Positions 1-64,000 of a DNA stretch of 64,000 nucleotides are shown in pieces; position 1 is the first letter of the stretch, and the number at the start of each line of letters is the position of its first letter. The notes below the pieces were generated by a model that saw nothing but the letters and a program-made list of their open reading frames with translations, did not search any database and was not told where the DNA came from. The position numbers were made by a program, and so were the translations under genes. The DNA is taken from assembly GCF_004135935.1 (NCBI RefSeq), contig NZ_CP025086.1, positions 1,674,001-1,738,000 of the forward strand. The letters run 5' to 3'. The stretch is from Methylovirgula ligni (lineage in GTDB: Bacteria > Pseudomonadota > Alphaproteobacteria > Rhizobiales > Beijerinckiaceae).

Positions 1-1340
1 GCCACCGCCTGTTCGGCGGGGATGCCTCGCGAAAGACAATAGAAGAGCTGATCGTCGCTGATCTTCGAGGTTGTCGCCTCGTGTTCGAGGATGGCGGTCG
101 GATTGCGCGAGACGATGTAAGGAACCGTATGGGCGCCGCACTTCGCGCCGATGAGCAGAGAGTCGCATTGGGTGAAGTTGCGCGCGCCATCCGCCTTCGA
201 ATTGACGCTGACCAACCCGCGATAGGTGTTCTGCGCATAGCCGGCCGATATGCCCTTCGAGACGATGCGGCTCTTGGTATTCTTGCCAAGATGAATCATC
301 TTCGTGCCGGTATCGGCCTGCTGGTAATTGTTGGTGATAGCAATCGAATAGAATTCGCCGACCGAATTCTCGCCGCGCAGGATGCAGGACGGATATTTCC
401 AGGTGACGGCTGAACCCGTCTCGACCTGCGTCCAGGAAATCTTGGAATTGGCGCCACGGCAATCGCCGCGCTTGGTCACGAAATTATAAATGCCGCCTTT
501 GCCGTTCTCGTCGCCGGGATACCAGTTCTGGACGGTCGAATATTTTATCTCCGCCCCTTCGAGTGCGACAAGCTCGACAACTGCGGCATGCAACTGGTTC
601 TCGTCGCGCTGCGGCGCGGTGCAGCCTTCGAGATAGGAGACATAGGCGCCTTTGTCGACGATAATCAAAGTACGTTCGAACTGGCCCGTCTTCGATGCGT
701 TGATGCGGAAATAGGTCGAGAGCTCCATCGGACAGCGCACGCCCTCGGGCACATAGACGAAGGAGCCGTCTGAGAAGACCGCGCAATTCAACGTCGCATA
801 ATAATTATCGGTCGGTGGCACGACCGAGCCGAGATATTTGCGTACGAGTTCCGGATGCTTCTGCAAAGCCTCCGAGATCGGGCAAAAAATCACGCCGGCT
901 TCTTCGAGCGTCGCCTTGAAGGTCGTCGCGACCGAGACCGAGTCGAACACCGCATCGACCGCGACGCCGGAGAGCATTTTCTGTTCCGAGAGCGGGATAC
1001 CGAGCTTCTCATAGGTCCGCAAAAGCTCCGGGTCGATCTCGTCGAGGCTCTTCGGCTTCTCGCCATCGCCTTTCGGCGCGGCGTAGTAATAAAAGTCCTG
1101 AAAGTCGATCTTCGGGTAGTTCACGCGGGCCCAAGCCGGCTCTTCCATCTTGATCCAGCGCCGATAGGCGTCCAGCCGCCATTCCAGCATCCATTCCGGC
1201 TCGTTCTTCTTGGCCGAGATGAAGCGAACGATGTCCTCGTTCAGGCCCTTTGGAGCGAACTCGCTCGCGATATCGGAAACAAATCCGTATTTATATTTTT
1301 GATCGGCGAGTTCTTGTAGGGTTTCCACCTCCTGGGTCAT
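1..1340 (-). CDS. sufB: SufB, Fe-S cluster assembly scaffold (3' end outside window)
   Basis: Translating the minus strand from the ATG at 1338-1340 gives an uninterrupted SufB sequence to the window edge (about 446 codons, with the C-terminus missing). It starts [20 protein letters not shown] and contains the SufB-typical stretches [40 protein letters not shown] and [20 protein letters not shown]. SufB is the scaffold subunit of the SufBC2D complex that builds Fe-S clusters in the cytoplasm, and it is usually the first gene of a sufBCD operon; the rest would lie to the left of the window. A GGAGG-like sequence overlaps the start region but no clear upstream ribosome site stands out. Housekeeping Fe-S assembly beside the nif cluster may help meet the cluster demand of nitrogenase; that link is inference. 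Confidence 0.95.
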
Positions 1341-1587
1341 ATCAAGATCCCAACTTCGGATCGAACATCACCAGCGATGATCGCCGCGCACCGTAGTTTG
1401 AGACGATCCGCAGCAGGGCATCTTTCGTCATCGAAAGCTTGATGCTGCAAGTCTGCGAGATGAAGTTGTTTGTCATAATCCCTACGCGATCTCGTTTGGC
1501 AACGTGTGCTCCGCCGCCACATTGGAGTTAGTGCAAACTGAGTGCCACGCGTTTTCGCCGACGCGAAGCGCGCTACGACGTGCGTGT

Positions 1588-2079
1588 TCAGGCACTGCCG
1601 TCGGCGATCGCCGCGACGACCGACCAGCCAACGGCGCCGGTCGGATCGAACTTTTCAAGCGCGTCGAGAATTTCGCGCGCGCGTGCGCGATCGGCCTGGC
1701 GCAGGCTGATGAAGGCGAGCGCCTTCAGCGTATAAAGTGCAAAGCGGCCGGGGCCATCGAGAGCGCAGGGCGCCTGCCATTGTCGCCAGTCGCGTGGCCA
1801 CCCGGCTTGCCGCGCCGCCTCCTGGAGGCCGCTTTGTGCGGTTTCTTCCGCAGCTTCAAGGTTGCCGCCATAGGTGTGGATTTTGTAGAGGCAGAAATAG
1901 GTCGCGAGCTCGGCCGGCGCTGCAGCGCGCGCTTCGCGAAAGAAGCGATCGGCTTCCACAGGGTCGGTACGATAGGCGCGCACGCCCTCCTGCAGCAGGG
2001 CATCTATCGCCGGCGGCAGATCGCCGAAATTGACGGCGTCCGGCTCGCGGCGCGGACGAAAAGCTGTGACCGTTCCCAT
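1588..2079 (-). CDS. TPR-like nif-associated protein (paralogue of the 32444-32989 gene)
   Basis: 163 aa. No named family is recognised, but the pattern of paired helices (Ala/Leu-rich, residues about 25-150) is TPR-like. The segment around residues 55-95 follows LYKxxxYxGxLxxxxxxAxxxLxxA...PxxWRxW, and the C-terminal part FALYTLKALAFISLRQAD matches FFLFTLKGYAYLQMRIGN of the gene at 32444-32989, so the two are paralogues at opposite ends of the nif region. The start ATG overlaps the TGA of the upstream YqeB-like gene (ATGA), which suggests translational coupling. It is the last gene of the minus-strand operon that diverges from nifH. The likely role is a protein-binding helper of nitrogenase maturation, but that rests on context only. 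Confidence 0.7.
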   Translation of the reverse strand: MGTVTAFRPRREPDAVNFGDLPPAIDALLQEGVRAYRTDPVEADRFFREARAAAPAELATYFCLYKIHTYGGNLEAAEETAQSGLQEAARQAGWPRDWRQWQAPCALDGPGRFALYTLKALAFISLRQADRARAREILDALEKFDPTGAVGWSVVAAIADGSA

Positions 2080-2957
2080 CAGCGAACGAGGTAGAGTCTG
2101 CGTCCGCGCTTGCTCGTCGGCGGCTCAGTCCCGCTTTCAATGTGGCTGAGGGCATTGCAGACGGCTTTTGCAATCGCATGACCACGGCTGTCGATGCCGG
2201 TGAATTTGGCGTTGCGGCCGCGCGGATCGATCTCCAGCAGCTTTACATCTGCGGGGACTTCGGTTCCGTCGCGAACGACGCCGCGCAGAATGCCGTCAAA
2301 AGGCGCCCGTATCGGATCGCCGCCTAAATGGCCGACGACGAAGTCCTTGAAAATCCGCGTGCCGATTTCGAGGGGCGAATGCCAGCGTCCGGCGAAGGCC
2401 GATCGTACGAAGCGTTCCGCACCGCGCGTGCCGAGCAAGTCCGGCGCGCCATCCGGCGCGTCGGTCGCGCCGCTGCGAATGATGCGTCCGGCTTTCCCCG
2501 GTCGTGTTTCAATTGCGATATCGCAATTGTTCTCCGCCGTGAAACCGGGCCCAAGCCCTATGGTTACGTGCGCAAGGCGCCGCAAATCTGGCGTCACTTG
2601 ATACTTCTGCATCCGCGCATCAATCAGAATATTGAGCGTGCGCAGGATCATCAGATCGAGAATTCCAAGCTCGGTGATGATGACGCCATTCCTGCGCGCG
2701 AGCCCCGCCTGGACTTCCAATCCGCTATCGGCGCGGACGGCGCCGACGCCATCGATGTCGATAATCTCGTCGAACAGTGCGTCGTGGAAAGCCATTTTGC
2801 GGCGAATGACGGGCGGGATCGGATCGTGAGACAGGACGACGCCATAGCCGCGATGATGCAGATAGGCCGCGATCGCCGAGGCGATCTCGTTGGTGCCGAG
2901 AATCAAAGCGATGGGGTGAAAGGGCTGGCCCCTGCCGGTCTTTTCTGAAGTGCTCAA
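2079..2957 (-). CDS. YqeB/EF2563-like molybdenum hydroxylase-system protein
   Basis: 292 aa when begun at the TTG at 2955-2957, which has a good AGAGGAAGG ribosome site five bases upstream; the frame is open further upstream but would overlap the rhodanese gene. The protein has a Rossmann-like start (ALILGTNEIASAIAAYLHHRGY, residues about 15-40) and the family-typical blocks TIGLGPGFTAENNCDIAIET and FDGILRGVVRDGTEVPADVKL followed by IDPRG. These match the EF2563/YqeB family known from selenium-dependent molybdenum hydroxylase gene sets. No molybdenum hydroxylase is visible here, so in this nif setting it may handle molybdenum, NAD(P) or a cofactor; the role is unknown. It is coupled to the TPR-like gene downstream. 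Confidence 0.75.
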   Translation of the reverse strand: MSTSEKTGRGQPFHPIALILGTNEIASAIAAYLHHRGYGVVLSHDPIPPVIRRKMAFHDALFDEIIDIDGVGAVRADSGLEVQAGLARRNGVIITELGILDLMILRTLNILIDARMQKYQVTPDLRRLAHVTIGLGPGFTAENNCDIAIETRPGKAGRIIRSGATDAPDGAPDLLGTRGAERFVRSAFAGRWHSPLEIGTRIFKDFVVGHLGGDPIRAPFDGILRGVVRDGTEVPADVKLLEIDPRGRNAKFTGIDSRGHAIAKAVCNALSHIESGTEPPTSKRGRRLYLVR

Positions 2958-2987
2958 TGGCCTTCCTCTGCGATTGCCTAAGGCCAA

Positions 2988-3003
2988 AGCAAGACCGGGG
3001 CCG
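2988..3003 (-). promoter_or_regulatory. Weak sigma-54 -24/-12 match upstream of the YqeB-like gene
   Basis: Read on the minus strand the element is CGGCCC-CGGTC-TTGCT, with the GG-N10-GC spacing of sigma-54 promoters and a perfect -12 TTGCT, but two mismatches in the -24 block. It lies about 30 bases before the proposed TTG start at 2957. In GC-rich DNA such a match can arise by chance, and no TGT-N10-ACA site was seen nearby. Confidence 0.25.
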
Positions 3004-3159
3004 GATCGGCCGACGTCCAAGTAAACACGCGAAATCAGTATGATGCGGCCTTCCCAACAGCCGAGCCGGCGCGCGCGTAACATTCGCGACAGCGGGCAAT
3101 GTCCGAAAGGCGACGTGATTATTCGAGCAGAGTCAGCGATGGAAGCCGGCGCGTGCGAC

Positions 3160-3486
3160 CTAACCGGCAAGAGTGTCGGCGCGATTGATCCAGGCCTCGT
3201 AGCCGCCGTTGAGGCTGTAGACGTTCGTATAGCAAAAATCCGAGAGGAGCTGACCGAACTCCTGGCTGGCATAGCCATGATAGCAATAGACCAGAATGGA
3301 CCTGTCCCTCGCCACGCCATCGAGGATGTTGAACAGATTTGCGATGGTGGCGTTCTTCGCTCCGTCGATATGGCCGCGCTCGAATGAATCGGCCTCGCGG
3401 ACATCGAGGATGATGATGTTGCCGCTGCTGATCAACGTCTCCGCGTTGGCAGCATCGATATGTTGGAAGGGGACGCGCGTGCTCAC
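3160..3486 (-). CDS. Single-domain rhodanese (sulfurtransferase-like)
   Basis: 108 aa from a GTG at 3484-3486, preceded by AAGGA at suitable distance. The single rhodanese domain spans nearly the whole protein: LDVREADSFERGHIDGA (residues about 27-44) and the active-site loop VYCYHGYAS with the catalytic Cys, followed by NVYSLNGGYEAW. It resembles GlpE/PspE-type rhodaneses, which carry persulfide sulfur. It follows the ArsC-like nitrogenase-associated gene after about 57 bases in the same minus-strand operon, so it probably takes part in sulfur delivery for nitrogenase or Fe-S cofactor assembly. Rhodaneses are common in nif regions; the exact partner is unknown. Confidence 0.85.
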   Translation of the reverse strand: MSTRVPFQHIDAANAETLISSGNIIILDVREADSFERGHIDGAKNATIANLFNILDGVARDRSILVYCYHGYASQEFGQLLSDFCYTNVYSLNGGYEAWINRADTLAG

Positions 3487-3543
3487 TTTGATATCCTTGG
3501 ATTGGCCAATCTCTGCATTCGTGGGTTGCGCCGGTGTGACGGA

Positions 3544-3978
3544 TCAGGCGCCTGGGCCGGCTGCCGCCGCGGGGTCGGGGCAGGGCGTCTGATTCGGGCG
3601 CGAGCAATCGTCTCCGACGCGGCCGCCTTCGCTTCCGAGCAACTCGGCGACGACATCATTGTCAAAGCCGGCGCAACGCTTGCCGTCCGTTTCGATCAGC
3701 GGGCGTCGGATGAGCAGCGGCTCGGCGACCAGCAAGCCAAGCGCCGCCGTCGCCTCGAGCCGGGCGGGATCGATTTCGCCGGATTTGATTTTCGGCGCGG
3801 CCGGGTTGAACCAGGCGGCGATGGGAAGACTCCCGAAAAAGCCGCGCAACCGTTCGGCGGTCCAGCCCTCGTGCAGCAGGTCGCGTGCCTCGACCGAATG
3901 GCCGGCCTGTTCAAGCGCGAGCTTCTGACGGGCATTGGTCCCGCAGCCGGGCTTTTGGAAAAAGACGATCTTTGCCAT
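3544..3978 (-). CDS. Nitrogenase-associated protein, ArsC-like
   Basis: 144 aa from the ATG at 3976-3978. It is an ArsC/Spx-fold protein: MAKIVFFQKPGCGTNARQK gives the thioredoxin-like N-terminus with the CxTNA-type cysteine (PGCGTNA), and LLIRRPLIETDGKRCAGFD is the ArsC-like RRP block. The best family match is the nitrogenase-associated protein family related to arsenate reductase (TIGR01616 in my memory), which occurs in nif gene sets and whose biochemical role is unresolved. An in-frame GTG at 3991-3993 overlaps the TGA of the upstream receiver-like gene and could be an alternative coupled start adding five residues. The C-terminal tail after about residue 120 is low in complexity and Pro/Ala-rich. 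Confidence 0.85.
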   Translation of the reverse strand: MAKIVFFQKPGCGTNARQKLALEQAGHSVEARDLLHEGWTAERLRGFFGSLPIAAWFNPAAPKIKSGEIDPARLEATAALGLLVAEPLLIRRPLIETDGKRCAGFDNDVVAELLGSEGGRVGDDCSRPNQTPCPDPAAAAGPGA

Positions 3979-3989
3979 TCCGCGGGCGC

Positions 3990-4421
3990 TCACAAAGTTC
4001 CGAGCTGGATCAGCGGCGCCGCGCCGCCACGTCCGAGAACCGTGTCGACCTTCTTGCGGACAGCTTCGAGCGTTAGCGGCTTGACGACGGCGCCGTGTGC
4101 ACCCGCCTTGAGAGCCTCGACCGCTGTGGCTTCCTGGCTTTTGTCGCAAGTGATGAGAATCCGCACACCGGGAAATTTTGCGGCAATCTCCGGGATCAGC
4201 GTAGCGCCGCGTTCTTTGACGAAGCCAACGCCGAGCAGAACAAGGTGCGGGGCCAGCCAGCCGACACCTTTTGTATAAGCCTCCTCGGGGCTCGCCAGTT
4301 CATGCGTCTCGATTTCATCGTGCAACATGAATTGCAGCGCGGCGCGGACGATTTCATCCTGATCTATGACGAACACCCGTCGCTGATCGACGGCCTTGGA
4401 TGTCTCAACACCTATCTGCAT
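3990..4421 (-). CDS. Stand-alone receiver-like protein lacking the phospho-acceptor Asp
   Basis: 143 aa from the ATG at 4419-4421, with GAGG about ten bases upstream. Residues 14-130 follow the CheY-like receiver fold: RRVFVIDQDEIVRAAL carries the acidic pair (D20, D22), ILITCDKS gives the beta-4 Thr (T91), and VVKPLT gives the conserved Lys (K114). The phospho-acceptor position reads LVLLGVGF, so Gly64 replaces the usual Asp. There is no output domain. It is the first gene of the minus-strand operon divergent from nifH and probably shares nif regulation. A pseudo-receiver most likely works as a phosphorylation-independent protein-interaction module, perhaps with NifA or a nitrogenase component; this is inference. 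Confidence 0.8.
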   Translation of the reverse strand: MQIGVETSKAVDQRRVFVIDQDEIVRAALQFMLHDEIETHELASPEEAYTKGVGWLAPHLVLLGVGFVKERGATLIPEIAAKFPGVRILITCDKSQEATAVEALKAGAHGAVVKPLTLEAVRKKVDTVLGRGGAAPLIQLGTL

Positions 4422-4473
4422 ATGTTGCCTCGCCAGCAAGTCACAATGACCAATCCGGTCCGCTGCACGTTGC

Positions 4474-4489
4474 TGCAAATTCCGTTCCC
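4474..4489 (-). promoter_or_regulatory. Probable sigma-54 promoter of the divergent nif-associated operon
   Basis: On the minus strand the element reads GGGAAC-GGAAT-TTGCA: GG-N10-GC spacing, a perfect -12 TTGCA, and two mismatches in the -24 block. It sits about 50 bases before the receiver-like gene start at 4421 and about 100 bases from the NifA-type site at 4589-4604, so one activator site could serve both directions. Confidence 0.45.
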
Positions 4490-4588
4490 GGCATGGATGA
4501 AGCGGCAAAATTCGATCCGGAGAACTCCGTTTCGCTGCGGCCGGCGTGGGCCCGATCTTGTCTTGTTTCTTACAGAGGAAACCGACGC

Positions 4589-4604
4589 TGTCGTGTTCGA
4601 CACA
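4589..4604. promoter_or_regulatory. NifA upstream activator sequence (TGT-N10-ACA)
   Basis: TGTCGTGTTCGACACA is a perfect TGT-N10-ACA NifA site with extra inner symmetry (TGTCG/CGACA). It lies 68 bases upstream of the nifH -24 element, the usual enhancer range. Confidence 0.85.
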
Positions 4605-4672
4605 GCTCCTGAAATTTCCAAACAAATTGAAATGTGAATTTAAAAACAGTTACTTACAAGTTCATTTCACGC

Positions 4673-4688
4673 TGGCACACCCGTTGCA
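4673..4688 (+). promoter_or_regulatory. Sigma-54 promoter of nifHDK
   Basis: TGGCAC-ACCCG-TTGCA matches the -24/-12 consensus fully. It is followed by a leader of roughly 145 bases to the nifH ATG at 4845. Confidence 0.95.
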
Positions 4689-4766
4689 AACCCAATGCGT
4701 GCGGAATGGTGAGTGAGGGCTGGGTGCACGCCGACGCGCTGACGAGCGATGCACTCCTTCCCGTAA

Positions 4767-5729
<963 letters not shown>

Positions 5730-5748
5730 ATAACTGCTCCAAACGTGT

Positions 5749-5772
5749 CGGCCTCTCCCTCGCGAGAGGCCG
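5749..5772. repeat. nifH-nifD intergenic hairpin
   Basis: CGGCCTCTC and GAGAGGCCG form a perfect 9-bp stem around a 6-base loop, 20 bases after the nifH stop. There is no T-run, so it looks like an RNA-stability or partial-termination element rather than a full terminator. It could help keep nifH transcripts in excess over nifDK. Confidence 0.7.
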
Positions 5773-5811
5773 GCCTCGGGATGCGATCGGATAGGCGAAC
5801 GAGGTGTCAAA

Positions 5812-7314
5812 ATGAGCCTAGGAAAAACTGAAACCGTTGCCGAGATCAAGGCTCGCAACAAGGAATTGATACAAGAGGTTCTGTCCGTTTATCCGGAGAA
5901 GACCGCCAAGCGCCGCGCCAAGCACCTGAACGTGCAGGAGGGCGGCAAAGCCGATTGCGGCGTCAAGTCCAATCTTAAGTCCATCCCTGGCGTCATGACG
6001 ATCCGCGGCTGCGCTTATGCCGGCTCAAAGGGTGTCGTGTGGGGGCCGATCAAGGACATGATCCACATCAGCCACGGCCCGGTGGGCTGCGGCCAATATT
6101 CCTGGGCTGCACGCCGCAATTATTACATCGGCACGACCGGCATCGACACGTTCGTGACCATGCAGTTCACGTCGGACTTTCAGGAAAAAGACATCGTCTT
6201 CGGGGGCGACAAGAAACTTACCAAGCTGATCGACGAAATCCAGGAGCTTTTCCCGCTAAACCACGGCATCTCGGTTCAGTCGGAATGTCCGATCGGGCTC
6301 ATCGGCGACGACATCGAGGCGGTCTCGAAAGTCAAATCGAAAGAATATGGCGGCAAGACGATCGTGCCCGTTCGCTGCGAAGGTTTCCGCGGCGTTTCGC
6401 AGTCGCTCGGCCATCACATCGCCAACGACGCGATCCGCGATTGGGTCTTCGACAAGCTCGATCCGAACGCGCCGCCGAAGTTCGAATCGACGCCTTACGA
6501 CGTCGCGATTATCGGCGATTACAACATTGGCGGCGATGCCTGGTCGTCACGCATCCTCCTCGAGGAAATGGGCCTGCGGGTCATCGCGCAATGGTCCGGC
6601 GACGGCACTCTGGCAGAGCTGGAGGCGACGCCGAAGGCGAAGCTCAACGTGCTGCACTGCTACCGCTCGATGAACTACATTTCGCGTCACATGGAAGAGA
6701 AGTACGGCATTCCGTGGTGCGAATATAACTTCTTCGGCCCCTCCAAGATCGCCGAATCGCTGCGCAAGATCGCCAGCTTCTTCGACGACAAGATCAAGGA
6801 AGGCGCCGAGCGCGTCATCGCCAAATATCAGGCGCTGATGGATGCGGTCATCGCCAAATATCGTCCGCGCCTCGAAGGCAAGACGGTCATGCTCTTCGTC
6901 GGCGGTCTGCGCCCGCGCCATGTGATCGGCGCTTACGAGGACCTCGGCATGGAGGTTGTCGGCACGGGCTATGAGTTCGGCCACAACGACGATTATCAGC
7001 GCACCGCCCAGCATTACGTGAAGGATGGCACGCTGATCTATGACGATGTGACGGGCTACGAGTTCGAGAAGTTCGTCGAGAAGATCCAGCCGGATCTGGT
7101 CGGCTCGGGCATCAAGGAAAAGTACGTCTTCCAGAAGATGGGCGTGCCGTTCCGGCAGATGCACTCCTGGGATTATTCCGGCCCCTATCACGGCTATGAC
7201 GGGTTCGCCATTTTCGCGCGTGACATGGATATGGCGATCAATGCGCCGATCTGGAAAATGGCCAAGGCGCCTTGGAAGGTCCAGCCGCGCCAGACGTTGA
7301 TCGCTGCCGAATAA
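5812..7314 (+). CDS. nifD: NifD, nitrogenase MoFe protein alpha subunit
   Basis: 500 aa. It forms the alpha2beta2 MoFe protein with NifK and holds the FeMo-cofactor where N2 is reduced. The P-cluster ligands are Cys67 (RGCAYAGS), Cys93 ([11 protein letters not shown]) and Cys159 ([11 protein letters not shown]). The FeMo-co ligands are Cys283 ([10 protein letters not shown]) and His451 ([13 protein letters not shown]). These pairs identify the molybdenum enzyme rather than the V or Fe-only form. The N-terminal ERK-like extension is of normal length. The ATG follows GAACGAGGTGTCAAA. It lies between two intergenic hairpins, after nifH (82 bases) and before nifK (68 bases). Confidence 0.99.
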
Positions 7315-7320
7315 ACGATC

Positions 7321-7354
7321 GTCACCCGGGCGGCCGAGCAGCGGCCCGGGTGAC
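7321..7354. repeat. nifD-nifK intergenic hairpin
   Basis: GTCACCCGGGC and GCCCGGGTGAC form a perfect 11-bp stem around a 12-base loop, beginning 6 bases after the nifD stop. There is no T-run. It is the second of three such hairpins, one after each structural nitrogenase gene. Confidence 0.7.
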
Positions 7355-7382
7355 CAACTCAAAAGGTTTCAGAGGGCCTATC

Positions 7383-8942
7383 ATGACTCAGAATGCCGAT
7401 AACGTTCTTGACCACTTCGAGCTTTTCCGCGGTCCGGAATACCAGCAGATGCTGGCCAACAAGAAGCGGATGTTCGAGAATCCGCAGGATCCCGCCGAGG
7501 TCGAGCGTATTCGCGAATGGGCCAAGACGCCGGAATATCGCGAGAAGAATTTCGCGCGCGAGGCGTTGACGGTCAACCCCGCCAAGGCGTGCCAGCCGCT
7601 TGGCGCGGTGTTCGCGGCTGTCGGCTTCGAGAGCACGATTCCCTTTGTGCACGGCTCGCAGGGCTGCGTCGCATATTATCGCTCGCACTTCTCGCGGCAT
7701 TTCAAGGAGCCGACGTCCTGCGTCTCCTCCTCGATGACGGAAGATGCCGCAGTGTTCGGCGGCCTCAACAATATGATCGACGGCCTCGCCAACACCTATG
7801 CGATGTACAAGCCGAAGATGATAGCCGTCTCGACGACCTGTATGGCGGAAGTCATCGGCGATGACCTCAATGCCTTCATCAAAACCTCAAAGGAAAAAGG
7901 GTCGGTGCCGGAGGCGTTCGACGTTCCCTTCGCGCATACGCCGGCTTTCGTCGGCAGTCATATCACCGGCTACGACAATGTGATGAAGGGCATTGTCGAG
8001 CATTTCTGGAACGGCAAGGCCGGCACGGCGCCGAAGCTCGAGCGTCAGGCCAACCAGAAAATCAACTTCCTCGGCGGTTTTGACGGCTATACGGTCGGCA
8101 ACCTGCGGGAGATCAAGCGAATCTTCGGCCTCATGGGCGTTGAGTACACGATTCTCGGCGACAATAGCGATGTGTGGGATACGCCGACCGACGGCGAATT
8201 CCGCATGTATGACGGCGGCACGACGCTCGAAGATGCCGCCAACGCTGTCCACGCCAAGGCGACACTCTCGATGCAGGAATTCTGCACCGAGAAGACTCTG
8301 CCGGTTATCGCTGCGCATGGACAGGAGACGGTCGCGTTCAATCATCCCATTGGCGTCGCGGCCACCGATCATTTCCTGCAGGAGATCGCGCGGATCAGCG
8401 GCAAGGAGATTCCACTGGAGCTTGAAAAAGAGCGCGGCCGGCTGGTCGACGCCGTTGGCGATTCGAGCGCTCACATCCACGGCAAAAAGTTCGCGATCTA
8501 CGGCGATCCGGATCTTTGCCTCGGCCTTGCGGGTTTCCTGCTCGAGCTTGGCGCCGAGCCGACGCATGTTCTCGCCACCAATGGCAATCCGCGCTGGGTG
8601 AAGAAGGTGCAGGCTTTGTTCGACAGCTCGCCGTTCGGCAAGGATTGTCACGTCTATTCCGGCAAGGATCTGTGGCACATGCGCTCGCTGCTGTTCACCG
8701 AGCCGGTCGATTTCCTCATCGGCAACACCTATGGCAAATATCTCGAGCGCGACACCGGCACGCCGCTGATCCGCATCGGCTTCCCGATCTTCGATCGCCA
8801 CCACCACCATCGCTACCCGGTGTGGGGCTATCAAGGCGGCTTGAACGTATTGGTTTGGATTCTCGACCGGATTTTCGAATCGATCGATGCCAATACCAAC
8901 GTTCCGTCGAAGACGGACTACAGCTTCGACATTATTCGCTAA
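7383..8942 (+). CDS. nifK: NifK, nitrogenase MoFe protein beta subunit
   Basis: 519 aa. This is the beta subunit of the MoFe protein, which supplies the other half of the P-cluster ligands: Cys70 (AKACQPLGA), Cys95 ([10 protein letters not shown]) and Cys153 ([12 protein letters not shown]). The C-terminal [17 protein letters not shown] region and the [14 protein letters not shown] end are typical of NifK. The start ATG at 7383 is supported by AGAGGG nine bases upstream; in-frame codons before it overlap the nifD end and the hairpin and are unlikely to be used. It is followed by the hairpin at 8952-8978 and then nifE. Confidence 0.98.
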
Positions 8943-8951
8943 AAATGGAGA

Positions 8952-8978
8952 TGCGCGCTGCCAGCGCGGCAGCGCGCA
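8952..8978. repeat. nifK-nifE intergenic hairpin
   Basis: TGCGCGCTGCC and GGCAGCGCGCA form a perfect 11-bp stem around a 5-base loop, 9 bases after the nifK stop. No T-run follows. It separates the abundant nitrogenase transcripts from the assembly genes nifEN. Confidence 0.7.
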
Positions 8979-9027
8979 CACAGAGATGGGCGTGCCGCAG
9001 TCAGGAATTGGAATTTAGGAGAAACGC

Positions 9028-10698
9028 ATGAGTTCTCTCTCAGCCACGATTCAAGATGTCTTCAATGAACCTGGCTGCGGGAAGAACGCGAACAAGTCCG
9101 AGGCCGAGCGTAAGAAGGGCTGTACCAAGCAATTGCAGCCGGGCGGCGCTGCGGGTGGCTGCGCCTTCGACGGCGCCAAGATCGCCTTGCAGCCTTTGAC
9201 CGACGTCGCGCATCTTGTCCACGGCCCCATCGCTTGCGAGGGCAATTCCTGGGACAATCGCGGCGCGAAATCCTCCGGCTCGAATATCTGGCGGACCGGT
9301 TTTACAACCGATATGAACGAGACGGACGTCGTCTTCGGCGGCGAAAAACGGCTTTTCAAGGCCGTGCGCGAGATCATCGAGCGCTACGATCCGCCGGCGA
9401 TCTTCGTTTACCAGACCTGCGTGCCGGCGATGATCGGCGACGACATCGACGCTGTCTGCAAGGCCGCCCGCGAGAAGTTCGGCAAGCCGGTCATCCCCGT
9501 CAATGCGCCGGGCTTTGTCGGCTCGAAAAACCTCGGCAACAAGCTTGCGGGCGAAGCTCTGCTTGAACACGTGATCGGCACGGAGGAGCCAGAATATACG
9601 ACGCCTTACGACATCAATATTATCGGCGAATACAATCTTTCCGGCGAACTTTGGCAGGTTAAGCCGCTTTTCGATGAGCTTGGCATCCGTATCCTGGCCT
9701 GCATTTCGGGTGACGGGAAATACAAAGAGGTTGCCTCCTCGCATCGCGCCAAGGCAGCGATGATGGTCTGCTCCAAGGCGATGATCAACGTCGCCCGAAA
9801 AATGGAAGAGCGTTACGCCATCCCGTTTTTCGAGGGCTCGTTCTACGGGATCGAGGACACAAGCGACTCGCTGCGGGAGATCGGCAAGTTGCTTGTTGCG
9901 CGCGGCGCGCCGGCGGAGCTTCTCGACCGCATCGAGATCGTCATCGCGCGCGAGGAGGCCAAGGCCTGGGCGGCGATCGCCAAATACAAGCCGCGCTTTA
10001 ATGGCAAGCGGGTTCTGCTCATCACCGGCGGCGTCAAGTCATGGTCTGTCGTGGCTGCGCTGCAGGAAGCCGGACTCGATCTCGTCGGCACCAGCGTCAA
10101 GAAGTCGACCAAGGAGGACAAGGAGCGCATCAAGGAATTGATGGGCCAAGACGCTCATATGATCGACGACATGACGCCGCGCGAAATGTACAAAATGCTG
10201 AAAGAGGCCAAGGCGGACATCATGCTTTCCGGCGGGCGTTCGCAATTCATCGCGCTGAAGGCGATGATGCCCTGGCTCGATATCAACCAGGAGCGCCACA
10301 ACGCTTATATGGGCTATGTCGGCATGGTGACGCTCGTCGCCGAGATCGACAAGGCGCTTTACAATCCCGTGTGGGAGCAGGTCCGCCGCCCGGCGCCGTG
10401 GGAGAAGGCAGGCGAGAATTGGCGCGCGCGCGCCATGCGGCAGATGGAGGCCGAGGCTGCGGCGCTCGCGGTCGATCCGGTCGCGGCGGAAGCGGCGCGG
10501 CGTGAGAAGAAAATCTGTCATTGCAAGAGCGTCGATCTCGGCACGATCGAGGATGCCATCAGGGCGCACACCCTTACCGACGTTGATGGCGTCAGGGAAC
10601 ATACCCATGCCTCGGGTGGCTGCGGCGCGTGCAGCCAGCGGATTGAGGAGATTTTCGCGGATATAGCGGCCGTGCCCCTCGCCGTCGCGGCGGAGTGA
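9028..10698 (+). CDS. nifE: NifE with C-terminal BFD-like [2Fe-2S] domain
   Basis: 556 aa. NifE and NifN form the scaffold on which the NifB product is turned into FeMo-co. Residues about 1-480 are a NifD-like fold with KGCTKQLQPGGAAGGCAFDG and HGPIACEGNSWDNRG, as in NifE. Residues about 495-545 add a BFD-like domain with a C-x-C ... C-x2-C pattern (Cys497, Cys499, Cys532, Cys535; ICHC and GGCGACSQ), the same fold as the middle domain of NifU. NifE without this extension is usually about 470 aa; I recall longer forms in Bradyrhizobium-type NifE. The ATG follows TTAGGAGAAACGC. nifN begins only 7 bases after the stop. Confidence 0.97.
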   Translation: MSSLSATIQDVFNEPGCGKNANKSEAERKKGCTKQLQPGGAAGGCAFDGAKIALQPLTDVAHLVHGPIACEGNSWDNRGAKSSGSNIWRTGFTTDMNETDVVFGGEKRLFKAVREIIERYDPPAIFVYQTCVPAMIGDDIDAVCKAAREKFGKPVIPVNAPGFVGSKNLGNKLAGEALLEHVIGTEEPEYTTPYDINIIGEYNLSGELWQVKPLFDELGIRILACISGDGKYKEVASSHRAKAAMMVCSKAMINVARKMEERYAIPFFEGSFYGIEDTSDSLREIGKLLVARGAPAELLDRIEIVIAREEAKAWAAIAKYKPRFNGKRVLLITGGVKSWSVVAALQEAGLDLVGTSVKKSTKEDKERIKELMGQDAHMIDDMTPREMYKMLKEAKADIMLSGGRSQFIALKAMMPWLDINQERHNAYMGYVGMVTLVAEIDKALYNPVWEQVRRPAPWEKAGENWRARAMRQMEAEAAALAVDPVAAEAARREKKICHCKSVDLGTIEDAIRAHTLTDVDGVREHTHASGGCGACSQRIEEIFADIAAVPLAVAAE

Positions 10699-10705
10699 GA
10701 AGCCG

Positions 10706-12082
10706 ATGGCGAAGGTAACGCTCGGGAAGAAGGCCTGCTCCGTCAATCCGCTGAAGATGAGCCAGCCGATTGGCGGGGCGCTGGCTTTCATGGGCCTGCG
10801 TGGGGCGATGCCTCTGCTGCACGGATCGCAGGGCTGCACGTCATTCGGGCTCGTGCTGTTCGTGCGTCATTTCAAGGAGGCCATCCCGCTTCAGACGACC
10901 GCGATGAGCGAAGTCGCGACCGTTCTCGGCGGTTACGAAAATGTCGAGCAGGCGATCCTCAATATCCATAAGCGCGCCAAGCCGGAAATCATCGGCATCT
11001 GCTCGACCGGCGTCACTGAGACGAAGGGCGACGACGTCGAGGGCTTTATCAAGCTGGTGCGGGAGAACCATCCCGAGGTCAAAGACCTGCCGATCGTCTA
11101 TGTCTCTACGCCGGACTTCAAGGACGCTTTCCAGGACGGTTGGGAGAAGACCGTCGCGCGGATCGTCGACGTGCTGGTTGAAGCACCGAAGACGCAGACC
11201 CGGCGCGATCCCGCCCGCGTGAATGTCCTGCCCGGCTGCCATATGACGCCAGGCGACATCGATGAATTGCGCACGATCATCGAAGACTTCGGGCTTGAGC
11301 CCGCGTTCCTGCCCGATCTCGGCGGCTCGCTGGATGGCCATATCCCGGACGAATTCACGCCGACGACCATTGGCGGAATCGGCGTCGAGGACGTGGCGGC
11401 GATGGGCTATGCCTCGTGGACGATTGCCATCGGCGCACAAATGCGCCGGGCCGCAGAGGCCATGCAGCGCAAGACCGGCATGCCGTTCCGCGTCTTCGAG
11501 CGCCTTTGCGGCCTCGCGCCGAACGATGAGTTCATGGCCTTTCTAAGCGAGATTAGCGGGCGTCCCGTGCCGCTGAAATATCGCCGCCAGCGGGGCCAGC
11601 TTGTCGACGCCATGCTCGACGGCCATTTCCATATCGGCGGGCGCAAGCTGGCGATCGGAGCCGAACCCGATTTGCTCTATGATGTCGGCAGCCTGCTGCA
11701 CGAAATGGGGGCGCATATCGACGCCGCGGTGACGACGACACAATCGCCGGTTCTGGAGCGGCTGCCGGCGGAAGATGTTCTGATCGGCGATCTCGAAGAT
11801 CTCGAAAAACTGGCCGGCGATAAAGGCTGCGACCTGCTCGTCACCCATTCGCATGGGCGCCAGGCGGCCACGCGGCTCAATATTCCGTTCTATCGTGTCG
11901 GTATCCCGATGTTCGACCGGCTCGGCGCCGGGCACCAGACGACAGTCGGCTATCGCGGCACGCGCACGCTGATCTTCTCGGTCAGCAATCTCATCATCGA
12001 AGACCATGAGAATAATCACGAGCCGACGCCGGAAACCTGGCGCGACGGCGGACATGCCGCAAATTCCGTCATCGCTCACTAG
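10706..12082 (+). CDS. nifN: NifN, FeMo-co assembly scaffold beta-like subunit
   Basis: 458 aa, NifK-like. It contains KACSVNPLKMSQPIGGALAF and HGSQGCTSFGLVLFVRHFKE near the N-terminus and GICSTGVTETKGDD further on, all typical of NifN. With NifE it forms the alpha2beta2 scaffold of FeMo-co maturation. It starts 7 bases after nifE, which fits tight co-translation, and nifX follows about 20 bases downstream. Confidence 0.97.
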   Translation: MAKVTLGKKACSVNPLKMSQPIGGALAFMGLRGAMPLLHGSQGCTSFGLVLFVRHFKEAIPLQTTAMSEVATVLGGYENVEQAILNIHKRAKPEIIGICSTGVTETKGDDVEGFIKLVRENHPEVKDLPIVYVSTPDFKDAFQDGWEKTVARIVDVLVEAPKTQTRRDPARVNVLPGCHMTPGDIDELRTIIEDFGLEPAFLPDLGGSLDGHIPDEFTPTTIGGIGVEDVAAMGYASWTIAIGAQMRRAAEAMQRKTGMPFRVFERLCGLAPNDEFMAFLSEISGRPVPLKYRRQRGQLVDAMLDGHFHIGGRKLAIGAEPDLLYDVGSLLHEMGAHIDAAVTTTQSPVLERLPAEDVLIGDLEDLEKLAGDKGCDLLVTHSHGRQAATRLNIPFYRVGIPMFDRLGAGHQTTVGYRGTRTLIFSVSNLIIEDHENNHEPTPETWRDGGHAANSVIAH

Positions 12083-12103
12083 GCGAAGAGACAGGGGAAC
12101 TTG

Positions 12104-12499
12104 ATGAAGATTGCCTTTGCGACCCAGGACATGAAACGCGTCGATGCGCATTTCGGCTGGGCCAAGAATATCGCGATCTACGAGATCGGGCCGGAAGGCC
12201 ATGAATTCGTCGAGGCGATCGAATTCGACGGCGATTTGAGGGAAGACGGTAACGAGGACAAGCTCGCGCCGAAGATCGATGCGATCAGGGATTGCGCCAT
12301 CCTTTACGTCGCGGCGATTGGCGGCTCCGGCGCCGCGCGTGTCGTCGCCGCCAATATCCATCCGATGAAGGTCTCACAGCCGGAGGCCATCGACGATCTC
12401 CTGCTGAAGCTCGAAGAAGTTCTGAAAGGATCGCCCCCGCCGTGGCTGCGCAAGGCGCTTTCCAAGGGCAAGGAACGCAGTTTCGATTTTGAAGATTGA
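12104..12499 (+). CDS. nifX: NifX, FeMo-co precursor carrier
   Basis: 131 aa from the ATG at 12104, preceded by AGGGGAAC; a TTG one codon upstream is less likely. It has the dinitrogenase iron-molybdenum cofactor-binding fold (MKIAFATQDMKRVDAHFGWA ... DKLAPKIDAIRDCAILYV). Established NifX proteins bind NifB-co and VK-cluster and pass them to NifEN. It lies in the usual position after nifEN and is followed directly by the DUF269 gene. The C-terminal region, with WLRKALSKGKERSFDFED, is the usual NifX end. Confidence 0.95.
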   Translation: MKIAFATQDMKRVDAHFGWAKNIAIYEIGPEGHEFVEAIEFDGDLREDGNEDKLAPKIDAIRDCAILYVAAIGGSGAARVVAANIHPMKVSQPEAIDDLLLKLEEVLKGSPPPWLRKALSKGKERSFDFED

Positions 12500-12508
12500 G
12501 TGAGGAAA

Positions 12509-12973
12509 ATGGCAGAGGCAATCCTGGAAACACCCGCGGGCTTCGACTCGCCCTTCGTGCGCGAACTCGCCAAAGTCTGGCGGGCGCAGGACACCCACGG
12601 CACATGGGACACCAAGAGCGACGCGGAGTTGCTCGAACCCTATGTCGTTGACAAAGAGAAGCGCCGCGCCTTGCCGATTGTCGGCGATCCTGATCCGGAG
12701 ACAATCTGGCGGCTGGAACTCTTCTTCAACGCCATTTGTCTGCGGATCGAGAAGGCGACGGGCGTCATGATCTCGCCGATGCTCAAGATCCATCACGAGG
12801 GCTTCGGACGCATGGCGCTGATTGGCGGCCGCCTGATTGTCGTCAACAAGCAGCTTCGCGACGTGCATCGTTTCGGCTTCGACAATTTCGGCAAGCTGGC
12901 CGAAGAAGGCGAAAAATACGTCAAATCCGGCATCGAGATGATCGAGAAATTCCCTGACGTGGCGAAATATTGA
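12509..12973 (+). CDS. NifX-associated protein (DUF269 family)
   Basis: 154 aa from ATG 12509. It matches the NifX-associated DUF269 family, which follows nifX in many diazotrophs: [19 protein letters not shown] (residues about 12-30), [20 protein letters not shown] and [19 protein letters not shown]. Its molecular role is not settled, but it is a core member of the nifENX neighbourhood. A GTG three codons upstream overlaps the nifX stop; the ATG with GAGGA close by is preferred. It runs into the DUF683 gene, whose start lies 8 bases after its stop. Confidence 0.92.
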
Positions 12974-12981
12974 GGGCAGAG

Positions 12982-13182
12982 ATGAGCGACGTGGAAGCAT
13001 TGAAGGCGGAGATCAAGAAACTTTCGGCGCGCGCCATGCAGGCGAAGATGGATCTTCACGATCTCTCGGAGGAATTGCCGGTGAACGCGCATCTGATCCT
13101 CGAGACGGCGCAGAAGGCTCATGACGCCTTCGTTGAGCTCGAAGCCAAGCGCGGCCAGCTCAAGGTCGCGGAGGCGGCGTGA
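12982..13182 (+). CDS. Small coiled-coil nif protein (DUF683/CCE_0567 family)
   Basis: 66 aa from ATG 12982, preceded by GAGGGCAGAG. It is almost wholly helical (MSDVEALKAEIKKLSARAMQ ... DLHDLSEELPVNA) and matches the short DUF683/CCE_0567 family found next to the DUF269 gene in nif clusters. The family forms a small helical bundle and its function is unknown. It is the end of the tightly packed nifENX run; a 92-base gap follows before fdxB. Confidence 0.9.
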   Translation: MSDVEALKAEIKKLSARAMQAKMDLHDLSEELPVNAHLILETAQKAHDAFVELEAKRGQLKVAEAA

Positions 13183-13274
13183 TCCGCTCACCTCGATAAT
13201 ATCACTGGAGCGGGCTGCGAGCGGAGGCCGTTTCAAAGTGTTTCATGCCGCTCCGGACTGATGGACCTAATCCA

Positions 13275-13586
13275 ATGTCACAAGCAACGCGCGACGGCCG
13301 CGCTTGGCAGCCCGATTTCCTCATCGCGATCGATGCCAAGACCTGTATCGGCTGCGGCCGCTGCTACAAAGTATGTGGCCGTGAGGTCATGATCCTTAAG
13401 GGCCTCAACGATGAGGGCGGCCTTGTCGATCTCTCCGGCGACGACGATGAGGACGACGAGATTGAAAAGAAGATCATGGTAATGAACGACGAAGGCGCGT
13501 GCATCGGTTGCGGCGCTTGCGCGCGCGTCTGCCCGACAAAGTGCCAGACGCACGGTACTGCGCCGGCCGAAGCCGCGGGCGTGTGA
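13275..13586 (+). CDS. fdxB: FdxB, nif-specific ferredoxin III
   Basis: 103 aa from ATG 13275. It carries two cysteine motifs for [4Fe-4S] clusters: CIGCGRCYKVC (residues about 24-34) and CIGCGACARVCPTKC (about 75-89), separated by an acidic stretch (DLSGDDDEDDEIEKK). This matches the nif-specific ferredoxin III family placed before nifQ. It probably supplies electrons for nitrogenase or cofactor assembly. An in-frame ATG at 13245 is possible but lacks a ribosome site. Its stop overlaps the nifQ start by one base. Confidence 0.92.
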   Translation: MSQATRDGRAWQPDFLIAIDAKTCIGCGRCYKVCGREVMILKGLNDEGGLVDLSGDDDEDDEIEKKIMVMNDEGACIGCGACARVCPTKCQTHGTAPAEAAGV

Positions 13587-14215
13587 TGAACGCCGGCGAC
13601 GCTTATCACTGGCTGATCCAGGCGTCTGCCGCATCGCGGGCGGACTCGTTTGACATCCACGTCGTCGCCTCGATTTTCGCTCTCGCGCTAGATGAGGCCG
13701 AGACGGAGAACCGGACGCTGTGTGAGGGCGTCGGCCTTGATGGAACAGAGTTCGTCGACGTCGCCGACGCATTCTTTCCCGCTGCCGCGCCGACGCTGCA
13801 CAAATTCGGACGGCACATTGCGCTCGAAATTGGGGAAGAGGAAGGAAGTCTGCGCAATCTTCTTCTCATGTATACGAGGTGCGGCACACCCTTCGCGCGC
13901 GCTTACGCGGCGATGGTCGCGCGGCGTTGCGCGCGGCCGCATCACTTGTGGCAGGATCTTGGATTGCGCAACCGCACCGAGCTTTCGCAGCTCATGGCCC
14001 GCAAGTTTCCGTCTCTTGCAGAGAAAAATCGGCAGGACATGAAGTGGAAGAAATTCCTCTATCGACTGATCTGCCAAACCGAGGGCTTCGGCTTTTGTAC
14101 AGCGCCCGTCTGCTCCGATTGCGACGATTTCCTCAATTGCTTCGGGCTTGAGGACGGCGAGGGGCTATTGGCGCGTGTCCGCAACGGGCAGCAGCTCGTT
14201 TCAATTTCCCTTTAA
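13586..14215 (+). CDS. nifQ: NifQ, molybdenum donor for FeMo-co
   Basis: 209 aa from ATG 13586 (TGATG overlap with fdxB). It ends with the NifQ signature C-X4-C-X2-C-X5-C at Cys171, Cys176, Cys179 and Cys185 (FCTAPVCSDCDDFLNC), and has WKKFLYRLICQTEGFGFC before it. NifQ holds a Mo-Fe-S cluster and gives molybdenum to NifEN. It closes the plus-strand nifH-to-nifQ run and is separated from the convergent minus-strand gene by a short hairpin. Confidence 0.95.
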   Translation: MNAGDAYHWLIQASAASRADSFDIHVVASIFALALDEAETENRTLCEGVGLDGTEFVDVADAFFPAAAPTLHKFGRHIALEIGEEEGSLRNLLLMYTRCGTPFARAYAAMVARRCARPHHLWQDLGLRNRTELSQLMARKFPSLAEKNRQDMKWKKFLYRLICQTEGFGFCTAPVCSDCDDFLNCFGLEDGEGLLARVRNGQQLVSISL

Positions 14216-14226
14216 GATGAATGTGA

Positions 14227-14243
14227 CCGGCCCGGAAGGCCGG
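14227..14243. terminator. Hairpin between convergent nifQ and unknown gene
   Basis: CCGGCC and GGCCGG pair around CGGAA in the 29-base gap between two converging genes. A short GC stem without a T-run could stop transcription in both directions only weakly. Confidence 0.45.
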
Positions 14244-14244
14244 A

Positions 14245-14568
14245 TCATTCGATGCCTTCGGTCCGCGCCCGGTGGGTCGCGGCGATCCGGAACCGCTCCT
14301 GAATGGCGACAGGATTGGCGAGAATCTCAGCCTCAGTTTCTTTGAAGGTATCAAGGACGATCTGCGCTTCTTCACGGGTCAAGGCGACCCGGCCCGCCAT
14401 ATGAGTTGCCTCCGGCATCACCGCGATGATCGCGCTCCGGTTCGGGTGGATTGTCACTTCCATGAGATCGACAGCTTCGAGCTTGCCGTCAAGCGTGACG
14501 GCGAGGCCGTTGACCTCAAGTTTGCGGCCATCTTGCGTTATCTTCACGAGCGCGCGTGCCATGCTCAT
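14245..14568 (-). CDS. Unknown protein in the nif accessory block
   Basis: 107 aa from ATG 14566-14568, with GAGGGAC upstream. No family is recognised. The sequence begins MSMARALVKITQDGRKLEVN, a short beta-rich start, followed by LEAVDLMEVTIHPNRSAIIA and a helical second half (LTREEAQIVLDTFKETEAEI). There are no cysteines, signal peptide or membrane segments. Its start overlaps the stop of the preceding gene (ATGA), so the two are probably translated together, and it is the last gene of a minus-strand block with a sulfurtransferase. Confidence 0.65.
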   Translation of the reverse strand: MSMARALVKITQDGRKLEVNGLAVTLDGKLEAVDLMEVTIHPNRSAIIAVMPEATHMAGRVALTREEAQIVLDTFKETEAEILANPVAIQERFRIAATHRARTEGIE

Positions 14569-14828
14569 CGTCCCTCTTGTGAGGCAAGCCAGCTGTAGCC
14601 GCCTTGATCCCAAAGTTGTGCCAAGGTCTGGTCCGCCTTCCAAGCCGGAAATTGCTGGCGGAGTATCGCATAATCCTGACGGAAGCGCGCCGCGTCTTCG
14701 CCTTCGAGATGCGCCGTCATATTCTCCAGCTTGAAGCGCAACGCGAAGATCGATGAATCTGGCGTGGACAACAATTCATATTCGTTGCCTCCCGCGATCA
14801 TGTGAAGTTGCGAAGGTGCTATGCTCAT
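14565..14828 (-). CDS. Unknown small protein, coupled to neighbour
   Basis: 87 aa from ATG 14826-14828. No family is recognised. The N-terminal half looks like a short beta domain (MIAGGNEYELLSTPDSSIFA) and the second half is helical, with aromatic residues at the end (LAQLWDQGGYSWLAS). It starts 12 bases after the reconstructed stop of the sulfurtransferase gene and overlaps the next gene by 4 bases. Its upstream in-frame codons overlap the sulfurtransferase and are unlikely starts. Confidence 0.6.
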   Translation of the reverse strand: MSIAPSQLHMIAGGNEYELLSTPDSSIFALRFKLENMTAHLEGEDAARFRQDYAILRQQFPAWKADQTLAQLWDQGGYSWLASQEGR

Positions 14829-14839
14829 GTAAGGGCGCC

Positions 14840-15696
14840 TCAGGCTGCAACGGCCGGCGTCGACGGTGCGGATGCCCATTCCGCCCATCCTCCGTCATAA
14901 ACAGCCGCAGTCTTGTGGCCGAGCTGATAGAGCGCGAGCGCCGCAAGTCCCGAGGCGATGCCGGAGCTGCAGGCCACGACGATCGGCTTGTCGAGGCGAT
15001 GCCGGCGGCGGCAAACCGGGCCGCAAGAGCTTCGTTGGGAAGAAGGGCGCCGCTCGCCGGATCGAGAAGGTCCCTGCAGGGAACATTCACCGAGCCGGGA
15101 ATGTGGCCGCGGCGTTGGCTCGCGAAAACATCGTCCTTCACGCCGGCAAATTGCGCCGCTTCGCGCACGTCGACGATCTGCTCGGCGCGGGTCGCGAGAT
15201 TGGCGCTCATGTCATCCAAGCCGCGCACGAGCGCGGAATTATAAGCCGCCTCGAAAGCCCTCGGTTCCGGGCGCACCGGCGTCATTTCGGCCGGCAATTT
15301 TTCCTTCGACCATTTGGAGAGGCCGCCGTCGAGCACCGCGACATTTTCGTGCCCGAAGACGCGGAACATCCACCACACGCGCGCCGCGGCAGAACCGCCC
15401 GACGCGCGATCGTAGACCACAATACGATCCTCGCTGCCGATCCCGAGAAGCCCGACCTTCTTGGCGAAATCTGCGGGGCTCGGCAGCATATGCGGGAGGG
15501 GACTCGAAGGATCGCAGACGTGGTCGATGTCGAAATGCACCGCACCCGGCAGGTGGCGCCCGCGATATTGCGTGCGGCCGTCGAGATTGGTGCTGACGTG
15601 GTGCCATGTGCAGTCGAGAATGCGCAGACCCGGGTCAGCGAGATGCTCCGCGAGCCAATCGGTCTGCACAAGCGCGCTGTTATCCGAAAAACTCAT
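14840..15696 (-). pseudogene. sseA: SseA-type sulfurtransferase with apparent 1-base frameshift
   Basis: From ATG 15694-15696 the frame encodes a two-domain thiosulfate/3-mercaptopyruvate sulfurtransferase (WLAEHLADPGLRILDCTWH, YRGRHLPGAVHFDIDHV, DRIVVYDRASGGSAAARVWW). After LAARFAAAGIA the frame turns to nonsense, while the next frame continues as DKPIVVACSSGIASGLAALA with the active-site CSSG loop and ends with TGA at 14840-14842. One base seems to be missing near 14993-14996. The reconstructed length is about 285 aa, normal for SseA, and the downstream gene is spaced as if the longer product were intended. Either the gene is newly broken or the sequence carries an error. The unshifted product would lack the catalytic Cys. 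Confidence 0.8.
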
Positions 15697-15758
15697 AGCG
15701 CCTATTTCCCTGTCGAAAATCGGACAAATGTTGAGATGTGGACATTGGTCCGACGATC

Positions 15759-16217
15759 TCAGGGGTTGGCGGGCATCGGAAAGCCGACGCGCGGATGCGT
15801 GTCGTAATATTCCGGCCGTTCCGGCCAACTGCCGTCCGGCAGGATCTGGAAGCGGACGATTTTCACCGGCGCCCCCGGGGAAATCGAAACTTCAGCGAAT
15901 TTGATTTCGCGTGCCCCGGGGCCGGCGGAAAAATCGGCGACGACTGTGCCATCGGCCTTCTTCGCGCGTGCGAACCCCGGCGTTCCATCATGCGCGCCAA
16001 GGACGGAAGCCTCAACGAAAACAGGAGTTTCAAGTCCATCTTGCGGTTCGGAGAACGCTGGCGAAGCGAAGGTGAAGGTCGCCAGTACGCCACTGCGATC
16101 AACGGCGTGGTCGGCCGTCAACGGCCGCGCCACCGAATAAATCGTCAAAGTGCCGCCGTCGAGGGCCGCTTTGATCTCGTCGAGGCTCTGGCCAGCAAAA
16201 GCCGATGAAACATTCAT
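15759..16217 (-). CDS. Unknown protein, first gene of the minus-strand block
   Basis: 152 aa from ATG 16215-16217, with GGAGA upstream. No family is recognised. After a short helix (FAGQSLDEIKAALDGG) the protein is mostly beta: GTLTIYSVARPLTADHAVDR, LATFTFASPAFSE, FVEASVLGAHDG, and a C-terminal WPERPEYYDTHPRVGFPM. There are no cysteines or membrane segments. It lies 62 bases upstream of the sulfurtransferase and diverges from the Rieske gene, so it probably belongs to the same accessory operon. Confidence 0.6.
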   Translation of the reverse strand: MNVSSAFAGQSLDEIKAALDGGTLTIYSVARPLTADHAVDRSGVLATFTFASPAFSEPQDGLETPVFVEASVLGAHDGTPGFARAKKADGTVVADFSAGPGAREIKFAEVSISPGAPVKIVRFQILPDGSWPERPEYYDTHPRVGFPMPANP

Positions 16218-16386
16218 AGCAATCTCCGCGAATGACTTTTCCTGCAAACTTCAAGTTTCGTGCCATTCCCCCACGGGAAGAAGCGCGAATTTTGCAAGGA
16301 CGCATTGGCGTCTGAATTTGAAATTCGGCGGCGGCAGCTTCGCGGGAGTGAAAGCGAGACAGCGGACAAGAAGTGAGTGTTCCCGA

Positions 16387-16821
16387 ATGAGCGCAACGCA
16401 GGCCGATCCCGACATTGCTTATGCGATCTGCAGCTTCAACGACATCCCAAGCCAGAAGGCGCGGAGCTTCCACCTTCTCCGCGTCGATGAGGATGGCGCG
16501 ACAAAGCCGTTTCACATCGTCGTCGTGCGATGGGGGCGGCAAGTGTTCGGCTATGTCAATCGGTGCCCGCACGACGGGGTCAACCTCGATTGGGAGCCCA
16601 ATCAGTTTTTCGATCCGAACGGAATCAGACTGATGTGCGGCAAGCACGGCGCTCTGTTCGAACTTGGCACCGGGGCGTGTCTGGAAGGGCCATGCAAGGG
16701 ACGGGCACTGATGCCCGTCGCCCTGCAAGTTCTCGATAACGATATTTGCGTGACCGGCGTGACACTGGCTGAAGAGGAAGACGAACCCCGCCTCTGCGAT
16801 TCGGACGAAAACGAGACCTGA
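16387..16821 (+). CDS. Rieske-type [2Fe-2S] protein
   Basis: 144 aa. A Rieske domain is clear: Cys60 and His62 (NRCPHDGVNLDW) and Cys84 and His87 (LMCGKHGALFE) form the C-x-H ... C-x2-H cluster site, and the loop ending GPCKGRALMPVAL is typical of small Rieske ferredoxins. The C-terminal tail is very acidic (LAEEEDEPRLCDSDENET). It has no membrane anchor or catalytic domain, so it is likely a soluble electron carrier. It stands alone on the plus strand between two minus-strand genes, converging with the unknown gene at 16827-17417. Its role in nitrogen fixation is inferred only from position. Confidence 0.85.
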   Translation: MSATQADPDIAYAICSFNDIPSQKARSFHLLRVDEDGATKPFHIVVVRWGRQVFGYVNRCPHDGVNLDWEPNQFFDPNGIRLMCGKHGALFELGTGACLEGPCKGRALMPVALQVLDNDICVTGVTLAEEEDEPRLCDSDENET

Positions 16822-16826
16822 ACTCC

Positions 16827-17417
16827 TCAGACGGGACGGTTCTCGTTGCGATTCTTGATCGGTCCCGCCTTGGCGAGAACATCCTCGAAGGTCGTCGGTG
16901 TGAAATCGAACTTATATTCCGCGAGCTCGTCAAGGACGTAATCGAGCTTGCCGGCGGTATCGAGCTTCCTGATGTCATTCTTGTCGATGCCGAGAAGATC
17001 GATTGTCTCCTTCCAGACGGTGGATTCGTCGCAGGGAAGGACGGCAAACGGAATGCTCCTGTAGGTCATCTGATATTTCGCCAGGATATCGATGTTGTTG
17101 GCGTAGATCAGATAGACGCCATCCGGGCTCAGCAGATTGCCGAGCACGTCCACGACATTTTCCAGATAAGCAAAAGAATGGATGTAGCCGACAAGAACCG
17201 GGATGGTCGGCTCACCTTGCTGCGCGATCGTGAGTATGCCCTCGAGAGAGAAGTCGGGCGGCCGCTTTTCGTCGGCAAGTTGTTCCTGCCATTTCAGGGC
17301 GATATCGCCGCGGAAGCCAAAGCGGTTCGGCTTCGTCGTCTCGCCTTTCAATATGGCGTTCAATAACCGCCCTTCTTTTTCCAATGGCCCGAGAGCGGTC
17401 TCATTAATTGTCGTCAA
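16827..17417 (-). CDS. Unknown protein divergent from the AAA+ gene
   Basis: About 196 aa if begun at the TTG at 17415-17417, which has GGGAG upstream; the frame is open to 17555 but that region holds promoter-like elements. No family is recognised. It has hydrophobic beta/alpha segments (IPVLVGYIHSFAYLENVVDV, DGVYLIYANNIDILAKYQMT) without a clear signal or membrane helix, then an acidic helical C-terminus (ETIDLLGIDKNDIRKLDTAG). It diverges from the AAA+ gene across paired -24/-12 elements. A likely idea is a client or adaptor of the AAA+ protein, but this is inference. Confidence 0.6.
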   Translation of the reverse strand: MTTINETALGPLEKEGRLLNAILKGETTKPNRFGFRGDIALKWQEQLADEKRPPDFSLEGILTIAQQGEPTIPVLVGYIHSFAYLENVVDVLGNLLSPDGVYLIYANNIDILAKYQMTYRSIPFAVLPCDESTVWKETIDLLGIDKNDIRKLDTAGKLDYVLDELAEYKFDFTPTTFEDVLAKAGPIKNRNENRPV

Positions 17418-17470
17418 GGAAATGTCTCCCAGAGTGGCGTCACCGGCCAGAATGGCCTGGCCTCGTCTTA

Positions 17471-17486
17471 TGCAAATGATCTGCCG
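17471..17486 (-). promoter_or_regulatory. Candidate sigma-54 promoter for the unknown gene at 16827
   Basis: On the minus strand it reads CGGCAG-ATCAT-TTGCA, with a perfect -12, correct GG-N10-GC spacing and two mismatches in the -24 block. It lies about 55 bases before the TTG start at 17417. It is almost back-to-back with the plus-strand element at 17493-17508. Confidence 0.45.
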
Positions 17487-17492
17487 CGCCTG

Positions 17493-17508
17493 TGGCGCGA
17501 ATGATGCT
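17493..17508 (+). promoter_or_regulatory. Candidate sigma-54 promoter for the AAA+ gene
   Basis: TGGCGC-GAATG-ATGCT has the right GG-N10-GC spacing and one mismatch in each block. It lies 36 bases before the AAA+ ATG at 17545. No perfect TGT-N10-ACA site was found between the two genes. Confidence 0.45.
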
Positions 17509-17544
17509 AGCCGGTCGCACCGAGGTAGCTCGCGAGCAAAGCAA

Positions 17545-19278
17545 ATGAGTATCAAACTTCAGATCGAGCGACCCTATATCGAGGCCATGATCGCCAGTTT
17601 TCCGGCGCTGGCGCCTTACGCCGAGCAATTGCGTTTCAGCGACAAGGTTGAACTTTCCTTCGACCAGCTCGAATCCAATGCCCGCGCTTTTCTGCATGAC
17701 CTCTATGTGAAGGCAGGCCCCGCGATGGAGGCGCGTGCGGCGCATATTGCGACGCTGCGGCGCGCCTTCGACGACACGGCGGTTCGCTTCGGCGAAGGGG
17801 ATCTCGAATCCGTTCTTCCGGTGATCGTGCGCTATCTCGCGAGCGATGCGATCCGTGGCTGGATGTTCACCGCGACGGCGGCGGGGCGTTCCTTGCCTTA
17901 TGTCGTCAGCCGTCTCGATTACACGCCGCCGGCGAACGACGAGGCGGGCCGCGTCTTCGTCGAGCTGAAGGCCAATGCCAAGGGCGCGATCACCTCCACG
18001 ACGATCCGGATTTCGGCCGGCGATGTCGTCGGCAAGACGGTGGCGGAGCTTTTCCTGGCGAAGGGATTTCTCAAGGAAACGCCGGAGCTTATCACCGCCT
18101 ATGACGCTGCGGTCGAACGCTATTTTGCCTGGCGGGGAAAATATGGCGACCAGTTCTCCGGCAGGGGGACTGGCTTTTTCGCCGAGGACCCCAATTCCTC
18201 GCATCGGGACATCGACTGGTCGCGCAAGGACCTCATCGTGCTCTCATCGAGCGGCGGGGCGGCGCGGCTCGTCAATGACGAAAGCATTCTCACCACCCGT
18301 GCGCTGACGCTCGAACTCACCGGCGACGTTCTTGGCCAATATTTGCGCAAGGCCGCCAAGAGCAATCTCTACAACGCCGAGGAGGAAGTGGAGGAATCCC
18401 AGGCCGCGATCGCCAAGGGCGTGTTCAGCAAGATTCCGATCCACGCCTATATTCTGATGTTTCACCTCGAACTGCATCATCATGTCTGGGTGCATGTCGA
18501 CGACATTACGCCTTATGTCTATCAGCCGGACCTCAAGACCAAGCTTGTTTTGCCCGAGGAGCAGACAGACCTCATCGACATATTGACCGCGGAGATGGAC
18601 GTGCTGATGGACGATATCGTCGCCGGCAAGTCCGGCGGAACGACCGTGCTCTGCGCCGGGCCGCCCGGCGTTGGCAAGACTTTGACAGCGGAAGTCTATG
18701 CCGAGATCATCAAACGGCCGCTCTATCGCGTCCATTCCGGCCAGCTTGGCCTCAGTGTCGCGGCGATGGAAAACGCGCTGAAGGACGCACTGACCCGGGC
18801 GCAGCGCTGGGGCGCGGTGATGCTGATCGACGAGGCGGATGTCTATATCAAGCGGCGGGACAACGACATCACCATGAACGCCGTCGTCGGCGTTTTTCTC
18901 CGCGTGCTCGAATATTTCAACGGGCTGCTCTTCCTGACGACGAACCGGATCGACGATATTGATGAGGCGATCATCTCGCGCTGTATCGCACTCATCAAAT
19001 TCTATCCGCCGGACGCCGAAGCGCGCGGCAAGATCTGGCGTGTGATGAGCGACCAATTCGCGCTCAGCGTCGCACCGAAGCTGATCGGCGAGCTGGTGGA
19101 GCTTTTTCCCGCGGCGAGCGGGCGCGATATCAAAGGCTTGGCCAAGCTCGTGGCGAAATATTGCCATCATCGCAAAGTCCCGCCCGACCTTGCCGTCTTC
19201 AAGCGCTGCGCGATCTTCCGTGGTCTCGACCACGGCGAGCACGAAATCGCAGCGGTCGAGCCGCTCGGCGCGGAATAG
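17545..19278 (+). CDS. AAA+ ATPase in the nif region
   Basis: 577 aa. The C-terminal part is a clear AAA+ module: Walker A GPPGVGKT at residues 372-379, Walker B VMLIDEADV with Asp429 and Glu430, a sensor-like FLTTNR, and an ISRC box after it. The first 330 residues are a large domain that I do not recognise; it ends with FHLELHHHVWVHVDDITPYV just before the ATPase part. There is no HTH, protease or membrane segment. AAA+ proteins of this build often remodel or activate a partner (compare CbbX or NorQ types), and a function in nitrogenase maturation or protection is possible. The start ATG lies just downstream of a -24/-12-like element. Confidence 0.85.
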   Translation: MSIKLQIERPYIEAMIASFPALAPYAEQLRFSDKVELSFDQLESNARAFLHDLYVKAGPAMEARAAHIATLRRAFDDTAVRFGEGDLESVLPVIVRYLASDAIRGWMFTATAAGRSLPYVVSRLDYTPPANDEAGRVFVELKANAKGAITSTTIRISAGDVVGKTVAELFLAKGFLKETPELITAYDAAVERYFAWRGKYGDQFSGRGTGFFAEDPNSSHRDIDWSRKDLIVLSSSGGAARLVNDESILTTRALTLELTGDVLGQYLRKAAKSNLYNAEEEVEESQAAIAKGVFSKIPIHAYILMFHLELHHHVWVHVDDITPYVYQPDLKTKLVLPEEQTDLIDILTAEMDVLMDDIVAGKSGGTTVLCAGPPGVGKTLTAEVYAEIIKRPLYRVHSGQLGLSVAAMENALKDALTRAQRWGAVMLIDEADVYIKRRDNDITMNAVVGVFLRVLEYFNGLLFLTTNRIDDIDEAIISRCIALIKFYPPDAEARGKIWRVMSDQFALSVAPKLIGELVELFPAASGRDIKGLAKLVAKYCHHRKVPPDLAVFKRCAIFRGLDHGEHEIAAVEPLGAE

Positions 19279-19355
19279 AGGCCCAAATGGCGGCCTTGGC
19301 GTTGCGAATTATTTCAACTCAAAGCAAGCCCGCGGATGGCCGTGGGAAAGCCGTC

Positions 19356-19371
19356 TGTCGGAAACCCGACA
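19356..19371. promoter_or_regulatory. NifA upstream activator sequence
   Basis: TGTCGGAAACCCGACA is a perfect TGT-N10-ACA with extra inner symmetry (TGTCGG/CCCGACA), 60 bases upstream of the -24 element at 19432. Confidence 0.85.
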
Positions 19372-19431
19372 TACGTCGCATACCGAACAGTGTGGAACGA
19401 TAAAGTCACAATATATCAATGTCTTAATGCG

Positions 19432-19447
19432 TGGCACAGGACTTGCG
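19432..19447 (+). promoter_or_regulatory. Sigma-54 promoter of the iscA-nifSVW-fixABCX unit
   Basis: TGGCAC-AGGAC-TTGCG matches the -24/-12 consensus. It lies 42 bases before the iscA start. The genes that follow up to fixX are closely spaced, so this promoter may drive all of them. Confidence 0.93.
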
Positions 19448-19489
19448 GACTTGATCATCGGATGTTCCCCGACAGTAAAGGGACAGGCA

Positions 19490-19810
19490 ATGATCAACTT
19501 GACTGACAGCGCATTGAACGCGGTTCGCAACGCCATCTCCGGAGCGGGCCGACCTGTCGGTGGTCTGCGCATCATGGTCGAGGCGGGCGGCTGCGCCGGC
19601 TACAAATATATGATGGGCCTCGTAGACCAGGCCGACATCGACGACACGGTCATCGAACATGATGGCGTGCGGGTTTTCGTCGACAACAAAAGCCACGATC
19701 TTCTTGCCGGCGCCACCATCGATTTCGTGGTCGCGCTCGAAGGGTCCGGTTTCACTTTCGAGAATCCGAACGCCACGGCGAGCTGCTCCTGCGGCAAGTC
19801 GTTTAACTGA
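19490..19810 (+). CDS. IscA/HesB-type Fe-S carrier (nif IscA)
   Basis: 106 aa from ATG 19490. It has the A-type carrier fold with all three conserved cysteines: Cys35 (AGGCAGYKY), Cys99 and Cys101 (SCSCGKSF). These proteins bind and hand on Fe-S clusters or iron. It is the first gene of the sigma-54 unit and precedes the Nfu-like gene and nifS, the usual rhizobial arrangement. A second, partly degenerate family member lies at 32098-32409. Confidence 0.93.
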   Translation: MINLTDSALNAVRNAISGAGRPVGGLRIMVEAGGCAGYKYMMGLVDQADIDDTVIEHDGVRVFVDNKSHDLLAGATIDFVVALEGSGFTFENPNATASCSCGKSFN

Positions 19811-19859
19811 CGCGGCGGCTGCGTCCGTCGCCCTGTCTCTTCAAACCGGATTAAGAACC

Positions 19860-20162
19860 ATGCTGGCCGAGCCGGAACAAACCATCCCGTCCATCGCGCA
19901 TGCAACAGACGCGGGCGCGGAACGCATCGCGATCATAAAAGAGGTTCTGGACGAGATTCGCCCGAACCTGAAGCGCGATGGCGGCGATTGCGAATTCCTC
20001 TGCATCGACGGCAACAAGATCGTCGTGAGAATGACCGGCGCTTGCGTTTTCTGCAAACTGGCAAGCATGACGATCGAGGGCATCCAGGCCAAGATCGTTG
20101 AGCGGCTTGGCGTTCTCATGCGCGTCGTGCCGGCGCCCCCCGGCTACAAGGCTCCGCACTGA
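19860..20162 (+). CDS. nifU: NifU C-terminal (Nfu) domain protein
   Basis: 100 aa. It corresponds only to the Nfu domain of NifU: LDEIRPNLKRDGGDCEFLCI followed by the CxxC pair Cys62 and Cys65 (GACVFCKLAS) and GIQAKIVERLG. The IscU-like N-terminal and BFD-like middle domains of full NifU are absent; a BFD-like domain is instead fused to NifE. Nfu domains transfer assembled [4Fe-4S] clusters to targets such as NifH. It lies between iscA and nifS, 11 bases before nifS. Confidence 0.9.
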   Translation: MLAEPEQTIPSIAHATDAGAERIAIIKEVLDEIRPNLKRDGGDCEFLCIDGNKIVVRMTGACVFCKLASMTIEGIQAKIVERLGVLMRVVPAPPGYKAPH

Positions 20163-20173
20163 GGACGCCGGCC

Positions 20174-21376
20174 ATGCGACCGATTTATCTCGACAACAAT
20201 GCGACGACGCGAACCGACCCCAGCGTGGTCGCGGACATGTTGCCGTATTTTTCCGAGTTTTTCGGCAACGCCTCCTCTCAGCATAGCTTCGGCGCGCCGG
20301 TCGCGGCGGCGGTGCGGGCGGCGCGTCAGTCGCTGCAGAATCTGCTCGGCGCGGCGGCTGAGTCGGAGATCGTCTTCACCTCCGGCGGGACGGAGTCCGA
20401 CAATAGCGCGATTCTTTCGGCGCTCGAGACACAAGACGGTCGCGACGAGATCATCACGACGACGGTTGAGCATGCCGCGGTTCTCGCGTTCGTCGGCCAC
20501 CTCGAAAAGACCCGCGGCATCAAGGTTCATTATATCGATGTCGACGCGCGCGGGCGCCTCGACATCGAGGCCTACAAGCGTCTTTTGGGGCCGCGCACCG
20601 CTATCGTCTCGATCATGTGGGCGAACAATGAGACCGGGACAATTTTTCCGGTCTCCGAACTCGCCGAGGTGGCGCACGCCGCGGGCGCCCTGTTCCATAC
20701 CGATGCGGTGCAGGCGGTGGGGAAACTGCCGATTGATCTGAAGTCGACGCGGATCGATATGTTGTCGCTTTCTGGCCACAAGCTGCACGGGCCGAAGGGA
20801 ATCGGCGCGCTTTATGTGCGCAAGGGCGTCAAGTTCAAGCCGCTCATTCGCGGCGGCCACCAGGAGCGCGGACGGCGTGGCGGCACGGAGAACGTGCCTG
20901 GCATCATTGGCCTCGGCAAGGCCGCAGTTCTGACGGCGGAGCGCTTTCAAGAGGAATTGGGCCGCGTGCGCAAACTGCGCGACCGGCTCGAACAGGGCAT
21001 CGTGCAACAGATCGGTCATTGCCTTGTCAATGGCGATCTCGACAACCGGCTGCCCAACACCTCCAACATCGCGTTCGAGCATCTCGATGGCGAAGCGATT
21101 CTGACCAATATGGATCGCGCCGGCATTGCCGCTTCGTCGGGCTCCGCTTGCACTGCGGGTTCGACCATGCCGTCGCATGTTCTCAAAGCGATGGGCGTTC
21201 CTGCGAGCGCCTTGCAAGGTGTCGTCCGATTCTCTTTGTCGCGCGAGACAACGAGCGAGGAAATTGATCGCGTCTTGGAATCCATGCCGCAGATCATCCT
21301 AAAGCTGCGCGGCATGTCTGCGCACTGGACGCACCAGCCTTCGCAGACTGACGAACTCGCATCAAGTTTCGTGTGA
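20174..21376 (+). CDS. nifS: NifS, cysteine desulfurase
   Basis: 400 aa, a PLP-dependent class V aminotransferase-fold enzyme that makes persulfide sulfur from cysteine for nitrogenase Fe-S clusters. The start YLDNNATTRTDP, HTDAVQAVGK, the PLP lysine Lys203 (SGHKLHGPKG) and the catalytic Cys326 (SGSACTAGS) are all present. The family length is normal. It sits between nfu and nifV, and the nifV start follows 6 bases after its stop. A housekeeping cysteine desulfurase would be expected with suf outside the window. Confidence 0.97.
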   Translation: MRPIYLDNNATTRTDPSVVADMLPYFSEFFGNASSQHSFGAPVAAAVRAARQSLQNLLGAAAESEIVFTSGGTESDNSAILSALETQDGRDEIITTTVEHAAVLAFVGHLEKTRGIKVHYIDVDARGRLDIEAYKRLLGPRTAIVSIMWANNETGTIFPVSELAEVAHAAGALFHTDAVQAVGKLPIDLKSTRIDMLSLSGHKLHGPKGIGALYVRKGVKFKPLIRGGHQERGRRGGTENVPGIIGLGKAAVLTAERFQEELGRVRKLRDRLEQGIVQQIGHCLVNGDLDNRLPNTSNIAFEHLDGEAILTNMDRAGIAASSGSACTAGSTMPSHVLKAMGVPASALQGVVRFSLSRETTSEEIDRVLESMPQIILKLRGMSAHWTHQPSQTDELASSFV

Positions 21377-21382
21377 GATATC

Positions 21383-22567
21383 ATGGTCGCTGTTTCGCCA
21401 ATTCTCCCCTCTGTCTACCTCAACGACACGACTTTGCGTGACGGGGAGCAGGCGCCCGGCGTGTCCTTCACGATCGAGGAGAAGGTTGCGATCGCGGCTC
21501 TGCTCGATTCCTGCGGCGTCGATGAGATCGAGGCCGGGACGCCTGCCATGGGCGAGGCGGAAATCGCCTCGATCGTAGCAGTGCGCGGCGTCGTGGGCAG
21601 AGCGGCGATGACCGCCTGGTGTCGGATGTGGGAGGCCGATGTCGATGCGGCGCTGAAAAGCGGCGTTTCTCGCGTCAATCTTTCGACGCCCGTATCGGAC
21701 CGGCAAATCCGCGCCAAGTTCAATTGCCGCCGCCAGGATGTTCTGGCGCGCCTGCGCCGCGTGGTGGGCTATGCGCGTGAACGCGGCTTGGCGGTTTCGG
21801 TCGGCGGCGAGGATTCAAGCCGCGCGGATTTCGATTTCCTTCGCCAAGTCGTCGCGGCTGCGGCGGAGGTCGGTGCCTATCGCTTCCGCTTTGCCGATAC
21901 GCTCGGCGTGCTCGATCCATTTCAGACCTGCGAGGTGTTTCGGCAGCTCAGCGGGGAAACCGATCTGGCGCTCGAATTCCACGGCCATGACGATCTGGGC
22001 CTCGCGACGGCGAACACGCTGGCAGCGGTGCGCGGCGGCGCGACGCATGCCAGCGTGACCATGCTCGGCCTTGGCGAAAGGGCCGGCAATGCAGCGCTAG
22101 AAGAGGTTGCGGCAGCGCTGTGTGCCGCCGCCAGGTTCAAGACGCGCATCGATCTGACGCGGCTGACTGAACTTGCCGATCTTGTCTCCGCGGCATCGCG
22201 CCGGCCTATCCCGGCTGCCAAGGCAATCGTGGGGTCGGCCGTCTTCGCGCATGAATCGGGCATTCATGTTTCGGGTCTTCTGCGCGACCCTGGCGCCTAT
22301 GAGGCGCTCGATCCCACCTGGTTCGCGCGCAAGCGCCGGATCGTGCTCGGAAAACATTCGGGCATGGCGGCCGTGACCAATGCGCTCGCTTGCCTGGGCC
22401 TGGATGTGGACAAGAACCGGGCGCGGCGTGTGCTTGAAGAGATCCGCGTACGCGCAGGCGCACAGAAGCGCGCCGTCACCGATATTGAGCTGCTCGAATT
22501 CTATGCTGCGACCGCGCCGGCCGAAACGTGTCAGGGGAATCGCTACGAAGGAGGGTTTCGTTCATGA
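21383..22567 (+). CDS. nifV: NifV, homocitrate synthase
   Basis: 394 aa. NifV condenses acetyl-CoA and 2-oxoglutarate to homocitrate, the organic ligand of FeMo-co. The HMGL-like barrel begins with [19 protein letters not shown] (metal-binding Asp and catalytic Arg), continues with [18 protein letters not shown] and has [14 protein letters not shown]. Its stop overlaps the nifW ATG (ATGA). It lies in the expected place between nifS and nifW. Confidence 0.95.
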
Positions 22568-22908
22568 GCGTGCTTGAGGACCTTGAACGTCTCTCGGCGG
22601 CGGAAGATTTCTTCGTCTATCTCGACGTGCCGTTCGAGCCGGAGATCGTACACGTCGCGCGGCTGCACATCCTGCGGCGCATGGGCCAGTACATCAAGGG
22701 CAGTCAGATCGACGGCGCTTTCGAGGCGCTTGATGACGCGGCGATCAAAGCGCTGTGCAAGGAACATCTCGAACAAGCCTATCAGGACTTCGTCGAATCC
22801 TCGCCGCTCAAGGAGCGGCTGTTCAAAGTCCACAAGGACGCGATCGCGCCGAAGCCCGTCAAGCCCCTCGTGCAGATGACGGCGCTCGCGGCCGGAAAAG
22901 AGGTATAA
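22564..22908 (+). CDS. nifW: NifW, nitrogenase stabilising/protective protein
   Basis: 114 aa from ATG 22564, preceded by a strong GGAGGG. The NifW family pattern is clear: [20 protein letters not shown] and [12 protein letters not shown]. NifW binds the MoFe protein and supports its maturation or oxygen protection. The start overlaps the nifV stop, and fixA follows 5 bases after its own stop. Confidence 0.95.
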
Positions 22909-22913
22909 CGAAG

Positions 22914-23768
22914 ATGCACATCGTCGTTTGTATCAAACAGGTTCCGGACAGCGCGCAAATTCGCGTGCATCCGGTCACCAATACGATCATGCGGCAGGGC
23001 GTGCCGACGATCATCAACCCTTACGATCTTTTCGCGGTCGAAGAGGCGTTGCGGATGCGTGACAAGGTCGGTGGCACGGTCACCGTGCTCACCATGGGAC
23101 CGCAGGCGGCCGAGGATGCCCTGCGCCGTGCGCTGACCTTCGGCGTCGATCGTGCTGTCTTGTTGACCGATCGTGCCTTTGCCGGTTCCGACACGCTGGC
23201 GACGAGCTTTGCACTCGCCGCCGCGCTGAGCAAGATCGGCCGCGAGTTCGGCGAGCCTCGTGTCGTCTTCACCGGCAAGCAGACAATCGACGGCGACACG
23301 GCGCAGGTCGGTCCCGGCATCGCAAAAAGGCTGAAGCTCAATCAGCTTACTTATGTGGCGAAGATCGTCGCGATCAAGCCGGCCGAAGGTGAGATCGTCG
23401 TCGAGCGACGCGCCGAAGGCGGAATGCAGACGCTGTCGACCAAGCTGCCCGTCCTGATCACGATGCTCGAAGGCACCAACGAGATCAGGCGCGGGACCAT
23501 CGACGACGCCTTGAGGGCGTCGCGCCAGGAAATTGTGACGTGGAGTGCGGCGGACGCCGGGATCACTGAGGTCGCGAAATGCGGCCTCAAGGGGTCCCCG
23601 ACGATCGTCAAGAAAGTGTTCGCCCCGCCGCCGCGCGCCGAAAAAGCGCTGCAGATTGCGACGGCGGACCAGTCCATGGAAGAGCTCGCAGAGGCAACGA
23701 CGAAGGCAATTTTCAAGCGCCGGCCCAAGCTTGAAGAGGATCTGATTCGTTTCTCTGCGGGACCCTAA
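22914..23768 (+). CDS. fixA: FixA, electron-transfer flavoprotein beta-type subunit
   Basis: 284 aa from ATG 22914. It is an EtfB-like protein ([49 protein letters not shown]). With FixB it forms the flavin heterodimer of the FixABCX complex, which bifurcates electrons from NADH to reduce ferredoxin or flavodoxin for nitrogenase and quinone at the same time. It starts 5 bases after nifW and leads the fixABCX run. Confidence 0.96.
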
Positions 23769-23788
23769 CTTCGGCGAAAGAGCGAGAC

Positions 23789-24886
23789 ATGACAGAGGCA
23801 GAGAAAAAGCCCCCAGCGTCCTCCGGCCGTGCCGGTACCCGGAAAGAGCTGCCGGAGCACTTCAAGGCCTACAAGAACGTCTGGGTCGTCATCGAGAGCG
23901 AGATGGGCGCCATTCACCCCGTTTCCCTTGAACTTCTCGGCGAGGGCCGCAAGCTCGCTGACAAGCGTGGTGTTGAACTCGCCGGCGTTGTCCTGGGCAG
24001 CGATCGGGCGACGAATGCTGCCGTCGCGGCGGCGATTTTCGAGCACGGTGCCGACCGCGCTTATATCGTGGCCGATCCGGCGCTCGAGCACTATCGCAAC
24101 GAGGCCTACACCAAGGCGGTCACCGATATCGTGAACACCTACAAGCCGGAGATATTGCTTCTCGGTGCGACCAACCTCGGGCGCGATCTTGCCGGCTCGG
24201 TCGCGACGACGCTCCTCACCGGGCTCACGGCGGATTGCACTGAACTCGCTATTGACGAGGAAGGCTCGCTGGCGGCGACGCGGCCGACCTTTGGCGGCTC
24301 CCTGCTGTGCACCATATTGACGCTGAATTATCGCCCGCAGATGGCCACGGTGCGGCCGCGCGTCTTCGCGCTGCCGGCGCGCGAGCCGGGCCGGACCGGG
24401 CAGATCATCGAGCATCCGCTGAACCTCGCGGAAGACGACATCATCACCAAGGTGGTGCAATTCGTCGCCGATCGCCATTCGGACGAGGTGCAGCTCGCCT
24501 ATGCCGATATCGTGGTCGCCGGTGGTCTCGGCCTGCGCTCGATGGAGAATTTCCAGCTCGTTAAAAATCTCGCCGCGGTGCTTGGCGCTGAATATGGCGG
24601 TTCGCGGCCGCTTGTGCAGAAGGGCTGGATTTCATCCGACCGGCAGATCGGCCAGACCGGCAAGACGATTCGGCCGAAGCTCTACATCGCGGCCGGCATC
24701 TCGGGCGCGATCCAGCATCGCGTCGGTGTCGAGGGGGCCGACACGATCCTGGCCATCAACACCGATCCCAATGCGCCGATTTTCCAGTTTGCGCATCTCG
24801 GTGTCATCGCCGACGCCATTGAATTTCTGCCCGCGTTGACGGAGGTGTTTCGCGCCCGTCTCGCGGTCAATCGGCTTGCGAGTTAA
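23789..24886 (+). CDS. fixB: FixB, electron-transfer flavoprotein alpha-type subunit
   Basis: 365 aa, EtfA-like. The N-terminal part, with [20 protein letters not shown], is the FixB-specific start, and the C-terminal FAD domain has [40 protein letters not shown] and [13 protein letters not shown]. It forms the flavin centre of FixABCX with FixA. It lies 20 bases after fixA and 10 before fixC. Confidence 0.96.
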
Positions 24887-24896
24887 GGAGGAGCGG

Positions 24897-26201
24897 ATGG
24901 CACAGGAACGTTTCGATGCGATCGTCGTCGGTGCCGGTCCGTCCGGCAATGCCGCCGCTTATACGATGGCCAAGCGCGGACTGAAGGTGCTGCAACTGGA
25001 GCGCGGGGAATATCCGGGCTCGAAGAACGTGCAGGGCGCGATCCTCTACGCCAATGCGCTCGAAAAGCTCATCCCGGACTTCCGCGAGGATGCGCCGCTC
25101 GAGCGCCACGTCATCGAGCAGCGGCTGTGGACCATGGATGAAACCTCCCATACGGGTCTTCACCATCGCTCCGATGACTTCAACGAGGAGCGGCCAAACC
25201 GCTACACCATCATCCGCGCGCAATTCGACAAATGGTTCAGCCGCAAAGTGCGCGAAGCCGGCGTTCTGCTTCTTTGTGAGACGACGGTTACCGCGCTACT
25301 GCGTGACGAAAAGGGCAAAGTCGTCGGAGTCCAGACGGATCGCGAAGGCGGCGCGGTCTATGCGGATATCGTCGTTCTCGCCGAGGGCGTGAACGGGCTT
25401 GTCGGTCAGCGCTCGGGCCTGCGTCCGGAGCTGAAGCCCGATACTGTCGCGCTCGCCGTCAAGGAAATGCATTTTCTGCCTCCCGAAGTCATCCAGGCCC
25501 GCTTCAATCTCAAGGGCAATGAAGGCGTGGTGATCGAGGCGATGGGGACGATCACCGCCGGCATGACGGGGACCGGCTTCCTCTACACGAATCAGGAGTC
25601 GATTTCGATCGGCATTGGCTGCATCGTTTCGGATTTCGCCGAGAGCGAAGTGACGCCCTATGGCCTGCTCGAGGCCTTCAAGGCGCATCCCAGCATCAAA
25701 CCGCTTCTCGAAAATTCCGAATGCAAGGAATATGCGGCGCATCTCATTCCGGAGGGCGGCTACAAGGCGATGCCGGAGCTTTGCGGCGATGGCTGGATCG
25801 TGGTTGGCGATGCCGGCCAATTCGTCAATGCGGTGCATCGCGAAGGCTCCAATCTGGCCATGACGACGGGGCGCATGGCCGGCGAATTGGTCGCGGACCT
25901 GAAGGAGCGGCAGGCGCCATGTTCGAAGGCGGAGCTCGGCCAATATCGGCGGCGGCTCGAGGCAACCTTCGTGATGAAGGATCTGAAGAAATATCGGGGC
26001 ATCCCGGACTTCCTGCATGGCAACAAGCAGGTCTTCGGACTCTATCCGCGCCTCTTCAATGCGGCGGCCCGCAACTGGTTTCGCGTCGATGGAATCGACA
26101 AGCGGACCAAGGAAAAAGAAATCCTCACGGCATTTCGCAAGGGACGGACCTTGCCTGGTCTCATCAATGACGGAATCAAACTGGCGAGGGCGTGGCGATG
26201 A
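24897..26201 (+). CDS. fixC: FixC, Etf-quinone oxidoreductase-like flavoprotein
   Basis: 434 aa from ATG 24897, with AAGGAGGAG upstream. It starts with a FAD-binding Rossmann motif ([20 protein letters not shown]), continues with [20 protein letters not shown] and has a C-terminal [20 protein letters not shown]. FixC is the Etf-QO-like subunit of FixABCX and reduces quinone at the membrane surface. Its stop overlaps the fixX ATG (ATGA). Confidence 0.96.
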
Positions 26202-26506
26202 CAATCATGCTGGAAGCTGCCGCCGCAGCAAAAGTCGAAGAGAAGCTTTATCAAAATCGCTATCTCGTCGATGCGGGGCGCCCGCATATCAAGGTGCGCC
26301 CCCACATTGTCCCCTCCAAGGCACTTCTGGCGCTCACCCATGCGTGCCCGGCGGGCTGCTACAGCCAGAACGATCAAGGCCAGGTCGAGGCCAGCGTCGA
26401 TGGCTGCGTCGAGTGCGGCACCTGCCGCGTGCTCACCGCGAAAACCGGAGAAATCGAGTGGAATTATCCGCGCGGCGGCTTCGGCGTTCTCTACAAATTC
26501 GGGTAA
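26198..26506 (+). CDS. fixX: FixX, ferredoxin-like subunit
   Basis: 102 aa from ATG 26198; a GTG two codons upstream and an ATG three codons downstream are alternatives. Cysteines for [4Fe-4S] binding are in [10 protein letters not shown] and [11 protein letters not shown], and the end [15 protein letters not shown] is typical of FixX. It provides the Fe-S centre linked to FixC. It ends the fixABCX run; a gap of 316 bases follows before nifA. Confidence 0.95.
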
Positions 26507-26560
26507 GTATTGTCCTTGAGTGCAGGCGATTTGAGGGCCGGCGTGGGCGTCGCGTGTTGG

Positions 26561-26572
26561 CCGACGCGTCGG
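26561..26572. repeat. 12-bp palindrome in the fixX-nifA gap
   Basis: CCGACGCGTCGG is a perfect palindrome. With the nearby GGCGTCG it can form alternative hairpins. It may mark the end of the fix transcript, though no T-run follows. Confidence 0.3.
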
Positions 26573-26698
26573 TTTCGGCGATTTGGGGCTGGTTTCGGTC
26601 CGGAAACGGCGGGACGGCCAGCTATGGCGCACGGGGAATGACGAATTTCAGTGTGGCGTTTGCTCCGCGCGGGAGGCTGCGGTTTCACCCGGTCGGAG

Positions 26699-26718
26699 TT
26701 TTGTGCATCTGCACAAAA
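26699..26718. promoter_or_regulatory. Candidate operator upstream of nifA
   Basis: TTTTGTGCA-TC-TGCACAAAA is a perfect 9-bp inverted repeat with a 2-base spacer, 105 bases before the nifA start. It is not the NifA site (the TGT..ACA spacing is 8, not 10) and not an FNR box. No -24/-12 element was seen in the 26507-26822 gap, so nifA may be controlled here by another DNA-binding protein. Confidence 0.55.
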
Positions 26719-26822
26719 TTATCTTGCCTCTGTATCTCGCATCTGCGAACATTCTCTATTGGGGAGCGGACGGTTTCGACGTTCACTTTCGGGGGCCCAT
26801 CAGACTGGCAAGGATTGATGCT

Positions 26823-28577
26823 ATGTCGATGACCAACCAGACACGTGATATCGCGCGGTTTTCGGCCCAGGCGAAAAATCTGGCGGACGCGGCTGCGGCA
26901 TTCTCGAGCCGCGCCGAGCTGGCTTTGCACGGCGTCTACGAAATTTCCAAAATCCTTTCGGTGCCCGCGCGGCTGGAGGCAACGCTCTCCAATGTTCTGA
27001 CGCTGCTCTCGAGCTTTCTCGAAATGCGGCACGGGATGATTGCCTTGCTTGCCGATGACGGCGCGCCGCGAGCGGTGGTCGGCGTCGGCTGGAGCGAGGA
27101 TCACGCCAAAGCCTATTTCGAGCGCTTGCCGGAGCGTGCGATCGGCCAGATCGTGGCCACCAAAATGCCGGTCGTGATCGAAGATGTCGCCAAGAATCCC
27201 TTATTTTCGGAATGGTATGCGGCGGAGCGCGAGCCGACTGATTGTCGTATCTCCTTCATCGGCGTGCCGATCAAGGAGCGCGAGAAGGTTATCGGCACGC
27301 TGACGATCGATCGCATTTGGGATAATCGCGCCAATTTCCGTCTCGATGAAGATGTGCGCTTTCTGGTGATGATCGCCAATCTCGTCGGCCAGACCGTTCG
27401 CCTGCATAATGTTATCGGCCGCGACCGCGAACGTCTGATGGACGAGCAGCGGCGTCTCGAAAAGGAATTGTCCGGGACGGCCGGGACGGGCGACCGCGAG
27501 GTCAAGGTGCGTGGGGTGGTCGGTCAGAGCGAGGCCATTCGCAATGTGATGGACAAGATCAAGATCGTCGCCCGCAGCAATACGACAGTGCTGCTTCGCG
27601 GCGAGTCCGGCACCGGCAAGGAGCTGTTCGCTCACGCGACGCATGAACTCTCGCCGCGGAAGAAGGGTCCCTTCATCAAACTCAACTGCGCCGCGCTTCC
27701 CGAGTCCATGCTTGAGTCCGAATTGTTCGGTCACGAGAAGGGCTCATTCACTGGCGCGGTCAACCAGCGCAAGGGCCGGTTCGAGCTCGCCGACAAGGGT
27801 ACGTTGTTCCTCGACGAGATTGGCGAAATCTCCCCGGCATTCCAGGCAAAGCTTCTGCGTGTATTGCAGGAAGGCGAGTTCGAGCGTGTCGGCGGCACGC
27901 GTACGCTGAAGATCGACGTGCGGTTTGTCTTCGCCACGAACAAGAATCTGGAAGAGGCTGTCTCTCGGGGCGAGTTCCGTTCGGATCTTTATTACCGCAT
28001 CAATGTTGTCTCGATCCAGCTGCCGCCCTTGCGCGAGCGGGCCGACGATATCAATCTTCTCGCGCGTGAATTTCTGCACCGTTTCAACGACGAGCACGGT
28101 ACGCATATGTCGCTCACCACGTCGGCGCAGCGAGTACTCGAGAGCTGCTATTTCCCTGGCAATGTGCGCGAACTCGAAAATTGCGTGCGGCGGACGGCGA
28201 CACTGGCGCGGGATGCGGCCATTGTCGCCGACGATTTCGCGTGTCGCAACGACACGTGCCTCTCGGCCACTTTGTGGAAGGGGCTGGTGTCCACACGCGA
28301 GCCGCTGCGGATTTTGAAAGCGCCGGTCTCCGATGCGGAATTAGCTCCCGCGTCTCCTCCACCGGCCGTGCCTTCCGTGAGCGAAGCGCCGGGGCCGGTT
28401 CGTGCCGCGCCGAAACCCGCCGATCTTCCCGAAGACGCAAACGAGCTTGATCGTCTCGTACATGCAATGGAGACGGCGGGCTGGGTTCAGGCCAAGGCTG
28501 CGCGCCTCTTGAACATGACGCCGCGCCAGATCGGCTATGCGCTGCGAAAGCACAATATCCCGATCAAACGCTTTTAA
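26823..28577 (+). CDS. nifA: NifA, sigma-54-dependent activator of nif genes
   Basis: 584 aa from ATG 26823, with AAGGA upstream. Order of domains: GAF (about residues 35-190), AAA+ sigma-54 activation domain (Walker A GESGTGKE at 260-267, the sigma-54 contact loop GSFTGA at 307-312, LFLDEIGEIS), and a C-terminal Fis-type HTH (KAARLLNMTPRQIGYALRKH). The cysteines Cys442, Cys454, Cys474 and Cys479 give C-X11-C-X19-C-X4-C, the rhizobial motif tied to oxygen and metal sensitivity. The loop reads GSFTGA instead of the usual GAFTGA. NifA would activate the TGT-N10-ACA/-24/-12 units in this window. Confidence 0.96.
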   Translation: MSMTNQTRDIARFSAQAKNLADAAAAFSSRAELALHGVYEISKILSVPARLEATLSNVLTLLSSFLEMRHGMIALLADDGAPRAVVGVGWSEDHAKAYFERLPERAIGQIVATKMPVVIEDVAKNPLFSEWYAAEREPTDCRISFIGVPIKEREKVIGTLTIDRIWDNRANFRLDEDVRFLVMIANLVGQTVRLHNVIGRDRERLMDEQRRLEKELSGTAGTGDREVKVRGVVGQSEAIRNVMDKIKIVARSNTTVLLRGESGTGKELFAHATHELSPRKKGPFIKLNCAALPESMLESELFGHEKGSFTGAVNQRKGRFELADKGTLFLDEIGEISPAFQAKLLRVLQEGEFERVGGTRTLKIDVRFVFATNKNLEEAVSRGEFRSDLYYRINVVSIQLPPLRERADDINLLAREFLHRFNDEHGTHMSLTTSAQRVLESCYFPGNVRELENCVRRTATLARDAAIVADDFACRNDTCLSATLWKGLVSTREPLRILKAPVSDAELAPASPPPAVPSVSEAPGPVRAAPKPADLPEDANELDRLVHAMETAGWVQAKAARLLNMTPRQIGYALRKHNIPIKRF

Positions 28578-28631
28578 AGCGTCGCTATTTCCGGTGCGCG
28601 AGTTTGCGGTCGGTTGTGCCGCTTCACGCAA

Positions 28632-28647
28632 TGTAAGCTTCCCGACA
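28632..28647. promoter_or_regulatory. NifA upstream activator sequence
   Basis: TGTAAGCTTCCCGACA is a TGT-N10-ACA site 71 bases upstream of the -24 element at 28719. It serves the nifT unit and lies in the 315-base gap after nifA. Confidence 0.75.
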
Positions 28648-28718
28648 TACCGAGGCCGCTGCATTATTCCGCGCGGGCTTGAGACCCGGAATACCTGAGA
28701 GAATCGCGCCGCTTTCGA

Positions 28719-28734
28719 TGGCACAACGCTTGCT
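28719..28734 (+). promoter_or_regulatory. Sigma-54 promoter of nifT and the SIR2-like gene
   Basis: TGGCAC-AACGC-TTGCT matches the -24/-12 consensus fully. The nifT ATG lies 158 bases downstream, so the leader is long. Confidence 0.92.
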
Positions 28735-28892
28735 GCCACGGGGTGGAGCATGTTGGGCCATCTTTGTCGCAACGAAGAATTGTCGGTTACCGAACCTGGA
28801 ACGAGGTTTTGTTTCCGAGGCAATTGCAGCGCGTCGCAAATAGCTCGGAACATGTAGCTCGCCGCGAGGCCTCGCCCTAAGGAACCGACTTT

Positions 28893-29111
28893 ATGAAAGT
28901 GATGATCCGCCGTTCTCCGGAGGCCGGACTGTCGATTTATGTGCCGAAGAAGGATTTGGAGGAGCCGATCGTCGAGACGCAATATGAATCGCTCTGGGGT
29001 GGATGGATCCGTATTGCCAACGGCTGGATTCTCGATTTGCCGGAGATGGCGGCCGAGACGCAACTCCCGATTACTGTCAATGCGCGAAAGCGCGGCGACG
29101 AGGAGGCGTAA
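28893..29111 (+). CDS. nifT: NifT/FixU small nif protein
   Basis: 72 aa. It matches the NifT/FixU family almost throughout: MKVMIRRSPEAGLSIYVPKK, DLEEPIV, WGGWIRIANGWILDLP and LPITVNARKR. The family is conserved in nif clusters but its function is unknown; mutants have mild or no phenotypes in the species where I recall tests. The SIR2-like gene begins 2 bases after its stop. Confidence 0.93.
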   Translation: MKVMIRRSPEAGLSIYVPKKDLEEPIVETQYESLWGGWIRIANGWILDLPEMAAETQLPITVNARKRGDEEA

Positions 29112-29113
29112 CC

Positions 29114-29980
29114 ATGAATGCACCGATACCGCCGCTCGATATTTTGAGACTCGCGGATGCTGAAGCGGTGCTCGCCAATATTGCGAGCCAATTGCGAATT
29201 GGCCGCGTCATTCCCTATCTCGGGCCGAAGCTCACCGCGCTTTCGGCGCCTAGCGTACCAACGAGTTATGAGGCGCTGGCGGAATTCCTTGGAACCAAGG
29301 TCGCTTTGCCGAAGCGCGCGAAGGGCAATCCCTGGGCGTCGGCGCAACATATCGAGAGCACCAGACATCGTGCGACGGTGACAGCCCTGTTGCGCGAAGC
29401 GTTCGCGGCGCCGGTGGAGCCGGGGCCGCTGCATCGCTATCTTGCCGCGCTCGATCTGCCGATGATCGTCGATAGTTGGTACGACGGCGCCATGCGCACG
29501 GCCCTGGCGCGCGCGACGAATTGGGGCGAGGTGCAAGGCATTACCCGCGCGGGCATCGGCGAAGATCGCTGGTATCGCTTTTACGATGCGAACGGCGTCG
29601 AGACCGACAAGGCCGGCGCCGAGCGGTGGACGACGCTGCTTTATAAGCCGCATGGCGGCATTGCGCCGGCCGGAAATTTCCTCATCACGGACGCCGATTA
29701 TGTCGAAGTGCTGACGGAGATCGATATTCAAACGCCGATTCCGGACATCGTCAGGGATCGGCGGACAGAACGCAGCTTCTTCTTCATTGGATGCCGCTTC
29801 CACGATCAACTGCTGCGTATCTACGCGCGGCAGATCATCAAGCGTTCGTCGGGCCCGCATTACGCCGTCGTCGAGCCGGAGACGCTGACCAAGAATGAGC
29901 ACCGCTTCCTCGCCAGCGAAGAGATCATTCCGATCGCGCTGCCATTGCCCCGCGCGATCGAGGTGTTGACGTCGGCATAG
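29114..29980 (+). CDS. SIR2-like domain protein, NAD-site motifs altered
   Basis: 288 aa from ATG 29114. It looks like a distant SIR2 (SIR2_2-type) protein: LRIGRVIPYLGPKL (residues 28-40) sits where sirtuins have the GAGxS loop, LPMIVDSWYD where they have the TxNYD motif, and YKPHGGI with His180 where they have the catalytic HG. The glycine loop and the Asn are not conserved, so NAD cleavage is uncertain. No cysteines, signal or membrane segment stand out. It starts 2 bases after nifT under a NifA-dependent promoter. SIR2-like proteins next to nifT occur in other alphaproteobacterial nif clusters as I recall; the role is unknown. Confidence 0.7.
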   Translation: MNAPIPPLDILRLADAEAVLANIASQLRIGRVIPYLGPKLTALSAPSVPTSYEALAEFLGTKVALPKRAKGNPWASAQHIESTRHRATVTALLREAFAAPVEPGPLHRYLAALDLPMIVDSWYDGAMRTALARATNWGEVQGITRAGIGEDRWYRFYDANGVETDKAGAERWTTLLYKPHGGIAPAGNFLITDADYVEVLTEIDIQTPIPDIVRDRRTERSFFFIGCRFHDQLLRIYARQIIKRSSGPHYAVVEPETLTKNEHRFLASEEIIPIALPLPRAIEVLTSA

Positions 29981-30099
29981 GATCGCCTGACCGACGCAAA
30001 ATCGTGCGAGGCCGACGGCAGAGTGAATCTCGTCTGGAAATGTCATCAATTGCTTCCAGACACGCGCTTCGGCACGGCCGAAAACAAGATGCTCTTCCG

Positions 30100-30115
30100 T
30101 GTAATGTTTCTAACA
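30100..30115. promoter_or_regulatory. NifA upstream activator sequence
   Basis: TGTAATGTTTCTAACA is a TGT-N10-ACA site 94 bases upstream of the nifB -24 element. Confidence 0.8.
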
Positions 30116-30209
30116 TAGCGTTGATGTCGCATCGCCATGTCGTCAAGGCGACACCGTGCGCCTGCGCGATAAGCTATTGGTTTAAATACGAAATCTGAAT
30201 TGAATTTCA

Positions 30210-30225
30210 TGGCACACCGGTTGCA
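30210..30225 (+). promoter_or_regulatory. Sigma-54 promoter of the nifB-fdxN unit
   Basis: TGGCAC-ACCGG-TTGCA matches the -24/-12 consensus fully, 44 bases before the nifB ATG. Confidence 0.95.
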
Positions 30226-30269
30226 GTCCCTATTGCGGGCCCAATTTCAGCTCTATCGAGGAGCAAGCC

Positions 30270-31835
30270 ATGGACGCAGCAACAGGACGCGAAGAGTTGG
30301 GCGGCGGCGGCGGCCCCGTAAATCTCGATGCGGTGATGCAGCAGGTTGCTGAACATAAAGGCTGCGGCACGCAGGGCGGCAGCGGCAAGGCGAGTTGCGG
30401 TTCTGGCGCCGGCCAGGGCGATCTGCCGACCGACATCTGGGAGAAGGTCAAAAACCACCCCTGCTATAGCGAAGAGGCGCATCACCATTATGCGCGTATG
30501 CATGTCGCCGTCGCGCCGGCGTGCAACATCCAGTGCAATTATTGTAATCGCAAATACGATTGCGCGAACGAGTCGCGCCCCGGCGTTGTCAGCGAAAAGC
30601 TGACACCCGAGCAAGCGGCGAAGAAGGTGCTCGCCGTCGCCTCCACGATTCCGCAGATGACTGTTCTCGGCATCGCCGGGCCCGGCGACCCGCTGGCCAA
30701 TCCGGAAAAGACCTTCAAGACCTTCGAGCTGATCGCGAAGTCCGCGCCGGACATCAAGCTCTGTCTGTCCACGAACGGCTTGGCTCTGCCGGATCACGTC
30801 GACACGATCGCAGGGTTCAATGTCGATCACGTCACGATCACGATCAACATGGTCGATCCTGAGATCGGCGCGAAGATCTATCCCTGGGTGTACTGGAAGC
30901 ACAAACGCTACACGGGCGTCGAGGCCGCCAAGCTGCTGACCGATCGGCAGCTCCAGGGCCTCGAAATGCTGACCGAGCGGGGCATCCTCTGCAAGGTCAA
31001 CTCGGTGATGATCCCCGGTGTCAACGACCAGCACCTTGTTGAGGTCAACAAGGCGGTGAAGTCGCGCGGGGCGTTCCTGCACAACATCATGCCGCTGATC
31101 TCCGCGCCGGAGCATGGCACCGTGTTCGGCCTCACCGGCCAACGCGGCCCGAGCGCGCAGGAGCTGAAAGCGCTGCAGGACAGTTGCGAAGGCGAGATGA
31201 ACATGATGCGCCATTGCCGCCAGTGCCGCGCCGATGCGGTCGGCCTGCTCGGCGAGGATCGCAGCGCCGAGTTCACGACCGACAAGATCATGGAGATGGA
31301 GGTCAATTACGACCTTGAGTCACGCAAGGCCTATCAGGAGATGGTCGAGAAGGAGCGTCAGGACAAGGTCGCGGCGAAGCAGGAAGAGCTTGAGACGCTG
31401 GCGGGGATCGCGAGCGACATCAAGCTGCTAGTCGCCGTCGCGACCAAGGGCTCCGGCCTCATCAACGAACACTTCGGCCACGCCAAGGAGTTCCAGGTCT
31501 ACGAGCTCTCAACGTCCGGCGCGAAATTCGTCGGTCACCGGCGTGTCGATCTCTACTGCCAGGGCGGCTACGGCGATGAGGATAGCCTCGAAACCGTGAT
31601 CCGCGCCATCAACGATTGCCACGCCGTTTTCGTCGCGAAGATCGGCGGCTGCCCGAAGAACGATCTTTTGACGGCGGGCATCGATCCGGTCGACCAGTTC
31701 GCACACGAGTTCATCGAGAAATCCGCGATCACCTGGTTCAAGACTTATCTCGAAAAGGTCAACACCGGCGAGATCGAACATTACGAGCGCGGCGATGCGG
31801 AAATCCGTCAAGGCGCGCTGATCGCAGCGCAATGA
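30270..31835 (+). CDS. nifB: NifB, radical SAM enzyme for FeMo-co core
   Basis: 521 aa. NifB fuses two [4Fe-4S] clusters and inserts the central carbide, giving NifB-co, the precursor of FeMo-co. The radical SAM motif is Cys85, Cys89 and Cys92 ([14 protein letters not shown]). Next come [16 protein letters not shown] and the Cys pair in [15 protein letters not shown]-terminal NifX-like domain (about residues 385-500) begins [20 protein letters not shown]. The N-terminus has an extra Gly/Cys-rich segment ([16 protein letters not shown]). The fdxN gene follows 30 bases downstream. Confidence 0.98.
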
Positions 31836-31865
31836 GACACAGAACACCTGACTAGGGGAAGCATC

Positions 31866-32090
31866 ATGACTTTGAAAATCGTCGCCTCGCAATGCACGAG
31901 CTGTTCGGCTTGCGAGGCCGAATGTCCCAACGTCGCGATTTATGAAAAGAACGGGACGTTCGTGATCAATCCAAAGAAATGCACCGAATGCATCGGCCAT
32001 TTCGATAAGCCCCAATGCGCGGAAGTGTGCCCCGTCGATAACACCTGCATTATCGACGAGTCCTATCCGCGTTACCAAGCTGCAGTGTGA
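31866..32090 (+). CDS. fdxN: FdxN, 2[4Fe-4S] ferredoxin
   Basis: 74 aa. It is a bacterial-type ferredoxin with motifs [12 protein letters not shown] (residues 10-21) and [18 protein letters not shown] (about 39-56), the second with the long insert seen in FdxN-type proteins. It probably donates electrons to NifB or nitrogenase. It lies directly after nifB, as in many rhizobia, and a GGGGAAGC ribosome site precedes it. Confidence 0.93.
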
Positions 32091-32097
32091 GGGACCC

Positions 32098-32409
32098 ATG
32101 TCGTTCGAAATCACTCCCGCCGCGGAAAAGTTCATTCGCCTGACATTGCGGATCGACGGCGGTCCGGGGGCAGGCTTTCGGCTCGCCGTCGCGCCGGGAG
32201 GCTGCTCCGGGCTCTCGTCCGACATCAGTGTCGCGGCGCAGCCGGCCGCAGCCGAGTCCATCACCGAATACAAGGGCATCAAGCTTTTCATGACGGCGGA
32301 AAGCCGGATTTTGCTGCATGGCGTGACGATCGATTTCATCGACTCGCCATCGCAGACGGGTCTCGTCTTCCGTCAGCCGCCAGGAACAAACACGTGCTCA
32401 AAGAACTGA
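32098..32409 (+). CDS. IscA/HesB-like protein lacking the C-terminal Cys pair
   Basis: 103 aa. The fold is that of A-type carriers (ITPAAEKFIRLTLRIDGGPG, VAPGGCSGLSSDI with Cys36, GIKLFMTAESRILLHGVTID). Instead of the C-terminal CxC it ends GTNTCSKN with only one cysteine (Cys100). Cluster binding in the standard three-cysteine way is therefore doubtful. It starts 7 bases after fdxN and belongs to the nifB unit. It differs from the full IscA at 19490-19810. Confidence 0.85.
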   Translation: MSFEITPAAEKFIRLTLRIDGGPGAGFRLAVAPGGCSGLSSDISVAAQPAAAESITEYKGIKLFMTAESRILLHGVTIDFIDSPSQTGLVFRQPPGTNTCSKN

Positions 32410-32443
32410 GGCGGAACCCGTCTGACAGCGGGGGAAGCGCCTG

Positions 32444-32989
32444 ATGATCGGATCGGCACGGCAGCGCGCACCGGAAGGGACAGCGCCTGAAGACGCGCTA
32501 CTGGCAAATGCGCTTCTCGGTGGCGGACTTCCGTCTGAAGCCGAGGAGCATTTGATTGCCGCCAGCCTGTCCTATCATCACGACGAAGTTGCCGAGGCTC
32601 ATCTGCGCCAGGCCGAGGCTTTGGCGCCCGGTCACGCGGCGGTTCTCATCGGCCTCTATCGTTTTTATTTCTACAAGGGGCGCCTGCACGAGACGCTCGA
32701 CATCGCACGCCAATGTCTCGCCAAGGCGCAGCGCGAGTTAAATCTTCCGGCTGCCTGGCGCGATATCTCACCGCGCGATGCGATCTTCGATCGCTTCGAG
32801 GAGATGATGCCGCGATTCTTTCTCTTCACCCTTAAAGGCTACGCCTATCTGCAGATGCGCATCGGCAATTTGAAGGAAGGCCAGGATGCGATCGACAAAC
32901 TGCTTGAGCTCGATCCGGTCGACCGGATCGGCGCCAAAGTGTTGAAGGATATTCTCATTGGCGCGGAGCGTGGCGACGATGAGCCATGA
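32444..32989 (+). CDS. TPR-like nif-associated protein (paralogue of the 1588-2079 gene)
   Basis: 181 aa. The helical repeat pattern (AEEHLIAASLSYHHDEVAEA, LRQAEALAPGHAAVLIGLYR, AYLQMRIGNLKEGQDAIDKL) is TPR-like. The middle part, GLYRFYFYKGRLHETLDIAR with PAAWRDI, aligns with the protein at 1588-2079. The stop lies 11 bases inside the next gene, so the two are probably co-translated. It is likely a protein-binding helper of nitrogenase assembly, by context. Confidence 0.75.
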   Translation: MIGSARQRAPEGTAPEDALLANALLGGGLPSEAEEHLIAASLSYHHDEVAEAHLRQAEALAPGHAAVLIGLYRFYFYKGRLHETLDIARQCLAKAQRELNLPAAWRDISPRDAIFDRFEEMMPRFFLFTLKGYAYLQMRIGNLKEGQDAIDKLLELDPVDRIGAKVLKDILIGAERGDDEP

Positions 32990-33752
32990 CATAACAGAGG
33001 CGGTCGATTGGCGCGGGAACGCGGTCGATTGCGAAGCCTGCCCGCATCGGGACTTGAAGGAACGCGGTTTGTGCCGGCCGGGGCATGCCTGCGTGAACGA
33101 TCGCTATGCCCGCCGCATCGACCGCTTCTTCAACTGGAATCCGGCGCTGGCCGACAGCTATTTAAAGCACGAGCATTTCGAGGTTCGCGCGATCGCGGCC
33201 AAACACGCGACAGTGTTTCTCTTGCCGCCCCTGCTTGATGATCCGGACGAGGCCGTCCGCTGGAATGCCGCGCGGCGTCTGCCGGTACGGCTGATCATGA
33301 AGCTGCGCCACGATCCGCATCGCGAGGTTCGCATCCGCGTCGTGACGCTTCTCGAGGACCGGGATCTCGTCGCGATGATGGACGATCCCGACTATTACGT
33401 GCGCCTTGTCATTTGCCGCAAGATCGACCGCAACCTCCTCTTGAAAATGGTGCATGATGAAGAGACGGAGGTGCGGCGTGTCGTTGCCGCGCGTCTGCCG
33501 CAGCAATGGCTGACGCGCATGGCGGACGATGACGAAGCGGTGGTGCGTCTGGAAGTTGCGCGCCGCCTGCCTCCCGACGCTCTGCATCTTATGAAGAACG
33601 ATCCAGATTGGCGTGTGCGCTACGAAGTCGCAAGCCGCGTGGATGTCGCCGAGGTCGCTGGCCTCAGTGACGATGAGGATTCTCTGGTCCGCGAGATTGT
33701 GCTGGCGCGTCTGACCGATGAATCCGCTCGGGTAACGGATATTTCGAGATGA
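32979..33752 (+). CDS. LRV protein with N-terminal [4Fe-4S] cluster motif
   Basis: 257 aa from ATG 32979, overlapping the TPR-like gene by 11 bases. The N-terminal cysteines C18, C21, C32 and C38 (CEACPHRDLKERGLC, GHAC) match the Fe-S cluster domain of leucine-rich-repeat-variant (LRV) proteins. The rest is a series of LRV repeats (DDPDEAVRWNAARRLP, HDPHREVRIRVVTLL, DDPDYYVRLVICRKI). LRV Fe-S proteins are known beside nif genes, for example in Azotobacter vinelandii, without a clear role. Its stop overlaps the first nifZ start. Confidence 0.9.
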   Translation: MSHDITEAVDWRGNAVDCEACPHRDLKERGLCRPGHACVNDRYARRIDRFFNWNPALADSYLKHEHFEVRAIAAKHATVFLLPPLLDDPDEAVRWNAARRLPVRLIMKLRHDPHREVRIRVVTLLEDRDLVAMMDDPDYYVRLVICRKIDRNLLLKMVHDEETEVRRVVAARLPQQWLTRMADDDEAVVRLEVARRLPPDALHLMKNDPDWRVRYEVASRVDVAEVAGLSDDEDSLVREIVLARLTDESARVTDISR

Positions 33753-34063
33753 GCAATATCTCCCGCGACAGCGACGTCGTCGAACTCAACCAGCCGCCGT
33801 TCTTCTCCTATGGCGAGAAGGTGAAGTCGAAGCGGATGATCCGCAATGACGGGACCTATGCCGGCAAGGAAATCGGCGAGATTCTCGCGAACAAGGGCGA
33901 GATTGGCTACGTCGTTTCGATCGGGACATTCCTGCAGCAGTTTTACATCTATGGCATCGAATTCATCGATAGCGGAAACCGCGTCGGCATGAAGCGCAAG
34001 GAACTCGAGTCCCTGCGCCCCGCGGATAGCGAAGACCTGCCGTTGCCGGGAGTACCGCGATGA
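33749..34063 (+). CDS. nifZ: NifZ (first copy)
   Basis: 104 aa. The NifZ core is clear: PPFFSYGEKVKSKRMIRNDG, followed by KGEIGYVVSIGTFLQQFYIY. NifZ helps form the second P-cluster of the MoFe protein. Its ATG overlaps the LRV stop (ATGA), and its own stop overlaps the start of the second nifZ copy. Confidence 0.93.
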   Translation: MSNISRDSDVVELNQPPFFSYGEKVKSKRMIRNDGTYAGKEIGEILANKGEIGYVVSIGTFLQQFYIYGIEFIDSGNRVGMKRKELESLRPADSEDLPLPGVPR

Positions 34064-34308
34064 CCCCGTTCGAGCCGCGGCTTCCCAAACACCAATGGGG
34101 CCAGCGCGTGCGCGCTGCGGTCGATCTCTATAACGACGGTTCGTTTCCGAGCGCCGAGGAGGGGAGCCTGCTGGTGAGCACCGGTGCGGCTGGCGAGATC
34201 GTTCAGGTCGGGACGCACGCGGAATCCAACACGCCGGTCTATCTCGTCGAATTCGGCGAGAAGCTTGTCGTTGGTTGCCTGGAAGAAGAAATCGTCCCGA
34301 TCGGGTAG
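34060..34308 (+). CDS. NifZ-family protein (second copy)
   Basis: 82 aa. A second, shorter NifZ-like protein: PKHQWGQRVRAAVDLYNDGS and GAAGEIVQVGTHAESNTPVY followed by LVEFGEKLVVGCLEEEIVP. It overlaps the first nifZ by 4 bases. The two copies are diverged, so they are not a recent duplication and may have split functions. Confidence 0.88.
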   Translation: MTPFEPRLPKHQWGQRVRAAVDLYNDGSFPSAEEGSLLVSTGAAGEIVQVGTHAESNTPVYLVEFGEKLVVGCLEEEIVPIG

Positions 34309-34335
34309 GCGCATCGCGCGCGTGGCAGGGAGCGT

Positions 34336-34614
34336 ATGGGAAAAGCCGTGGCCTTAAGCAACGAAGATTTAGCGGAGATCGGGCGGATGCTTGCTGATGC
34401 GGGCGATGACGACCTGTTCCCCGCGCTTCGGCAACGCTTTCCCAAGCTTTTCTTCACGAGGTGCGATGCCTCCGATGTCGGCGAGACGCCGTTTATCAGC
34501 AGTGCGCAATTCGACGTTCATCTCATCGACAGTGCCGATCACTGCGTACAGATCACCGCGGACCCTGTGCGGGCGACAGGCATTGTGCTCGCGCGGCGGA
34601 GCGTCACGTCATGA
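34336..34614 (+). CDS. Small nif-cluster protein, possibly DUF6129
   Basis: 92 aa from ATG 34336, with GGGAG upstream. It has an N-terminal helical part (LSNEDLAEIGRMLADAGDDD) and a beta-rich C-terminal part (FFTRCDASDVGETPFISSAQ). It resembles the small conserved proteins placed after nifZ that I recall under DUF6129; that label is uncertain. Its stop overlaps the DegT-like start (ATGA). Confidence 0.6.
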   Translation: MGKAVALSNEDLAEIGRMLADAGDDDLFPALRQRFPKLFFTRCDASDVGETPFISSAQFDVHLIDSADHCVQITADPVRATGIVLARRSVTS

Positions 34615-35819
34615 CCAGCTCGATGGCAGGTGAAGCTTCTCCCGGTTCTGGCGATGCACCTGACGGAGGCGCGGAAAGCACGTTCATCCCGCTATCCGAC
34701 CCTGATATTTCGCTCGCGGAACTTGAGGCAATCGATCAGGTCATGCGGTCGCCGCGGCTTTCGAGCGGGCCGACGGTTGAGGCCTTTGAATCGGCCTTCG
34801 CCAATCATCTCGGCCGCAATCATGCCGTGGCGGTGCCCAGCGGCACTTTGGGGCTTTTGATAACCTTGGCGGCTCTGGGAATCGGCGAAGGGCATGAGGT
34901 GGTCGCGCCCTCCTATTCCTTTCGCGAGACGGCCCATGCGATCGCGCTGGCGGGAGCGCGACCGGCCCTGGTCGATATCGACTATTGGTCCGGGACCATC
35001 GTTCCAGACAAGGTCGAGGCGGCGATCTCCGAAAGGACGCGCGCGATCGTCGCGGGCAACAGCAACGGACACCCCGCGCAATGGGACGAACTGCGTGCGA
35101 TCGCCAAGAAACACAACATTCTGCTCATCGAGGATTCGACCGAAGCGATCGGCTCAAGATACAAGGATACGCTGGTCGGAACATTCGGCGACGTGTCGAT
35201 CTTCGATTTTTCGCAGCCGTCCCCGTTGACGACCGGCGAAGGCGGTATGATCGTCACCGACGATATCGACATAGCGGTTGCCTTGCGCCGCCACCGCTCG
35301 CATCGGCTACAGGAGCGCGCTTCCGTCGTCGTCGGCTCGGCCGCGCCCTATCAGGCAGGGATGAGCGAGATTGCGGCGGCGCTCGGCCTTGCGCAGCTGA
35401 CGCGGCTCGAAGAAATTCTCGAACGGCGGCGCTCGATTGAGCACTTCTACTACAGGCATGTCGCGTCCTTCGAAGGGATCAAGGATCCTTACAAGGCACC
35501 GGAAGCGACCGAGGTAAACTGGTTCCTCTATCTCGTCCATCTCGGGACGCGATTCTCGAAATCCAGTCGTGATTCCATCGTCGATGATCTCGTCGTCGAA
35601 AAGGTCGAGGCGGCGGCCTATTGCAATCCATTGCATCTGCAACGCCGCTATTTCGAGCTTGGCTATCGCCGCGGTGATTTGCCGGTGACGGAAAAGATCG
35701 CCGATCGTGCAGTGGCTCTGCCATTTCACGGGCATCTGACCGACGATCAGATCGAGTTCATTGTTGCGACGATGAAAGACGCGTCGATCAACGTGGGCGC
35801 GGGCGCGGCGATCTATTAG
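34611..35819 (+). CDS. DegT/DnrJ/EryC1/StrS-fold protein lacking the PLP lysine
   Basis: 402 aa from ATG 34611. The fold is that of sugar aminotransferases of the DegT family: IPLSDPDISLAELEAIDQVM, AVPSGTLGLLITLAALGIGE, LLIEDSTEAIGSRYKDTLVG and TTGEGGMIVTDD. Family members have a Lys for PLP just before TTGEGG; here the stretch reads FSQPSPLTTGEGG, so Ser204 takes the Lys position. Other PLP-contact parts, including Asp175, remain. It may bind PLP or a PLP adduct without a Schiff base, or act in another way. It lies in a run of overlapping genes inside the nifB-nifZ operon, which is unusual company for a sugar enzyme. Confidence 0.85.
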   Translation: MTSSMAGEASPGSGDAPDGGAESTFIPLSDPDISLAELEAIDQVMRSPRLSSGPTVEAFESAFANHLGRNHAVAVPSGTLGLLITLAALGIGEGHEVVAPSYSFRETAHAIALAGARPALVDIDYWSGTIVPDKVEAAISERTRAIVAGNSNGHPAQWDELRAIAKKHNILLIEDSTEAIGSRYKDTLVGTFGDVSIFDFSQPSPLTTGEGGMIVTDDIDIAVALRRHRSHRLQERASVVVGSAAPYQAGMSEIAAALGLAQLTRLEEILERRRSIEHFYYRHVASFEGIKDPYKAPEATEVNWFLYLVHLGTRFSKSSRDSIVDDLVVEKVEAAAYCNPLHLQRRYFELGYRRGDLPVTEKIADRAVALPFHGHLTDDQIEFIVATMKDASINVGAGAAIY

Positions 35820-35854
35820 CCGCACAACATACGAGGAAAGTGAGGAGAGGTTCT

Positions 35855-36163
35855 ATGTCGCTTTTAACGATTATGCCGTCCGGGAAGTCGATCGAGGTCG
35901 GAGAGGGGACCAGCCTGCTCGCCGCGATTCTCGCCGCCGATGAAAGCATCAACCACAAATGCGATGGCAATGCGTCTTGCGGCACGTGTCATATCTTCGT
36001 GCAGGAAGGCCGAAAGGGGCTGTCGAAGATCTCGCGCGAGGAAAATGAAAAACTCGATTCCATTGTCGGCGTCGGCTCGAAATCCCGGCTCGCCTGCCAG
36101 GCCAAAATTCTCGGTACCGAGAACATCAAGGTGGAATTGCTAGGCTTCGGCTCTGGCTTCTGA
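35855..36163 (+). CDS. [2Fe-2S] ferredoxin, adrenodoxin-like
   Basis: 102 aa from ATG 35855, preceded by AGGAGAGG. The cysteine pattern C-x5-C-x2-C (KCDGNASCGTCHIF) plus a later Cys (RLACQA) is that of [2Fe-2S] ferredoxins of the Fer2 type. The first residues (MSLLTIMPSGKSIEVGEGTS) are the usual ubiquitin-like start. It is probably an electron carrier for nitrogenase or Fe-S assembly, as it is in the nif operon. Confidence 0.92.
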   Translation: MSLLTIMPSGKSIEVGEGTSLLAAILAADESINHKCDGNASCGTCHIFVQEGRKGLSKISREENEKLDSIVGVGSKSRLACQAKILGTENIKVELLGFGSGF

Positions 36164-36177
36164 CAGCGGAGAAAAAG

Positions 36178-36402
36178 ATGGAAGCGGATAAAGTCATCAT
36201 CAATGTCCGGTTCATGCCAAACGGTGCCGTCTCCGAGATCGGCGAGCGGCCTGCCGAGCGTACACCGCAGCAATGGTTCGACTTCTTGAGCTTGAATGCC
36301 GGGGATCATTATCAGGCATTGGCGGGTGGCCGCGGCGTCTTCCGGCTGATCCGGGGGCAGGTCGATAATCTCAAGACAGAGGCCTTGACGGCGGCGGCGT
36401 GA
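36178..36402 (+). CDS. Small unknown protein in the nif operon
   Basis: 74 aa. No family is recognised. It begins EADKVIINVRFMPNGAVSEI and has a helical stretch (QQWFDFLSLNAGDHY) and a basic end (GGRGVFRLIRGQ). There are no cysteines or membrane segments. It lies 14 bases after the ferredoxin with GGAG upstream and 6 bases before the next small gene, which supports it as a real gene. Confidence 0.65.
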   Translation: MEADKVIINVRFMPNGAVSEIGERPAERTPQQWFDFLSLNAGDHYQALAGGRGVFRLIRGQVDNLKTEALTAAA

Positions 36403-36408
36403 GGGCTT

Positions 36409-36576
36409 GTGACAGTCGCACAATTGATCGCGGAATTGGCGAAACTGCCGGGCGAGGCCGTCGTTCTCGTTGACAGCGGGGACGGGCTGTCGCTTGTCGG
36501 CGGTTTCGATTTCGTCTCGGCAGCAGGCCCCGGCGCACCCGCCGAGGTGATTTTGCTGCCGAATATGGAGGAGTGA
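36409..36576 (+). CDS. Very small unknown protein (55 aa)
   Basis: A frame from GTG 36409 to TGA 36576 codes for 55 residues (start MTVAQLIAELAKLPGEAVVL, end VILLPNMEE). GAGGG lies 4 bases upstream. The pattern of a short helix followed by VLVDSGDG and VILLP is well formed. It follows the previous gene by 6 bases. No family is recognised. Confidence 0.5.
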   Translation: MTVAQLIAELAKLPGEAVVLVDSGDGLSLVGGFDFVSAAGPGAPAEVILLPNMEE

Positions 36577-36634
36577 GCGAAAGTGCCAGAATCGATGACC
36601 CCGGCAGCAAGCTCGCGTGCGGTGGGAGCCGCCA

Positions 36635-37063
36635 ATGGGTGAGGCCGAGGCGCTCGGTGCGACGATGTTCGAGAGGCTGGGCGGTGCCGACGCTATCGAT
36701 CGCCTGGTCGAGGCCTTCTATCATCGCATGGATATTCTTCCGGAAGCCAAGGGGATTCGGGCTATGCATGGCCGCGATCTCGGACCCGTCAAGCAGGTGC
36801 TGAAGCGTTATTTGTCCGAATGGACCGGCGGCCCGAAGCTTTATACGCCGGAAAAAGGCCACCCGCGGCTGCGCCAGCGACACGTGCGTTTCCCGATCGA
36901 CGTCGCGGAGCGGGACGCCTGGCTGCTTTGCATGCGCGGCGCGCTCGAAGAGACGATCGAAGACGCTGCGGCTCGGCACGAGATCGACGAATCCTTCACC
37001 AAGCTTGCGGACTGGATGCGCAACCAGGCGGAAAATCCGCATGACACGCGCGGGCATATCTAG
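36635..37063 (+). CDS. Truncated haemoglobin, group II
   Basis: 142 aa from ATG 36635, with GGGAG upstream. Group II truncated haemoglobin features: FYHRMDILPEAKGIRAMHGR, LSEWTGGPKLYTPEKGHPRL with RQRH (the proximal His region) and ERDAWLLCM. Such proteins bind O2 or NO. Inside a nif operon it may lower free O2 or remove NO near nitrogenase; this is inference. It is the last plus-strand gene before a convergent small gene. Confidence 0.9.
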   Translation: MGEAEALGATMFERLGGADAIDRLVEAFYHRMDILPEAKGIRAMHGRDLGPVKQVLKRYLSEWTGGPKLYTPEKGHPRLRQRHVRFPIDVAERDAWLLCMRGALEETIEDAAARHEIDESFTKLADWMRNQAENPHDTRGHI

Positions 37064-37087
37064 CCTCACCGCGAAATTCAGGCCGCG

Positions 37088-37327
37088 CTAGAGCGGTATG
37101 CCAAAGAAATTCTCCTCGTCGCCGCCCCAGGCGCGATGCAAGGCCAGCGCGCTACGCCATTTTGTCGACTCGATCTCGTCGGCATTGCGGTGGGCGATGT
37201 GACCGCCGGGGTTCTCCGCCAGCAGATAGGCGCGGCCGTTGCGGAGAAATCGGTTAAGGGCCTTGGTGTCGTTCGGTCGCACGACGCAGCGCGGCGTATC
37301 GTCAACGAGAATGGTGGTCGGCAGCAT
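37088..37327 (-). CDS. Small unknown protein
   Basis: 79 aa from ATG 37325-37327, with GAGAGG upstream; an ATG 5 codons further upstream is possible. No family is recognised. The sequence (MLPTTILVDDTPRCVVRPND, RFLRNGRAYLLAENPGGHIA, WGGDEENFFGIPL) looks like a small folded domain with one Cys. It lies between the truncated haemoglobin gene (convergent) and the irr promoter (divergent). Confidence 0.55.
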   Translation of the reverse strand: MLPTTILVDDTPRCVVRPNDTKALNRFLRNGRAYLLAENPGGHIAHRNADEIESTKWRSALALHRAWGGDEENFFGIPL

Positions 37328-37426
37328 GACACCTCTCAACATTTGCCCTGATCAATGAGCAAGGCTTAGGGAGCAAAGGCCTTGCCAGCCGAACTGAGCG
37401 GCTGCGTACTCATGCGACCTTGTGTC

Positions 37427-37442
37427 TGGCACGGCCCTTGCG
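37427..37442 (+). promoter_or_regulatory. Sigma-54 promoter of the irr-like gene
   Basis: TGGCAC-GGCCC-TTGCG matches the -24/-12 consensus fully, 73 bases before the irr-like ATG. No TGT-N10-ACA site was seen upstream; one lies downstream at 37468-37483. Confidence 0.85.
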
Positions 37443-37463
37443 CAATCCCCTTTGGTCGCGATG

Positions 37464-37487
37464 GCATTGTCGGAATGCAGACAATGC
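37464..37487. promoter_or_regulatory. Palindrome with TGT-N10-ACA in the irr leader
   Basis: GCATTGTC and GACAATGC form a perfect 8-bp inverted repeat with an 8-base spacer, just downstream of the expected start site. It contains TGT-N10-ACA (37468-37483). It could be a NifA site in an unusual place, an operator for the Fur-family protein itself, or an RNA hairpin. Confidence 0.5.
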
Positions 37488-37514
37488 CGCGAGTGGCATG
37501 AGAGGATTTTTGCA

Positions 37515-38003
37515 ATGACAGGGTTGCCGTTGGAAAATATCGTCGGCCGTCCCGCTTTATCCGAGCGGCGGATGCAATCGATCCTAGCCGGTTACGGCTT
37601 GCGTGCCACGCGTCAACGGATCGGCCTGATCAAGCTTCTGTTCGGCGCTGGCAACCGGCATGTGACCGCGGATGTCCTGGCGGCGGAAGCGCAGGCGGTG
37701 CGCATGCCGATGTCGCTCGCGACGGTTTATAACGTTCTCAATCTTTTCGCGGAAGTCGGGCTTGTGCGCGGCCTGCCGATCGATACCGGGCGTATGGTGT
37801 TCGACACCAATACGTCGAATCACAGCCATTTCTTTTTTGAAGACACAGGCAAGATTTCCGACATTCCGTTCGACAGCGTGCGTTTGGCCGAGCACGTCAC
37901 GCCACCCAAGGGCTATGAAATCGCAAAAGTCGATGTCGTGGTGCGGCTTCGGCCGATCCCCTCAAGCCGTCTCGTCAGCTCGAATGAATCTCCACTAGAT
38001 TAA
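37515..38003 (+). CDS. irr: Irr/Fur-family regulator
   Basis: 162 aa from ATG 37515, with GAGAGG upstream. A Fur-type winged helix covers residues about 20-90 (LRATRQRIGLIKLLF, PMSLATVYNVLNLFAEVGLV), followed by a dimer and metal region with SNHSHFFFED (His103, His105) and DIPFDSV. The HxH and the overall layout fit Irr, the haem- and iron-responsive regulator of Rhizobiales; the N-terminal haem motif known in Bradyrhizobium Irr is not seen. Being under a sigma-54 promoter, it would link iron control to nitrogen-fixing conditions. Confidence 0.85.
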   Translation: MTGLPLENIVGRPALSERRMQSILAGYGLRATRQRIGLIKLLFGAGNRHVTADVLAAEAQAVRMPMSLATVYNVLNLFAEVGLVRGLPIDTGRMVFDTNTSNHSHFFFEDTGKISDIPFDSVRLAEHVTPPKGYEIAKVDVVVRLRPIPSSRLVSSNESPLD

Positions 38004-38106
38004 TTCTTTCGTTGGGAGTCGCATCCTCGGCGAAAATCGAAAAGAATTAGGTCTTCGCAAATACCCGGAAGAGAAGTATTGTCCACATTGCCGCGCTCGT
38101 TCTCGT

Positions 38107-38130
38107 CGGAAAAGTCAGACAACTTTTCCG
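38107..38130. repeat. Hairpin in the mop leader
   Basis: CGGAAAAGT and ACTTTTCCG form a perfect 9-bp stem around CAGACA, 25 bases before the mop start. There is no T-run. It might be an operator or a leader RNA element, for example for molybdate control. Confidence 0.55.
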
Positions 38131-38155
38131 CAATGGGCTCCAGAGGAGCAATGTG

Positions 38156-38368
38156 ATGAAAATTTCCGGACGCAATTTCATTCCCGGCAAGGTGATCGAG
38201 GTCAAGGAAGGGGCGACGACCGCGCATGTGCGCGTTGAGATCGCCGGCGGCACGATATTGACCGCCTCGATCACCAATGAGGCCGTCGCCGATCTCGGCT
38301 TGAAGAAGGGCGAGACGGTCCACGCGCTCATCAAGGCATCCGATGTGATGATCGCGGTTGGAGATTAA
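38156..38368 (+). CDS. mop: Mop, molybdate-binding molbindin
   Basis: 70 aa from ATG 38156, with AGAGGAG upstream; a GTG one codon before is an alternative. It is a single Mop/TOBE domain (ISGRNFIPGKVIEVKEGATT, ILTASITNEAVADLGLKKGE, HALIKASDVMIAVGD). Such proteins form hexamers that store molybdate in the cytoplasm. It fits molybdenum supply to nitrogenase, as NifQ does. No molybdate transporter is in the window. Confidence 0.92.
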   Translation: MKISGRNFIPGKVIEVKEGATTAHVRVEIAGGTILTASITNEAVADLGLKKGETVHALIKASDVMIAVGD

Positions 38369-38572
38369 GCCGTATGTCTTCGGACATAGCATATTGAAAT
38401 TACCGCCGCCGGCGCCGGACGGTTGCCGCGATGCCGCAGCGATCTTTGCGCGCGTTTGATCCGGCACAATGTAAGTAATTCCAGGTTTGCAAGAAAGGTG
38501 GGGGTTCAGCGCCGGAGCCCCTTAGCCACGCTCCAAGCTTCCTCGCTATCCCAAATGTCGAGAAAGCGAGTT

Positions 38573-39394
38573 CTAGCTTGCGCGTTGCGCGTTCCAGGCC
38601 GCGATGCTGCGCACCAGTGGCTTCATGTGGAAAGCCGCTTCCGGTTGCAGAATGTTGGTGATGCCGAGGCGCTGCAGCGTCTCTTCAACAACCGGACCGA
38701 TCGATGCGACCGCGACCCGCGTGAAGGCGTCTTTCAGAGGCTGTTCCAGTCCCGCTTCCCGCGCGACCGAAAAGAGCCGATCGACTTGCGGCGAGCTGGT
38801 GAAAGCGACCACGTCGATATGGCCTTCGATCAGGCTTTTGATTGCGGCGACGACCTGCGCCGTCTCGGTCTGCGTGGCGTAGCGGTAGGGCGTCACCGGC
38901 GTGAGCACGGCGCCGCGCGCGCTGAGGCCGGCAAGCAATGCGGCCGTGCCGTCTCCCGGATAAAGCTGGACGCCGATTCGCCTTCCGGCGATGTCTTCTG
39001 GCGCCAGCGCCGCGAGCACCCCTTCCGAAGTCGGGGTCGTGGCGGAAAGGCCCGGTGCGAGCCCTATCTCGCGTAGCGCGCGTGCCGGCTTCGGTCCTCG
39101 GGTGATCGAGCGGATTTTGCCCAAAGCCGCGACGAAAGCATCGCCGCGCTGCGTGCGCCGGGCGAGCGCGAGGAGCCGGCGCAGTCCCTCGCCGGTGAGC
39201 CAAATGACATCCTCGAACGCACCGCTGATCAGGGTATCGAGCCAGGCTTCGGCCGCGCGGCTGTCGTCGAGATCGAGGATCTGCACCAGCGGACAGCGGA
39301 TCACGCGGGCGCCTTCGTCCTCGATCATGGTCGTAAAGAGGTTGAGTTCGCGGCTCTCGGGAACAAGGATCGTCAAATTATCGAGACTGCCCAT
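38573..39394 (-). CDS. hemD: HemD, uroporphyrinogen-III synthase
   Basis: 273 aa from ATG 39392-39394. The sequence follows the HemD family: LTILVPESRELNLFTTMIED, the central IWLTGEGLRRLLALARR, VTPYRYATQTETAQVVAAI, and VVAFTSSPQVDRLF. It closes hydroxymethylbilane to uroporphyrinogen III for haem, sirohaem and cobalamin. HemD is poorly conserved in sequence, so the call is likely rather than certain. It converges with mop and diverges from gabD. Confidence 0.8.
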   Translation of the reverse strand: MGSLDNLTILVPESRELNLFTTMIEDEGARVIRCPLVQILDLDDSRAAEAWLDTLISGAFEDVIWLTGEGLRRLLALARRTQRGDAFVAALGKIRSITRGPKPARALREIGLAPGLSATTPTSEGVLAALAPEDIAGRRIGVQLYPGDGTAALLAGLSARGAVLTPVTPYRYATQTETAQVVAAIKSLIEGHIDVVAFTSSPQVDRLFSVAREAGLEQPLKDAFTRVAVASIGPVVEETLQRLGITNILQPEAAFHMKPLVRSIAAWNAQRAS

Positions 39395-39513
39395 ATCACT
39401 TCCTGGCATCGGCGGCTTGCCGCACTAATTTTCGATTCAGGATTAAGAGAGGCGCAATTTGTACCGCGGCGCAAGCGCTATAAATTAGCAAGCGGAACGC
39501 CTGTGAGGATGCA

Positions 39514-40950
39514 ATGGATTACCCTGAGGTTCAGCTTCTGATTGGCGGCAAATGGCGGGCCGCCGCTGCCGGGCGGACGATCCCGGTCCTCAATCCTGCG
39601 ACGGAGGAGGTGATCGGTCATGTCGCCCGCGTCGAGATCGCCGATCTCGATGCGGCGTTGACGGCGGCCAAAACCGGCTTCGCGCTTTGGCGCGACATAT
39701 CCGCCTTCGAGCGGGCGAAGGTGCTGCGCCGCGCCGGCGATCTGCTGCGCGAACGCCTTGAGCGTATCGCGAGCCTGATGACATTCGAACAGGGCAAGCC
39801 GCTGGCTGAAGCGCGGATTGAGGTTTTGGCCGCCGCTGATACGCTTGATTGGTTCGCCGAGGAGAGCCGCCGCGCCTATGGCCGGGTTGTGCCGGCGCGG
39901 GCGCCCAATATCACCAATCTGGTGCTCAAGGAGCCTGTCGGTCCTGTCGCGGCCTTCTCGCCCTGGAATTTTCCGCTCAACCAGATCGTCCGCAAGCTCG
40001 GCGCGGCGCTGGCGGCCGGCTGTTCCATCATCGTCAAGGCGCCGGAAGAGACGCCCGCTTCGCCAGCCGAATTGATCCGCGCCCTGGCCGATGCGGGTGT
40101 TCCCGCGGGCGTCGTCAATCTTGTCTATGGCGTGCCGGCGGAAATTTCCGAATATCTCATTCCGCACGAAATCATCCGCAAGATATCCTTCACCGGCTCG
40201 ACCCCCGTCGGCAAACAGCTCGCGGCCCTCGCTGGCAAATACATGAAGCGGATCACGATGGAGCTCGGCGGTCATGCGCCGGCCCTCGTCTTCGATGATG
40301 CTGACATCGAAACAGCCGTGAAGCTTCTCGCCGCCGCCAAATTTCGCAACGCCGGCCAGGTCTGCACGGCGCCGACGCGGTTCCTCGTTCAGCGGAATGT
40401 CTATGGCGCTTTTGTCGACCGGTTTGTCGCGGCGGCGCAGGCTTTGAAGATCGGCGATGGCCTACTGCCGGAGACGCAGCTCGGCCCGCTCGCCAATTCA
40501 CGCCGCGTCGAGGCGATGGATGCTTTCATCGCCGATGCGATCGGGCAGGGCGCCGAGCTGTGCACCGGCGGCGCGCGGATCGGCAACAAGGGCTATTTCT
40601 TCGCGCCGACCGTCCTTGCCAATGTGCCGCTCTCGGCGCGGGTGATGAACGAGGAGCCGTTCGGCCCGCTCGCGCTTGTCAATTCCTTCGCTGATCTCGA
40701 CGAGGCATTGGCTGAAGCCAACAGATTACCCTATGGGCTCGCATCTTACGCCTTCACCCGCTCGGCGGCGGTGAGTTCGGCGCTCGCGGCACGGCTCGAA
40801 GCCGGCATGCTCGGCATCAACCAGACGCAGATCGCCTGGCCGGAGTTTCCGTTCGGCGGCGTCAAGGAGAGCGGCTATGGTCGCGAAGGCGGCAGTGAGG
40901 CAATTCAGGATTATCTCGTCACCAAACTGGTGACGCAGGCGGCGAATTAA
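39514..40950 (+). CDS. gabD: NAD(P)-dependent succinate-semialdehyde dehydrogenase
   Basis: 478 aa, aldehyde dehydrogenase family. Catalytic Glu250 ([12 protein letters not shown]) and Cys284 ([10 protein letters not shown]) are present, along with [20 protein letters not shown] and the C-terminal [19 protein letters not shown]. The best match is the GabD group, which turns succinate semialdehyde into succinate in GABA breakdown; substrate specificity cannot be read with certainty. Its stop overlaps the stop of the convergent carrier-protein gene by 4 bases. Confidence 0.85.
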
Positions 40951-41228
40951 TTCGCGGCTTCGACTGGCGCGAGCTTGTTCACCAGCGACGTGATCGTCGC
41001 GACCGAACGGAAATTCTCTGGCGTTATGCCCGACTGCGGAATGGTGATGTCGAAGGCGGCCTCGATCGCCAGCATCAATTGCACCATGTCGACCGAGGTG
41101 ACGCCCTGGCTGACGAGATCGGCATTGGCGTCGACCGGACGATCGATGCCGTTTCTTTTTAAAATATCTCCGACCAACGCCGTCACTTTGTCCCGCACCA
41201 CGGTCCGCTCCGCTATTAGAAGGTCCAT
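40947..41228 (-). CDS. Acyl-carrier-like protein (carrier protein 1)
   Basis: 93 aa from ATG 41226-41228. It has the four-helix ACP pattern with the phosphopantetheine Ser at residue 45 ([23 protein letters not shown] replaces the usual DSL). It faces away from the acyl-CoA dehydrogenase and amino acid:carrier-protein ligase genes and is probably their carrier protein. In studied cases the ligase loads an amino acid onto a small carrier protein encoded next to it. Confidence 0.85.
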
Positions 41229-41456
41229 CAATTTAGACCATTTTCTAGCAAAATGAGATACCAATACAAATAAAATTGTAGCTATTAACTATGGATGGTC
41301 ATTATTTGTCGGGTACTCCGACCATGCTAAGTTAACTACGGGTAGAATATCAAACAGCGTTGCGAAACGTAGTCATAGACTAAGCAGACAGTTTGTTTAA
41401 ATTCTTCGCGATAGAACGCTTTGCATTCGCGCAAACTCAAGCGAAATGGGTCAGGT

Positions 41457-42668
41457 ATGGAAGGCCGCAACGCTCAGGCGCGCCACGATCCGCTCGACTT
41501 CGCGGCTTCCGCGGCTGATCTGAAAGCGCGGGTCGAAGCTGTCGCCGAGATCGCAGCCGCCGAAGCCAATGCCGTCGATGCCGAGGCGCGTTTTCCCGCA
41601 GCCGCGATCGCAGCGCTCCGCAAAAACTGCTTGTTGAGTCTCCTGGTGCCGATTGAATTCGGCGGCGAGGGCGTGAGCTTTGGTGAGGTCGCCGACGCCT
41701 GCTACCGGCTCGGTCAGGCGTGCTCCGCGACGGCGATGATCTTCGCTATGCATCACAGCGCCGCTGCCTGCGTGGTCCGACACGGAAAGGCCAGCACCTG
41801 GCATAAAAATCTGTTGCGGCGAATTGCGGACGAGCAATTACTGGTCGCCTCCTCCACGACGGAAGGACAAAGTGGCGGCAACGTCCGCTCCAGCGCCGCG
41901 CCGATCGAACAGGACGGCGAAAAGATTACGCTCACGCGCGCGGCGACGGTCATCTCCTACGGCGCCGAAGCCGACGTGATTGCCACTACTGCGCGCCGCA
42001 CAGAAGAAGCCGCGGCCTCGGACCAGGTGCTCGCGATCTTCTGCAAGTCCGATTACGTACTCGATCCGCTTTCAGGCTGGAACGCGCTTGGCATGCGCGG
42101 TACGACGAGCGCCGGCTTCAGGCTCGTCGCGCACGGCGCGCGCGAGCAGATCATGCCTGAGACTTACGAGCGCATCCACGCGCAGACGATGCAGCCCGTC
42201 TCGCATCTGCTTTGGGCGAGCGTCTGGGCGGGCATCGCGGCCGATTCCGTCGCGCGGGCGCAAGCCTTCATCCGAAAGGCGGCGCGGCAATCGGGTGGCG
42301 CGCTTCCGCCGGGCGCCGCGCATTTCACCAAGGCGCGTTCCTCTCTGCAGATGTTGCGCTCGCTGGTTGCCGCCGGTCTCACACGTTTCGAAGCGGTGGC
42401 CGATGATCCGCAGGCGCTCGCGACGCTCGATTTCCAGTCTGCGACGGCGCTGACCAAGGTCGAGGCGTCGGAGCTTGCGGTCGCCACCGTATTGAGCGCC
42501 ATGCGCGCCGCCGGCCTCGCGGGCTATCGCAACGACGGCGAATTCACGCTCGGGCGGCATTTGCGCGATGTTCTCTCCGCGCCGATCATGATCAACAATG
42601 ATCGCATTCTTGCGAATGTCGCCAACACGACGCTAATGAGCGGCCCACCGGCCTCGTTGCGGAGCTGA
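41457..42668 (+). CDS. Acyl-CoA dehydrogenase family flavoprotein
   Basis: 403 aa from ATG 41457, with CAGG upstream; in-frame TTG further upstream is less likely. It follows the acyl-CoA dehydrogenase layout: PAAAIAALRKNCLLSLLVPI and EFGGEGVSFGEVADACYRLG at the N-terminus, AMIFAMHHSAAACVVRHG, SSTTEGQSGGNVRSSA and a C-terminal helical domain with LRDVLSAPIMINNDRI. It may oxidise an acyl or aminoacyl group bound to the carrier protein rather than a free CoA ester. It is 4 bases from the ligase gene. Confidence 0.85.
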   Translation: MEGRNAQARHDPLDFAASAADLKARVEAVAEIAAAEANAVDAEARFPAAAIAALRKNCLLSLLVPIEFGGEGVSFGEVADACYRLGQACSATAMIFAMHHSAAACVVRHGKASTWHKNLLRRIADEQLLVASSTTEGQSGGNVRSSAAPIEQDGEKITLTRAATVISYGAEADVIATTARRTEEAAASDQVLAIFCKSDYVLDPLSGWNALGMRGTTSAGFRLVAHGAREQIMPETYERIHAQTMQPVSHLLWASVWAGIAADSVARAQAFIRKAARQSGGALPPGAAHFTKARSSLQMLRSLVAAGLTRFEAVADDPQALATLDFQSATALTKVEASELAVATVLSAMRAAGLAGYRNDGEFTLGRHLRDVLSAPIMINNDRILANVANTTLMSGPPASLRS

Positions 42669-42672
42669 TCGA

Positions 42673-43599
42673 ATGAGCGCCCCTTTAAAGAATCCGAAGC
42701 CCGAACCTGCATCGAACGATCCGCTTGGTGCGCTTGCCGAGATTCTCTGGCGCCCGCTCGGTATCGATGGCGTTTACGGGCGTACGGGTGCTTACGAGAC
42801 GGTTCTCGGCAAGCTTGATGCCTACATTTCACGTGAGCGTGACCCACGCGCCGAGGTGCTGCGCTTTCCGCCGGTGATGAGCCGCCGTGATCTCGAAAAG
42901 AACGGCTATCTGAAAAGCTTCCCGAATCTGCTTGGCTGCGTGTGCGCGCTGCATGGCTCGGAAACGGATATCCGTGCTGCGGCGGAGCGGGCGGACGGCA
43001 ATTGGACCAGCGCGCTCTCGCCGGCGGATCTCGTCCTGACGCCCGCCGCATGCTATCCGCTCTATCCGATTGCGGCGGAGCGCGGTCCCGTGACGCACGG
43101 GGGCGCTTATTTCGACGTTGCCGCCGATTGTTTTCGGCATGAGCCGTCACGGGATCTCGATCGCCTGCAATCCTTCCGGATGCGCGAATATGTCTGCATC
43201 GGAACTCCCGATGAAGCCGACGATTTCCGCGAAGGCTGGATCGCACGCGCCAAGGATTTGATCGCGGCGCTCGGGCTTTCTTACACGGTCGCTCCGGCGA
43301 GCGATCCTTTCTTTGGCCGCACCGGTCAGATGATGGCGGTGAGCCAGCTTCAACAGGCGCTGAAATTTGAATTGCTGATTCCGGTACGTTCCGGCGATTC
43401 ACCGACGGCTTGCGTGAGCTTCAATTATCATCGCGATCATTTCGGTCTGACATGGGGCCTCTACGACCATGCCGGCGACGTCGCGCATACCTGCTGCGTC
43501 GCCTTCGGCATGGACCGTCTGACACTGGCGCTTTTCCGCGCGCATGGCGTGGATGTCGCGCGATGGCCGGCGAGCGTAAGAGAAGCGCTGAGCCTCTAG
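42673..43599 (+). CDS. Amino acid:[carrier protein] ligase (SerRS-like)
   Basis: 308 aa. It is a class II aminoacyl-tRNA synthetase-like catalytic core of SerRS type without a tRNA-binding arm: YFDVAADCFRHEPSRDLDRL with QSFRMREYVCIGTPDE (motif 2) and AFGMDRLTLALFRAHG (motif 3). Cys127, Glu172 and Cys274 line up with the zinc ligands that I recall for Bradyrhizobium Bll0957 (Cys131, Glu176, Cys279). These enzymes activate Gly or Ala with ATP and attach it to a carrier protein, not to tRNA. It follows the acyl-CoA dehydrogenase gene and is close to carrier protein 1. Confidence 0.9.
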   Translation: MSAPLKNPKPEPASNDPLGALAEILWRPLGIDGVYGRTGAYETVLGKLDAYISRERDPRAEVLRFPPVMSRRDLEKNGYLKSFPNLLGCVCALHGSETDIRAAAERADGNWTSALSPADLVLTPAACYPLYPIAAERGPVTHGGAYFDVAADCFRHEPSRDLDRLQSFRMREYVCIGTPDEADDFREGWIARAKDLIAALGLSYTVAPASDPFFGRTGQMMAVSQLQQALKFELLIPVRSGDSPTACVSFNYHRDHFGLTWGLYDHAGDVAHTCCVAFGMDRLTLALFRAHGVDVARWPASVREALSL

Positions 43600-43650
43600 A
43601 ACGCTAGATGTTCGTATCGAATCGTCGTTTGCTTTCGAGTGTTTTCGGCC

Positions 43651-43696
43651 GCATCGGATTTACCCGAAAACCGCTACGCACTTTTCGGTCCGATGC
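43651..43696. repeat. Palindromic intergenic repeat
   Basis: GCATCGG at the left end pairs with CCGATGC at the right, and inside it CCGAAAA pairs with TTTTCGG, giving a nested hairpin of 46 bases between two convergent genes. It resembles a short palindromic repeat that I recall as frequent between genes of Rhizobiales. It may also act as a two-way terminator. Confidence 0.7.
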
Positions 43697-43697
43697 T

Positions 43698-44432
43698 CTA
43701 GGCAGTACCACCGGCGTCTATGGTCATGACGGTGCCGGAAATGTTACGGCCGCCGTCGCCGAGCAAAAATTCCACTGCATTTGCTACGTCCTCGACGTCC
43801 GCCAGCCGTTGCAGGGCGCTGCGGCGTGCGATTTTCGCGCGATCATCCTCGCTGAGTGCATGGGTCATCTCCGTGGCGATGAAGCCCGGCGCGATGGCAT
43901 TGACCGTGATCCCGATCCGGCCGAGTTCCCGCGCGAGCGAGCGGGTGAAGCCAATGAGCGAGGCCTTGGTCGCGGAATAGACCGAGAGGCCGCTGAACCC
44001 CGAACTCGCGACGATCGAGGCGATATTGATGATACGCCCGCGGCCACTGGCGAGCATCGCGCGCGAGATATATTTGGTGAGCAGTATCGGCGATAGGATG
44101 TTGAGCCGGATCAATCGTTCGATGTCATCGTTCGGCATTGTCGCGAGAACGCCCGCCGTGCCGATACCGGCATTGTTGACGAGCCCATAAATCGATCCGA
44201 ATTCTTTGCGCAGGCGCGTTGCAAGCGCCGGAAGCGCGCCGGTCTCGCTCAAGTCGAAAGGCACGAAGGCGATCTTTCCGGTCGCTGCCGCATCCGCCTC
44301 GGCGATCGCGTGTTTGAGAGCATCGCTTTCGCGCCGGGCGATCACGATGACGCGGTAGCCTGCCTTCGCGAGGCGCCGTGCAATGCCGAGACCGAGGCCG
44401 CGACTGCCGCCGGTGACGAGAACGTTAAGCAT
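43698..44432 (-). CDS. Short-chain dehydrogenase/3-oxoacyl-ACP reductase-like
   Basis: 244 aa. Classical SDR features: NADP-binding TGGSRGLGLGIARRLA, NNAGIG, the catalytic Ser in ASIVASSG, and YSATK with the Tyr and Lys. The nearest type is FabG, which reduces 3-oxoacyl groups on carrier proteins. Its start overlaps the adenylating enzyme gene by 8 bases, so both are translated together with carrier protein 2. It probably reduces a carrier-bound intermediate. Confidence 0.88.
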   Translation of the reverse strand: MLNVLVTGGSRGLGLGIARRLAKAGYRVIVIARRESDALKHAIAEADAAATGKIAFVPFDLSETGALPALATRLRKEFGSIYGLVNNAGIGTAGVLATMPNDDIERLIRLNILSPILLTKYISRAMLASGRGRIINIASIVASSGFSGLSVYSATKASLIGFTRSLARELGRIGITVNAIAPGFIATEMTHALSEDDRAKIARRSALQRLADVEDVANAVEFLLGDGGRNISGTVMTIDAGGTA

Positions 44433-45807
44433 TTTGGCGCACGAGCTTTCCCGCCGGCGTCACAGCAAGCGACGATACGAATTTGATCGCGGCAGGGACC
44501 TTGTGCGCGGGCAGAGCCGCGCGGCAAAAGGCGAGAATGTCTTGCTTCAGCGCATCGCTCGAATCGCCGGGCGCGACCGAATCGTTCAGCACGATGTCAG
44601 CGACGACGATCGCGCCGGTAATCGGATTGCGCCGCGCGCTGACAAGCGACATCTTGACCTGCGCATGCTTGTTGAGGATTTGTTCGACCTCCTCAGGGTG
44701 TACCTTGAGGCCGCCGACGTTGATGATGCCGCCGCGCCGCCCGACGAAATAATAGCGTCCGCCACGTTCGGCTACGAAGTCGCCGCTGTCGATAAAGCCA
44801 TCCTCGTCCATCAGCGTTTGCGATGCGCCGAGGTAGCGGCTCGCGGTGCGCCTCGAGCGGATATGCAGCGTGCCCTCTATGACTTTGAAACTGGGATCGC
44901 GATCGCCGTCGAGGATTTCCGCGGGGAAACCTTCCAGCCCGTCGTTGACCTCGAAGCCGACCCCGGCCTCCGTCGAGGCATAGGCATGACCGATGGCGGC
45001 CTCTGGATATTGCCGCTTCAACGCATCGAGAATGGCTTGATCGGCAATTTCGCCAGAGAGGCGCACATAGCGGGGTGCAATCAGATTGCTGTCCGAGCTC
45101 ATCAGCGCACGGCGCCAATGCGACGGCGTTCCCGAAATATGCGTCACGCCGTGCGCCGCAAGCCGCTGCAGATGTTCGGGGACGGGCTCGTGGGCGTCCG
45201 ACAAGACCATTGATCCATTGCCGAGCAGAGCGCGCAGCAATATCTGCAAACCGCCATAGCGGCGGATGTCATAGAACGTTGCCCAGACGGGCGGCTCGTC
45301 GGGCTGCGCCGGTTTGATCGCGCCCGTCAAAGCCGCGAGTGAATGGACGACCATTTTCGGTACGCCGGTCGTGCCGGAGGTTAGCAAAACCCATTCGGTC
45401 GCGACTGGGTTGAAATTGGAATGAACCGGGCGCAGCGGCAGCTTGCAGGCAATCAGGGCAGGCAGATCGACGCCATCGAACTCGGCGGCGTCGCGATCGG
45501 TGATAATCGCCTGCGCTTCTGCCGTCGCCGCAATTGCCGCAAGATGAGCGAGCGGCAGGTCCGGCGGGCAGATGACGAGCCGGCGCACGGTGCCATCGAG
45601 CGCGACAAGCGCCTGAGCCGCCGTAAGCTGATCCCGCGTCGCGAGCACCACCGATCCGCCCGCGAGCGCGGCGTCGTCTTCAATTGCTGTGCCCTGCGCC
45701 AGGGCGGCCAGCGCGACGCTGCCATGCGCGCCCCACAACATGCGCTCCGTCCCAGCCGTGTTGGCGGCGAGAATCTGGCGCAATGTGCCTGGCTCAGGCA
45801 GCGGCAT
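44425..45807 (-). CDS. AMP-dependent acyl/aryl-activating enzyme
   Basis: 460 aa from ATG 45805-45807. It belongs to the ANL superfamily: LLTSGTTGVPKMVVHS is the P-loop motif, HAYASTEAGVGFEVND the A5 motif, and DSGDFVAERGGRYYFVGRRG and the C-terminal GKLV Lys complete the set. It should activate a carboxylic acid with ATP and load carrier protein 2, whose gene overlaps it by 14 bases. It is somewhat short at the N-terminus compared with acyl-CoA synthetases. The substrate is unknown. Confidence 0.85.
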   Translation of the reverse strand: MPLPEPGTLRQILAANTAGTERMLWGAHGSVALAALAQGTAIEDDAALAGGSVVLATRDQLTAAQALVALDGTVRRLVICPPDLPLAHLAAIAATAEAQAIITDRDAAEFDGVDLPALIACKLPLRPVHSNFNPVATEWVLLTSGTTGVPKMVVHSLAALTGAIKPAQPDEPPVWATFYDIRRYGGLQILLRALLGNGSMVLSDAHEPVPEHLQRLAAHGVTHISGTPSHWRRALMSSDSNLIAPRYVRLSGEIADQAILDALKRQYPEAAIGHAYASTEAGVGFEVNDGLEGFPAEILDGDRDPSFKVIEGTLHIRSRRTASRYLGASQTLMDEDGFIDSGDFVAERGGRYYFVGRRGGIINVGGLKVHPEEVEQILNKHAQVKMSLVSARRNPITGAIVVADIVLNDSVAPGDSSDALKQDILAFCRAALPAHKVPAAIKFVSSLAVTPAGKLVRQNA

Positions 45808-46063
45808 TCTCGTAGAACCTGACGAAGTCGCCGAGCGTGACCGGAAAATCGAGGTCACCGGAGGTCGCAAATGGATCATAGCCCAGATGATCTTCGAGCC
45901 GTGCGACAAGGGTGGCGAAGCCAAGCGAATCGAGCCCGGAGTCCGCTAGAAGCAGATCGTCGTGCAGGGGCTGAATTTTGAGCTTTTGTTCAGCCGCGAT
46001 CCGCTCGATCTCGGAGAAGATCGTTAACCTAACAGAGACGGATGTGACGCTTTCACTTGGCAT
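45794..46063 (-). CDS. Acyl-carrier-like protein (carrier protein 2)
   Basis: 89 aa from ATG 46061-46063; an ATG 8 codons upstream is an alternative. It has the ACP core with Ser46 in a canonical DSL motif (LLLADSGLDSLGFATLVARL). It is the first gene of a minus-strand run of carrier protein, adenylating enzyme and reductase, all overlapping, which forms a loading and reduction unit. Confidence 0.85.
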   Translation of the reverse strand: MPSESVTSVSVRLTIFSEIERIAAEQKLKIQPLHDDLLLADSGLDSLGFATLVARLEDHLGYDPFATSGDLDFPVTLGDFVRFYENAAA

Positions 46064-46113
46064 CTTTGCCAGATACATTAAATTCAAAGACGATACAATT
46101 AGCTAGGGCCTTC

Positions 46114-47004
46114 ATGGTGAACGCGTTATCGCCGGTGCGCCCGACGGCTCTGCGCTGCCGCGAAATTGGCGAAGCTGATCTCGGCGCTGTTGTCGATCTG
46201 CTGATGCGCGGCTTCCCCGGCCGTCGCGCATCTTACTGGACGCAAGGGTTCGCGCGTATGGCGGCGCTGGACGTTCCTGCCGGCTATCCGCGCTTCGGCC
46301 TCATCATGGAGAGTGGCAGGGTGCCGGTCGGCGTGATCCTGACCCTGTACCATCTGAGCGGCGATGCGGTGGAGTCCGTGCGCTGCAATCTCTCGAGCTG
46401 GTATGTTGTGCCGGCCTTCCGTCCTTATGCGTCGCTATTGATCTCTATCGCGCTCAAGCGCCGCGACGTCACTTACATCAACATTTCGCCGGCGCCGCCA
46501 ACCTGGCCGATCGTGGAAGCGCAAGGGTTCAAACGCTATGCCGCCGGTCAATTCGTGGCTTTTCCGGCGCTCGAACCGACTAGCCGCGGCGTCTCCGTCG
46601 CGCAATTCTCATCGGCAGCGAATTACGCGGGGCTATCCGACGACGAACGGCAGCTCCTCGCCGATCACGCGGCTTTCGGTTGCCTCAGCCTCGTCTGCCA
46701 TACGCCGGGCGGCGATCTGCCTTTCATCTTTACCGGCTTCAGCATCCGCGCCGGCCGTATTCGGCTCCCCTGCGCGCGGCTCCTCTATTGCCGCGATATG
46801 GCGGATTTCATCGCTTGCGTCGGTGCGCTCGGCCGATTTCTGCTCTGGCGGGGCATCGTCGCGGTTCTGCTCGACGCCGACGGCACGATTCCGGGGCTGC
46901 GTGGCTTCTATACCGAAAGGCTGGGCCGCAAATACTTCAGGGGCGCGAAGCCGCCGCGGTTTGGCGATCTCGCCTATAGCGAACTTGCAGTGTTCGGGTC
47001 ATGA
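46114..47004 (+). CDS. GNAT-like acyltransferase
   Basis: 296 aa from ATG 46114, with AGGG upstream. The N-terminal part reads like a GNAT-type acyltransferase (CREIGEADLGAVVDLLMRGF, FGLIMESGRVPVGVILTLYH, SSWYVVPAFRPYASLLISIA), with a less clear second half (LPCARLLYCRDMADFIACVG). It could move an acyl or aminoacyl group from a carrier protein. Its stop overlaps the start of the TPP enzyme by 4 bases. Family assignment is approximate. Confidence 0.65.
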   Translation: MVNALSPVRPTALRCREIGEADLGAVVDLLMRGFPGRRASYWTQGFARMAALDVPAGYPRFGLIMESGRVPVGVILTLYHLSGDAVESVRCNLSSWYVVPAFRPYASLLISIALKRRDVTYINISPAPPTWPIVEAQGFKRYAAGQFVAFPALEPTSRGVSVAQFSSAANYAGLSDDERQLLADHAAFGCLSLVCHTPGGDLPFIFTGFSIRAGRIRLPCARLLYCRDMADFIACVGALGRFLLWRGIVAVLLDADGTIPGLRGFYTERLGRKYFRGAKPPRFGDLAYSELAVFGS

Positions 47005-48665
47005 CATCGCGTAGCGCCGCACAGGTTCTGGTCGACCAACTGGTCGGCAATGGCGTCACACATGCGTTTTGCGTGCCCGGCGAAAGCTTTCTGCCCGTGC
47101 TGGATGCGCTGCGCGACAGCCCCATCAAGGTCATCATCTGCAGGCAGGAAGGCGGCGCTGCGATGATGGCGGAAGCCATCGGCAAGGCGACGGGACGGCC
47201 GGGCGTCTGCTTCGTCACGCGCGGGCCGGGTGCCACCAATGCGACGCATGGCATCCACATCGCCCAGCAGGATTCGACGCCGCTCCTCATGTTCGTCGGT
47301 CAGGTCGAGCGTGGGTTTCGCGAACGCGAGGCATTTCAGGAGCTGGATCTGCGTGCCGTCTTCGGCAGCATGACCAAATGGACGAGCGAGATCGATGATG
47401 CGCGGCGCGTGCCGGAACTCGTCTCGCGCGCATTTTATGCGGCGACGGCCGGACGGCCGGGGCCCGTGGTCCTTGGTCTGCCGCGCGACATGCTCGACGA
47501 AAAGATCAATGTCGTGGACGCGCCGCCGTTCGCCCCAGTCGAGATCGCGCCGGGCGAGGCGGAAATCGCGCAATTCCGGAACATTCTGCTGCGCGCCGAG
47601 CGGCCGCTCTTCATACTCGGCGGCAGCCGCTGGAACGAGGCGGCCTATCAGACCATCCATGATTTCGCGGCGCGCTTCGATATTCCGGTCGTAACGAGTT
47701 ATCGCCGCCTGCCACTCTTCGACCCGCTGCATCCGAGCTATGCGGGCGATCTCGGCATCGGGCCAAATCCTAAATTGGTCGCCGCAATCAAATCGGCCGA
47801 TCTCATCGTCGCGCTCGGCGGGCGGCTGGGCGATATTCCGAGCCAGGGCTACCGGCTCTTCGATATTCCCGCACCGAAAATGCTCGTCCATGTGCATCCG
47901 GGCGTCGAAGAGCTCGGCCGTGTCTATCGTCCGCATCTTGCCATCAATGCCACGCCGACACGGTTCTGCGCGGCGCTCGGCGCGCTGGCAACGCCGAAGC
48001 ACATTGCCTGGCGTAGCCTCACGGAAACTCTCCATCGCGACTATCTCGCCTGGACGGACGTGGCGACCCCGCAGCCGGGTAGCGTCAATCTCGGCGCGAT
48101 CATGGTCTGGCTGCGCGAGGCCCTGCCGATTGACACGATCCTGTGCAATGGCGCCGGCAATTACGCGGCCTGGGTTCACCGCTTTTATCGCTTCCGCCGC
48201 TTCGGCACGCATGTCGCGCCGGCGTCAGGGTCGATGGGCTATGGCGTGCCCGCTGCCGTGGCGATGAAGCTCCTGAGGCCGGAGCGCCTCGTGCTTTCGC
48301 TCGCAGGCGACGGCGATTTCCTGATGAATGGGCAGGAGTTCGCGACCGCCGTGCAATATAATCTGCCCATCGTCTTCATCGTCTGCGACAATGCGAGCTA
48401 TGGCACCATCCGCATGCATCAGGAGCGCGAATTTCCCGGGCGTGTCGTGGGTACAGATCTCCGCAATCCGGATTTCGCCGCTTATGCGTGTGCCTTCGGC
48501 GGGTTCGGCGTGACGGTGGAGCGGACGGAGGATTTTCCGGAGGCGTTCAAAGCCGCGCGTGAGGCGGGCGTGCCGGCCATCATCCATCTCAAGATCGATG
48601 TCGATGCCGTGACCCCGGCGACGACTTTGACGCATATTCGCGAGCAGGCGCGGGCGCGGTTCTAG
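47001..48665 (+). CDS. Thiamine-diphosphate enzyme, acetolactate synthase-like
   Basis: 554 aa. Three domains of the ALS/pyruvate-oxidase type: the N-terminal domain with the catalytic Glu (RQEGGAAMMAEAIGKATGRP), the middle domain around 190-320, and the C-terminal ThDP site (SLAGDGDFLMNGQEFATAVQ ... CDNASYG). It may make an acyloin or a 2-oxo acid derivative. It is coupled to the acyltransferase gene, not to an ilvH-type regulatory subunit, so it is probably not the housekeeping enzyme for branched-chain amino acids. Confidence 0.85.
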   Translation: MTSRSAAQVLVDQLVGNGVTHAFCVPGESFLPVLDALRDSPIKVIICRQEGGAAMMAEAIGKATGRPGVCFVTRGPGATNATHGIHIAQQDSTPLLMFVGQVERGFREREAFQELDLRAVFGSMTKWTSEIDDARRVPELVSRAFYAATAGRPGPVVLGLPRDMLDEKINVVDAPPFAPVEIAPGEAEIAQFRNILLRAERPLFILGGSRWNEAAYQTIHDFAARFDIPVVTSYRRLPLFDPLHPSYAGDLGIGPNPKLVAAIKSADLIVALGGRLGDIPSQGYRLFDIPAPKMLVHVHPGVEELGRVYRPHLAINATPTRFCAALGALATPKHIAWRSLTETLHRDYLAWTDVATPQPGSVNLGAIMVWLREALPIDTILCNGAGNYAAWVHRFYRFRRFGTHVAPASGSMGYGVPAAVAMKLLRPERLVLSLAGDGDFLMNGQEFATAVQYNLPIVFIVCDNASYGTIRMHQEREFPGRVVGTDLRNPDFAAYACAFGGFGVTVERTEDFPEAFKAAREAGVPAIIHLKIDVDAVTPATTLTHIREQARARF

Positions 48666-49537
48666 CCATTGTGGGCGAAAGCCCAATAAAGCTCGCGCGC
48701 CCTTTGGAAGAACGGCCCAGGTTGCAACTGGCGGCCGTCAATTCTGATGATCGGGATGACCTTCGAGAAATTGCCGGTCGAGAAAATCTCGTCGGCCTGT
48801 TCGAAATCGGCATAGTTCAGCGTTTTCTCGACCACCGACACGCCGTCGCCGCGCAACAGAGCGATGACTCTCTGCCGCGTGATGCCGTCGAGGAATGTGC
48901 CATTCGGCGCCGGAGTGTAGACGACACCATCCTTGGCCATGAAGACATTGGCATTGCCGAGCTCGGCAATCGTGCCGAGCATGTCGCGCATCAGGCAATT
49001 GTCGAAGCCGCGCCGATAGGCTTCGATCAGCGCGCGGGCATTGTTTGGATAGTTGCAGCTTGCTTTCGCGTCGACCGGTGCGCATTCGAGGGTCGGACGG
49101 CGGAAGGGCGACAGCGTAACTGAAAGGCCGTTCGGCGCCGGCATCGGCGCTTCATAGATGCAGAGGCACCAGCGGGTCGACTCGGGGTCGAAGCGCACAC
49201 CGCCACCGGTCGTGCCGAGTTCGGCCCAATACATGGGGCGGATATAGAGCGCGGCAGTGGGATCGAACCGTTTGAGGCCCTCGCGCGCGAGGCCAAGCCA
49301 GGTTTCGATCGGCACCACGGGTTTCAGCAGAAAGCGTTCCGCCGAGACGTTGACGCGGACAAAATGCCGGTCGAGATCAGGCGTCGTGCCCTCGAAGGCG
49401 CGGGCACCGTCGAAGACGACCGAGCCGAGCCAGGCGCCGTGGGTTCGCGGCCCCATGATGGCGACGTTGCCCTCGTGCCAATCGTCTTCAAAGAACGTCC
49501 ACGTCTTGGTCGGAGCGGAGCCAACTTGGTTGCGCAC
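48662..49537 (-). CDS. Branched-chain-type aminotransferase, class IV
   Basis: 291 aa. A class IV (IlvE/DAAT fold) PLP aminotransferase: the PLP Lys is in PVDAKASCNYPNNARALIEA, with LGTIAELGNANVFMAKDGVV and FLDGITRQRVIALLRG. It moves amino groups between glutamate and a 2-oxo acid. It converges with the TPP enzyme gene (4-base overlap of the stops). Whether it serves the carrier-protein cluster or general metabolism is unclear. The shift towards CNYPNN differs from the usual S-N-Y of IlvE by a Cys. Confidence 0.85.
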   Translation of the reverse strand: MRNQVGSAPTKTWTFFEDDWHEGNVAIMGPRTHGAWLGSVVFDGARAFEGTTPDLDRHFVRVNVSAERFLLKPVVPIETWLGLAREGLKRFDPTAALYIRPMYWAELGTTGGGVRFDPESTRWCLCIYEAPMPAPNGLSVTLSPFRRPTLECAPVDAKASCNYPNNARALIEAYRRGFDNCLMRDMLGTIAELGNANVFMAKDGVVYTPAPNGTFLDGITRQRVIALLRGDGVSVVEKTLNYADFEQADEIFSTGNFSKVIPIIRIDGRQLQPGPFFQRARELYWAFAHNG

Positions 49538-49673
49538 GAGGAAAACCTTCGGATAGTTTCGCGGTCGGGCTTATGACCAAGCTTATGACTCTGCCGGGAT
49601 TTTTAAGGCAATACTCATTTTGCCACTTTATCGTCGCGCGCGGAAAGATTGCCTGCGGCAGGGATAACAGTTT

Positions 49674-50585
49674 GTGACGGATTTGCTCGATCCCTATGCC
49701 AGGCGTCTGATCGATATGCTCGCGCTTCAGGGCGGCGATGCGGCTTCGCTCTCGATCGCAGAGCGGCGCGCCGCTTTCGCGGGCTTGATGCGCCTTGGCG
49801 GCCCGGGGCCGGAAATCCGTGCGGTCGAGACGGGCGCCCGCAACCCCCGGATTCGCGCCTATTGGCCAGACGGGGAAGCGACCACGGCGCTCGTCTTCTT
49901 CCACGGCGGCGGCCTCGTCGCAGGCGACCTCGGGACGCATGATGCCTTGTGCCGGGCGCTCGCGGCCGCAAGCCGCTGTGCCATTTTCGCTGTCGACTAT
50001 CGTCTCGCGCCGGAAAACCCGTTTCCGGCGGCGGTGGACGATGCCCGCGCGGCGCTGATTTGGACATTCGCCAACGCCGATCAGCACGGTGTGAGCAGGA
50101 TCGGCATCGGCGGTGATTCCGCCGGTGCGACGCTTGCCGCTGTCGCAGCGGCGCAATGGAATGCACGCCAGACGTCGAAGCTCGCCTTTCAGCTTCTGCT
50201 TTGCCCGATCTTTGACTTCGCCGGGCAGATGCAATCGAGCCGCTTGTTCCAATCGCCGATCCTCGACCAGGCGACGCTCGACCATGACGCGATGCTCTAC
50301 ACAGCGGGCCATGTGCCGGTTTCGGACCCATGCGTATCGCCGCTTCGCGCGTCGGAATTTGCGCATCTGCCGCCGACGTTTCTGCATACGGCGCAATGCG
50401 ATCCGCTGCGCGACGAAGGCGCGGCCTATGCGGAGAAGTTGAGGGCGGCGAGCGTTGAGGTGCATCACACTTGTCACGCCGCCATGCCGCATCTTTTCTA
50501 CGCGCTGGGGAGCGTCATTCCTTATGCGCGGAAAGCCGTGCCGGAGATCGGCGCAGAACTGGCCACCTGGCTGGCGCGTCTATAA
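49674..50585 (+). CDS. Alpha/beta hydrolase, HSL-type esterase
   Basis: 303 aa from GTG 49674, with GGCAGGGAT upstream. HSL-family features: HGGG oxyanion motif (FFHGGGLVAGDLGTHD), nucleophile Ser149 in GGDSAGATLA, DYRLAPENPFPAAVDD, and a C-terminal His (MPHLFYALG). It is a small-ester hydrolase or lipase. It converges with the acyl-CoA synthetase gene. Confidence 0.88.
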   Translation: MTDLLDPYARRLIDMLALQGGDAASLSIAERRAAFAGLMRLGGPGPEIRAVETGARNPRIRAYWPDGEATTALVFFHGGGLVAGDLGTHDALCRALAAASRCAIFAVDYRLAPENPFPAAVDDARAALIWTFANADQHGVSRIGIGGDSAGATLAAVAAAQWNARQTSKLAFQLLLCPIFDFAGQMQSSRLFQSPILDQATLDHDAMLYTAGHVPVSDPCVSPLRASEFAHLPPTFLHTAQCDPLRDEGAAYAEKLRAASVEVHHTCHAAMPHLFYALGSVIPYARKAVPEIGAELATWLARL

Positions 50586-52454
50586 GCGCAGCTTTCCCGC
50601 CGCGATGTGCGCGAACAAGCTTGCATCGAGCGGAACATAGGCGTCCCCCGTGTCGAAATAGAGCACGTCCCGAATTTCTGTGGGGTTGAACCCGTCGCGT
50701 GCGAGCTGTGCTCGCTTCTGCTTGAAGGTTTCCGTGGTCTCGATCGTCTCGCAGATGCGCAGAAACAGAGGCCGTGCATAGGGCGGCAGATGTTCCTGCA
50801 CATGCGCATGAAAGGCGGCGAGATCGAACGCCGCGTCGAGGACGAGCGCCGCCATGCCCGCGCGGCCATCGGCACCCGGCACGAGGACCCCATAGGCTGT
50901 CGCCTCGACGACGCCCGGGCAGGCGGCCAGTGCTTCAGCGACCTCGAAGGTCGAGACGTTCTCACCTTTCCAGCGGAAGGTATCGCCGATCCGATCGACG
51001 AAATAATAAAAGCCGCGCGCATCCTTGCGCATCAGATCGCCAGTGCGAAACCAAGCATCACCCTCGGCGAACACATTGCGGAGGACTTTCGCCTCGCTGT
51101 CGGCGGCGCTCGTATAGCCCTCGAAGCGTGCGCCCGTCGTGTCCCTTGCCGCAATCTGGCCGATGGCCTCGCCAGCCTCGCCCGCCGCGGAGGGGATGCA
51201 GAAGCCGTTTTCATCGCGCAACGGCTCGCCATGCGTCACATCGAACTTCACGATCGCGGAGGGAAAGCGGTGCGCGAGAAAGGGCGGAACGCGGCCGATG
51301 GCGCCGGGCTCTCCCTCGACGTTGATGAGTGAGAACGTCCCTTCGGTCGCGGCATAGAATTCGATGATGTGCGGGATGCGGAAACGCTCCTGAAACGGCC
51401 GCCAGACATCGGCGCGAAGGCCGTTGCCGCAGGCGAGCCGCAAGCGATGGGCGCGCTCGTGGGGATTCTCTGGCACCTTCAGCAGATAGCGGCAGAGTTC
51501 GCCGATATATTGGAACAGCGTGCAGTCCCAACGCACGACATCATCCCAAAAACGGTGCACGGAGAATTTCTCCTGCAAGACGACCGCGCCACCGCTGACG
51601 AGCACGCTGCCGATCGCGACGATGCCACCGACACTGTGATACATCGGCAGGCAATTCATCATCCTGTCGTTGGCCGACGTGTTCAAAATCCCGGCGAACC
51701 AATAGCTCCAGGTCATGATGCGGCGATGGCTGATATTGGCCGCTTTCGGCGGGCCCGTCGTGCCGGAGGTGTAAATGCACAGCGCCCGGTCCGAAAGACG
51801 CGGTCCGGGATGCTCTGCGGCTGGCAATGGCGTCGTCGCGAAACTTTTCAACGCGACGTCGAGGTCCGTCTCGTGAATCCAAACTTGGGCTGCGAGTTTC
51901 GCTTGGCCGAGCGCAGCCTCGAGACCTTCGTGCAGCGAGGCCGAGACGATGATGTGCCGCGATTCGGCAATGGCGATGCAATGCGACAGCGGGGCACCGC
52001 GCAGGTTTGTGTTGAGGAGCGCGACGCTGCCGCCGGCGCGCGTGATGCCGAGCCAGATGGTCAGGTAATCCGGCTGGTTGGTCATCAGCAAGCCGACGGT
52101 CTTGCCATCAAGGTTTTGCGCCAAAGCCCAGCGCGCGACGGCATTCATGCGCGCGGCAAGAGCCTTGAAGCTGAGGGTGCCGCGATCCGAGAGCAGGGCA
52201 GGCGCCTCACCAAATTGCGCGGCCAATTCGTCGATCACAATGGGCAAGGTGCGCTGCGGCTCGCGCTCAATACGCGCGGTCAACTCAAGCGCGCGCAGCC
52301 ACGCCTTTGACGCTGAAAAGGTATCGCGCACACCCGGCCCGGCCACAAAAAAGTCCTTGAGCTTGAAGGTTAAGAAGCGCTTGGAATATAGCGTAGAAGT
52401 TACGCCAAAGGCTAAGCGGTTCTTAGCGCCTCTGCTCCTATGGTTGACCGGCAC
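50580..52454 (-). CDS. Long-chain fatty acyl-CoA synthetase, FATP-type
   Basis: 624 aa if begun at the GTG at 52452-52454; the first 40-50 residues are poorly conserved, so a later start is possible. ANL family features: CIYTSGTTGPPKAANISHRR, FYAATEGTFSLINVEG, WFRTGDLMRKDARGFYYFVD and GENVSTFEVAEALAACPGVV. The layout matches FATP/very-long-chain acyl-CoA synthetases. It activates fatty acids for breakdown or lipid synthesis. It diverges from metY across a structured leader. Confidence 0.85.
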   Translation of the reverse strand: MPVNHRSRGAKNRLAFGVTSTLYSKRFLTFKLKDFFVAGPGVRDTFSASKAWLRALELTARIEREPQRTLPIVIDELAAQFGEAPALLSDRGTLSFKALAARMNAVARWALAQNLDGKTVGLLMTNQPDYLTIWLGITRAGGSVALLNTNLRGAPLSHCIAIAESRHIIVSASLHEGLEAALGQAKLAAQVWIHETDLDVALKSFATTPLPAAEHPGPRLSDRALCIYTSGTTGPPKAANISHRRIMTWSYWFAGILNTSANDRMMNCLPMYHSVGGIVAIGSVLVSGGAVVLQEKFSVHRFWDDVVRWDCTLFQYIGELCRYLLKVPENPHERAHRLRLACGNGLRADVWRPFQERFRIPHIIEFYAATEGTFSLINVEGEPGAIGRVPPFLAHRFPSAIVKFDVTHGEPLRDENGFCIPSAAGEAGEAIGQIAARDTTGARFEGYTSAADSEAKVLRNVFAEGDAWFRTGDLMRKDARGFYYFVDRIGDTFRWKGENVSTFEVAEALAACPGVVEATAYGVLVPGADGRAGMAALVLDAAFDLAAFHAHVQEHLPPYARPLFLRICETIETTETFKQKRAQLARDGFNPTEIRDVLYFDTGDAYVPLDASLFAHIAAGKLRL

Positions 52455-52496
52455 GGTTCCTGCGCGCTGGCTCTTTGCGCGCGGCGTGCGAAGACG

Positions 52497-52532
52497 CCGG
52501 GGTCATTCTAAAACGTTGCCGTCCCGGAATGA
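52497..52532 (+). promoter_or_regulatory. Possible structured leader (pseudoknot) of metY
   Basis: CCGGG (52497-52501) can pair with CCCGG (52523-52527), and TCATT (52503-52507) with AATGA (52528-52532). The order 1-2-1'-2' is that of a pseudoknot. SAM-binding riboswitches are common before methionine genes in alphaproteobacteria, but I do not see the SAM-II consensus. Confidence 0.3.
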
Positions 52533-52547
52533 AACGGAAGCTTTGAT

Positions 52548-53882
52548 TTGAGCTCGCAAATGCCGAAAACCAGAACCTTGCGGCCGGAAACCATCGCCAT
52601 TCACACCGGCTATACCTCGGAACCGACGACCAAGGCGGTCGCGGTGCCGATCTATCAGACGGTTTCCTACGAGTTCGACAGTGCCGATCACGGCGCGGCG
52701 CTGTTCAATCTCGAGATCGATGGCTTCCGTTACAGCCGCATCAACAATCCGACCGTCGATGTGCTGGAGAAACGTGTCGCCGCGCTTGAGGGCGGCGTCG
52801 CGGCGCTGGCCGTGGCAAGCGGACAGGCGGCGCTGCATTTCGCCATTGTCAACCTCGCCGATTGCGGCGGCAATATCGTGTCCGTGCCGCAGCTTTATGG
52901 AACCTCGCATACTCTGCTGTCGCATGTCCTGCCGCGGCAGGGGATTCACGTCCGTTTCGCGGACAGCGACGCCGCCGACGCGATCGAGCGGCTGATCGAT
53001 GACGAGACCCGCGCTGTCTTCTGCGAGACGATCGGCAACCCGGCCGGGAATATTTGCGACATCGAAGCTCTGGCGAAGGTGGCGCATCGTCATGGGGTGC
53101 CGCTTGTCGTCGACAATACGGTCGCGACCCCGATCCTGTGGCGCCCGATCGAACATGGCGCGGATATTGTCATCCATTCCCTGACGAAATTCATGGGCGG
53201 TCATGGCACGACGCTCGGCGGCGCCGTTGTCGATTCGGGCAATTTCCCGTGGCGCGACTCGGCAACGCGATTCCCGATGTTTAATACGCCGGACGTCTCT
53301 TATCACGGTCTTGTCTATACGGAGCACTTCGGCCCGCGCGCTTATATCGAGCGCTGCCGCAGCGTCTATCAGCGCACGACGGGCGCGGTGCTCTCGCCGC
53401 ATAGCGCCTTCCTGCTGCTGCAGGGCATCGAAACCGTCGCGCTGCGTATCGAACGTCACGTCGAGAACGCGCGCAAGGTCGCACAGTTTCTGCGCGACGA
53501 TCCCCGCGTCGCCTGGGTTAATTATGCCGGGTTCCCGGACAGCCCCTATCACGCGCTCGCTCAAAAATATCTCGGCGGTCAGGCATCCTCCCTGCTGACT
53601 TTCGGCGTGAAGGGCGGCTTTGCGGCGAGCAAGCGCTTCTACGACGCGCTGGGACTCATCAAGCGGCTCGTCAATATCGGCGATACGAAATCGCTCGCCT
53701 GCCATCCCGCCTCGACGACGCATCGCCAGATGACGGCCGATGAGCAGATCAAGGCGGGCGTCAGGCCGGAGATGATCCGGATAAGTGTCGGTATCGAGCA
53801 CGCGAGCGACATTATCGAAGACCTCGACCAGGCTCTGGCGGTTGCCGCGTCCGCGCCGAAAGACAACGAGGCGGCCGAGTGA
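52548..53882 (+). CDS. metY: MetY, O-acetyl/O-succinylhomoserine sulfhydrylase
   Basis: 444 aa from TTG 52548, with GGAAG upstream; an ATG at 52560 is an alternative. It is a Cys/Met-metabolism PLP enzyme: [40 protein letters not shown], the PLP Lys in [20 protein letters not shown] and the C-terminal [18 protein letters not shown]. It makes homocysteine directly from sulfide. The metA-type gene overlaps its stop, so the pair makes homocysteine in two steps. Confidence 0.92.
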
Positions 53883-54874
53883 CAGATCGCGGGCACGAGG
53901 CCGCCCTGACTGCGCCCCAGTCTATCAGTGAGGCGGCGGAGTCGCGATCTCGCGATGTCGAAGGTCCGGTGGCGGCGAAATGTCTTGAGATCGGCGTTGT
54001 CAACAACATGCCCGACGCCTCGCTGCTGGCGACGGAACGCCAGTTCAAGGATTTGATCGTCCAGGCCGCGGGCGCGCTGCCTGTGCGTCTGCGCTTTTAT
54101 GCGCTTGACGGAATTGCGCGTGGCGAGGGCGCCGCGCAGCATATCGCGGCGCATTACTGCGATATCGGCGCACTCGGGCACGAAAAGCTCGATGGGCTCA
54201 TCATCACCGGCTGCGAGCCGAAGACCGCCTCGCTCGCGGACGAGGTCTATTGGCCCGGTCTCACGCGCGTCATCGATTGGGCGGCGATAAATACCCGTTC
54301 GACGATCTTCTCTTGCCTCGCGGCGCATGCCGCGGTGCTGCACCTCGACGGCATCAGCCGCGTGCCGTTCGGCCGGAAGCTCTCCGGCGTTTTCGATTGT
54401 GCCGTCGTTGCGCAGGATCCGCTGCTTGAGGGGCTCGGGCCGGAATTGCGTATTCCGCATTCGCGGCTCAACGATCTCGCGGCCGAAGAGCTTTCCGCGC
54501 ACGGTTACCGGATTTTGACTTCTTCGCCGCGCTTCGGCGCGGACATGTTCGTAAGGCAGCAGGAAAGTCTATTCGTCTTTCTGCAGGGCCATCCGGAATA
54601 CGATGCGGATTCGCTCTTGCGCGAATATCGACGCGATGTGGTGCGCTATTTGCGCGGCGAGCGGGCGAGTTTCCCGCAGACGCCGGAAGACTATTTCGAT
54701 CCACTCACGGGGAAGCATCTCGCGGCCTTTGCCGAGCGCGTGGCCACGCGGCAAAGCCGCCATCCGCATCGGGAATTGGCGAATCTGCTCGACGATGTGC
54801 ATCCGGCCAAGACTTGGCGCGCATCCTCTGACGGCCTCTATCGCAACTGGCTGACCTATCTCGCGAGCCGGTAG
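53879..54874 (+). CDS. metA: Homoserine O-acyltransferase, MetA family
   Basis: 331 aa from GTG 53879. The glutamine-amidotransferase-like MetA fold is present: VVNNMPDASLLATERQF, the nucleophile Cys146 (FSCLAAHAAVLHLDGI), and the catalytic His238 and Glu240 (QGHPEYDADS). It acylates homoserine with succinyl- or acetyl-CoA; the acyl specificity cannot be read with certainty. It has a long, poorly conserved N-terminus. It is coupled to metY. Confidence 0.9.
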   Translation: MTDRGHEAALTAPQSISEAAESRSRDVEGPVAAKCLEIGVVNNMPDASLLATERQFKDLIVQAAGALPVRLRFYALDGIARGEGAAQHIAAHYCDIGALGHEKLDGLIITGCEPKTASLADEVYWPGLTRVIDWAAINTRSTIFSCLAAHAAVLHLDGISRVPFGRKLSGVFDCAVVAQDPLLEGLGPELRIPHSRLNDLAAEELSAHGYRILTSSPRFGADMFVRQQESLFVFLQGHPEYDADSLLREYRRDVVRYLRGERASFPQTPEDYFDPLTGKHLAAFAERVATRQSRHPHRELANLLDDVHPAKTWRASSDGLYRNWLTYLASR

Positions 54875-54881
54875 ATCCCGC

Positions 54882-55508
54882 TCAGCCGACGATCGCCTGT
54901 ATCCCATCGATAACGAATTGCGCCGCAAGCGCCGCGAGCACCACGCCGAGCATCCGGCCAAGCACCAGAGTGCCAGTGGCTCCGAAGAGCCGCGCGATGC
55001 GTTCCGCGAGCAGAAATGTCAGGTAGCAAAGCACGATCACGATAAGAATGACGAGCACGAGGCTGGTCTGCGCTTCCCAATTGCCGCTGGCCTTTCCCGC
55101 GAGAAGGATGACTGCGGTGATCGAGCCCGGGCCGCTCATCAGCGGGATGGCGAGCGGGAAGGCGGCGAGGTTGCGGACGTGGTCGATCGCTACCGCATCG
55201 TCCGCGAGTTCCCTCTTGCGTTGTCCCCGCTCGGCGAAGACCATCTGAAAGGCCGTGTAGAACAGCAAGAGGCCGCCGGCGATTCGGAAGGCGGGCAGCG
55301 AAATGCCCAGCGCCTTCATCAGCGCCGCGCCGCCGATCGCGAAGACCAGAAGAATGGCAAAGGCGATGATCGCGGCACGGAGCGCCACCTCCTTCTTTTC
55401 CTTCGAGGTCATCCCCAGAGTCAGGGCGATGAAGATTGGTGCGAGCCCGGGCGGATCCAGCGTGACGAGAAGCGTGACGAAGGCCGTTTGCAAAAAATCC
55501 GACAACAT
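54882..55508 (-). CDS. MarC-family membrane protein
   Basis: 208 aa. Six hydrophobic helices are visible, among them FLQTAFVTLLVTLDPPGLAP, AAIIAFAILLVFAIGGAAL, FRIAGGLLLFYTAFQMVFA, LVLVILIVIVLCYLTFLLA and LGRMLGVVLAALAAQFVIDG. The family is MarC/YchE; its function in the inner membrane is unknown, and a multidrug-resistance role was not confirmed. It converges with metA. Confidence 0.92.
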   Translation of the reverse strand: MLSDFLQTAFVTLLVTLDPPGLAPIFIALTLGMTSKEKKEVALRAAIIAFAILLVFAIGGAALMKALGISLPAFRIAGGLLLFYTAFQMVFAERGQRKRELADDAVAIDHVRNLAAFPLAIPLMSGPGSITAVILLAGKASGNWEAQTSLVLVILIVIVLCYLTFLLAERIARLFGATGTLVLGRMLGVVLAALAAQFVIDGIQAIVG

Positions 55509-55601
55509 GGCCTTCGTGTCTCCGCGCCGATTCGCCCTTTTTGAAATTTAAAGGCCGCGGCGCCTTTGCGTCGCGGCCCGGGCCGGCTTGCAGGGATTAA
55601 A

Positions 55602-55859
55602 TCACAGCCGTCGTCGGAACAAGCCCAGGATCAGCAGCAGGACGATCGCGCCCACCGTCGCCGAGATGATCTGTTCGAGAAGATGCGCGCCAAGATGAAT
55701 TCCAATCCTTGGCAAAAGCCAGTTGCCGATGAAGGCGCCGATGACACCGATGCAGAGATCGGCGACGAGGCCGAATCCGGTACCGCGTAAAATCTGACCC
55801 GCGAGCCAGCCCGCGACGAGGCCGACGACGAGAATGATCAAGAGACTGTCACCCGACAA
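55602..55859 (-). CDS. GlsB/YeaQ/YmgE-type small membrane protein
   Basis: 85 aa. Three hydrophobic segments with glycine motifs (LLIILVVGLVAGWLAGQIL, LVADLCIGVIGAFIGNWLLP, ISATVGAIVLLLILGLF) match the transglycosylase-associated/GlsB family, which is often stress-induced. It ends RRRL. Its own promoter is probably in the 55860-56174 gap, but no element was recognised on that strand. Confidence 0.9.
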   Translation of the reverse strand: MSGDSLLIILVVGLVAGWLAGQILRGTGFGLVADLCIGVIGAFIGNWLLPRIGIHLGAHLLEQIISATVGAIVLLLILGLFRRRL

Positions 55860-56009
55860 GGCGAATCCTTTCCAATGTGTGAGGCGAATGTTTCATATTT
55901 CCGTGCCGGAAGGCGGGAAGTGCCTTGCCACACTTGAACGCCGCGGCTTTCTCCAGCCCGGCTACCCTTAATGTGATCCGATGAAAGTTAAACCACAATC
56001 GGACGATCT

Positions 56010-56035
56010 GGAACTACATTCGCGATCAGTGCGTT
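56010..56035 (+). promoter_or_regulatory. EcfG-type general stress promoter upstream of ku
   Basis: GGAAC at 56010-56014 and CGTT at 56032-56035 are 17 bases apart, the spacing of EcfG promoters of alphaproteobacteria. It lies about 140 bases before ku, in a 315-base gap that holds no other feature I can support. Confidence 0.55.
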
Positions 56036-56174
56036 TGTCGGAGACCGGCCTTTTTACGAAGTTGCGCCCCTTGAAATTCGCGTGGCGCCGTCGCGGCTTA
56101 TGTGGTGTAATGGATAAGAGTTCAGCGTTGCCGGAGGCGGGCGTCTCGCCTCTCGGTTAGTAGAGGGTTGAGCC

Positions 56175-57044
56175 GTGGCACCACGCGCGAATTGGAAGGG
56201 CTACCTCAAGCTTTCGCTGGTTTCCTGCCCCGTCGCACTTTTCCCCGCCGTCAGCCGGACGGAGCGAATTTCCTTTCATCTCATAAATCGGGACACCGGG
56301 CATCGGCTCCGCCAGCAATATGTCGATTCCGTTACGGGCGATATTGTTGAGCGCGACGAACAGGTGCGCGGCTATGAGGTCGGCAAGAACGATTACATCA
56401 CTCTTGAAGAGAGCGAGATCGCGGAACAGGCGCTCGAGAGCACGCATACGATCGATATCGAGACCTTCGTGCCGCGCGAGGAGATCGATGAGGTCTATCT
56501 CGACGGGAGCTATTATCTAGCGCCCGACGACAAAGTTGCAGATGAGCCTTTCGTCGTCATCCGCGATGCCATGCGCAAGGCCGATATGGTCGGGCTGGCG
56601 CGCGTCGTGCTCGCGGGGCGCGAGCGTATCGTCATGATCGAGCCGCGCGACAAGGGCCTGCTCGCCACGACGCTGCATTACAAATACGAAGTCCGGGACG
56701 AGAAGCCCTATTTTGAATCGATTCCCGATCTCAAGCTCTCGAAGGACGTGCTCGATCTTGCCGCGCATATTATCGAAACCAAGCGCGGCAAATTCGATCC
56801 GGAGAAGTTCGAGGATCGCTATCAGGATGCGCTCGTCGGCCTGATCCGCGCCAAGCGCGCCGGCAAGCCCGTGCCCGCGGCGCCGCAGCCGAAGACGCCG
56901 AGCAATGTCATTAATCTCATGGACGCTTTGCGCCGCAGCGTGGCGGCTGAATCGGGACGCAAGCCGGCGGCCAAGGCGAATCCCCCGGCGAAGAAGGTTG
57001 CGGCCAAATCCCCCGCCAAGAAGCGGGTGAAGAAGGCAAGCTAG
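56175..57044 (+). CDS. ku: Ku, DNA end-binding protein
   Basis: 289 aa from GTG 56175. The Ku core is clear: WKGYLKLSLVSCPVALFPAV, ISFHLINRDTGHRLRQQYVD, and EPFVVIRDAMRKADMVGLAR. It ends with a Lys/Ala/Pro-rich tail (PAAKANPPAKKVAAKSPAKK) that binds DNA. Ku holds broken DNA ends for non-homologous end joining with LigD, whose gene begins 12 bases after its stop. Confidence 0.95.
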   Translation: MAPRANWKGYLKLSLVSCPVALFPAVSRTERISFHLINRDTGHRLRQQYVDSVTGDIVERDEQVRGYEVGKNDYITLEESEIAEQALESTHTIDIETFVPREEIDEVYLDGSYYLAPDDKVADEPFVVIRDAMRKADMVGLARVVLAGRERIVMIEPRDKGLLATTLHYKYEVRDEKPYFESIPDLKLSKDVLDLAAHIIETKRGKFDPEKFEDRYQDALVGLIRAKRAGKPVPAAPQPKTPSNVINLMDALRRSVAAESGRKPAAKANPPAKKVAAKSPAKKRVKKAS

Positions 57045-57056
57045 AGCGAGGCTCCA

Positions 57057-59633
57057 TTGGCCCTCGAAACCTACCGCAAGAAGCGTGATTTCACTGTCAC
57101 GTCGGAGCCGCGCGGCCTTAAGGGGCGTTCGTCCGGCAATGCCTTCGTCGTGCAGAAACACGACGCGACACGGCTGCATTACGATTTCCGGCTCGAACTC
57201 GACGGCGTCCTCAAGAGCTGGGCGGTGACGCGCGGGCCGAGCCTTGTGCCGGGCGAGAAGCGCCTCGCCGTCCATGTCGAGGATCATCCGCTCGATTACG
57301 GCTCCTTCGAGGGGACAATTCCGGAGGGGCAATATGGCGCGGGCACAGTGCTGGTCTGGGATCGTGGCACCTGGACGCCGGAGGGCGATCCGGAGAAAGC
57401 CTATGCCAAAGGTCACCTGGACTTCACGCTTCATGGCGAGAAGCTGAAAGGCCGCTGGCACCTTGTCCGCATGCACCCGCGTCCGGGCGAGAAGCGCGAG
57501 AATTGGCTGCTCATCAAGGGCGAAGACGACCAAGCGCGCGGGCCGGGCGATCCGGACATCCTCGAAGAGGAGCCGAATTCGGTCATCACCGGCCGCTCGC
57601 TTGAAGATATTGCCGGCGACAAGAAGAGTCGGCGCTGGACCTCGGGGAAGGCGGCCCAGCCGCGGGTCGAAACGCCCGGTTCGCCGCGCGCCCGCGCCAT
57701 GGCACCGGTCGAGAGCATCAAATCGGATCCGCCAGCGAAGAAGAAGCGCGCATTGCCGCCGGTCAAGCGGGCGCCGTTCGCCTTCTCGCCGCCGAAAGGC
57801 GCGAAGCGGAAGGCGCTGCCGGATTTCATCGCGCCGATGCTGCCGACGCTCGTCGCCACGCCGCCCTCCGGAGCGCAATGGATTCATGAGGTCAAATTCG
57901 ACGGCTATCGCATCGAGGCGGTCGTGAAGGCCGGCAAGGTGAAGCTGCGCACGCGAACGGGGCTCGATTGGGCCGACCGCTTCCCAACCGTCGCCGCTGC
58001 TTTCGCGCAATTGCCGGTCAAGGATTGCATCGTCGACGGCGAAGTCGTGGTCGAGGAGGCGAACGGTATTTCGGATTTCTCGGCTCTGCAAAACGCGCTC
58101 AGCGAGGGCGAGACTGGTAGCATGGTCTATTATGCCTTCGATCTTATGCATATCGACGGCTACGATCTGACGGGTCTGCCGCTTGTCGCGCGGAAAGAGA
58201 TTCTGCAATCGCTGCTGAAAGCCACGCCGGACGTGATCCTGCGCTACAGCGATCATTTCGACGAAAATGGCGAACTCATGCTGCAGCATGTTTGCCGGCT
58301 CGGCGCCGAGGGCGTCGTCTCGAAGAAGCGGGAGAGTCACTATCTTTCCAAGCGCAGCACCGACTGGCTGAAGATCAAATGCGCCAACCGGCAGGAATTC
58401 GTCATCGCCGGCTATGTGCCCTCGACGACGACGCGAAAGGCCATCGGCTCGCTCGTGCTCGGCTATTACGAGAACGGCAAGCTCCGCCACGCCGGGCGCG
58501 TCGGCACGGGCTATTCCAGCAAAATGGCACTCGACCTCTTCGCGCTGCTCTCGCGCGAGCGGATCGAAAAGCCGGCATTCGAGTCGCCGCTCAGCAGCGA
58601 GGCGCGGCGCAATGCCGTCTGGGTAAAGCCCGACCGGGTCGCGGAGGTTGAATTTCGCGGCTGGACGGCGGATGCCAATCTGCGGCAGGCATCGTTCAAG
58701 GGCTTGCGCGAGGACAAAAATCCCAAGGACATCGTTCGCGAAAGGGTCGCACCAATGGCCAAAGAAGCCGAGGCTCCCGCGACGTCCGTGACGTTCACCC
58801 ATCGCGACCGAGTCTATTGGCCCGAGGCCGGCGTCACCAAGCAGGGCCTTGCCGATTATTACACGATGGTTTGGCCGTGGATCGAAAAATACCTGCTTGG
58901 CCGGCCGCTCGTCCTGCTGCGGTGTCCGAACGGCATCGTGCAAGGCGGCTTCTTCCAGAAGCATCCCTGGGCCGGGATTGATCCCCATATTCTGCAAATC
59001 CACGATCCACACGAAAAGGAGCCAATCCTCGGCATCGATTCATTCGACGGGTTGATGGCACTGGTGCAATCGGCGGCGCTCGAAATCCACCCCTGGGGCG
59101 CGCGCAGCGACGACCTCGATCATCCCGATCGCCTGATTTTCGATCTCGACCCGGGGGAGGGCGTCGCCTTCGCGGAAATCATTGCTGCCGCGAAAGAGGT
59201 TCGCCGGCGTCTGGCCGAAGCCAAACTCAAAAGCTTCGTCAAGACGACCGGCGGCAAGGGTCTTCATGTCGTCGCGCCGCTGACGCCCCGCGCAACATGG
59301 ACGGTGGCGAAGGACTTCTGCCGGGCTCTGGCCGATTCCATGGCGCATGATGCGCCGCAACTCTACACTGCGACGGCGACGAAGACGCAGAGGCCCAAGC
59401 GCATCTATATCGACTATCTGCGCAACGCCCGCGGTGCGACAGCCGTCGCGCCCTATTCGACGCGCGCGCGGCCGCCGGCCGGTATTTCGACGCCGCTTAC
59501 CTGGGATGAACTCGACAGCGTGGTGAGCGGCAGCCAGTTCACCATCGGCAATTTCAGCAAGCGGCTGCAACATCTCGCCAAAGATCCGTGGGACGGATTT
59601 TTCCGGCTGCGGCAGAGCTTGCCCGGCAAATAG
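57057..59633 (+). CDS. ligD: LigD, multifunctional NHEJ DNA ligase
   Basis: 858 aa from TTG 57057. Domains in order: 3'-phosphoesterase (about residues 10-180; FVVQKHDATRLHYDFRLELD), ATP-dependent ligase (about 250-545; catalytic Lys280 in HEVKFDGYRIEAVVK) and primase/polymerase (about 560-850; WIEKYLLGRPLVLLRCPNGI, LIFDLDPGEGVAFAEII). The order PE-ligase-polymerase is the one used in many Rhizobiales. A Lys/Pro-rich linker joins the first two parts. With Ku it repairs double-strand breaks. Confidence 0.95.
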   Translation: MALETYRKKRDFTVTSEPRGLKGRSSGNAFVVQKHDATRLHYDFRLELDGVLKSWAVTRGPSLVPGEKRLAVHVEDHPLDYGSFEGTIPEGQYGAGTVLVWDRGTWTPEGDPEKAYAKGHLDFTLHGEKLKGRWHLVRMHPRPGEKRENWLLIKGEDDQARGPGDPDILEEEPNSVITGRSLEDIAGDKKSRRWTSGKAAQPRVETPGSPRARAMAPVESIKSDPPAKKKRALPPVKRAPFAFSPPKGAKRKALPDFIAPMLPTLVATPPSGAQWIHEVKFDGYRIEAVVKAGKVKLRTRTGLDWADRFPTVAAAFAQLPVKDCIVDGEVVVEEANGISDFSALQNALSEGETGSMVYYAFDLMHIDGYDLTGLPLVARKEILQSLLKATPDVILRYSDHFDENGELMLQHVCRLGAEGVVSKKRESHYLSKRSTDWLKIKCANRQEFVIAGYVPSTTTRKAIGSLVLGYYENGKLRHAGRVGTGYSSKMALDLFALLSRERIEKPAFESPLSSEARRNAVWVKPDRVAEVEFRGWTADANLRQASFKGLREDKNPKDIVRERVAPMAKEAEAPATSVTFTHRDRVYWPEAGVTKQGLADYYTMVWPWIEKYLLGRPLVLLRCPNGIVQGGFFQKHPWAGIDPHILQIHDPHEKEPILGIDSFDGLMALVQSAALEIHPWGARSDDLDHPDRLIFDLDPGEGVAFAEIIAAAKEVRRRLAEAKLKSFVKTTGGKGLHVVAPLTPRATWTVAKDFCRALADSMAHDAPQLYTATATKTQRPKRIYIDYLRNARGATAVAPYSTRARPPAGISTPLTWDELDSVVSGSQFTIGNFSKRLQHLAKDPWDGFFRLRQSLPGK

Positions 59634-59663
59634 GGTCTGTGTGCGGTGCGGGCAGGAACTCCG

Positions 59664-59690
59664 TTTGCCGCCCGGCGTTGCGGCGGCAAA
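59664..59690. repeat. Hairpin before the 59701 gene
   Basis: TTTGCCGCC and GGCGGCAAA form a perfect 9-bp stem around a 9-base loop. It follows the ligD stop and runs into the AAGGAG ribosome site of the next gene, so it may be a terminator or may mask that site. Confidence 0.5.
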
Positions 59691-59700
59691 GGAGCCGCGC

Positions 59701-59883
59701 ATGTCGAATACGCACAATGAGCGCGCCGCGCGCGCCGATCCAGAACATCCCATCGAGCTTCCGCCGCGCCGTGCGCGAGGCGGCTGGAGAGGCCTGCCGG
59801 TACTTTATGTTCTCGTTTTCAGCATGGCGCTGGCGATCGTCGTTCTGCTCGCGATCTGGTTCGGCTTTCACGTCGCGCATTGA
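59701..59883 (+). CDS. Small single-span membrane protein
   Basis: 60 aa from ATG 59701, with AAGGAG upstream. A basic, Arg-rich N-terminal part (HPIELPPRRARGGWRG) is followed by one membrane helix (PVLYVLVFSMALAIVVLLAI) and a short WFGFHVAH end. No family is recognised. The good ribosome site supports it. Confidence 0.6.
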   Translation: MSNTHNERAARADPEHPIELPPRRARGGWRGLPVLYVLVFSMALAIVVLLAIWFGFHVAH

Positions 59884-60251
59884 ACGCAACAGAACTTAGG
59901 GATGGACGGCGCACGGCCGCGCCCCTGCTGGCAGCCGTGATAATTGTGTGACGACCGGCGGCTAAATGGCCCCCGACGTTGGCGCCCCGTTTACCGAACA
60001 TTTGCCAAAAACGATGGTCGTGCTACGGCGCGCGCGGGCGCTTGTCCCGTAAATTCAATAGAAACAGATGGTTGGCAATCCGTCCCCGCGCGCGACTGGG
60101 TGAGCGCGGGAAATCCTTCACCTATTGCCATCAAGCTTCCCGGGCGCGCCGATCCCTGCAACAGCTAGGCAGGGCTGGGCGAAGGCTGGTAGACAGATCA
60201 GCCAAATGTGACAGACGGCGTCATTCGGGGGGCTCGTTGTTCTCAGCGACA
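59884..60251. other. Intergenic stretch
   Basis: About 370 bases between the small membrane protein gene and the lipoprotein hydrolase gene. I see no convincing gene, RNA, repeat or promoter consensus here. The downstream reading frame is open into it but without a family match or ribosome site. Confidence 0.5.
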
Positions 60252-61403
60252 ATGGATGCGCTACGGCGAACTCTCTTGATCGCCCTCGTCCTGGCTGCCT
60301 CCAGCCTGATGATGGGGTGCGCCTCGCGGCCGGAAAGCGGCTTTCTCGCTAATGCCGCCTATGATCCGCCGCAAGCGACGGAACACACGATTCTGGTTGC
60401 GACCACGCGGCAACGCGATCCCCGGCCGGGGACGCTGTACAATGGATCGCGCGCCGATTGGCTCGATTTTGCTTCGGTGACCGTCTCGGTGCCGCCGACG
60501 CATGTCGCCAGTAAGATTGAGTGGCCGCAAACCCCGCCCGGCGATCCGCGCAAGGATTTCACCGTTCACGAGTCCAATTACGTCGACGGCGACAAGGCCT
60601 TTCTGCAGGCGCTCAACGCGCAACTGGCACAAAGACCACGAGGTCATCGTCAGGTCTTTCTCTTCGTCCACGGCTTCAACACGATGTTTGCCGAGGGGCT
60701 CTACGGCTTCACGCAGGTCGTCCATGATTCGCATACGCAGGCGGTGCCGGTCCTCTTCTCCTGGGCCTCGCGCGGCAGCGTGACGGATTATCTCTACGAT
60801 CAAAACAGCGCCACCGCGGCGCGCGATGAACTCGCCCACACGATCCGTCTGCTCGTCGCCAGCAATGCGGAGAAGGTCAATATTCTCGCCCATTCAATGG
60901 GCAATTGGGTCTTCGTCGAAGCGATGCGGCAAATCAAAATGGAAGGCGGCCTGAAGCGTTCGGACAAGATCGGCGTGGTCGTGCTCGCCGCGCCGGATAT
61001 CGATATCGATGTCTTCAAATCGGAACTGCGCGCTTTCGGCAAGCTGAAGCGGCCCTATTACGTTGTGCTGTCCCGCGACGACAAAGCCCTGGCGTTGTCG
61101 AAATTCCTCAGCGGCGGCGAAAGCCGCGTCGGCGCGATCAAACACGACGATGAATTGGCGAAACTGGGCGCTGTCGTCATCGACCTGACGAATGTCAAAG
61201 GCGATGATCCGACCGATCACAACAAATATGCGCAGCTTGCGGAAATTTCGCCGCAGCTTCGGCAGGTACTCCAGAATGGCATCGGCAAGACGCAAGTGGC
61301 ATCCGACGAAGAGACAGAGCAACTCAAAAGTTCGCTCACCTCGGTCGTCACCGTTCCCGTGAATATTCTGGGCAATTCGATCGCGATCGTCGCCGGCCGG
61401 TGA
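60252..61403 (+). CDS. Alpha/beta hydrolase lipoprotein (DUF900 family)
   Basis: 383 aa from ATG 60252. The start is a lipoprotein signal peptide: RRTLLIALVLAASSLMMGC with Cys at the lipobox. The rest matches the DUF900 hydrolases: FLFVHGFNTMFAEGLYGF, the nucleophile Ser215 in LAHSMGNWVFVEAM and VVLAAPDIDIDVFKSEL. It would be anchored to the membrane facing the periplasm. Its substrate is unknown. Confidence 0.88.
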   Translation: MDALRRTLLIALVLAASSLMMGCASRPESGFLANAAYDPPQATEHTILVATTRQRDPRPGTLYNGSRADWLDFASVTVSVPPTHVASKIEWPQTPPGDPRKDFTVHESNYVDGDKAFLQALNAQLAQRPRGHRQVFLFVHGFNTMFAEGLYGFTQVVHDSHTQAVPVLFSWASRGSVTDYLYDQNSATAARDELAHTIRLLVASNAEKVNILAHSMGNWVFVEAMRQIKMEGGLKRSDKIGVVVLAAPDIDIDVFKSELRAFGKLKRPYYVVLSRDDKALALSKFLSGGESRVGAIKHDDELAKLGAVVIDLTNVKGDDPTDHNKYAQLAEISPQLRQVLQNGIGKTQVASDEETEQLKSSLTSVVTVPVNILGNSIAIVAGR

Positions 61404-61511
61404 GTTGGTTTAACGGGACGCACGCAGGCTTTTGTATAATTGTCTTAATTGATATTTTTGCGTTTTTGTCGCATCAATGCACGTCGGAGAACGTGATCGT
61501 GGGGAGTGGAA

Positions 61512-62501
61512 ATGCCCACATCCGCATCGGGTTATGAATTGGTGCCTGACCGCGATAAAGCCGCTGCGCCATTGGGGATGACGTGGATTCCCGGCGGCAC
61601 GTTCCGCATGGGATCCGACAACCACTATCCTGAGGAAGCACCGGTCCATCGCGTCACTGTCGACGGGTTTTGGATCGACAAGGCGCCGGTTACCAACCGC
61701 CAGTTCAGCGAATTCGTCCGCGCGACGGAACACGTGACCTTCGCCGAAATCCCGCCGGACCCCAAGGATTATCCCGGCGCTCTGCCGCACATGCTTTATG
61801 CGGGTTCGCTTGTATTCACGCCGCCATCGCGTCCCGTCGATCTCCGCAATTGGGGAGAATGGTGGCGGTTCCTGAAAAGCGCCGATTGGCGCCACCCCTA
61901 TGGACCGGGAAGCGATATCGACGGACTGGATGATCATCCTGTCGTGCATGTCGCCCATGCCGATGCTGCCGCCTACGCCCAATGGGCGGGCAAGGAATTG
62001 CCGACGGAATCCGAATGGGAATTCGCCGCGCGCGGGGGACTCGACGGGGTGGAATACGCCTGGGGCGACGAGTTTCAGCCCGATGGAAAGCTCATGGCGA
62101 ACACGTGGCATGGCGAGTTTCCACGCGAAAACCTGAAGCCCGACGGCTTTGAGCGCACATCACCGGTCGGCGCCTTCCCGCCAAATGGCTACGGCCTCTA
62201 CGACATGATCGGCAACACCTGGGAATGGACCGACGATTGGTTTTCCCAAAAGCATAGGCCGGATGCGCAGAAGGCTTGCTGCATTCCGCAGAACCCGCGC
62301 GGCGCGAGGGCCGATGAAAGCTACGATCCGTGCCAGCCCGCCATTAAAATCCCGCGCAAAGTCATCAAGGGCGGATCGCATCTCTGCGCGCCGAATTATT
62401 GCCGCCGCTACCGGCCGGCAGCCCGCCACGCCGAGGCCGTCGACACCTCGACCAGTCATCTTGGATTCCGCTGCGTCGTTCGAAAAGCCGCAGCGTCATG
62501 A
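61512..62501 (+). CDS. Formylglycine-generating-enzyme family protein
   Basis: 329 aa from ATG 61512, preceded by GGGGAGTGG; a GTG two codons upstream is possible. The FGE/SUMF1 fold is clear: MTWIPGGTFRMGSDNHYPEE, KELPTESEWEFAARGGLDG, DMIGNTWEWTDDWF and the end LGFRCVVRKA. Both copper-site cysteines are present: Cys292 and Cys297 (GGSHLCAPNYCRRYRPAARH). It should convert a Cys of a sulfatase to formylglycine. No sulfatase gene is in the window. Confidence 0.92.
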   Translation: MPTSASGYELVPDRDKAAAPLGMTWIPGGTFRMGSDNHYPEEAPVHRVTVDGFWIDKAPVTNRQFSEFVRATEHVTFAEIPPDPKDYPGALPHMLYAGSLVFTPPSRPVDLRNWGEWWRFLKSADWRHPYGPGSDIDGLDDHPVVHVAHADAAAYAQWAGKELPTESEWEFAARGGLDGVEYAWGDEFQPDGKLMANTWHGEFPRENLKPDGFERTSPVGAFPPNGYGLYDMIGNTWEWTDDWFSQKHRPDAQKACCIPQNPRGARADESYDPCQPAIKIPRKVIKGGSHLCAPNYCRRYRPAARHAEAVDTSTSHLGFRCVVRKAAAS

Positions 62502-62580
62502 ATTCCGGCGATGACAAGTCCGGCAAAACGCAAAGGGTCGAGAGGAGCCTCTGAAAGCCGGCCGCCAGAAGAAGCCCTAT

Positions 62581-63168
62581 GTGCCGCTGGCTCGCGCGGA
62601 GCTACCGATTGATACGGCCGCTCTCGCCCGGTATCTGATTGGCAAGATATTGGTGCGGGAATTGCCGGAAGGCATAGCCAGTGGCCGTATTGTCGAGACT
62701 GAGGCGTATGTCGTCGGCGATGCCGCCGGGCATGCCTTCCGTGGGATGACTCAGCGCAATCGAACGCTGTTTCTCGAGCGCGGACGCGCCTATGTCTACC
62801 TCGCCTATGGCGTCTCCTATATGCTCAATGTCTCGAGCGAGAAGCCCGGAGTTGGAGCCGGCGTCCTGATCCGGGCGCTCGAGCCGCTCGAAGGTCTCCC
62901 GATCATGCGACTCAATCGCGGCGTCGAGCGCTTGCGCGACCTGGCGTGGGGGCCGGGAAGGCTCGCCGCGGCGCTGCGGATTGATCGTTCGCTCGATGGG
63001 CTCGATCTTTGCCGGGAAGGCCCCTTATGGCTCGCACGCGGCGAGAACGAACCCGGTGAAATCGGGCAGAGCATCAGGATCGGCATTTCGCAGGATGCAA
63101 ACCGTCTCCTGCGATTTTATCTTCGCGGCAGTCCCTATGTCAGCGGTCCGAGATCGCTCAACGAATAA
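62581..63168 (+). CDS. 3-methyladenine DNA glycosylase (AAG/MPG type)
   Basis: 195 aa from GTG 62581; the true start may lie a few codons upstream, as the frame is open there and AGAGGAG lies about 32 bases before. Family features: ARYLIGKILVRELPEGIASG, IVETEAYVVGDAAGHAFRGM, YVYLAYGVSYMLNVSSE and GVLIRALEPLEG. It removes alkylated purines in base excision repair. The catalytic Glu is in VETEAY. Confidence 0.9.
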   Translation: MPLARAELPIDTAALARYLIGKILVRELPEGIASGRIVETEAYVVGDAAGHAFRGMTQRNRTLFLERGRAYVYLAYGVSYMLNVSSEKPGVGAGVLIRALEPLEGLPIMRLNRGVERLRDLAWGPGRLAAALRIDRSLDGLDLCREGPLWLARGENEPGEIGQSIRIGISQDANRLLRFYLRGSPYVSGPRSLNE

Positions 63169-63339
63169 GCGATTGTCCTCGTCTCGCGGTCGCGGCTAAC
63201 GATCCGGATACCCTGTGAAAATGTAGTCTTTTGCGGTCACAATCGTATGACAGGCATACCCGCAGTCGGAACCCGTGCCCTCCGGGGAAAACGCGCGAGA
63301 GACATGGTCATAGTTGAACTGCGCATAACCCCATCCAGC

Positions 63340-64000
63340 TCATTCCACCAATTCGAAATCGCCCGGCTTCCAATTTTTGTCGAACCAGGGTTCGAGCGGC
63401 CCGTAAAGCCGAAGGAGAGTATTCCATCCCTTTCCTGAAACGGTCTGTACCCAATTCGATTCGTGGCCCGCTGGAGCCTTCGGCGCGAACCAAACTGTCA
63501 CCGAGCCATCCGCATTTTTCTGGATGCCCTTCTGATTGCTATCAAGGCCAGCGGTTTTCTGGTCGGTCTCTAGCATCGAGCGAGTCTGGCCGTCGTAGAC
63601 CATAAATGACCAGAACTGCGCGGCAGGAATCGGCGCAGGCAAAGTGATCTTGTAGGTCTTGCCGCCGTCTAAATAGCGGCCCTTGGAGTCGCGAGTAGCG
63701 TAGGCATAGGCCGATCCGCTGCCGGGCTTAGAGAATGCCATAGCCGGAGTAACACCCGTGGCGTAATAGTGAAACAGCGTCCGGGCATCGAGCATGCGTT
63801 CGCCATTGTTCAGAAACTGATAACTGCCTCCCACAAATCCAGTGCCCCACTGACGATCAGGATAGAACATCACTCGTTTGTCGCGGGGCGCGAAAACGAT
63901 TGCGCGGGCGGTCGCGTTACCGACCGCTACAGCGTCGGTAAGAATGGCTTTCATCCGATCGTCCGGCGCGAAGGGTTGGCCCTTCTTAATTCCTATCGAA
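63340..64000 (-). CDS. DUF1254/DUF1214 family protein (N-terminus outside window)
   Basis: The minus-strand frame is open to the right window edge (about 219 codons seen). The visible part begins SIGIKKGQPFAPDDRMKAIL and contains FHYYATGVTPAMAF, LDGGKTYKITLPAPIPAAQF, WSFMVYDGQTRSMLETDQ and the C-terminal NTLLRLYGPLEPWFDKNWKP, typical of the DUF1254/DUF1214 family. These are often secreted proteins of unknown function. It converges with the glycosylase gene across about 170 bases with no other feature. Confidence 0.88.
   Translation of the reverse strand, partial: SIGIKKGQPFAPDDRMKAILTDAVAVGNATARAIVFAPRDKRVMFYPDRQWGTGFVGGSYQFLNNGERMLDARTLFHYYATGVTPAMAFSKPGSGSAYAYATRDSKGRYLDGGKTYKITLPAPIPAAQFWSFMVYDGQTRSMLETDQKTAGLDSNQKGIQKNADGSVTVWFAPKAPAGHESNWVQTVSGKGWNTLLRLYGPLEPWFDKNWKPGDFELVE

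Follow-up and report, generated by a model that had tools for sequence, protein, structure and literature searches.

The window, by which we mean the whole stretch of 64,000 nucleotides of Methylovirgula ligni DNA that was analysed, carries a nif region recognised by model matches to NifQ, a Rieske-type protein, an IscA-like protein, a NifU-like C-terminal domain, NifW, NifA and NifB. By the nifD model, NifD itself spans 5866-7275 in window coordinates (converted from those of the genome), and this match served as the nif test for the window's genome. Two divergent genes stand in this setting, both as the first-pass annotation had described them: an ORF of 577 amino acids on the plus strand (17545-19278), encoding the AAA+ ATPase which is the main subject of this work, and an ORF of 196 amino acids on the minus strand (16827-17417). 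The latter is convergent with a gene for a Rieske-type [2Fe-2S] protein on the plus strand (16150-16821), which is its recurrent neighbour and whose actual start probably lies further inside the ORF.

The ATPase is built of an N-terminal part (residues 1-330) and an AAA+ domain (about residues 366-562), in which Pfam recognises PF00004 AAA at residues 368-484 with an E-value of 9e-18. The Walker motifs claimed for it were located: Walker A is GPPGVGKT at residues 372-379 (18658-18681, plus strand) and Walker B is VMLIDEAD at residues 425-432 (18817-18840, plus strand). The claim of a large unrecognised N-terminal domain held as well, the sole Pfam hit of residues 1-330 being Sigma70_r1_2, below its cut-off (14 of 22 bits). 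For comparison with relatives we used an alignment of 51 rows, composed of the window protein, 48 of 74 pooled loci and the proteins of genomes G165 and G027; six loci (L082, L086, L088, L111, L125 and L143) were dropped from the pool for stops or truncation. The window ATPase is 57-76% identical to the 50 other rows, and the AAA+ core is almost invariant across all of them: it retains Walker A (invariant except at residue 374), Walker B, sensor 1, the arginine of an SRC motif and, where sensor 2 is expected, an RDIK motif. The predicted structure of the ATPase has low confidence in the AAA+ domain (pLDDT under 50 at residues 343-487), and the lists that fold searches returned consisted of AAA+ proteins, with no fold for the N-terminal part.

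By profile, the closest solved AAA+ domains are those of the classic AAA unfoldases (VCP/Cdc48, Rix7, PAN and the 26S Rpt proteins), with the archaeal VCP-like structure 5vc7 as best match (E 1.5e-12). Several features nevertheless distinguish the ATPase from them: it has one AAA+ domain, an N-terminal domain different by sequence, SRC at the arginine-finger place and, according to the alignment, no aromatic pore loop. At the pore loop 1 place, the archaeal VCP segment LSKWVGESE (KWVG) aligns with LGLxVAxME (L-x-V-A) of the ATPase, so that SGQLGLSVAAMENALKDAL contains no aromatic residue. Membership among the threading unfoldases of the classic AAA clade was rejected on this sequence comparison, the aromatic-hydrophobic-Gly pore loop 1 being missing. 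Other known systems were considered and set aside. The CbbX/Rubisco activase and NorQ-MoxR systems are small AAA+ remodelling proteins, each dedicated to one metabolic enzyme system, and the first-pass annotation had invoked them; the likeness is one of idea only, and the kinship is an analogy; neither Pfam nor NCBIfam returned such a model. No CbbX model appears among the 20 NCBIfam hits at E<=0.1, AAA_5 reaches 16.3 bits against a Pfam cut-off of 22, and AAA_3 is not listed by Pfam. The anti-phage ATPase IetA (IteA in the NCBIfam spelling) is the best PADLOC match, confined to the AAA+ region with an E-value of 6.5e-14; an anti-phage function was rejected, the matches being weak and limited to the AAA+ core. 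In NCBIfam the IetA model gives 43.4 bits against a cut-off of 510.

The first-pass annotation had proposed to look for co-occurrence with nif genes, and both proteins do co-occur with them. For the ATPase, one sample comes from the order of Methylomonas sp. LW13 (Methylococcales). Of 251 genomes of this order, 95 carry the ATPase, with one match in each, and 139 match the nifD model at E<=1e-20. Every one of the 95 carriers falls among these 139, 92 of them over the curated cut-off and three (G316, G924 and G926) under it, and none of the 112 genomes lacking a NifD-model match has the ATPase. The association gives a Fisher value of 3.6e-35, which overstates independence as the genomes are related; the 95 also include one ATPase match of 35% identity (G835) and three partial ones (G928, G930 and G936). 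A sample of 398 genomes of the phylum yielded five orthologues, four of them in genomes with NifD over the cut-off, the ATPase copy of one (G412) showing one stop within the matched range; the genome of the fifth (G405) has a NifE-type match only and its ATPase copy lies in two frames. Three further matches of 48-54% identity in this sample span the C-terminal half, in genomes without a NifD match. Finally, full-length orthologues occur in three of the 297 genomes of the window's own order, the window genome included, and in each of these a full-length PF00142 (NifH/BchL family) match is present, which for G165 and G027 is the measure of nif status in place of NifD.

A scan of contigs extended these observations to the best 80 of 137 ATPase relatives, which are 60-78% identical to the window protein and come from alpha-, beta- and gammaproteobacteria. 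Nif genes lie within the fetched stretch at 27 of these 80 loci, under criteria that omit nifA, nifS and nifV hits and with many stretches short. Fifty of the 80, namely one of the 27 nif-adjacent loci and 49 others, were examined at the level of the whole genome: the NifD model matches in 48, with a score over the curated cut-off in 40, and the eight below it contain NifD pieces (five genomes) or a NifE-type match only (three genomes), the model also matching three of 14 control genomes at the same E-value. The other 30 loci comprise 26 with nif genes in the stretch and four from Methylomonas that fell under neither check. The two checked carriers in which the NifD model found no match are a MAG (G306, locus L091) and Methylosinus sporium DSM 17706 (G307, locus L092). 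Carriers of the ATPase include named isolates, for example methanotrophs. The link between the ATPase and nif is thus real, and computation establishes that the protein travels with nif genes in Pseudomonadota. It is an accessory and not general to diazotrophs: because most diazotrophs lack it (37 of the 41 phylum-sample genomes with NifD, four having it, and 44 of the 139 genomes with a NifD match in the Methylomonas order), it is dispensable.

Such a distribution could also arise if a plasmid- or phage-type AAA+ gene had become fixed on mobile nif islands and had no role in nitrogen fixation, and the wider family gives this idea some substance. It is common on plasmids (300 records, one over 60% identity), with 33-42% identity in the 29 rows below the best among the matches listed; five annotated contexts of its members contain no nif gene; and further members are encoded by the jumbo phages AR9 and PBS1 (35%) and by 16 viral contigs (31-38%). 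The relatives from plasmids, nif-less genomes and jumbo phages have a similar length and architecture and share with the window ATPase an LG after SG, DEAD/DECD/DEGD, TNR, RC and RDIK, the nine that were aligned from plasmids and nif-less genomes being 32-41% identical to it overall and the phage proteins about 35%. Their annotations are generic: 'ATP-binding protein', 'AAA family ATPase' or 'ATP-dependent protease'. In a maximum-likelihood tree, 54 nif-type rows, among which the window ATPase groups with that of locus L072, are split from nine homologues from plasmids or nif-less genomes by a branch with 100/100 support; the tree is unrooted, some outside branches are long, and the nif-type labels follow from origin and similarity and are not proof for each row, the genome of L091 having no NifD match. 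The nine outside homologues share 44-58% identity with the nif clade in the C-terminal half and 19-25% in the N-terminal part. A single origin of the nif-clade ATPases is likely. A functionless passenger, on the other hand, is hard to reconcile with a gene that can lie far from nifD (in Methylomonas G346 the ATPase is at 2.76 Mb and nifD at 4.44 Mb) and is still absent from each of the 112 NifD-negative genomes, with an AAA+ core kept near-invariant in 51 rows, and with the predicted NifA promoters described below, and we regard this explanation as quite improbable.

Between the two genes of the window lie the two back-to-back -24/-12 matches that had been claimed; both are present, but they are separated by six bases and not by seven. 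The element on the plus strand, TGGCGCGAATGATGCT (17493-17508), has two mismatches to TGGCACGNNNNTTGCW and lies 52 bases 5' of the ATPase start, and that on the minus strand, CGGCAGATCATTTGCA (17471-17486), has three and stands 69 bases 5' of the 196-aa gene. By count alone, such elements are within chance expectation: the whole window contains 121 matches to the pattern with up to three mismatches, against 106 +/- 11 expected. When the 250-base upstream region was shuffled, the score of the plus element was reached in none of 50 shuffles and that of the minus element in three of 50. Position adds to this picture, as the minus element (CGGCA-N5-TTTGCA) recurs at a similar spacing, -66 to -76, before eight of 21 partner genes, the window counted and three of the eight (L063-L065) sharing one genus, and the plus element, at -52, falls inside the range found in relatives of the ATPase. 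No exact NifA site (TGT-N10-ACA) is found near either element, the closest being at 19356, and the region 17250-17750 contains one site with one mismatch, at 17281. Of the two parts of a NifA/sigma-54 promoter, the window's ATPase gene shows a -24/-12-like element, with no exact NifA site in reach.

Relatives of the ATPase display the complete arrangement more often than chance sequences do. Upstream regions were analysed for 82 of 83 genes, L099 having none, and the arrangement was defined as an exact TGT-N10-ACA site located 45-120 bases upstream of a -24/-12 promoter that itself lies at -90 to -35. It occurs in 20 of the 82 regions and is missing from 62, against none of 1640 shuffles and one of 1537 random places on the same contigs; taken singly, the promoter is in place in 32 of the 82 and an exact NifA site in 23. 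These thresholds were fixed after a first look at the data and the rows are related, so the comparison was not blind. For a part of the relatives, control of the ATPase gene by NifA and sigma-54 is a well-supported prediction, and in many relatives the gene lies, by these computations, near nif genes or behind a predicted NifA-activated sigma-54 promoter.

The neighbourhood of the ATPase gene brings in another possible role, in proteostasis: the ATPase might extract nitrogenase or Fe-S subunits damaged by oxygen or redox stress, for their repair or degradation, and not serve as an assembly factor. No single neighbour is conserved, the commonest being a glutathione S-transferase (GST), encoded within 7 kb at 28 of 80 loci; within the same distance SagB-like nitroreductases occur at 18 loci, Fe-S CCG proteins at 16 and bacterial globins at 13, all these counts being approximate as the simple ORF caller also yields antisense ORFs. 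The gene abutting the ATPase upstream encodes an Fe-S CCG protein in Methylomonas and its relatives and a SagB-like nitroreductase in Methylocystis and Methylosinus. The GST-like, nitroreductase and globin genes speak for proteostasis, as does the life style of many named carriers, since methanotrophs, Ferrovum and Beijerinckia have an aerobic or microaerobic physiology. So do lon, clpP and clpX on the 89,615 bp plasmid of Methylococcus sp. EFPC2. This plasmid bears nifHDK, nifENX, nifB, nifA, nifL, isc and rnf-type genes, and an ATPase 73% identical to that of the window comes on it after nifV, nifW, ferredoxin-like genes, grxD and a BolA gene; this position, like the Fe-S CCG, nitroreductase and GST genes that abut the ATPase gene or lie near it, also speaks for the nif-client role favoured below. 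The protein itself points elsewhere: Pfam and NCBIfam detect no protease domain in the ATPase, and it has no canonical threading pore loop. We consider a role in proteostasis unlikely.

The 196-aa protein has, as had been claimed, no recognised family: Pfam gives no match at E<=1 and NCBIfam a single hit far under its cut-off (15.7 of 550 bits). The Pfam scan is equally empty for its 18 aligned relatives, so that a VWA domain, as expected in a partner of MoxR/NorQ ATPases, is not seen in these proteins; the alignment consists of the window protein, the proteins of 17 of 21 partner places and the paralogue L035. The gene has a TTG start, at which most homologues begin with M-T, and the protein ends in a conserved C-terminal tail, NRNENRPV. 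Its structure is predicted with a pLDDT of 91.6, and no clear fold relative of the model was found (best Foldseek E-value 0.024, best Z 3.5), nor a PDB sequence better than E 0.19. Within the window's order the family is present in 13 of 297 genomes, and the nifD model matches in all 12 carriers other than the window genome, with a score over the cut-off in 11 and below it in G212. Of 21 mapped places, eight have a Rieske-type gene no more than 100 bases away and several others have nifH beside the gene; in root-nodule bacteria, plasmid-borne homologues annotated 'hypothetical protein' are found inside nif regions.

The first-pass annotation had combined the two genes into an uncharacterised remodelling pair for nitrogenase maturation, protection or repair, which would make the 196-aa protein either the target or the co-worker of the ATPase. 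The nif link stands for both members, but the dedicated pair does not. The genes are indeed divergent in the window, both occur on the EFPC2 nif plasmid, and 29 of 35 ATPase genomes have a homologue of the partner, which is in favour of a looser link between the two; in 21 of these 29, however, the match is a distant one (E 1e-24 to 1e-34). In the window's order, the window genome alone combines the 196-aa protein with a full-length ATPase: 12 of the 13 carriers of the 196-aa family have no full-length ATPase orthologue, and G165 and G027, which have the ATPase, contain no homologue of the partner at E<=0.001. The window is the single observed case of the divergent arrangement, there being no uninterrupted divergent pair among the eight places with both genes; at L072 a stretch of 739 bases with a 164-aa ORF separates them, and in the remaining places the separation is 1.4 to 6.9 kb. 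A fixed pair was thus rejected on account of the carriers with one gene only and of the absence of the divergent layout elsewhere, and, the recurrent neighbour of the partner being the Rieske-type gene, we judge it highly improbable that the two proteins work as a pair. The 196-aa protein is a nif accessory in its own right, recurring beside the Rieske-type gene, because its carriers in the window's order are nif-positive, its plasmid homologues lie in nif regions and its homologues in ATPase genomes are mostly distant.

The ATPase, for its part, is probably an uncharacterised nitrogenase helper. The explanation we favour, with moderate confidence, is that it belongs to a nif-dedicated AAA+ clade, is made together with nitrogenase and works as an ATP-driven remodeller of a client protein of the nif system. 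The ATPase would be produced when nitrogenase is produced; its conserved N-terminal domain would hold the client, the likeliest candidates being the components of nitrogenase and the proteins of the Fe-S or cofactor assembly line, and the ring would spend ATP to remodel this client and not to thread it. Local remodelling appears likelier than full unfolding because there is no aromatic residue at the pore-loop place. More tentatively, as an idea that is itself doubtful, one may imagine a 'nitrogenase remodellase', that is, a NifA-controlled AAA+ motor which would use ATP to alter the conformation of a nitrogenase or cofactor-assembly protein, would be the nitrogenase counterpart of Rubisco activase, and would stem from a single recruitment out of a plasmid/phage-type AAA+ family, followed by retention in a mainly aerobic subset of diazotrophs. 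Were ATP-driven remodelling of a nif client true, an ATP-driven motor would join the accessory proteins of nitrogenase; this might contribute to an understanding of how the enzyme stays functional in some aerobic diazotrophs, and the ATPase would become a candidate part for nitrogen-fixation engineering.

The passages retrieved from the open-access literature (PMC), in which few subscription papers are represented, do not name the window ATPase in any form that could be matched. The retrieved portions of PMC2607301 and PMC13430161 contain nothing on it, those of PMC7341956 have AAA+ only in the title of a reference, and the AAA family ATPase mentioned in the passages from PMC8461304 is one grouped with nifH. 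The accessible text of PMC3916325 provides a lead: azo3791 of Azoarcus sp. BH72, a 'conserved hypothetical ATPase', is described there as one of eight genes with RpoN and NifA sites and sits outside the nif cluster, and by this description it is a candidate for being the same ATPase as that of the window.

Two upstream regions within the window carry the arrangement of predicted NifA-type promoters. Ahead of nifH, three exact TGT-N10-ACA sites (4559-4648) precede a -24/-12 element at 4673, and ahead of nifB two such exact sites (30100-30153) precede an element at 30210, each element having one mismatch. The pattern scan of the window found no NifA-type promoter like those of nifH and nifB in the region of the ATPase. 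A gene for a SIR2_2-domain protein (29003-29980, assigned by its match to PF13289) is located between nifA and nifB, and proteins resembling its product were seen repeatedly in other nif stretches.

Judged by its annotated gene content, the plasmid of Methylococcus sp. EFPC2 (NZ_CP070492.1, 1-89615; stretches L158 and L159) looks like a nitrogen-fixation plasmid that is self-contained for the most part: it carries nifHDK, nifENX, nifB, nifA and nifL, together with an isc operon and genes of rnf type, and it has lon, clpP and clpX genes of its own. Its nif region also has a SIR2 family gene. For Methylosinus sporium DSM 17706 (L092), which has the ATPase, the search of the genome found no NifD-model match; the genome may have lost nif, the assembly may have a gap, or the case may be a genuine exception.

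Outside the window, the Methylovirgula ligni genome encodes a second copy of the 196-aa protein (L035:1498-2037, corresponding to genome positions 1081796-1082311), 35% identical to the first and flanked by genes that, from reading their translations, are thiC-like and transaldolase-like.

Homologues of the ATPase were also found in the Bacillus jumbo phages AR9, PBS1 and Goe21 (matches H41-H46), with about 35% identity over 93% of its length; their annotations vary between ATP-dependent protease, AAA family ATPase and hypothetical protein.
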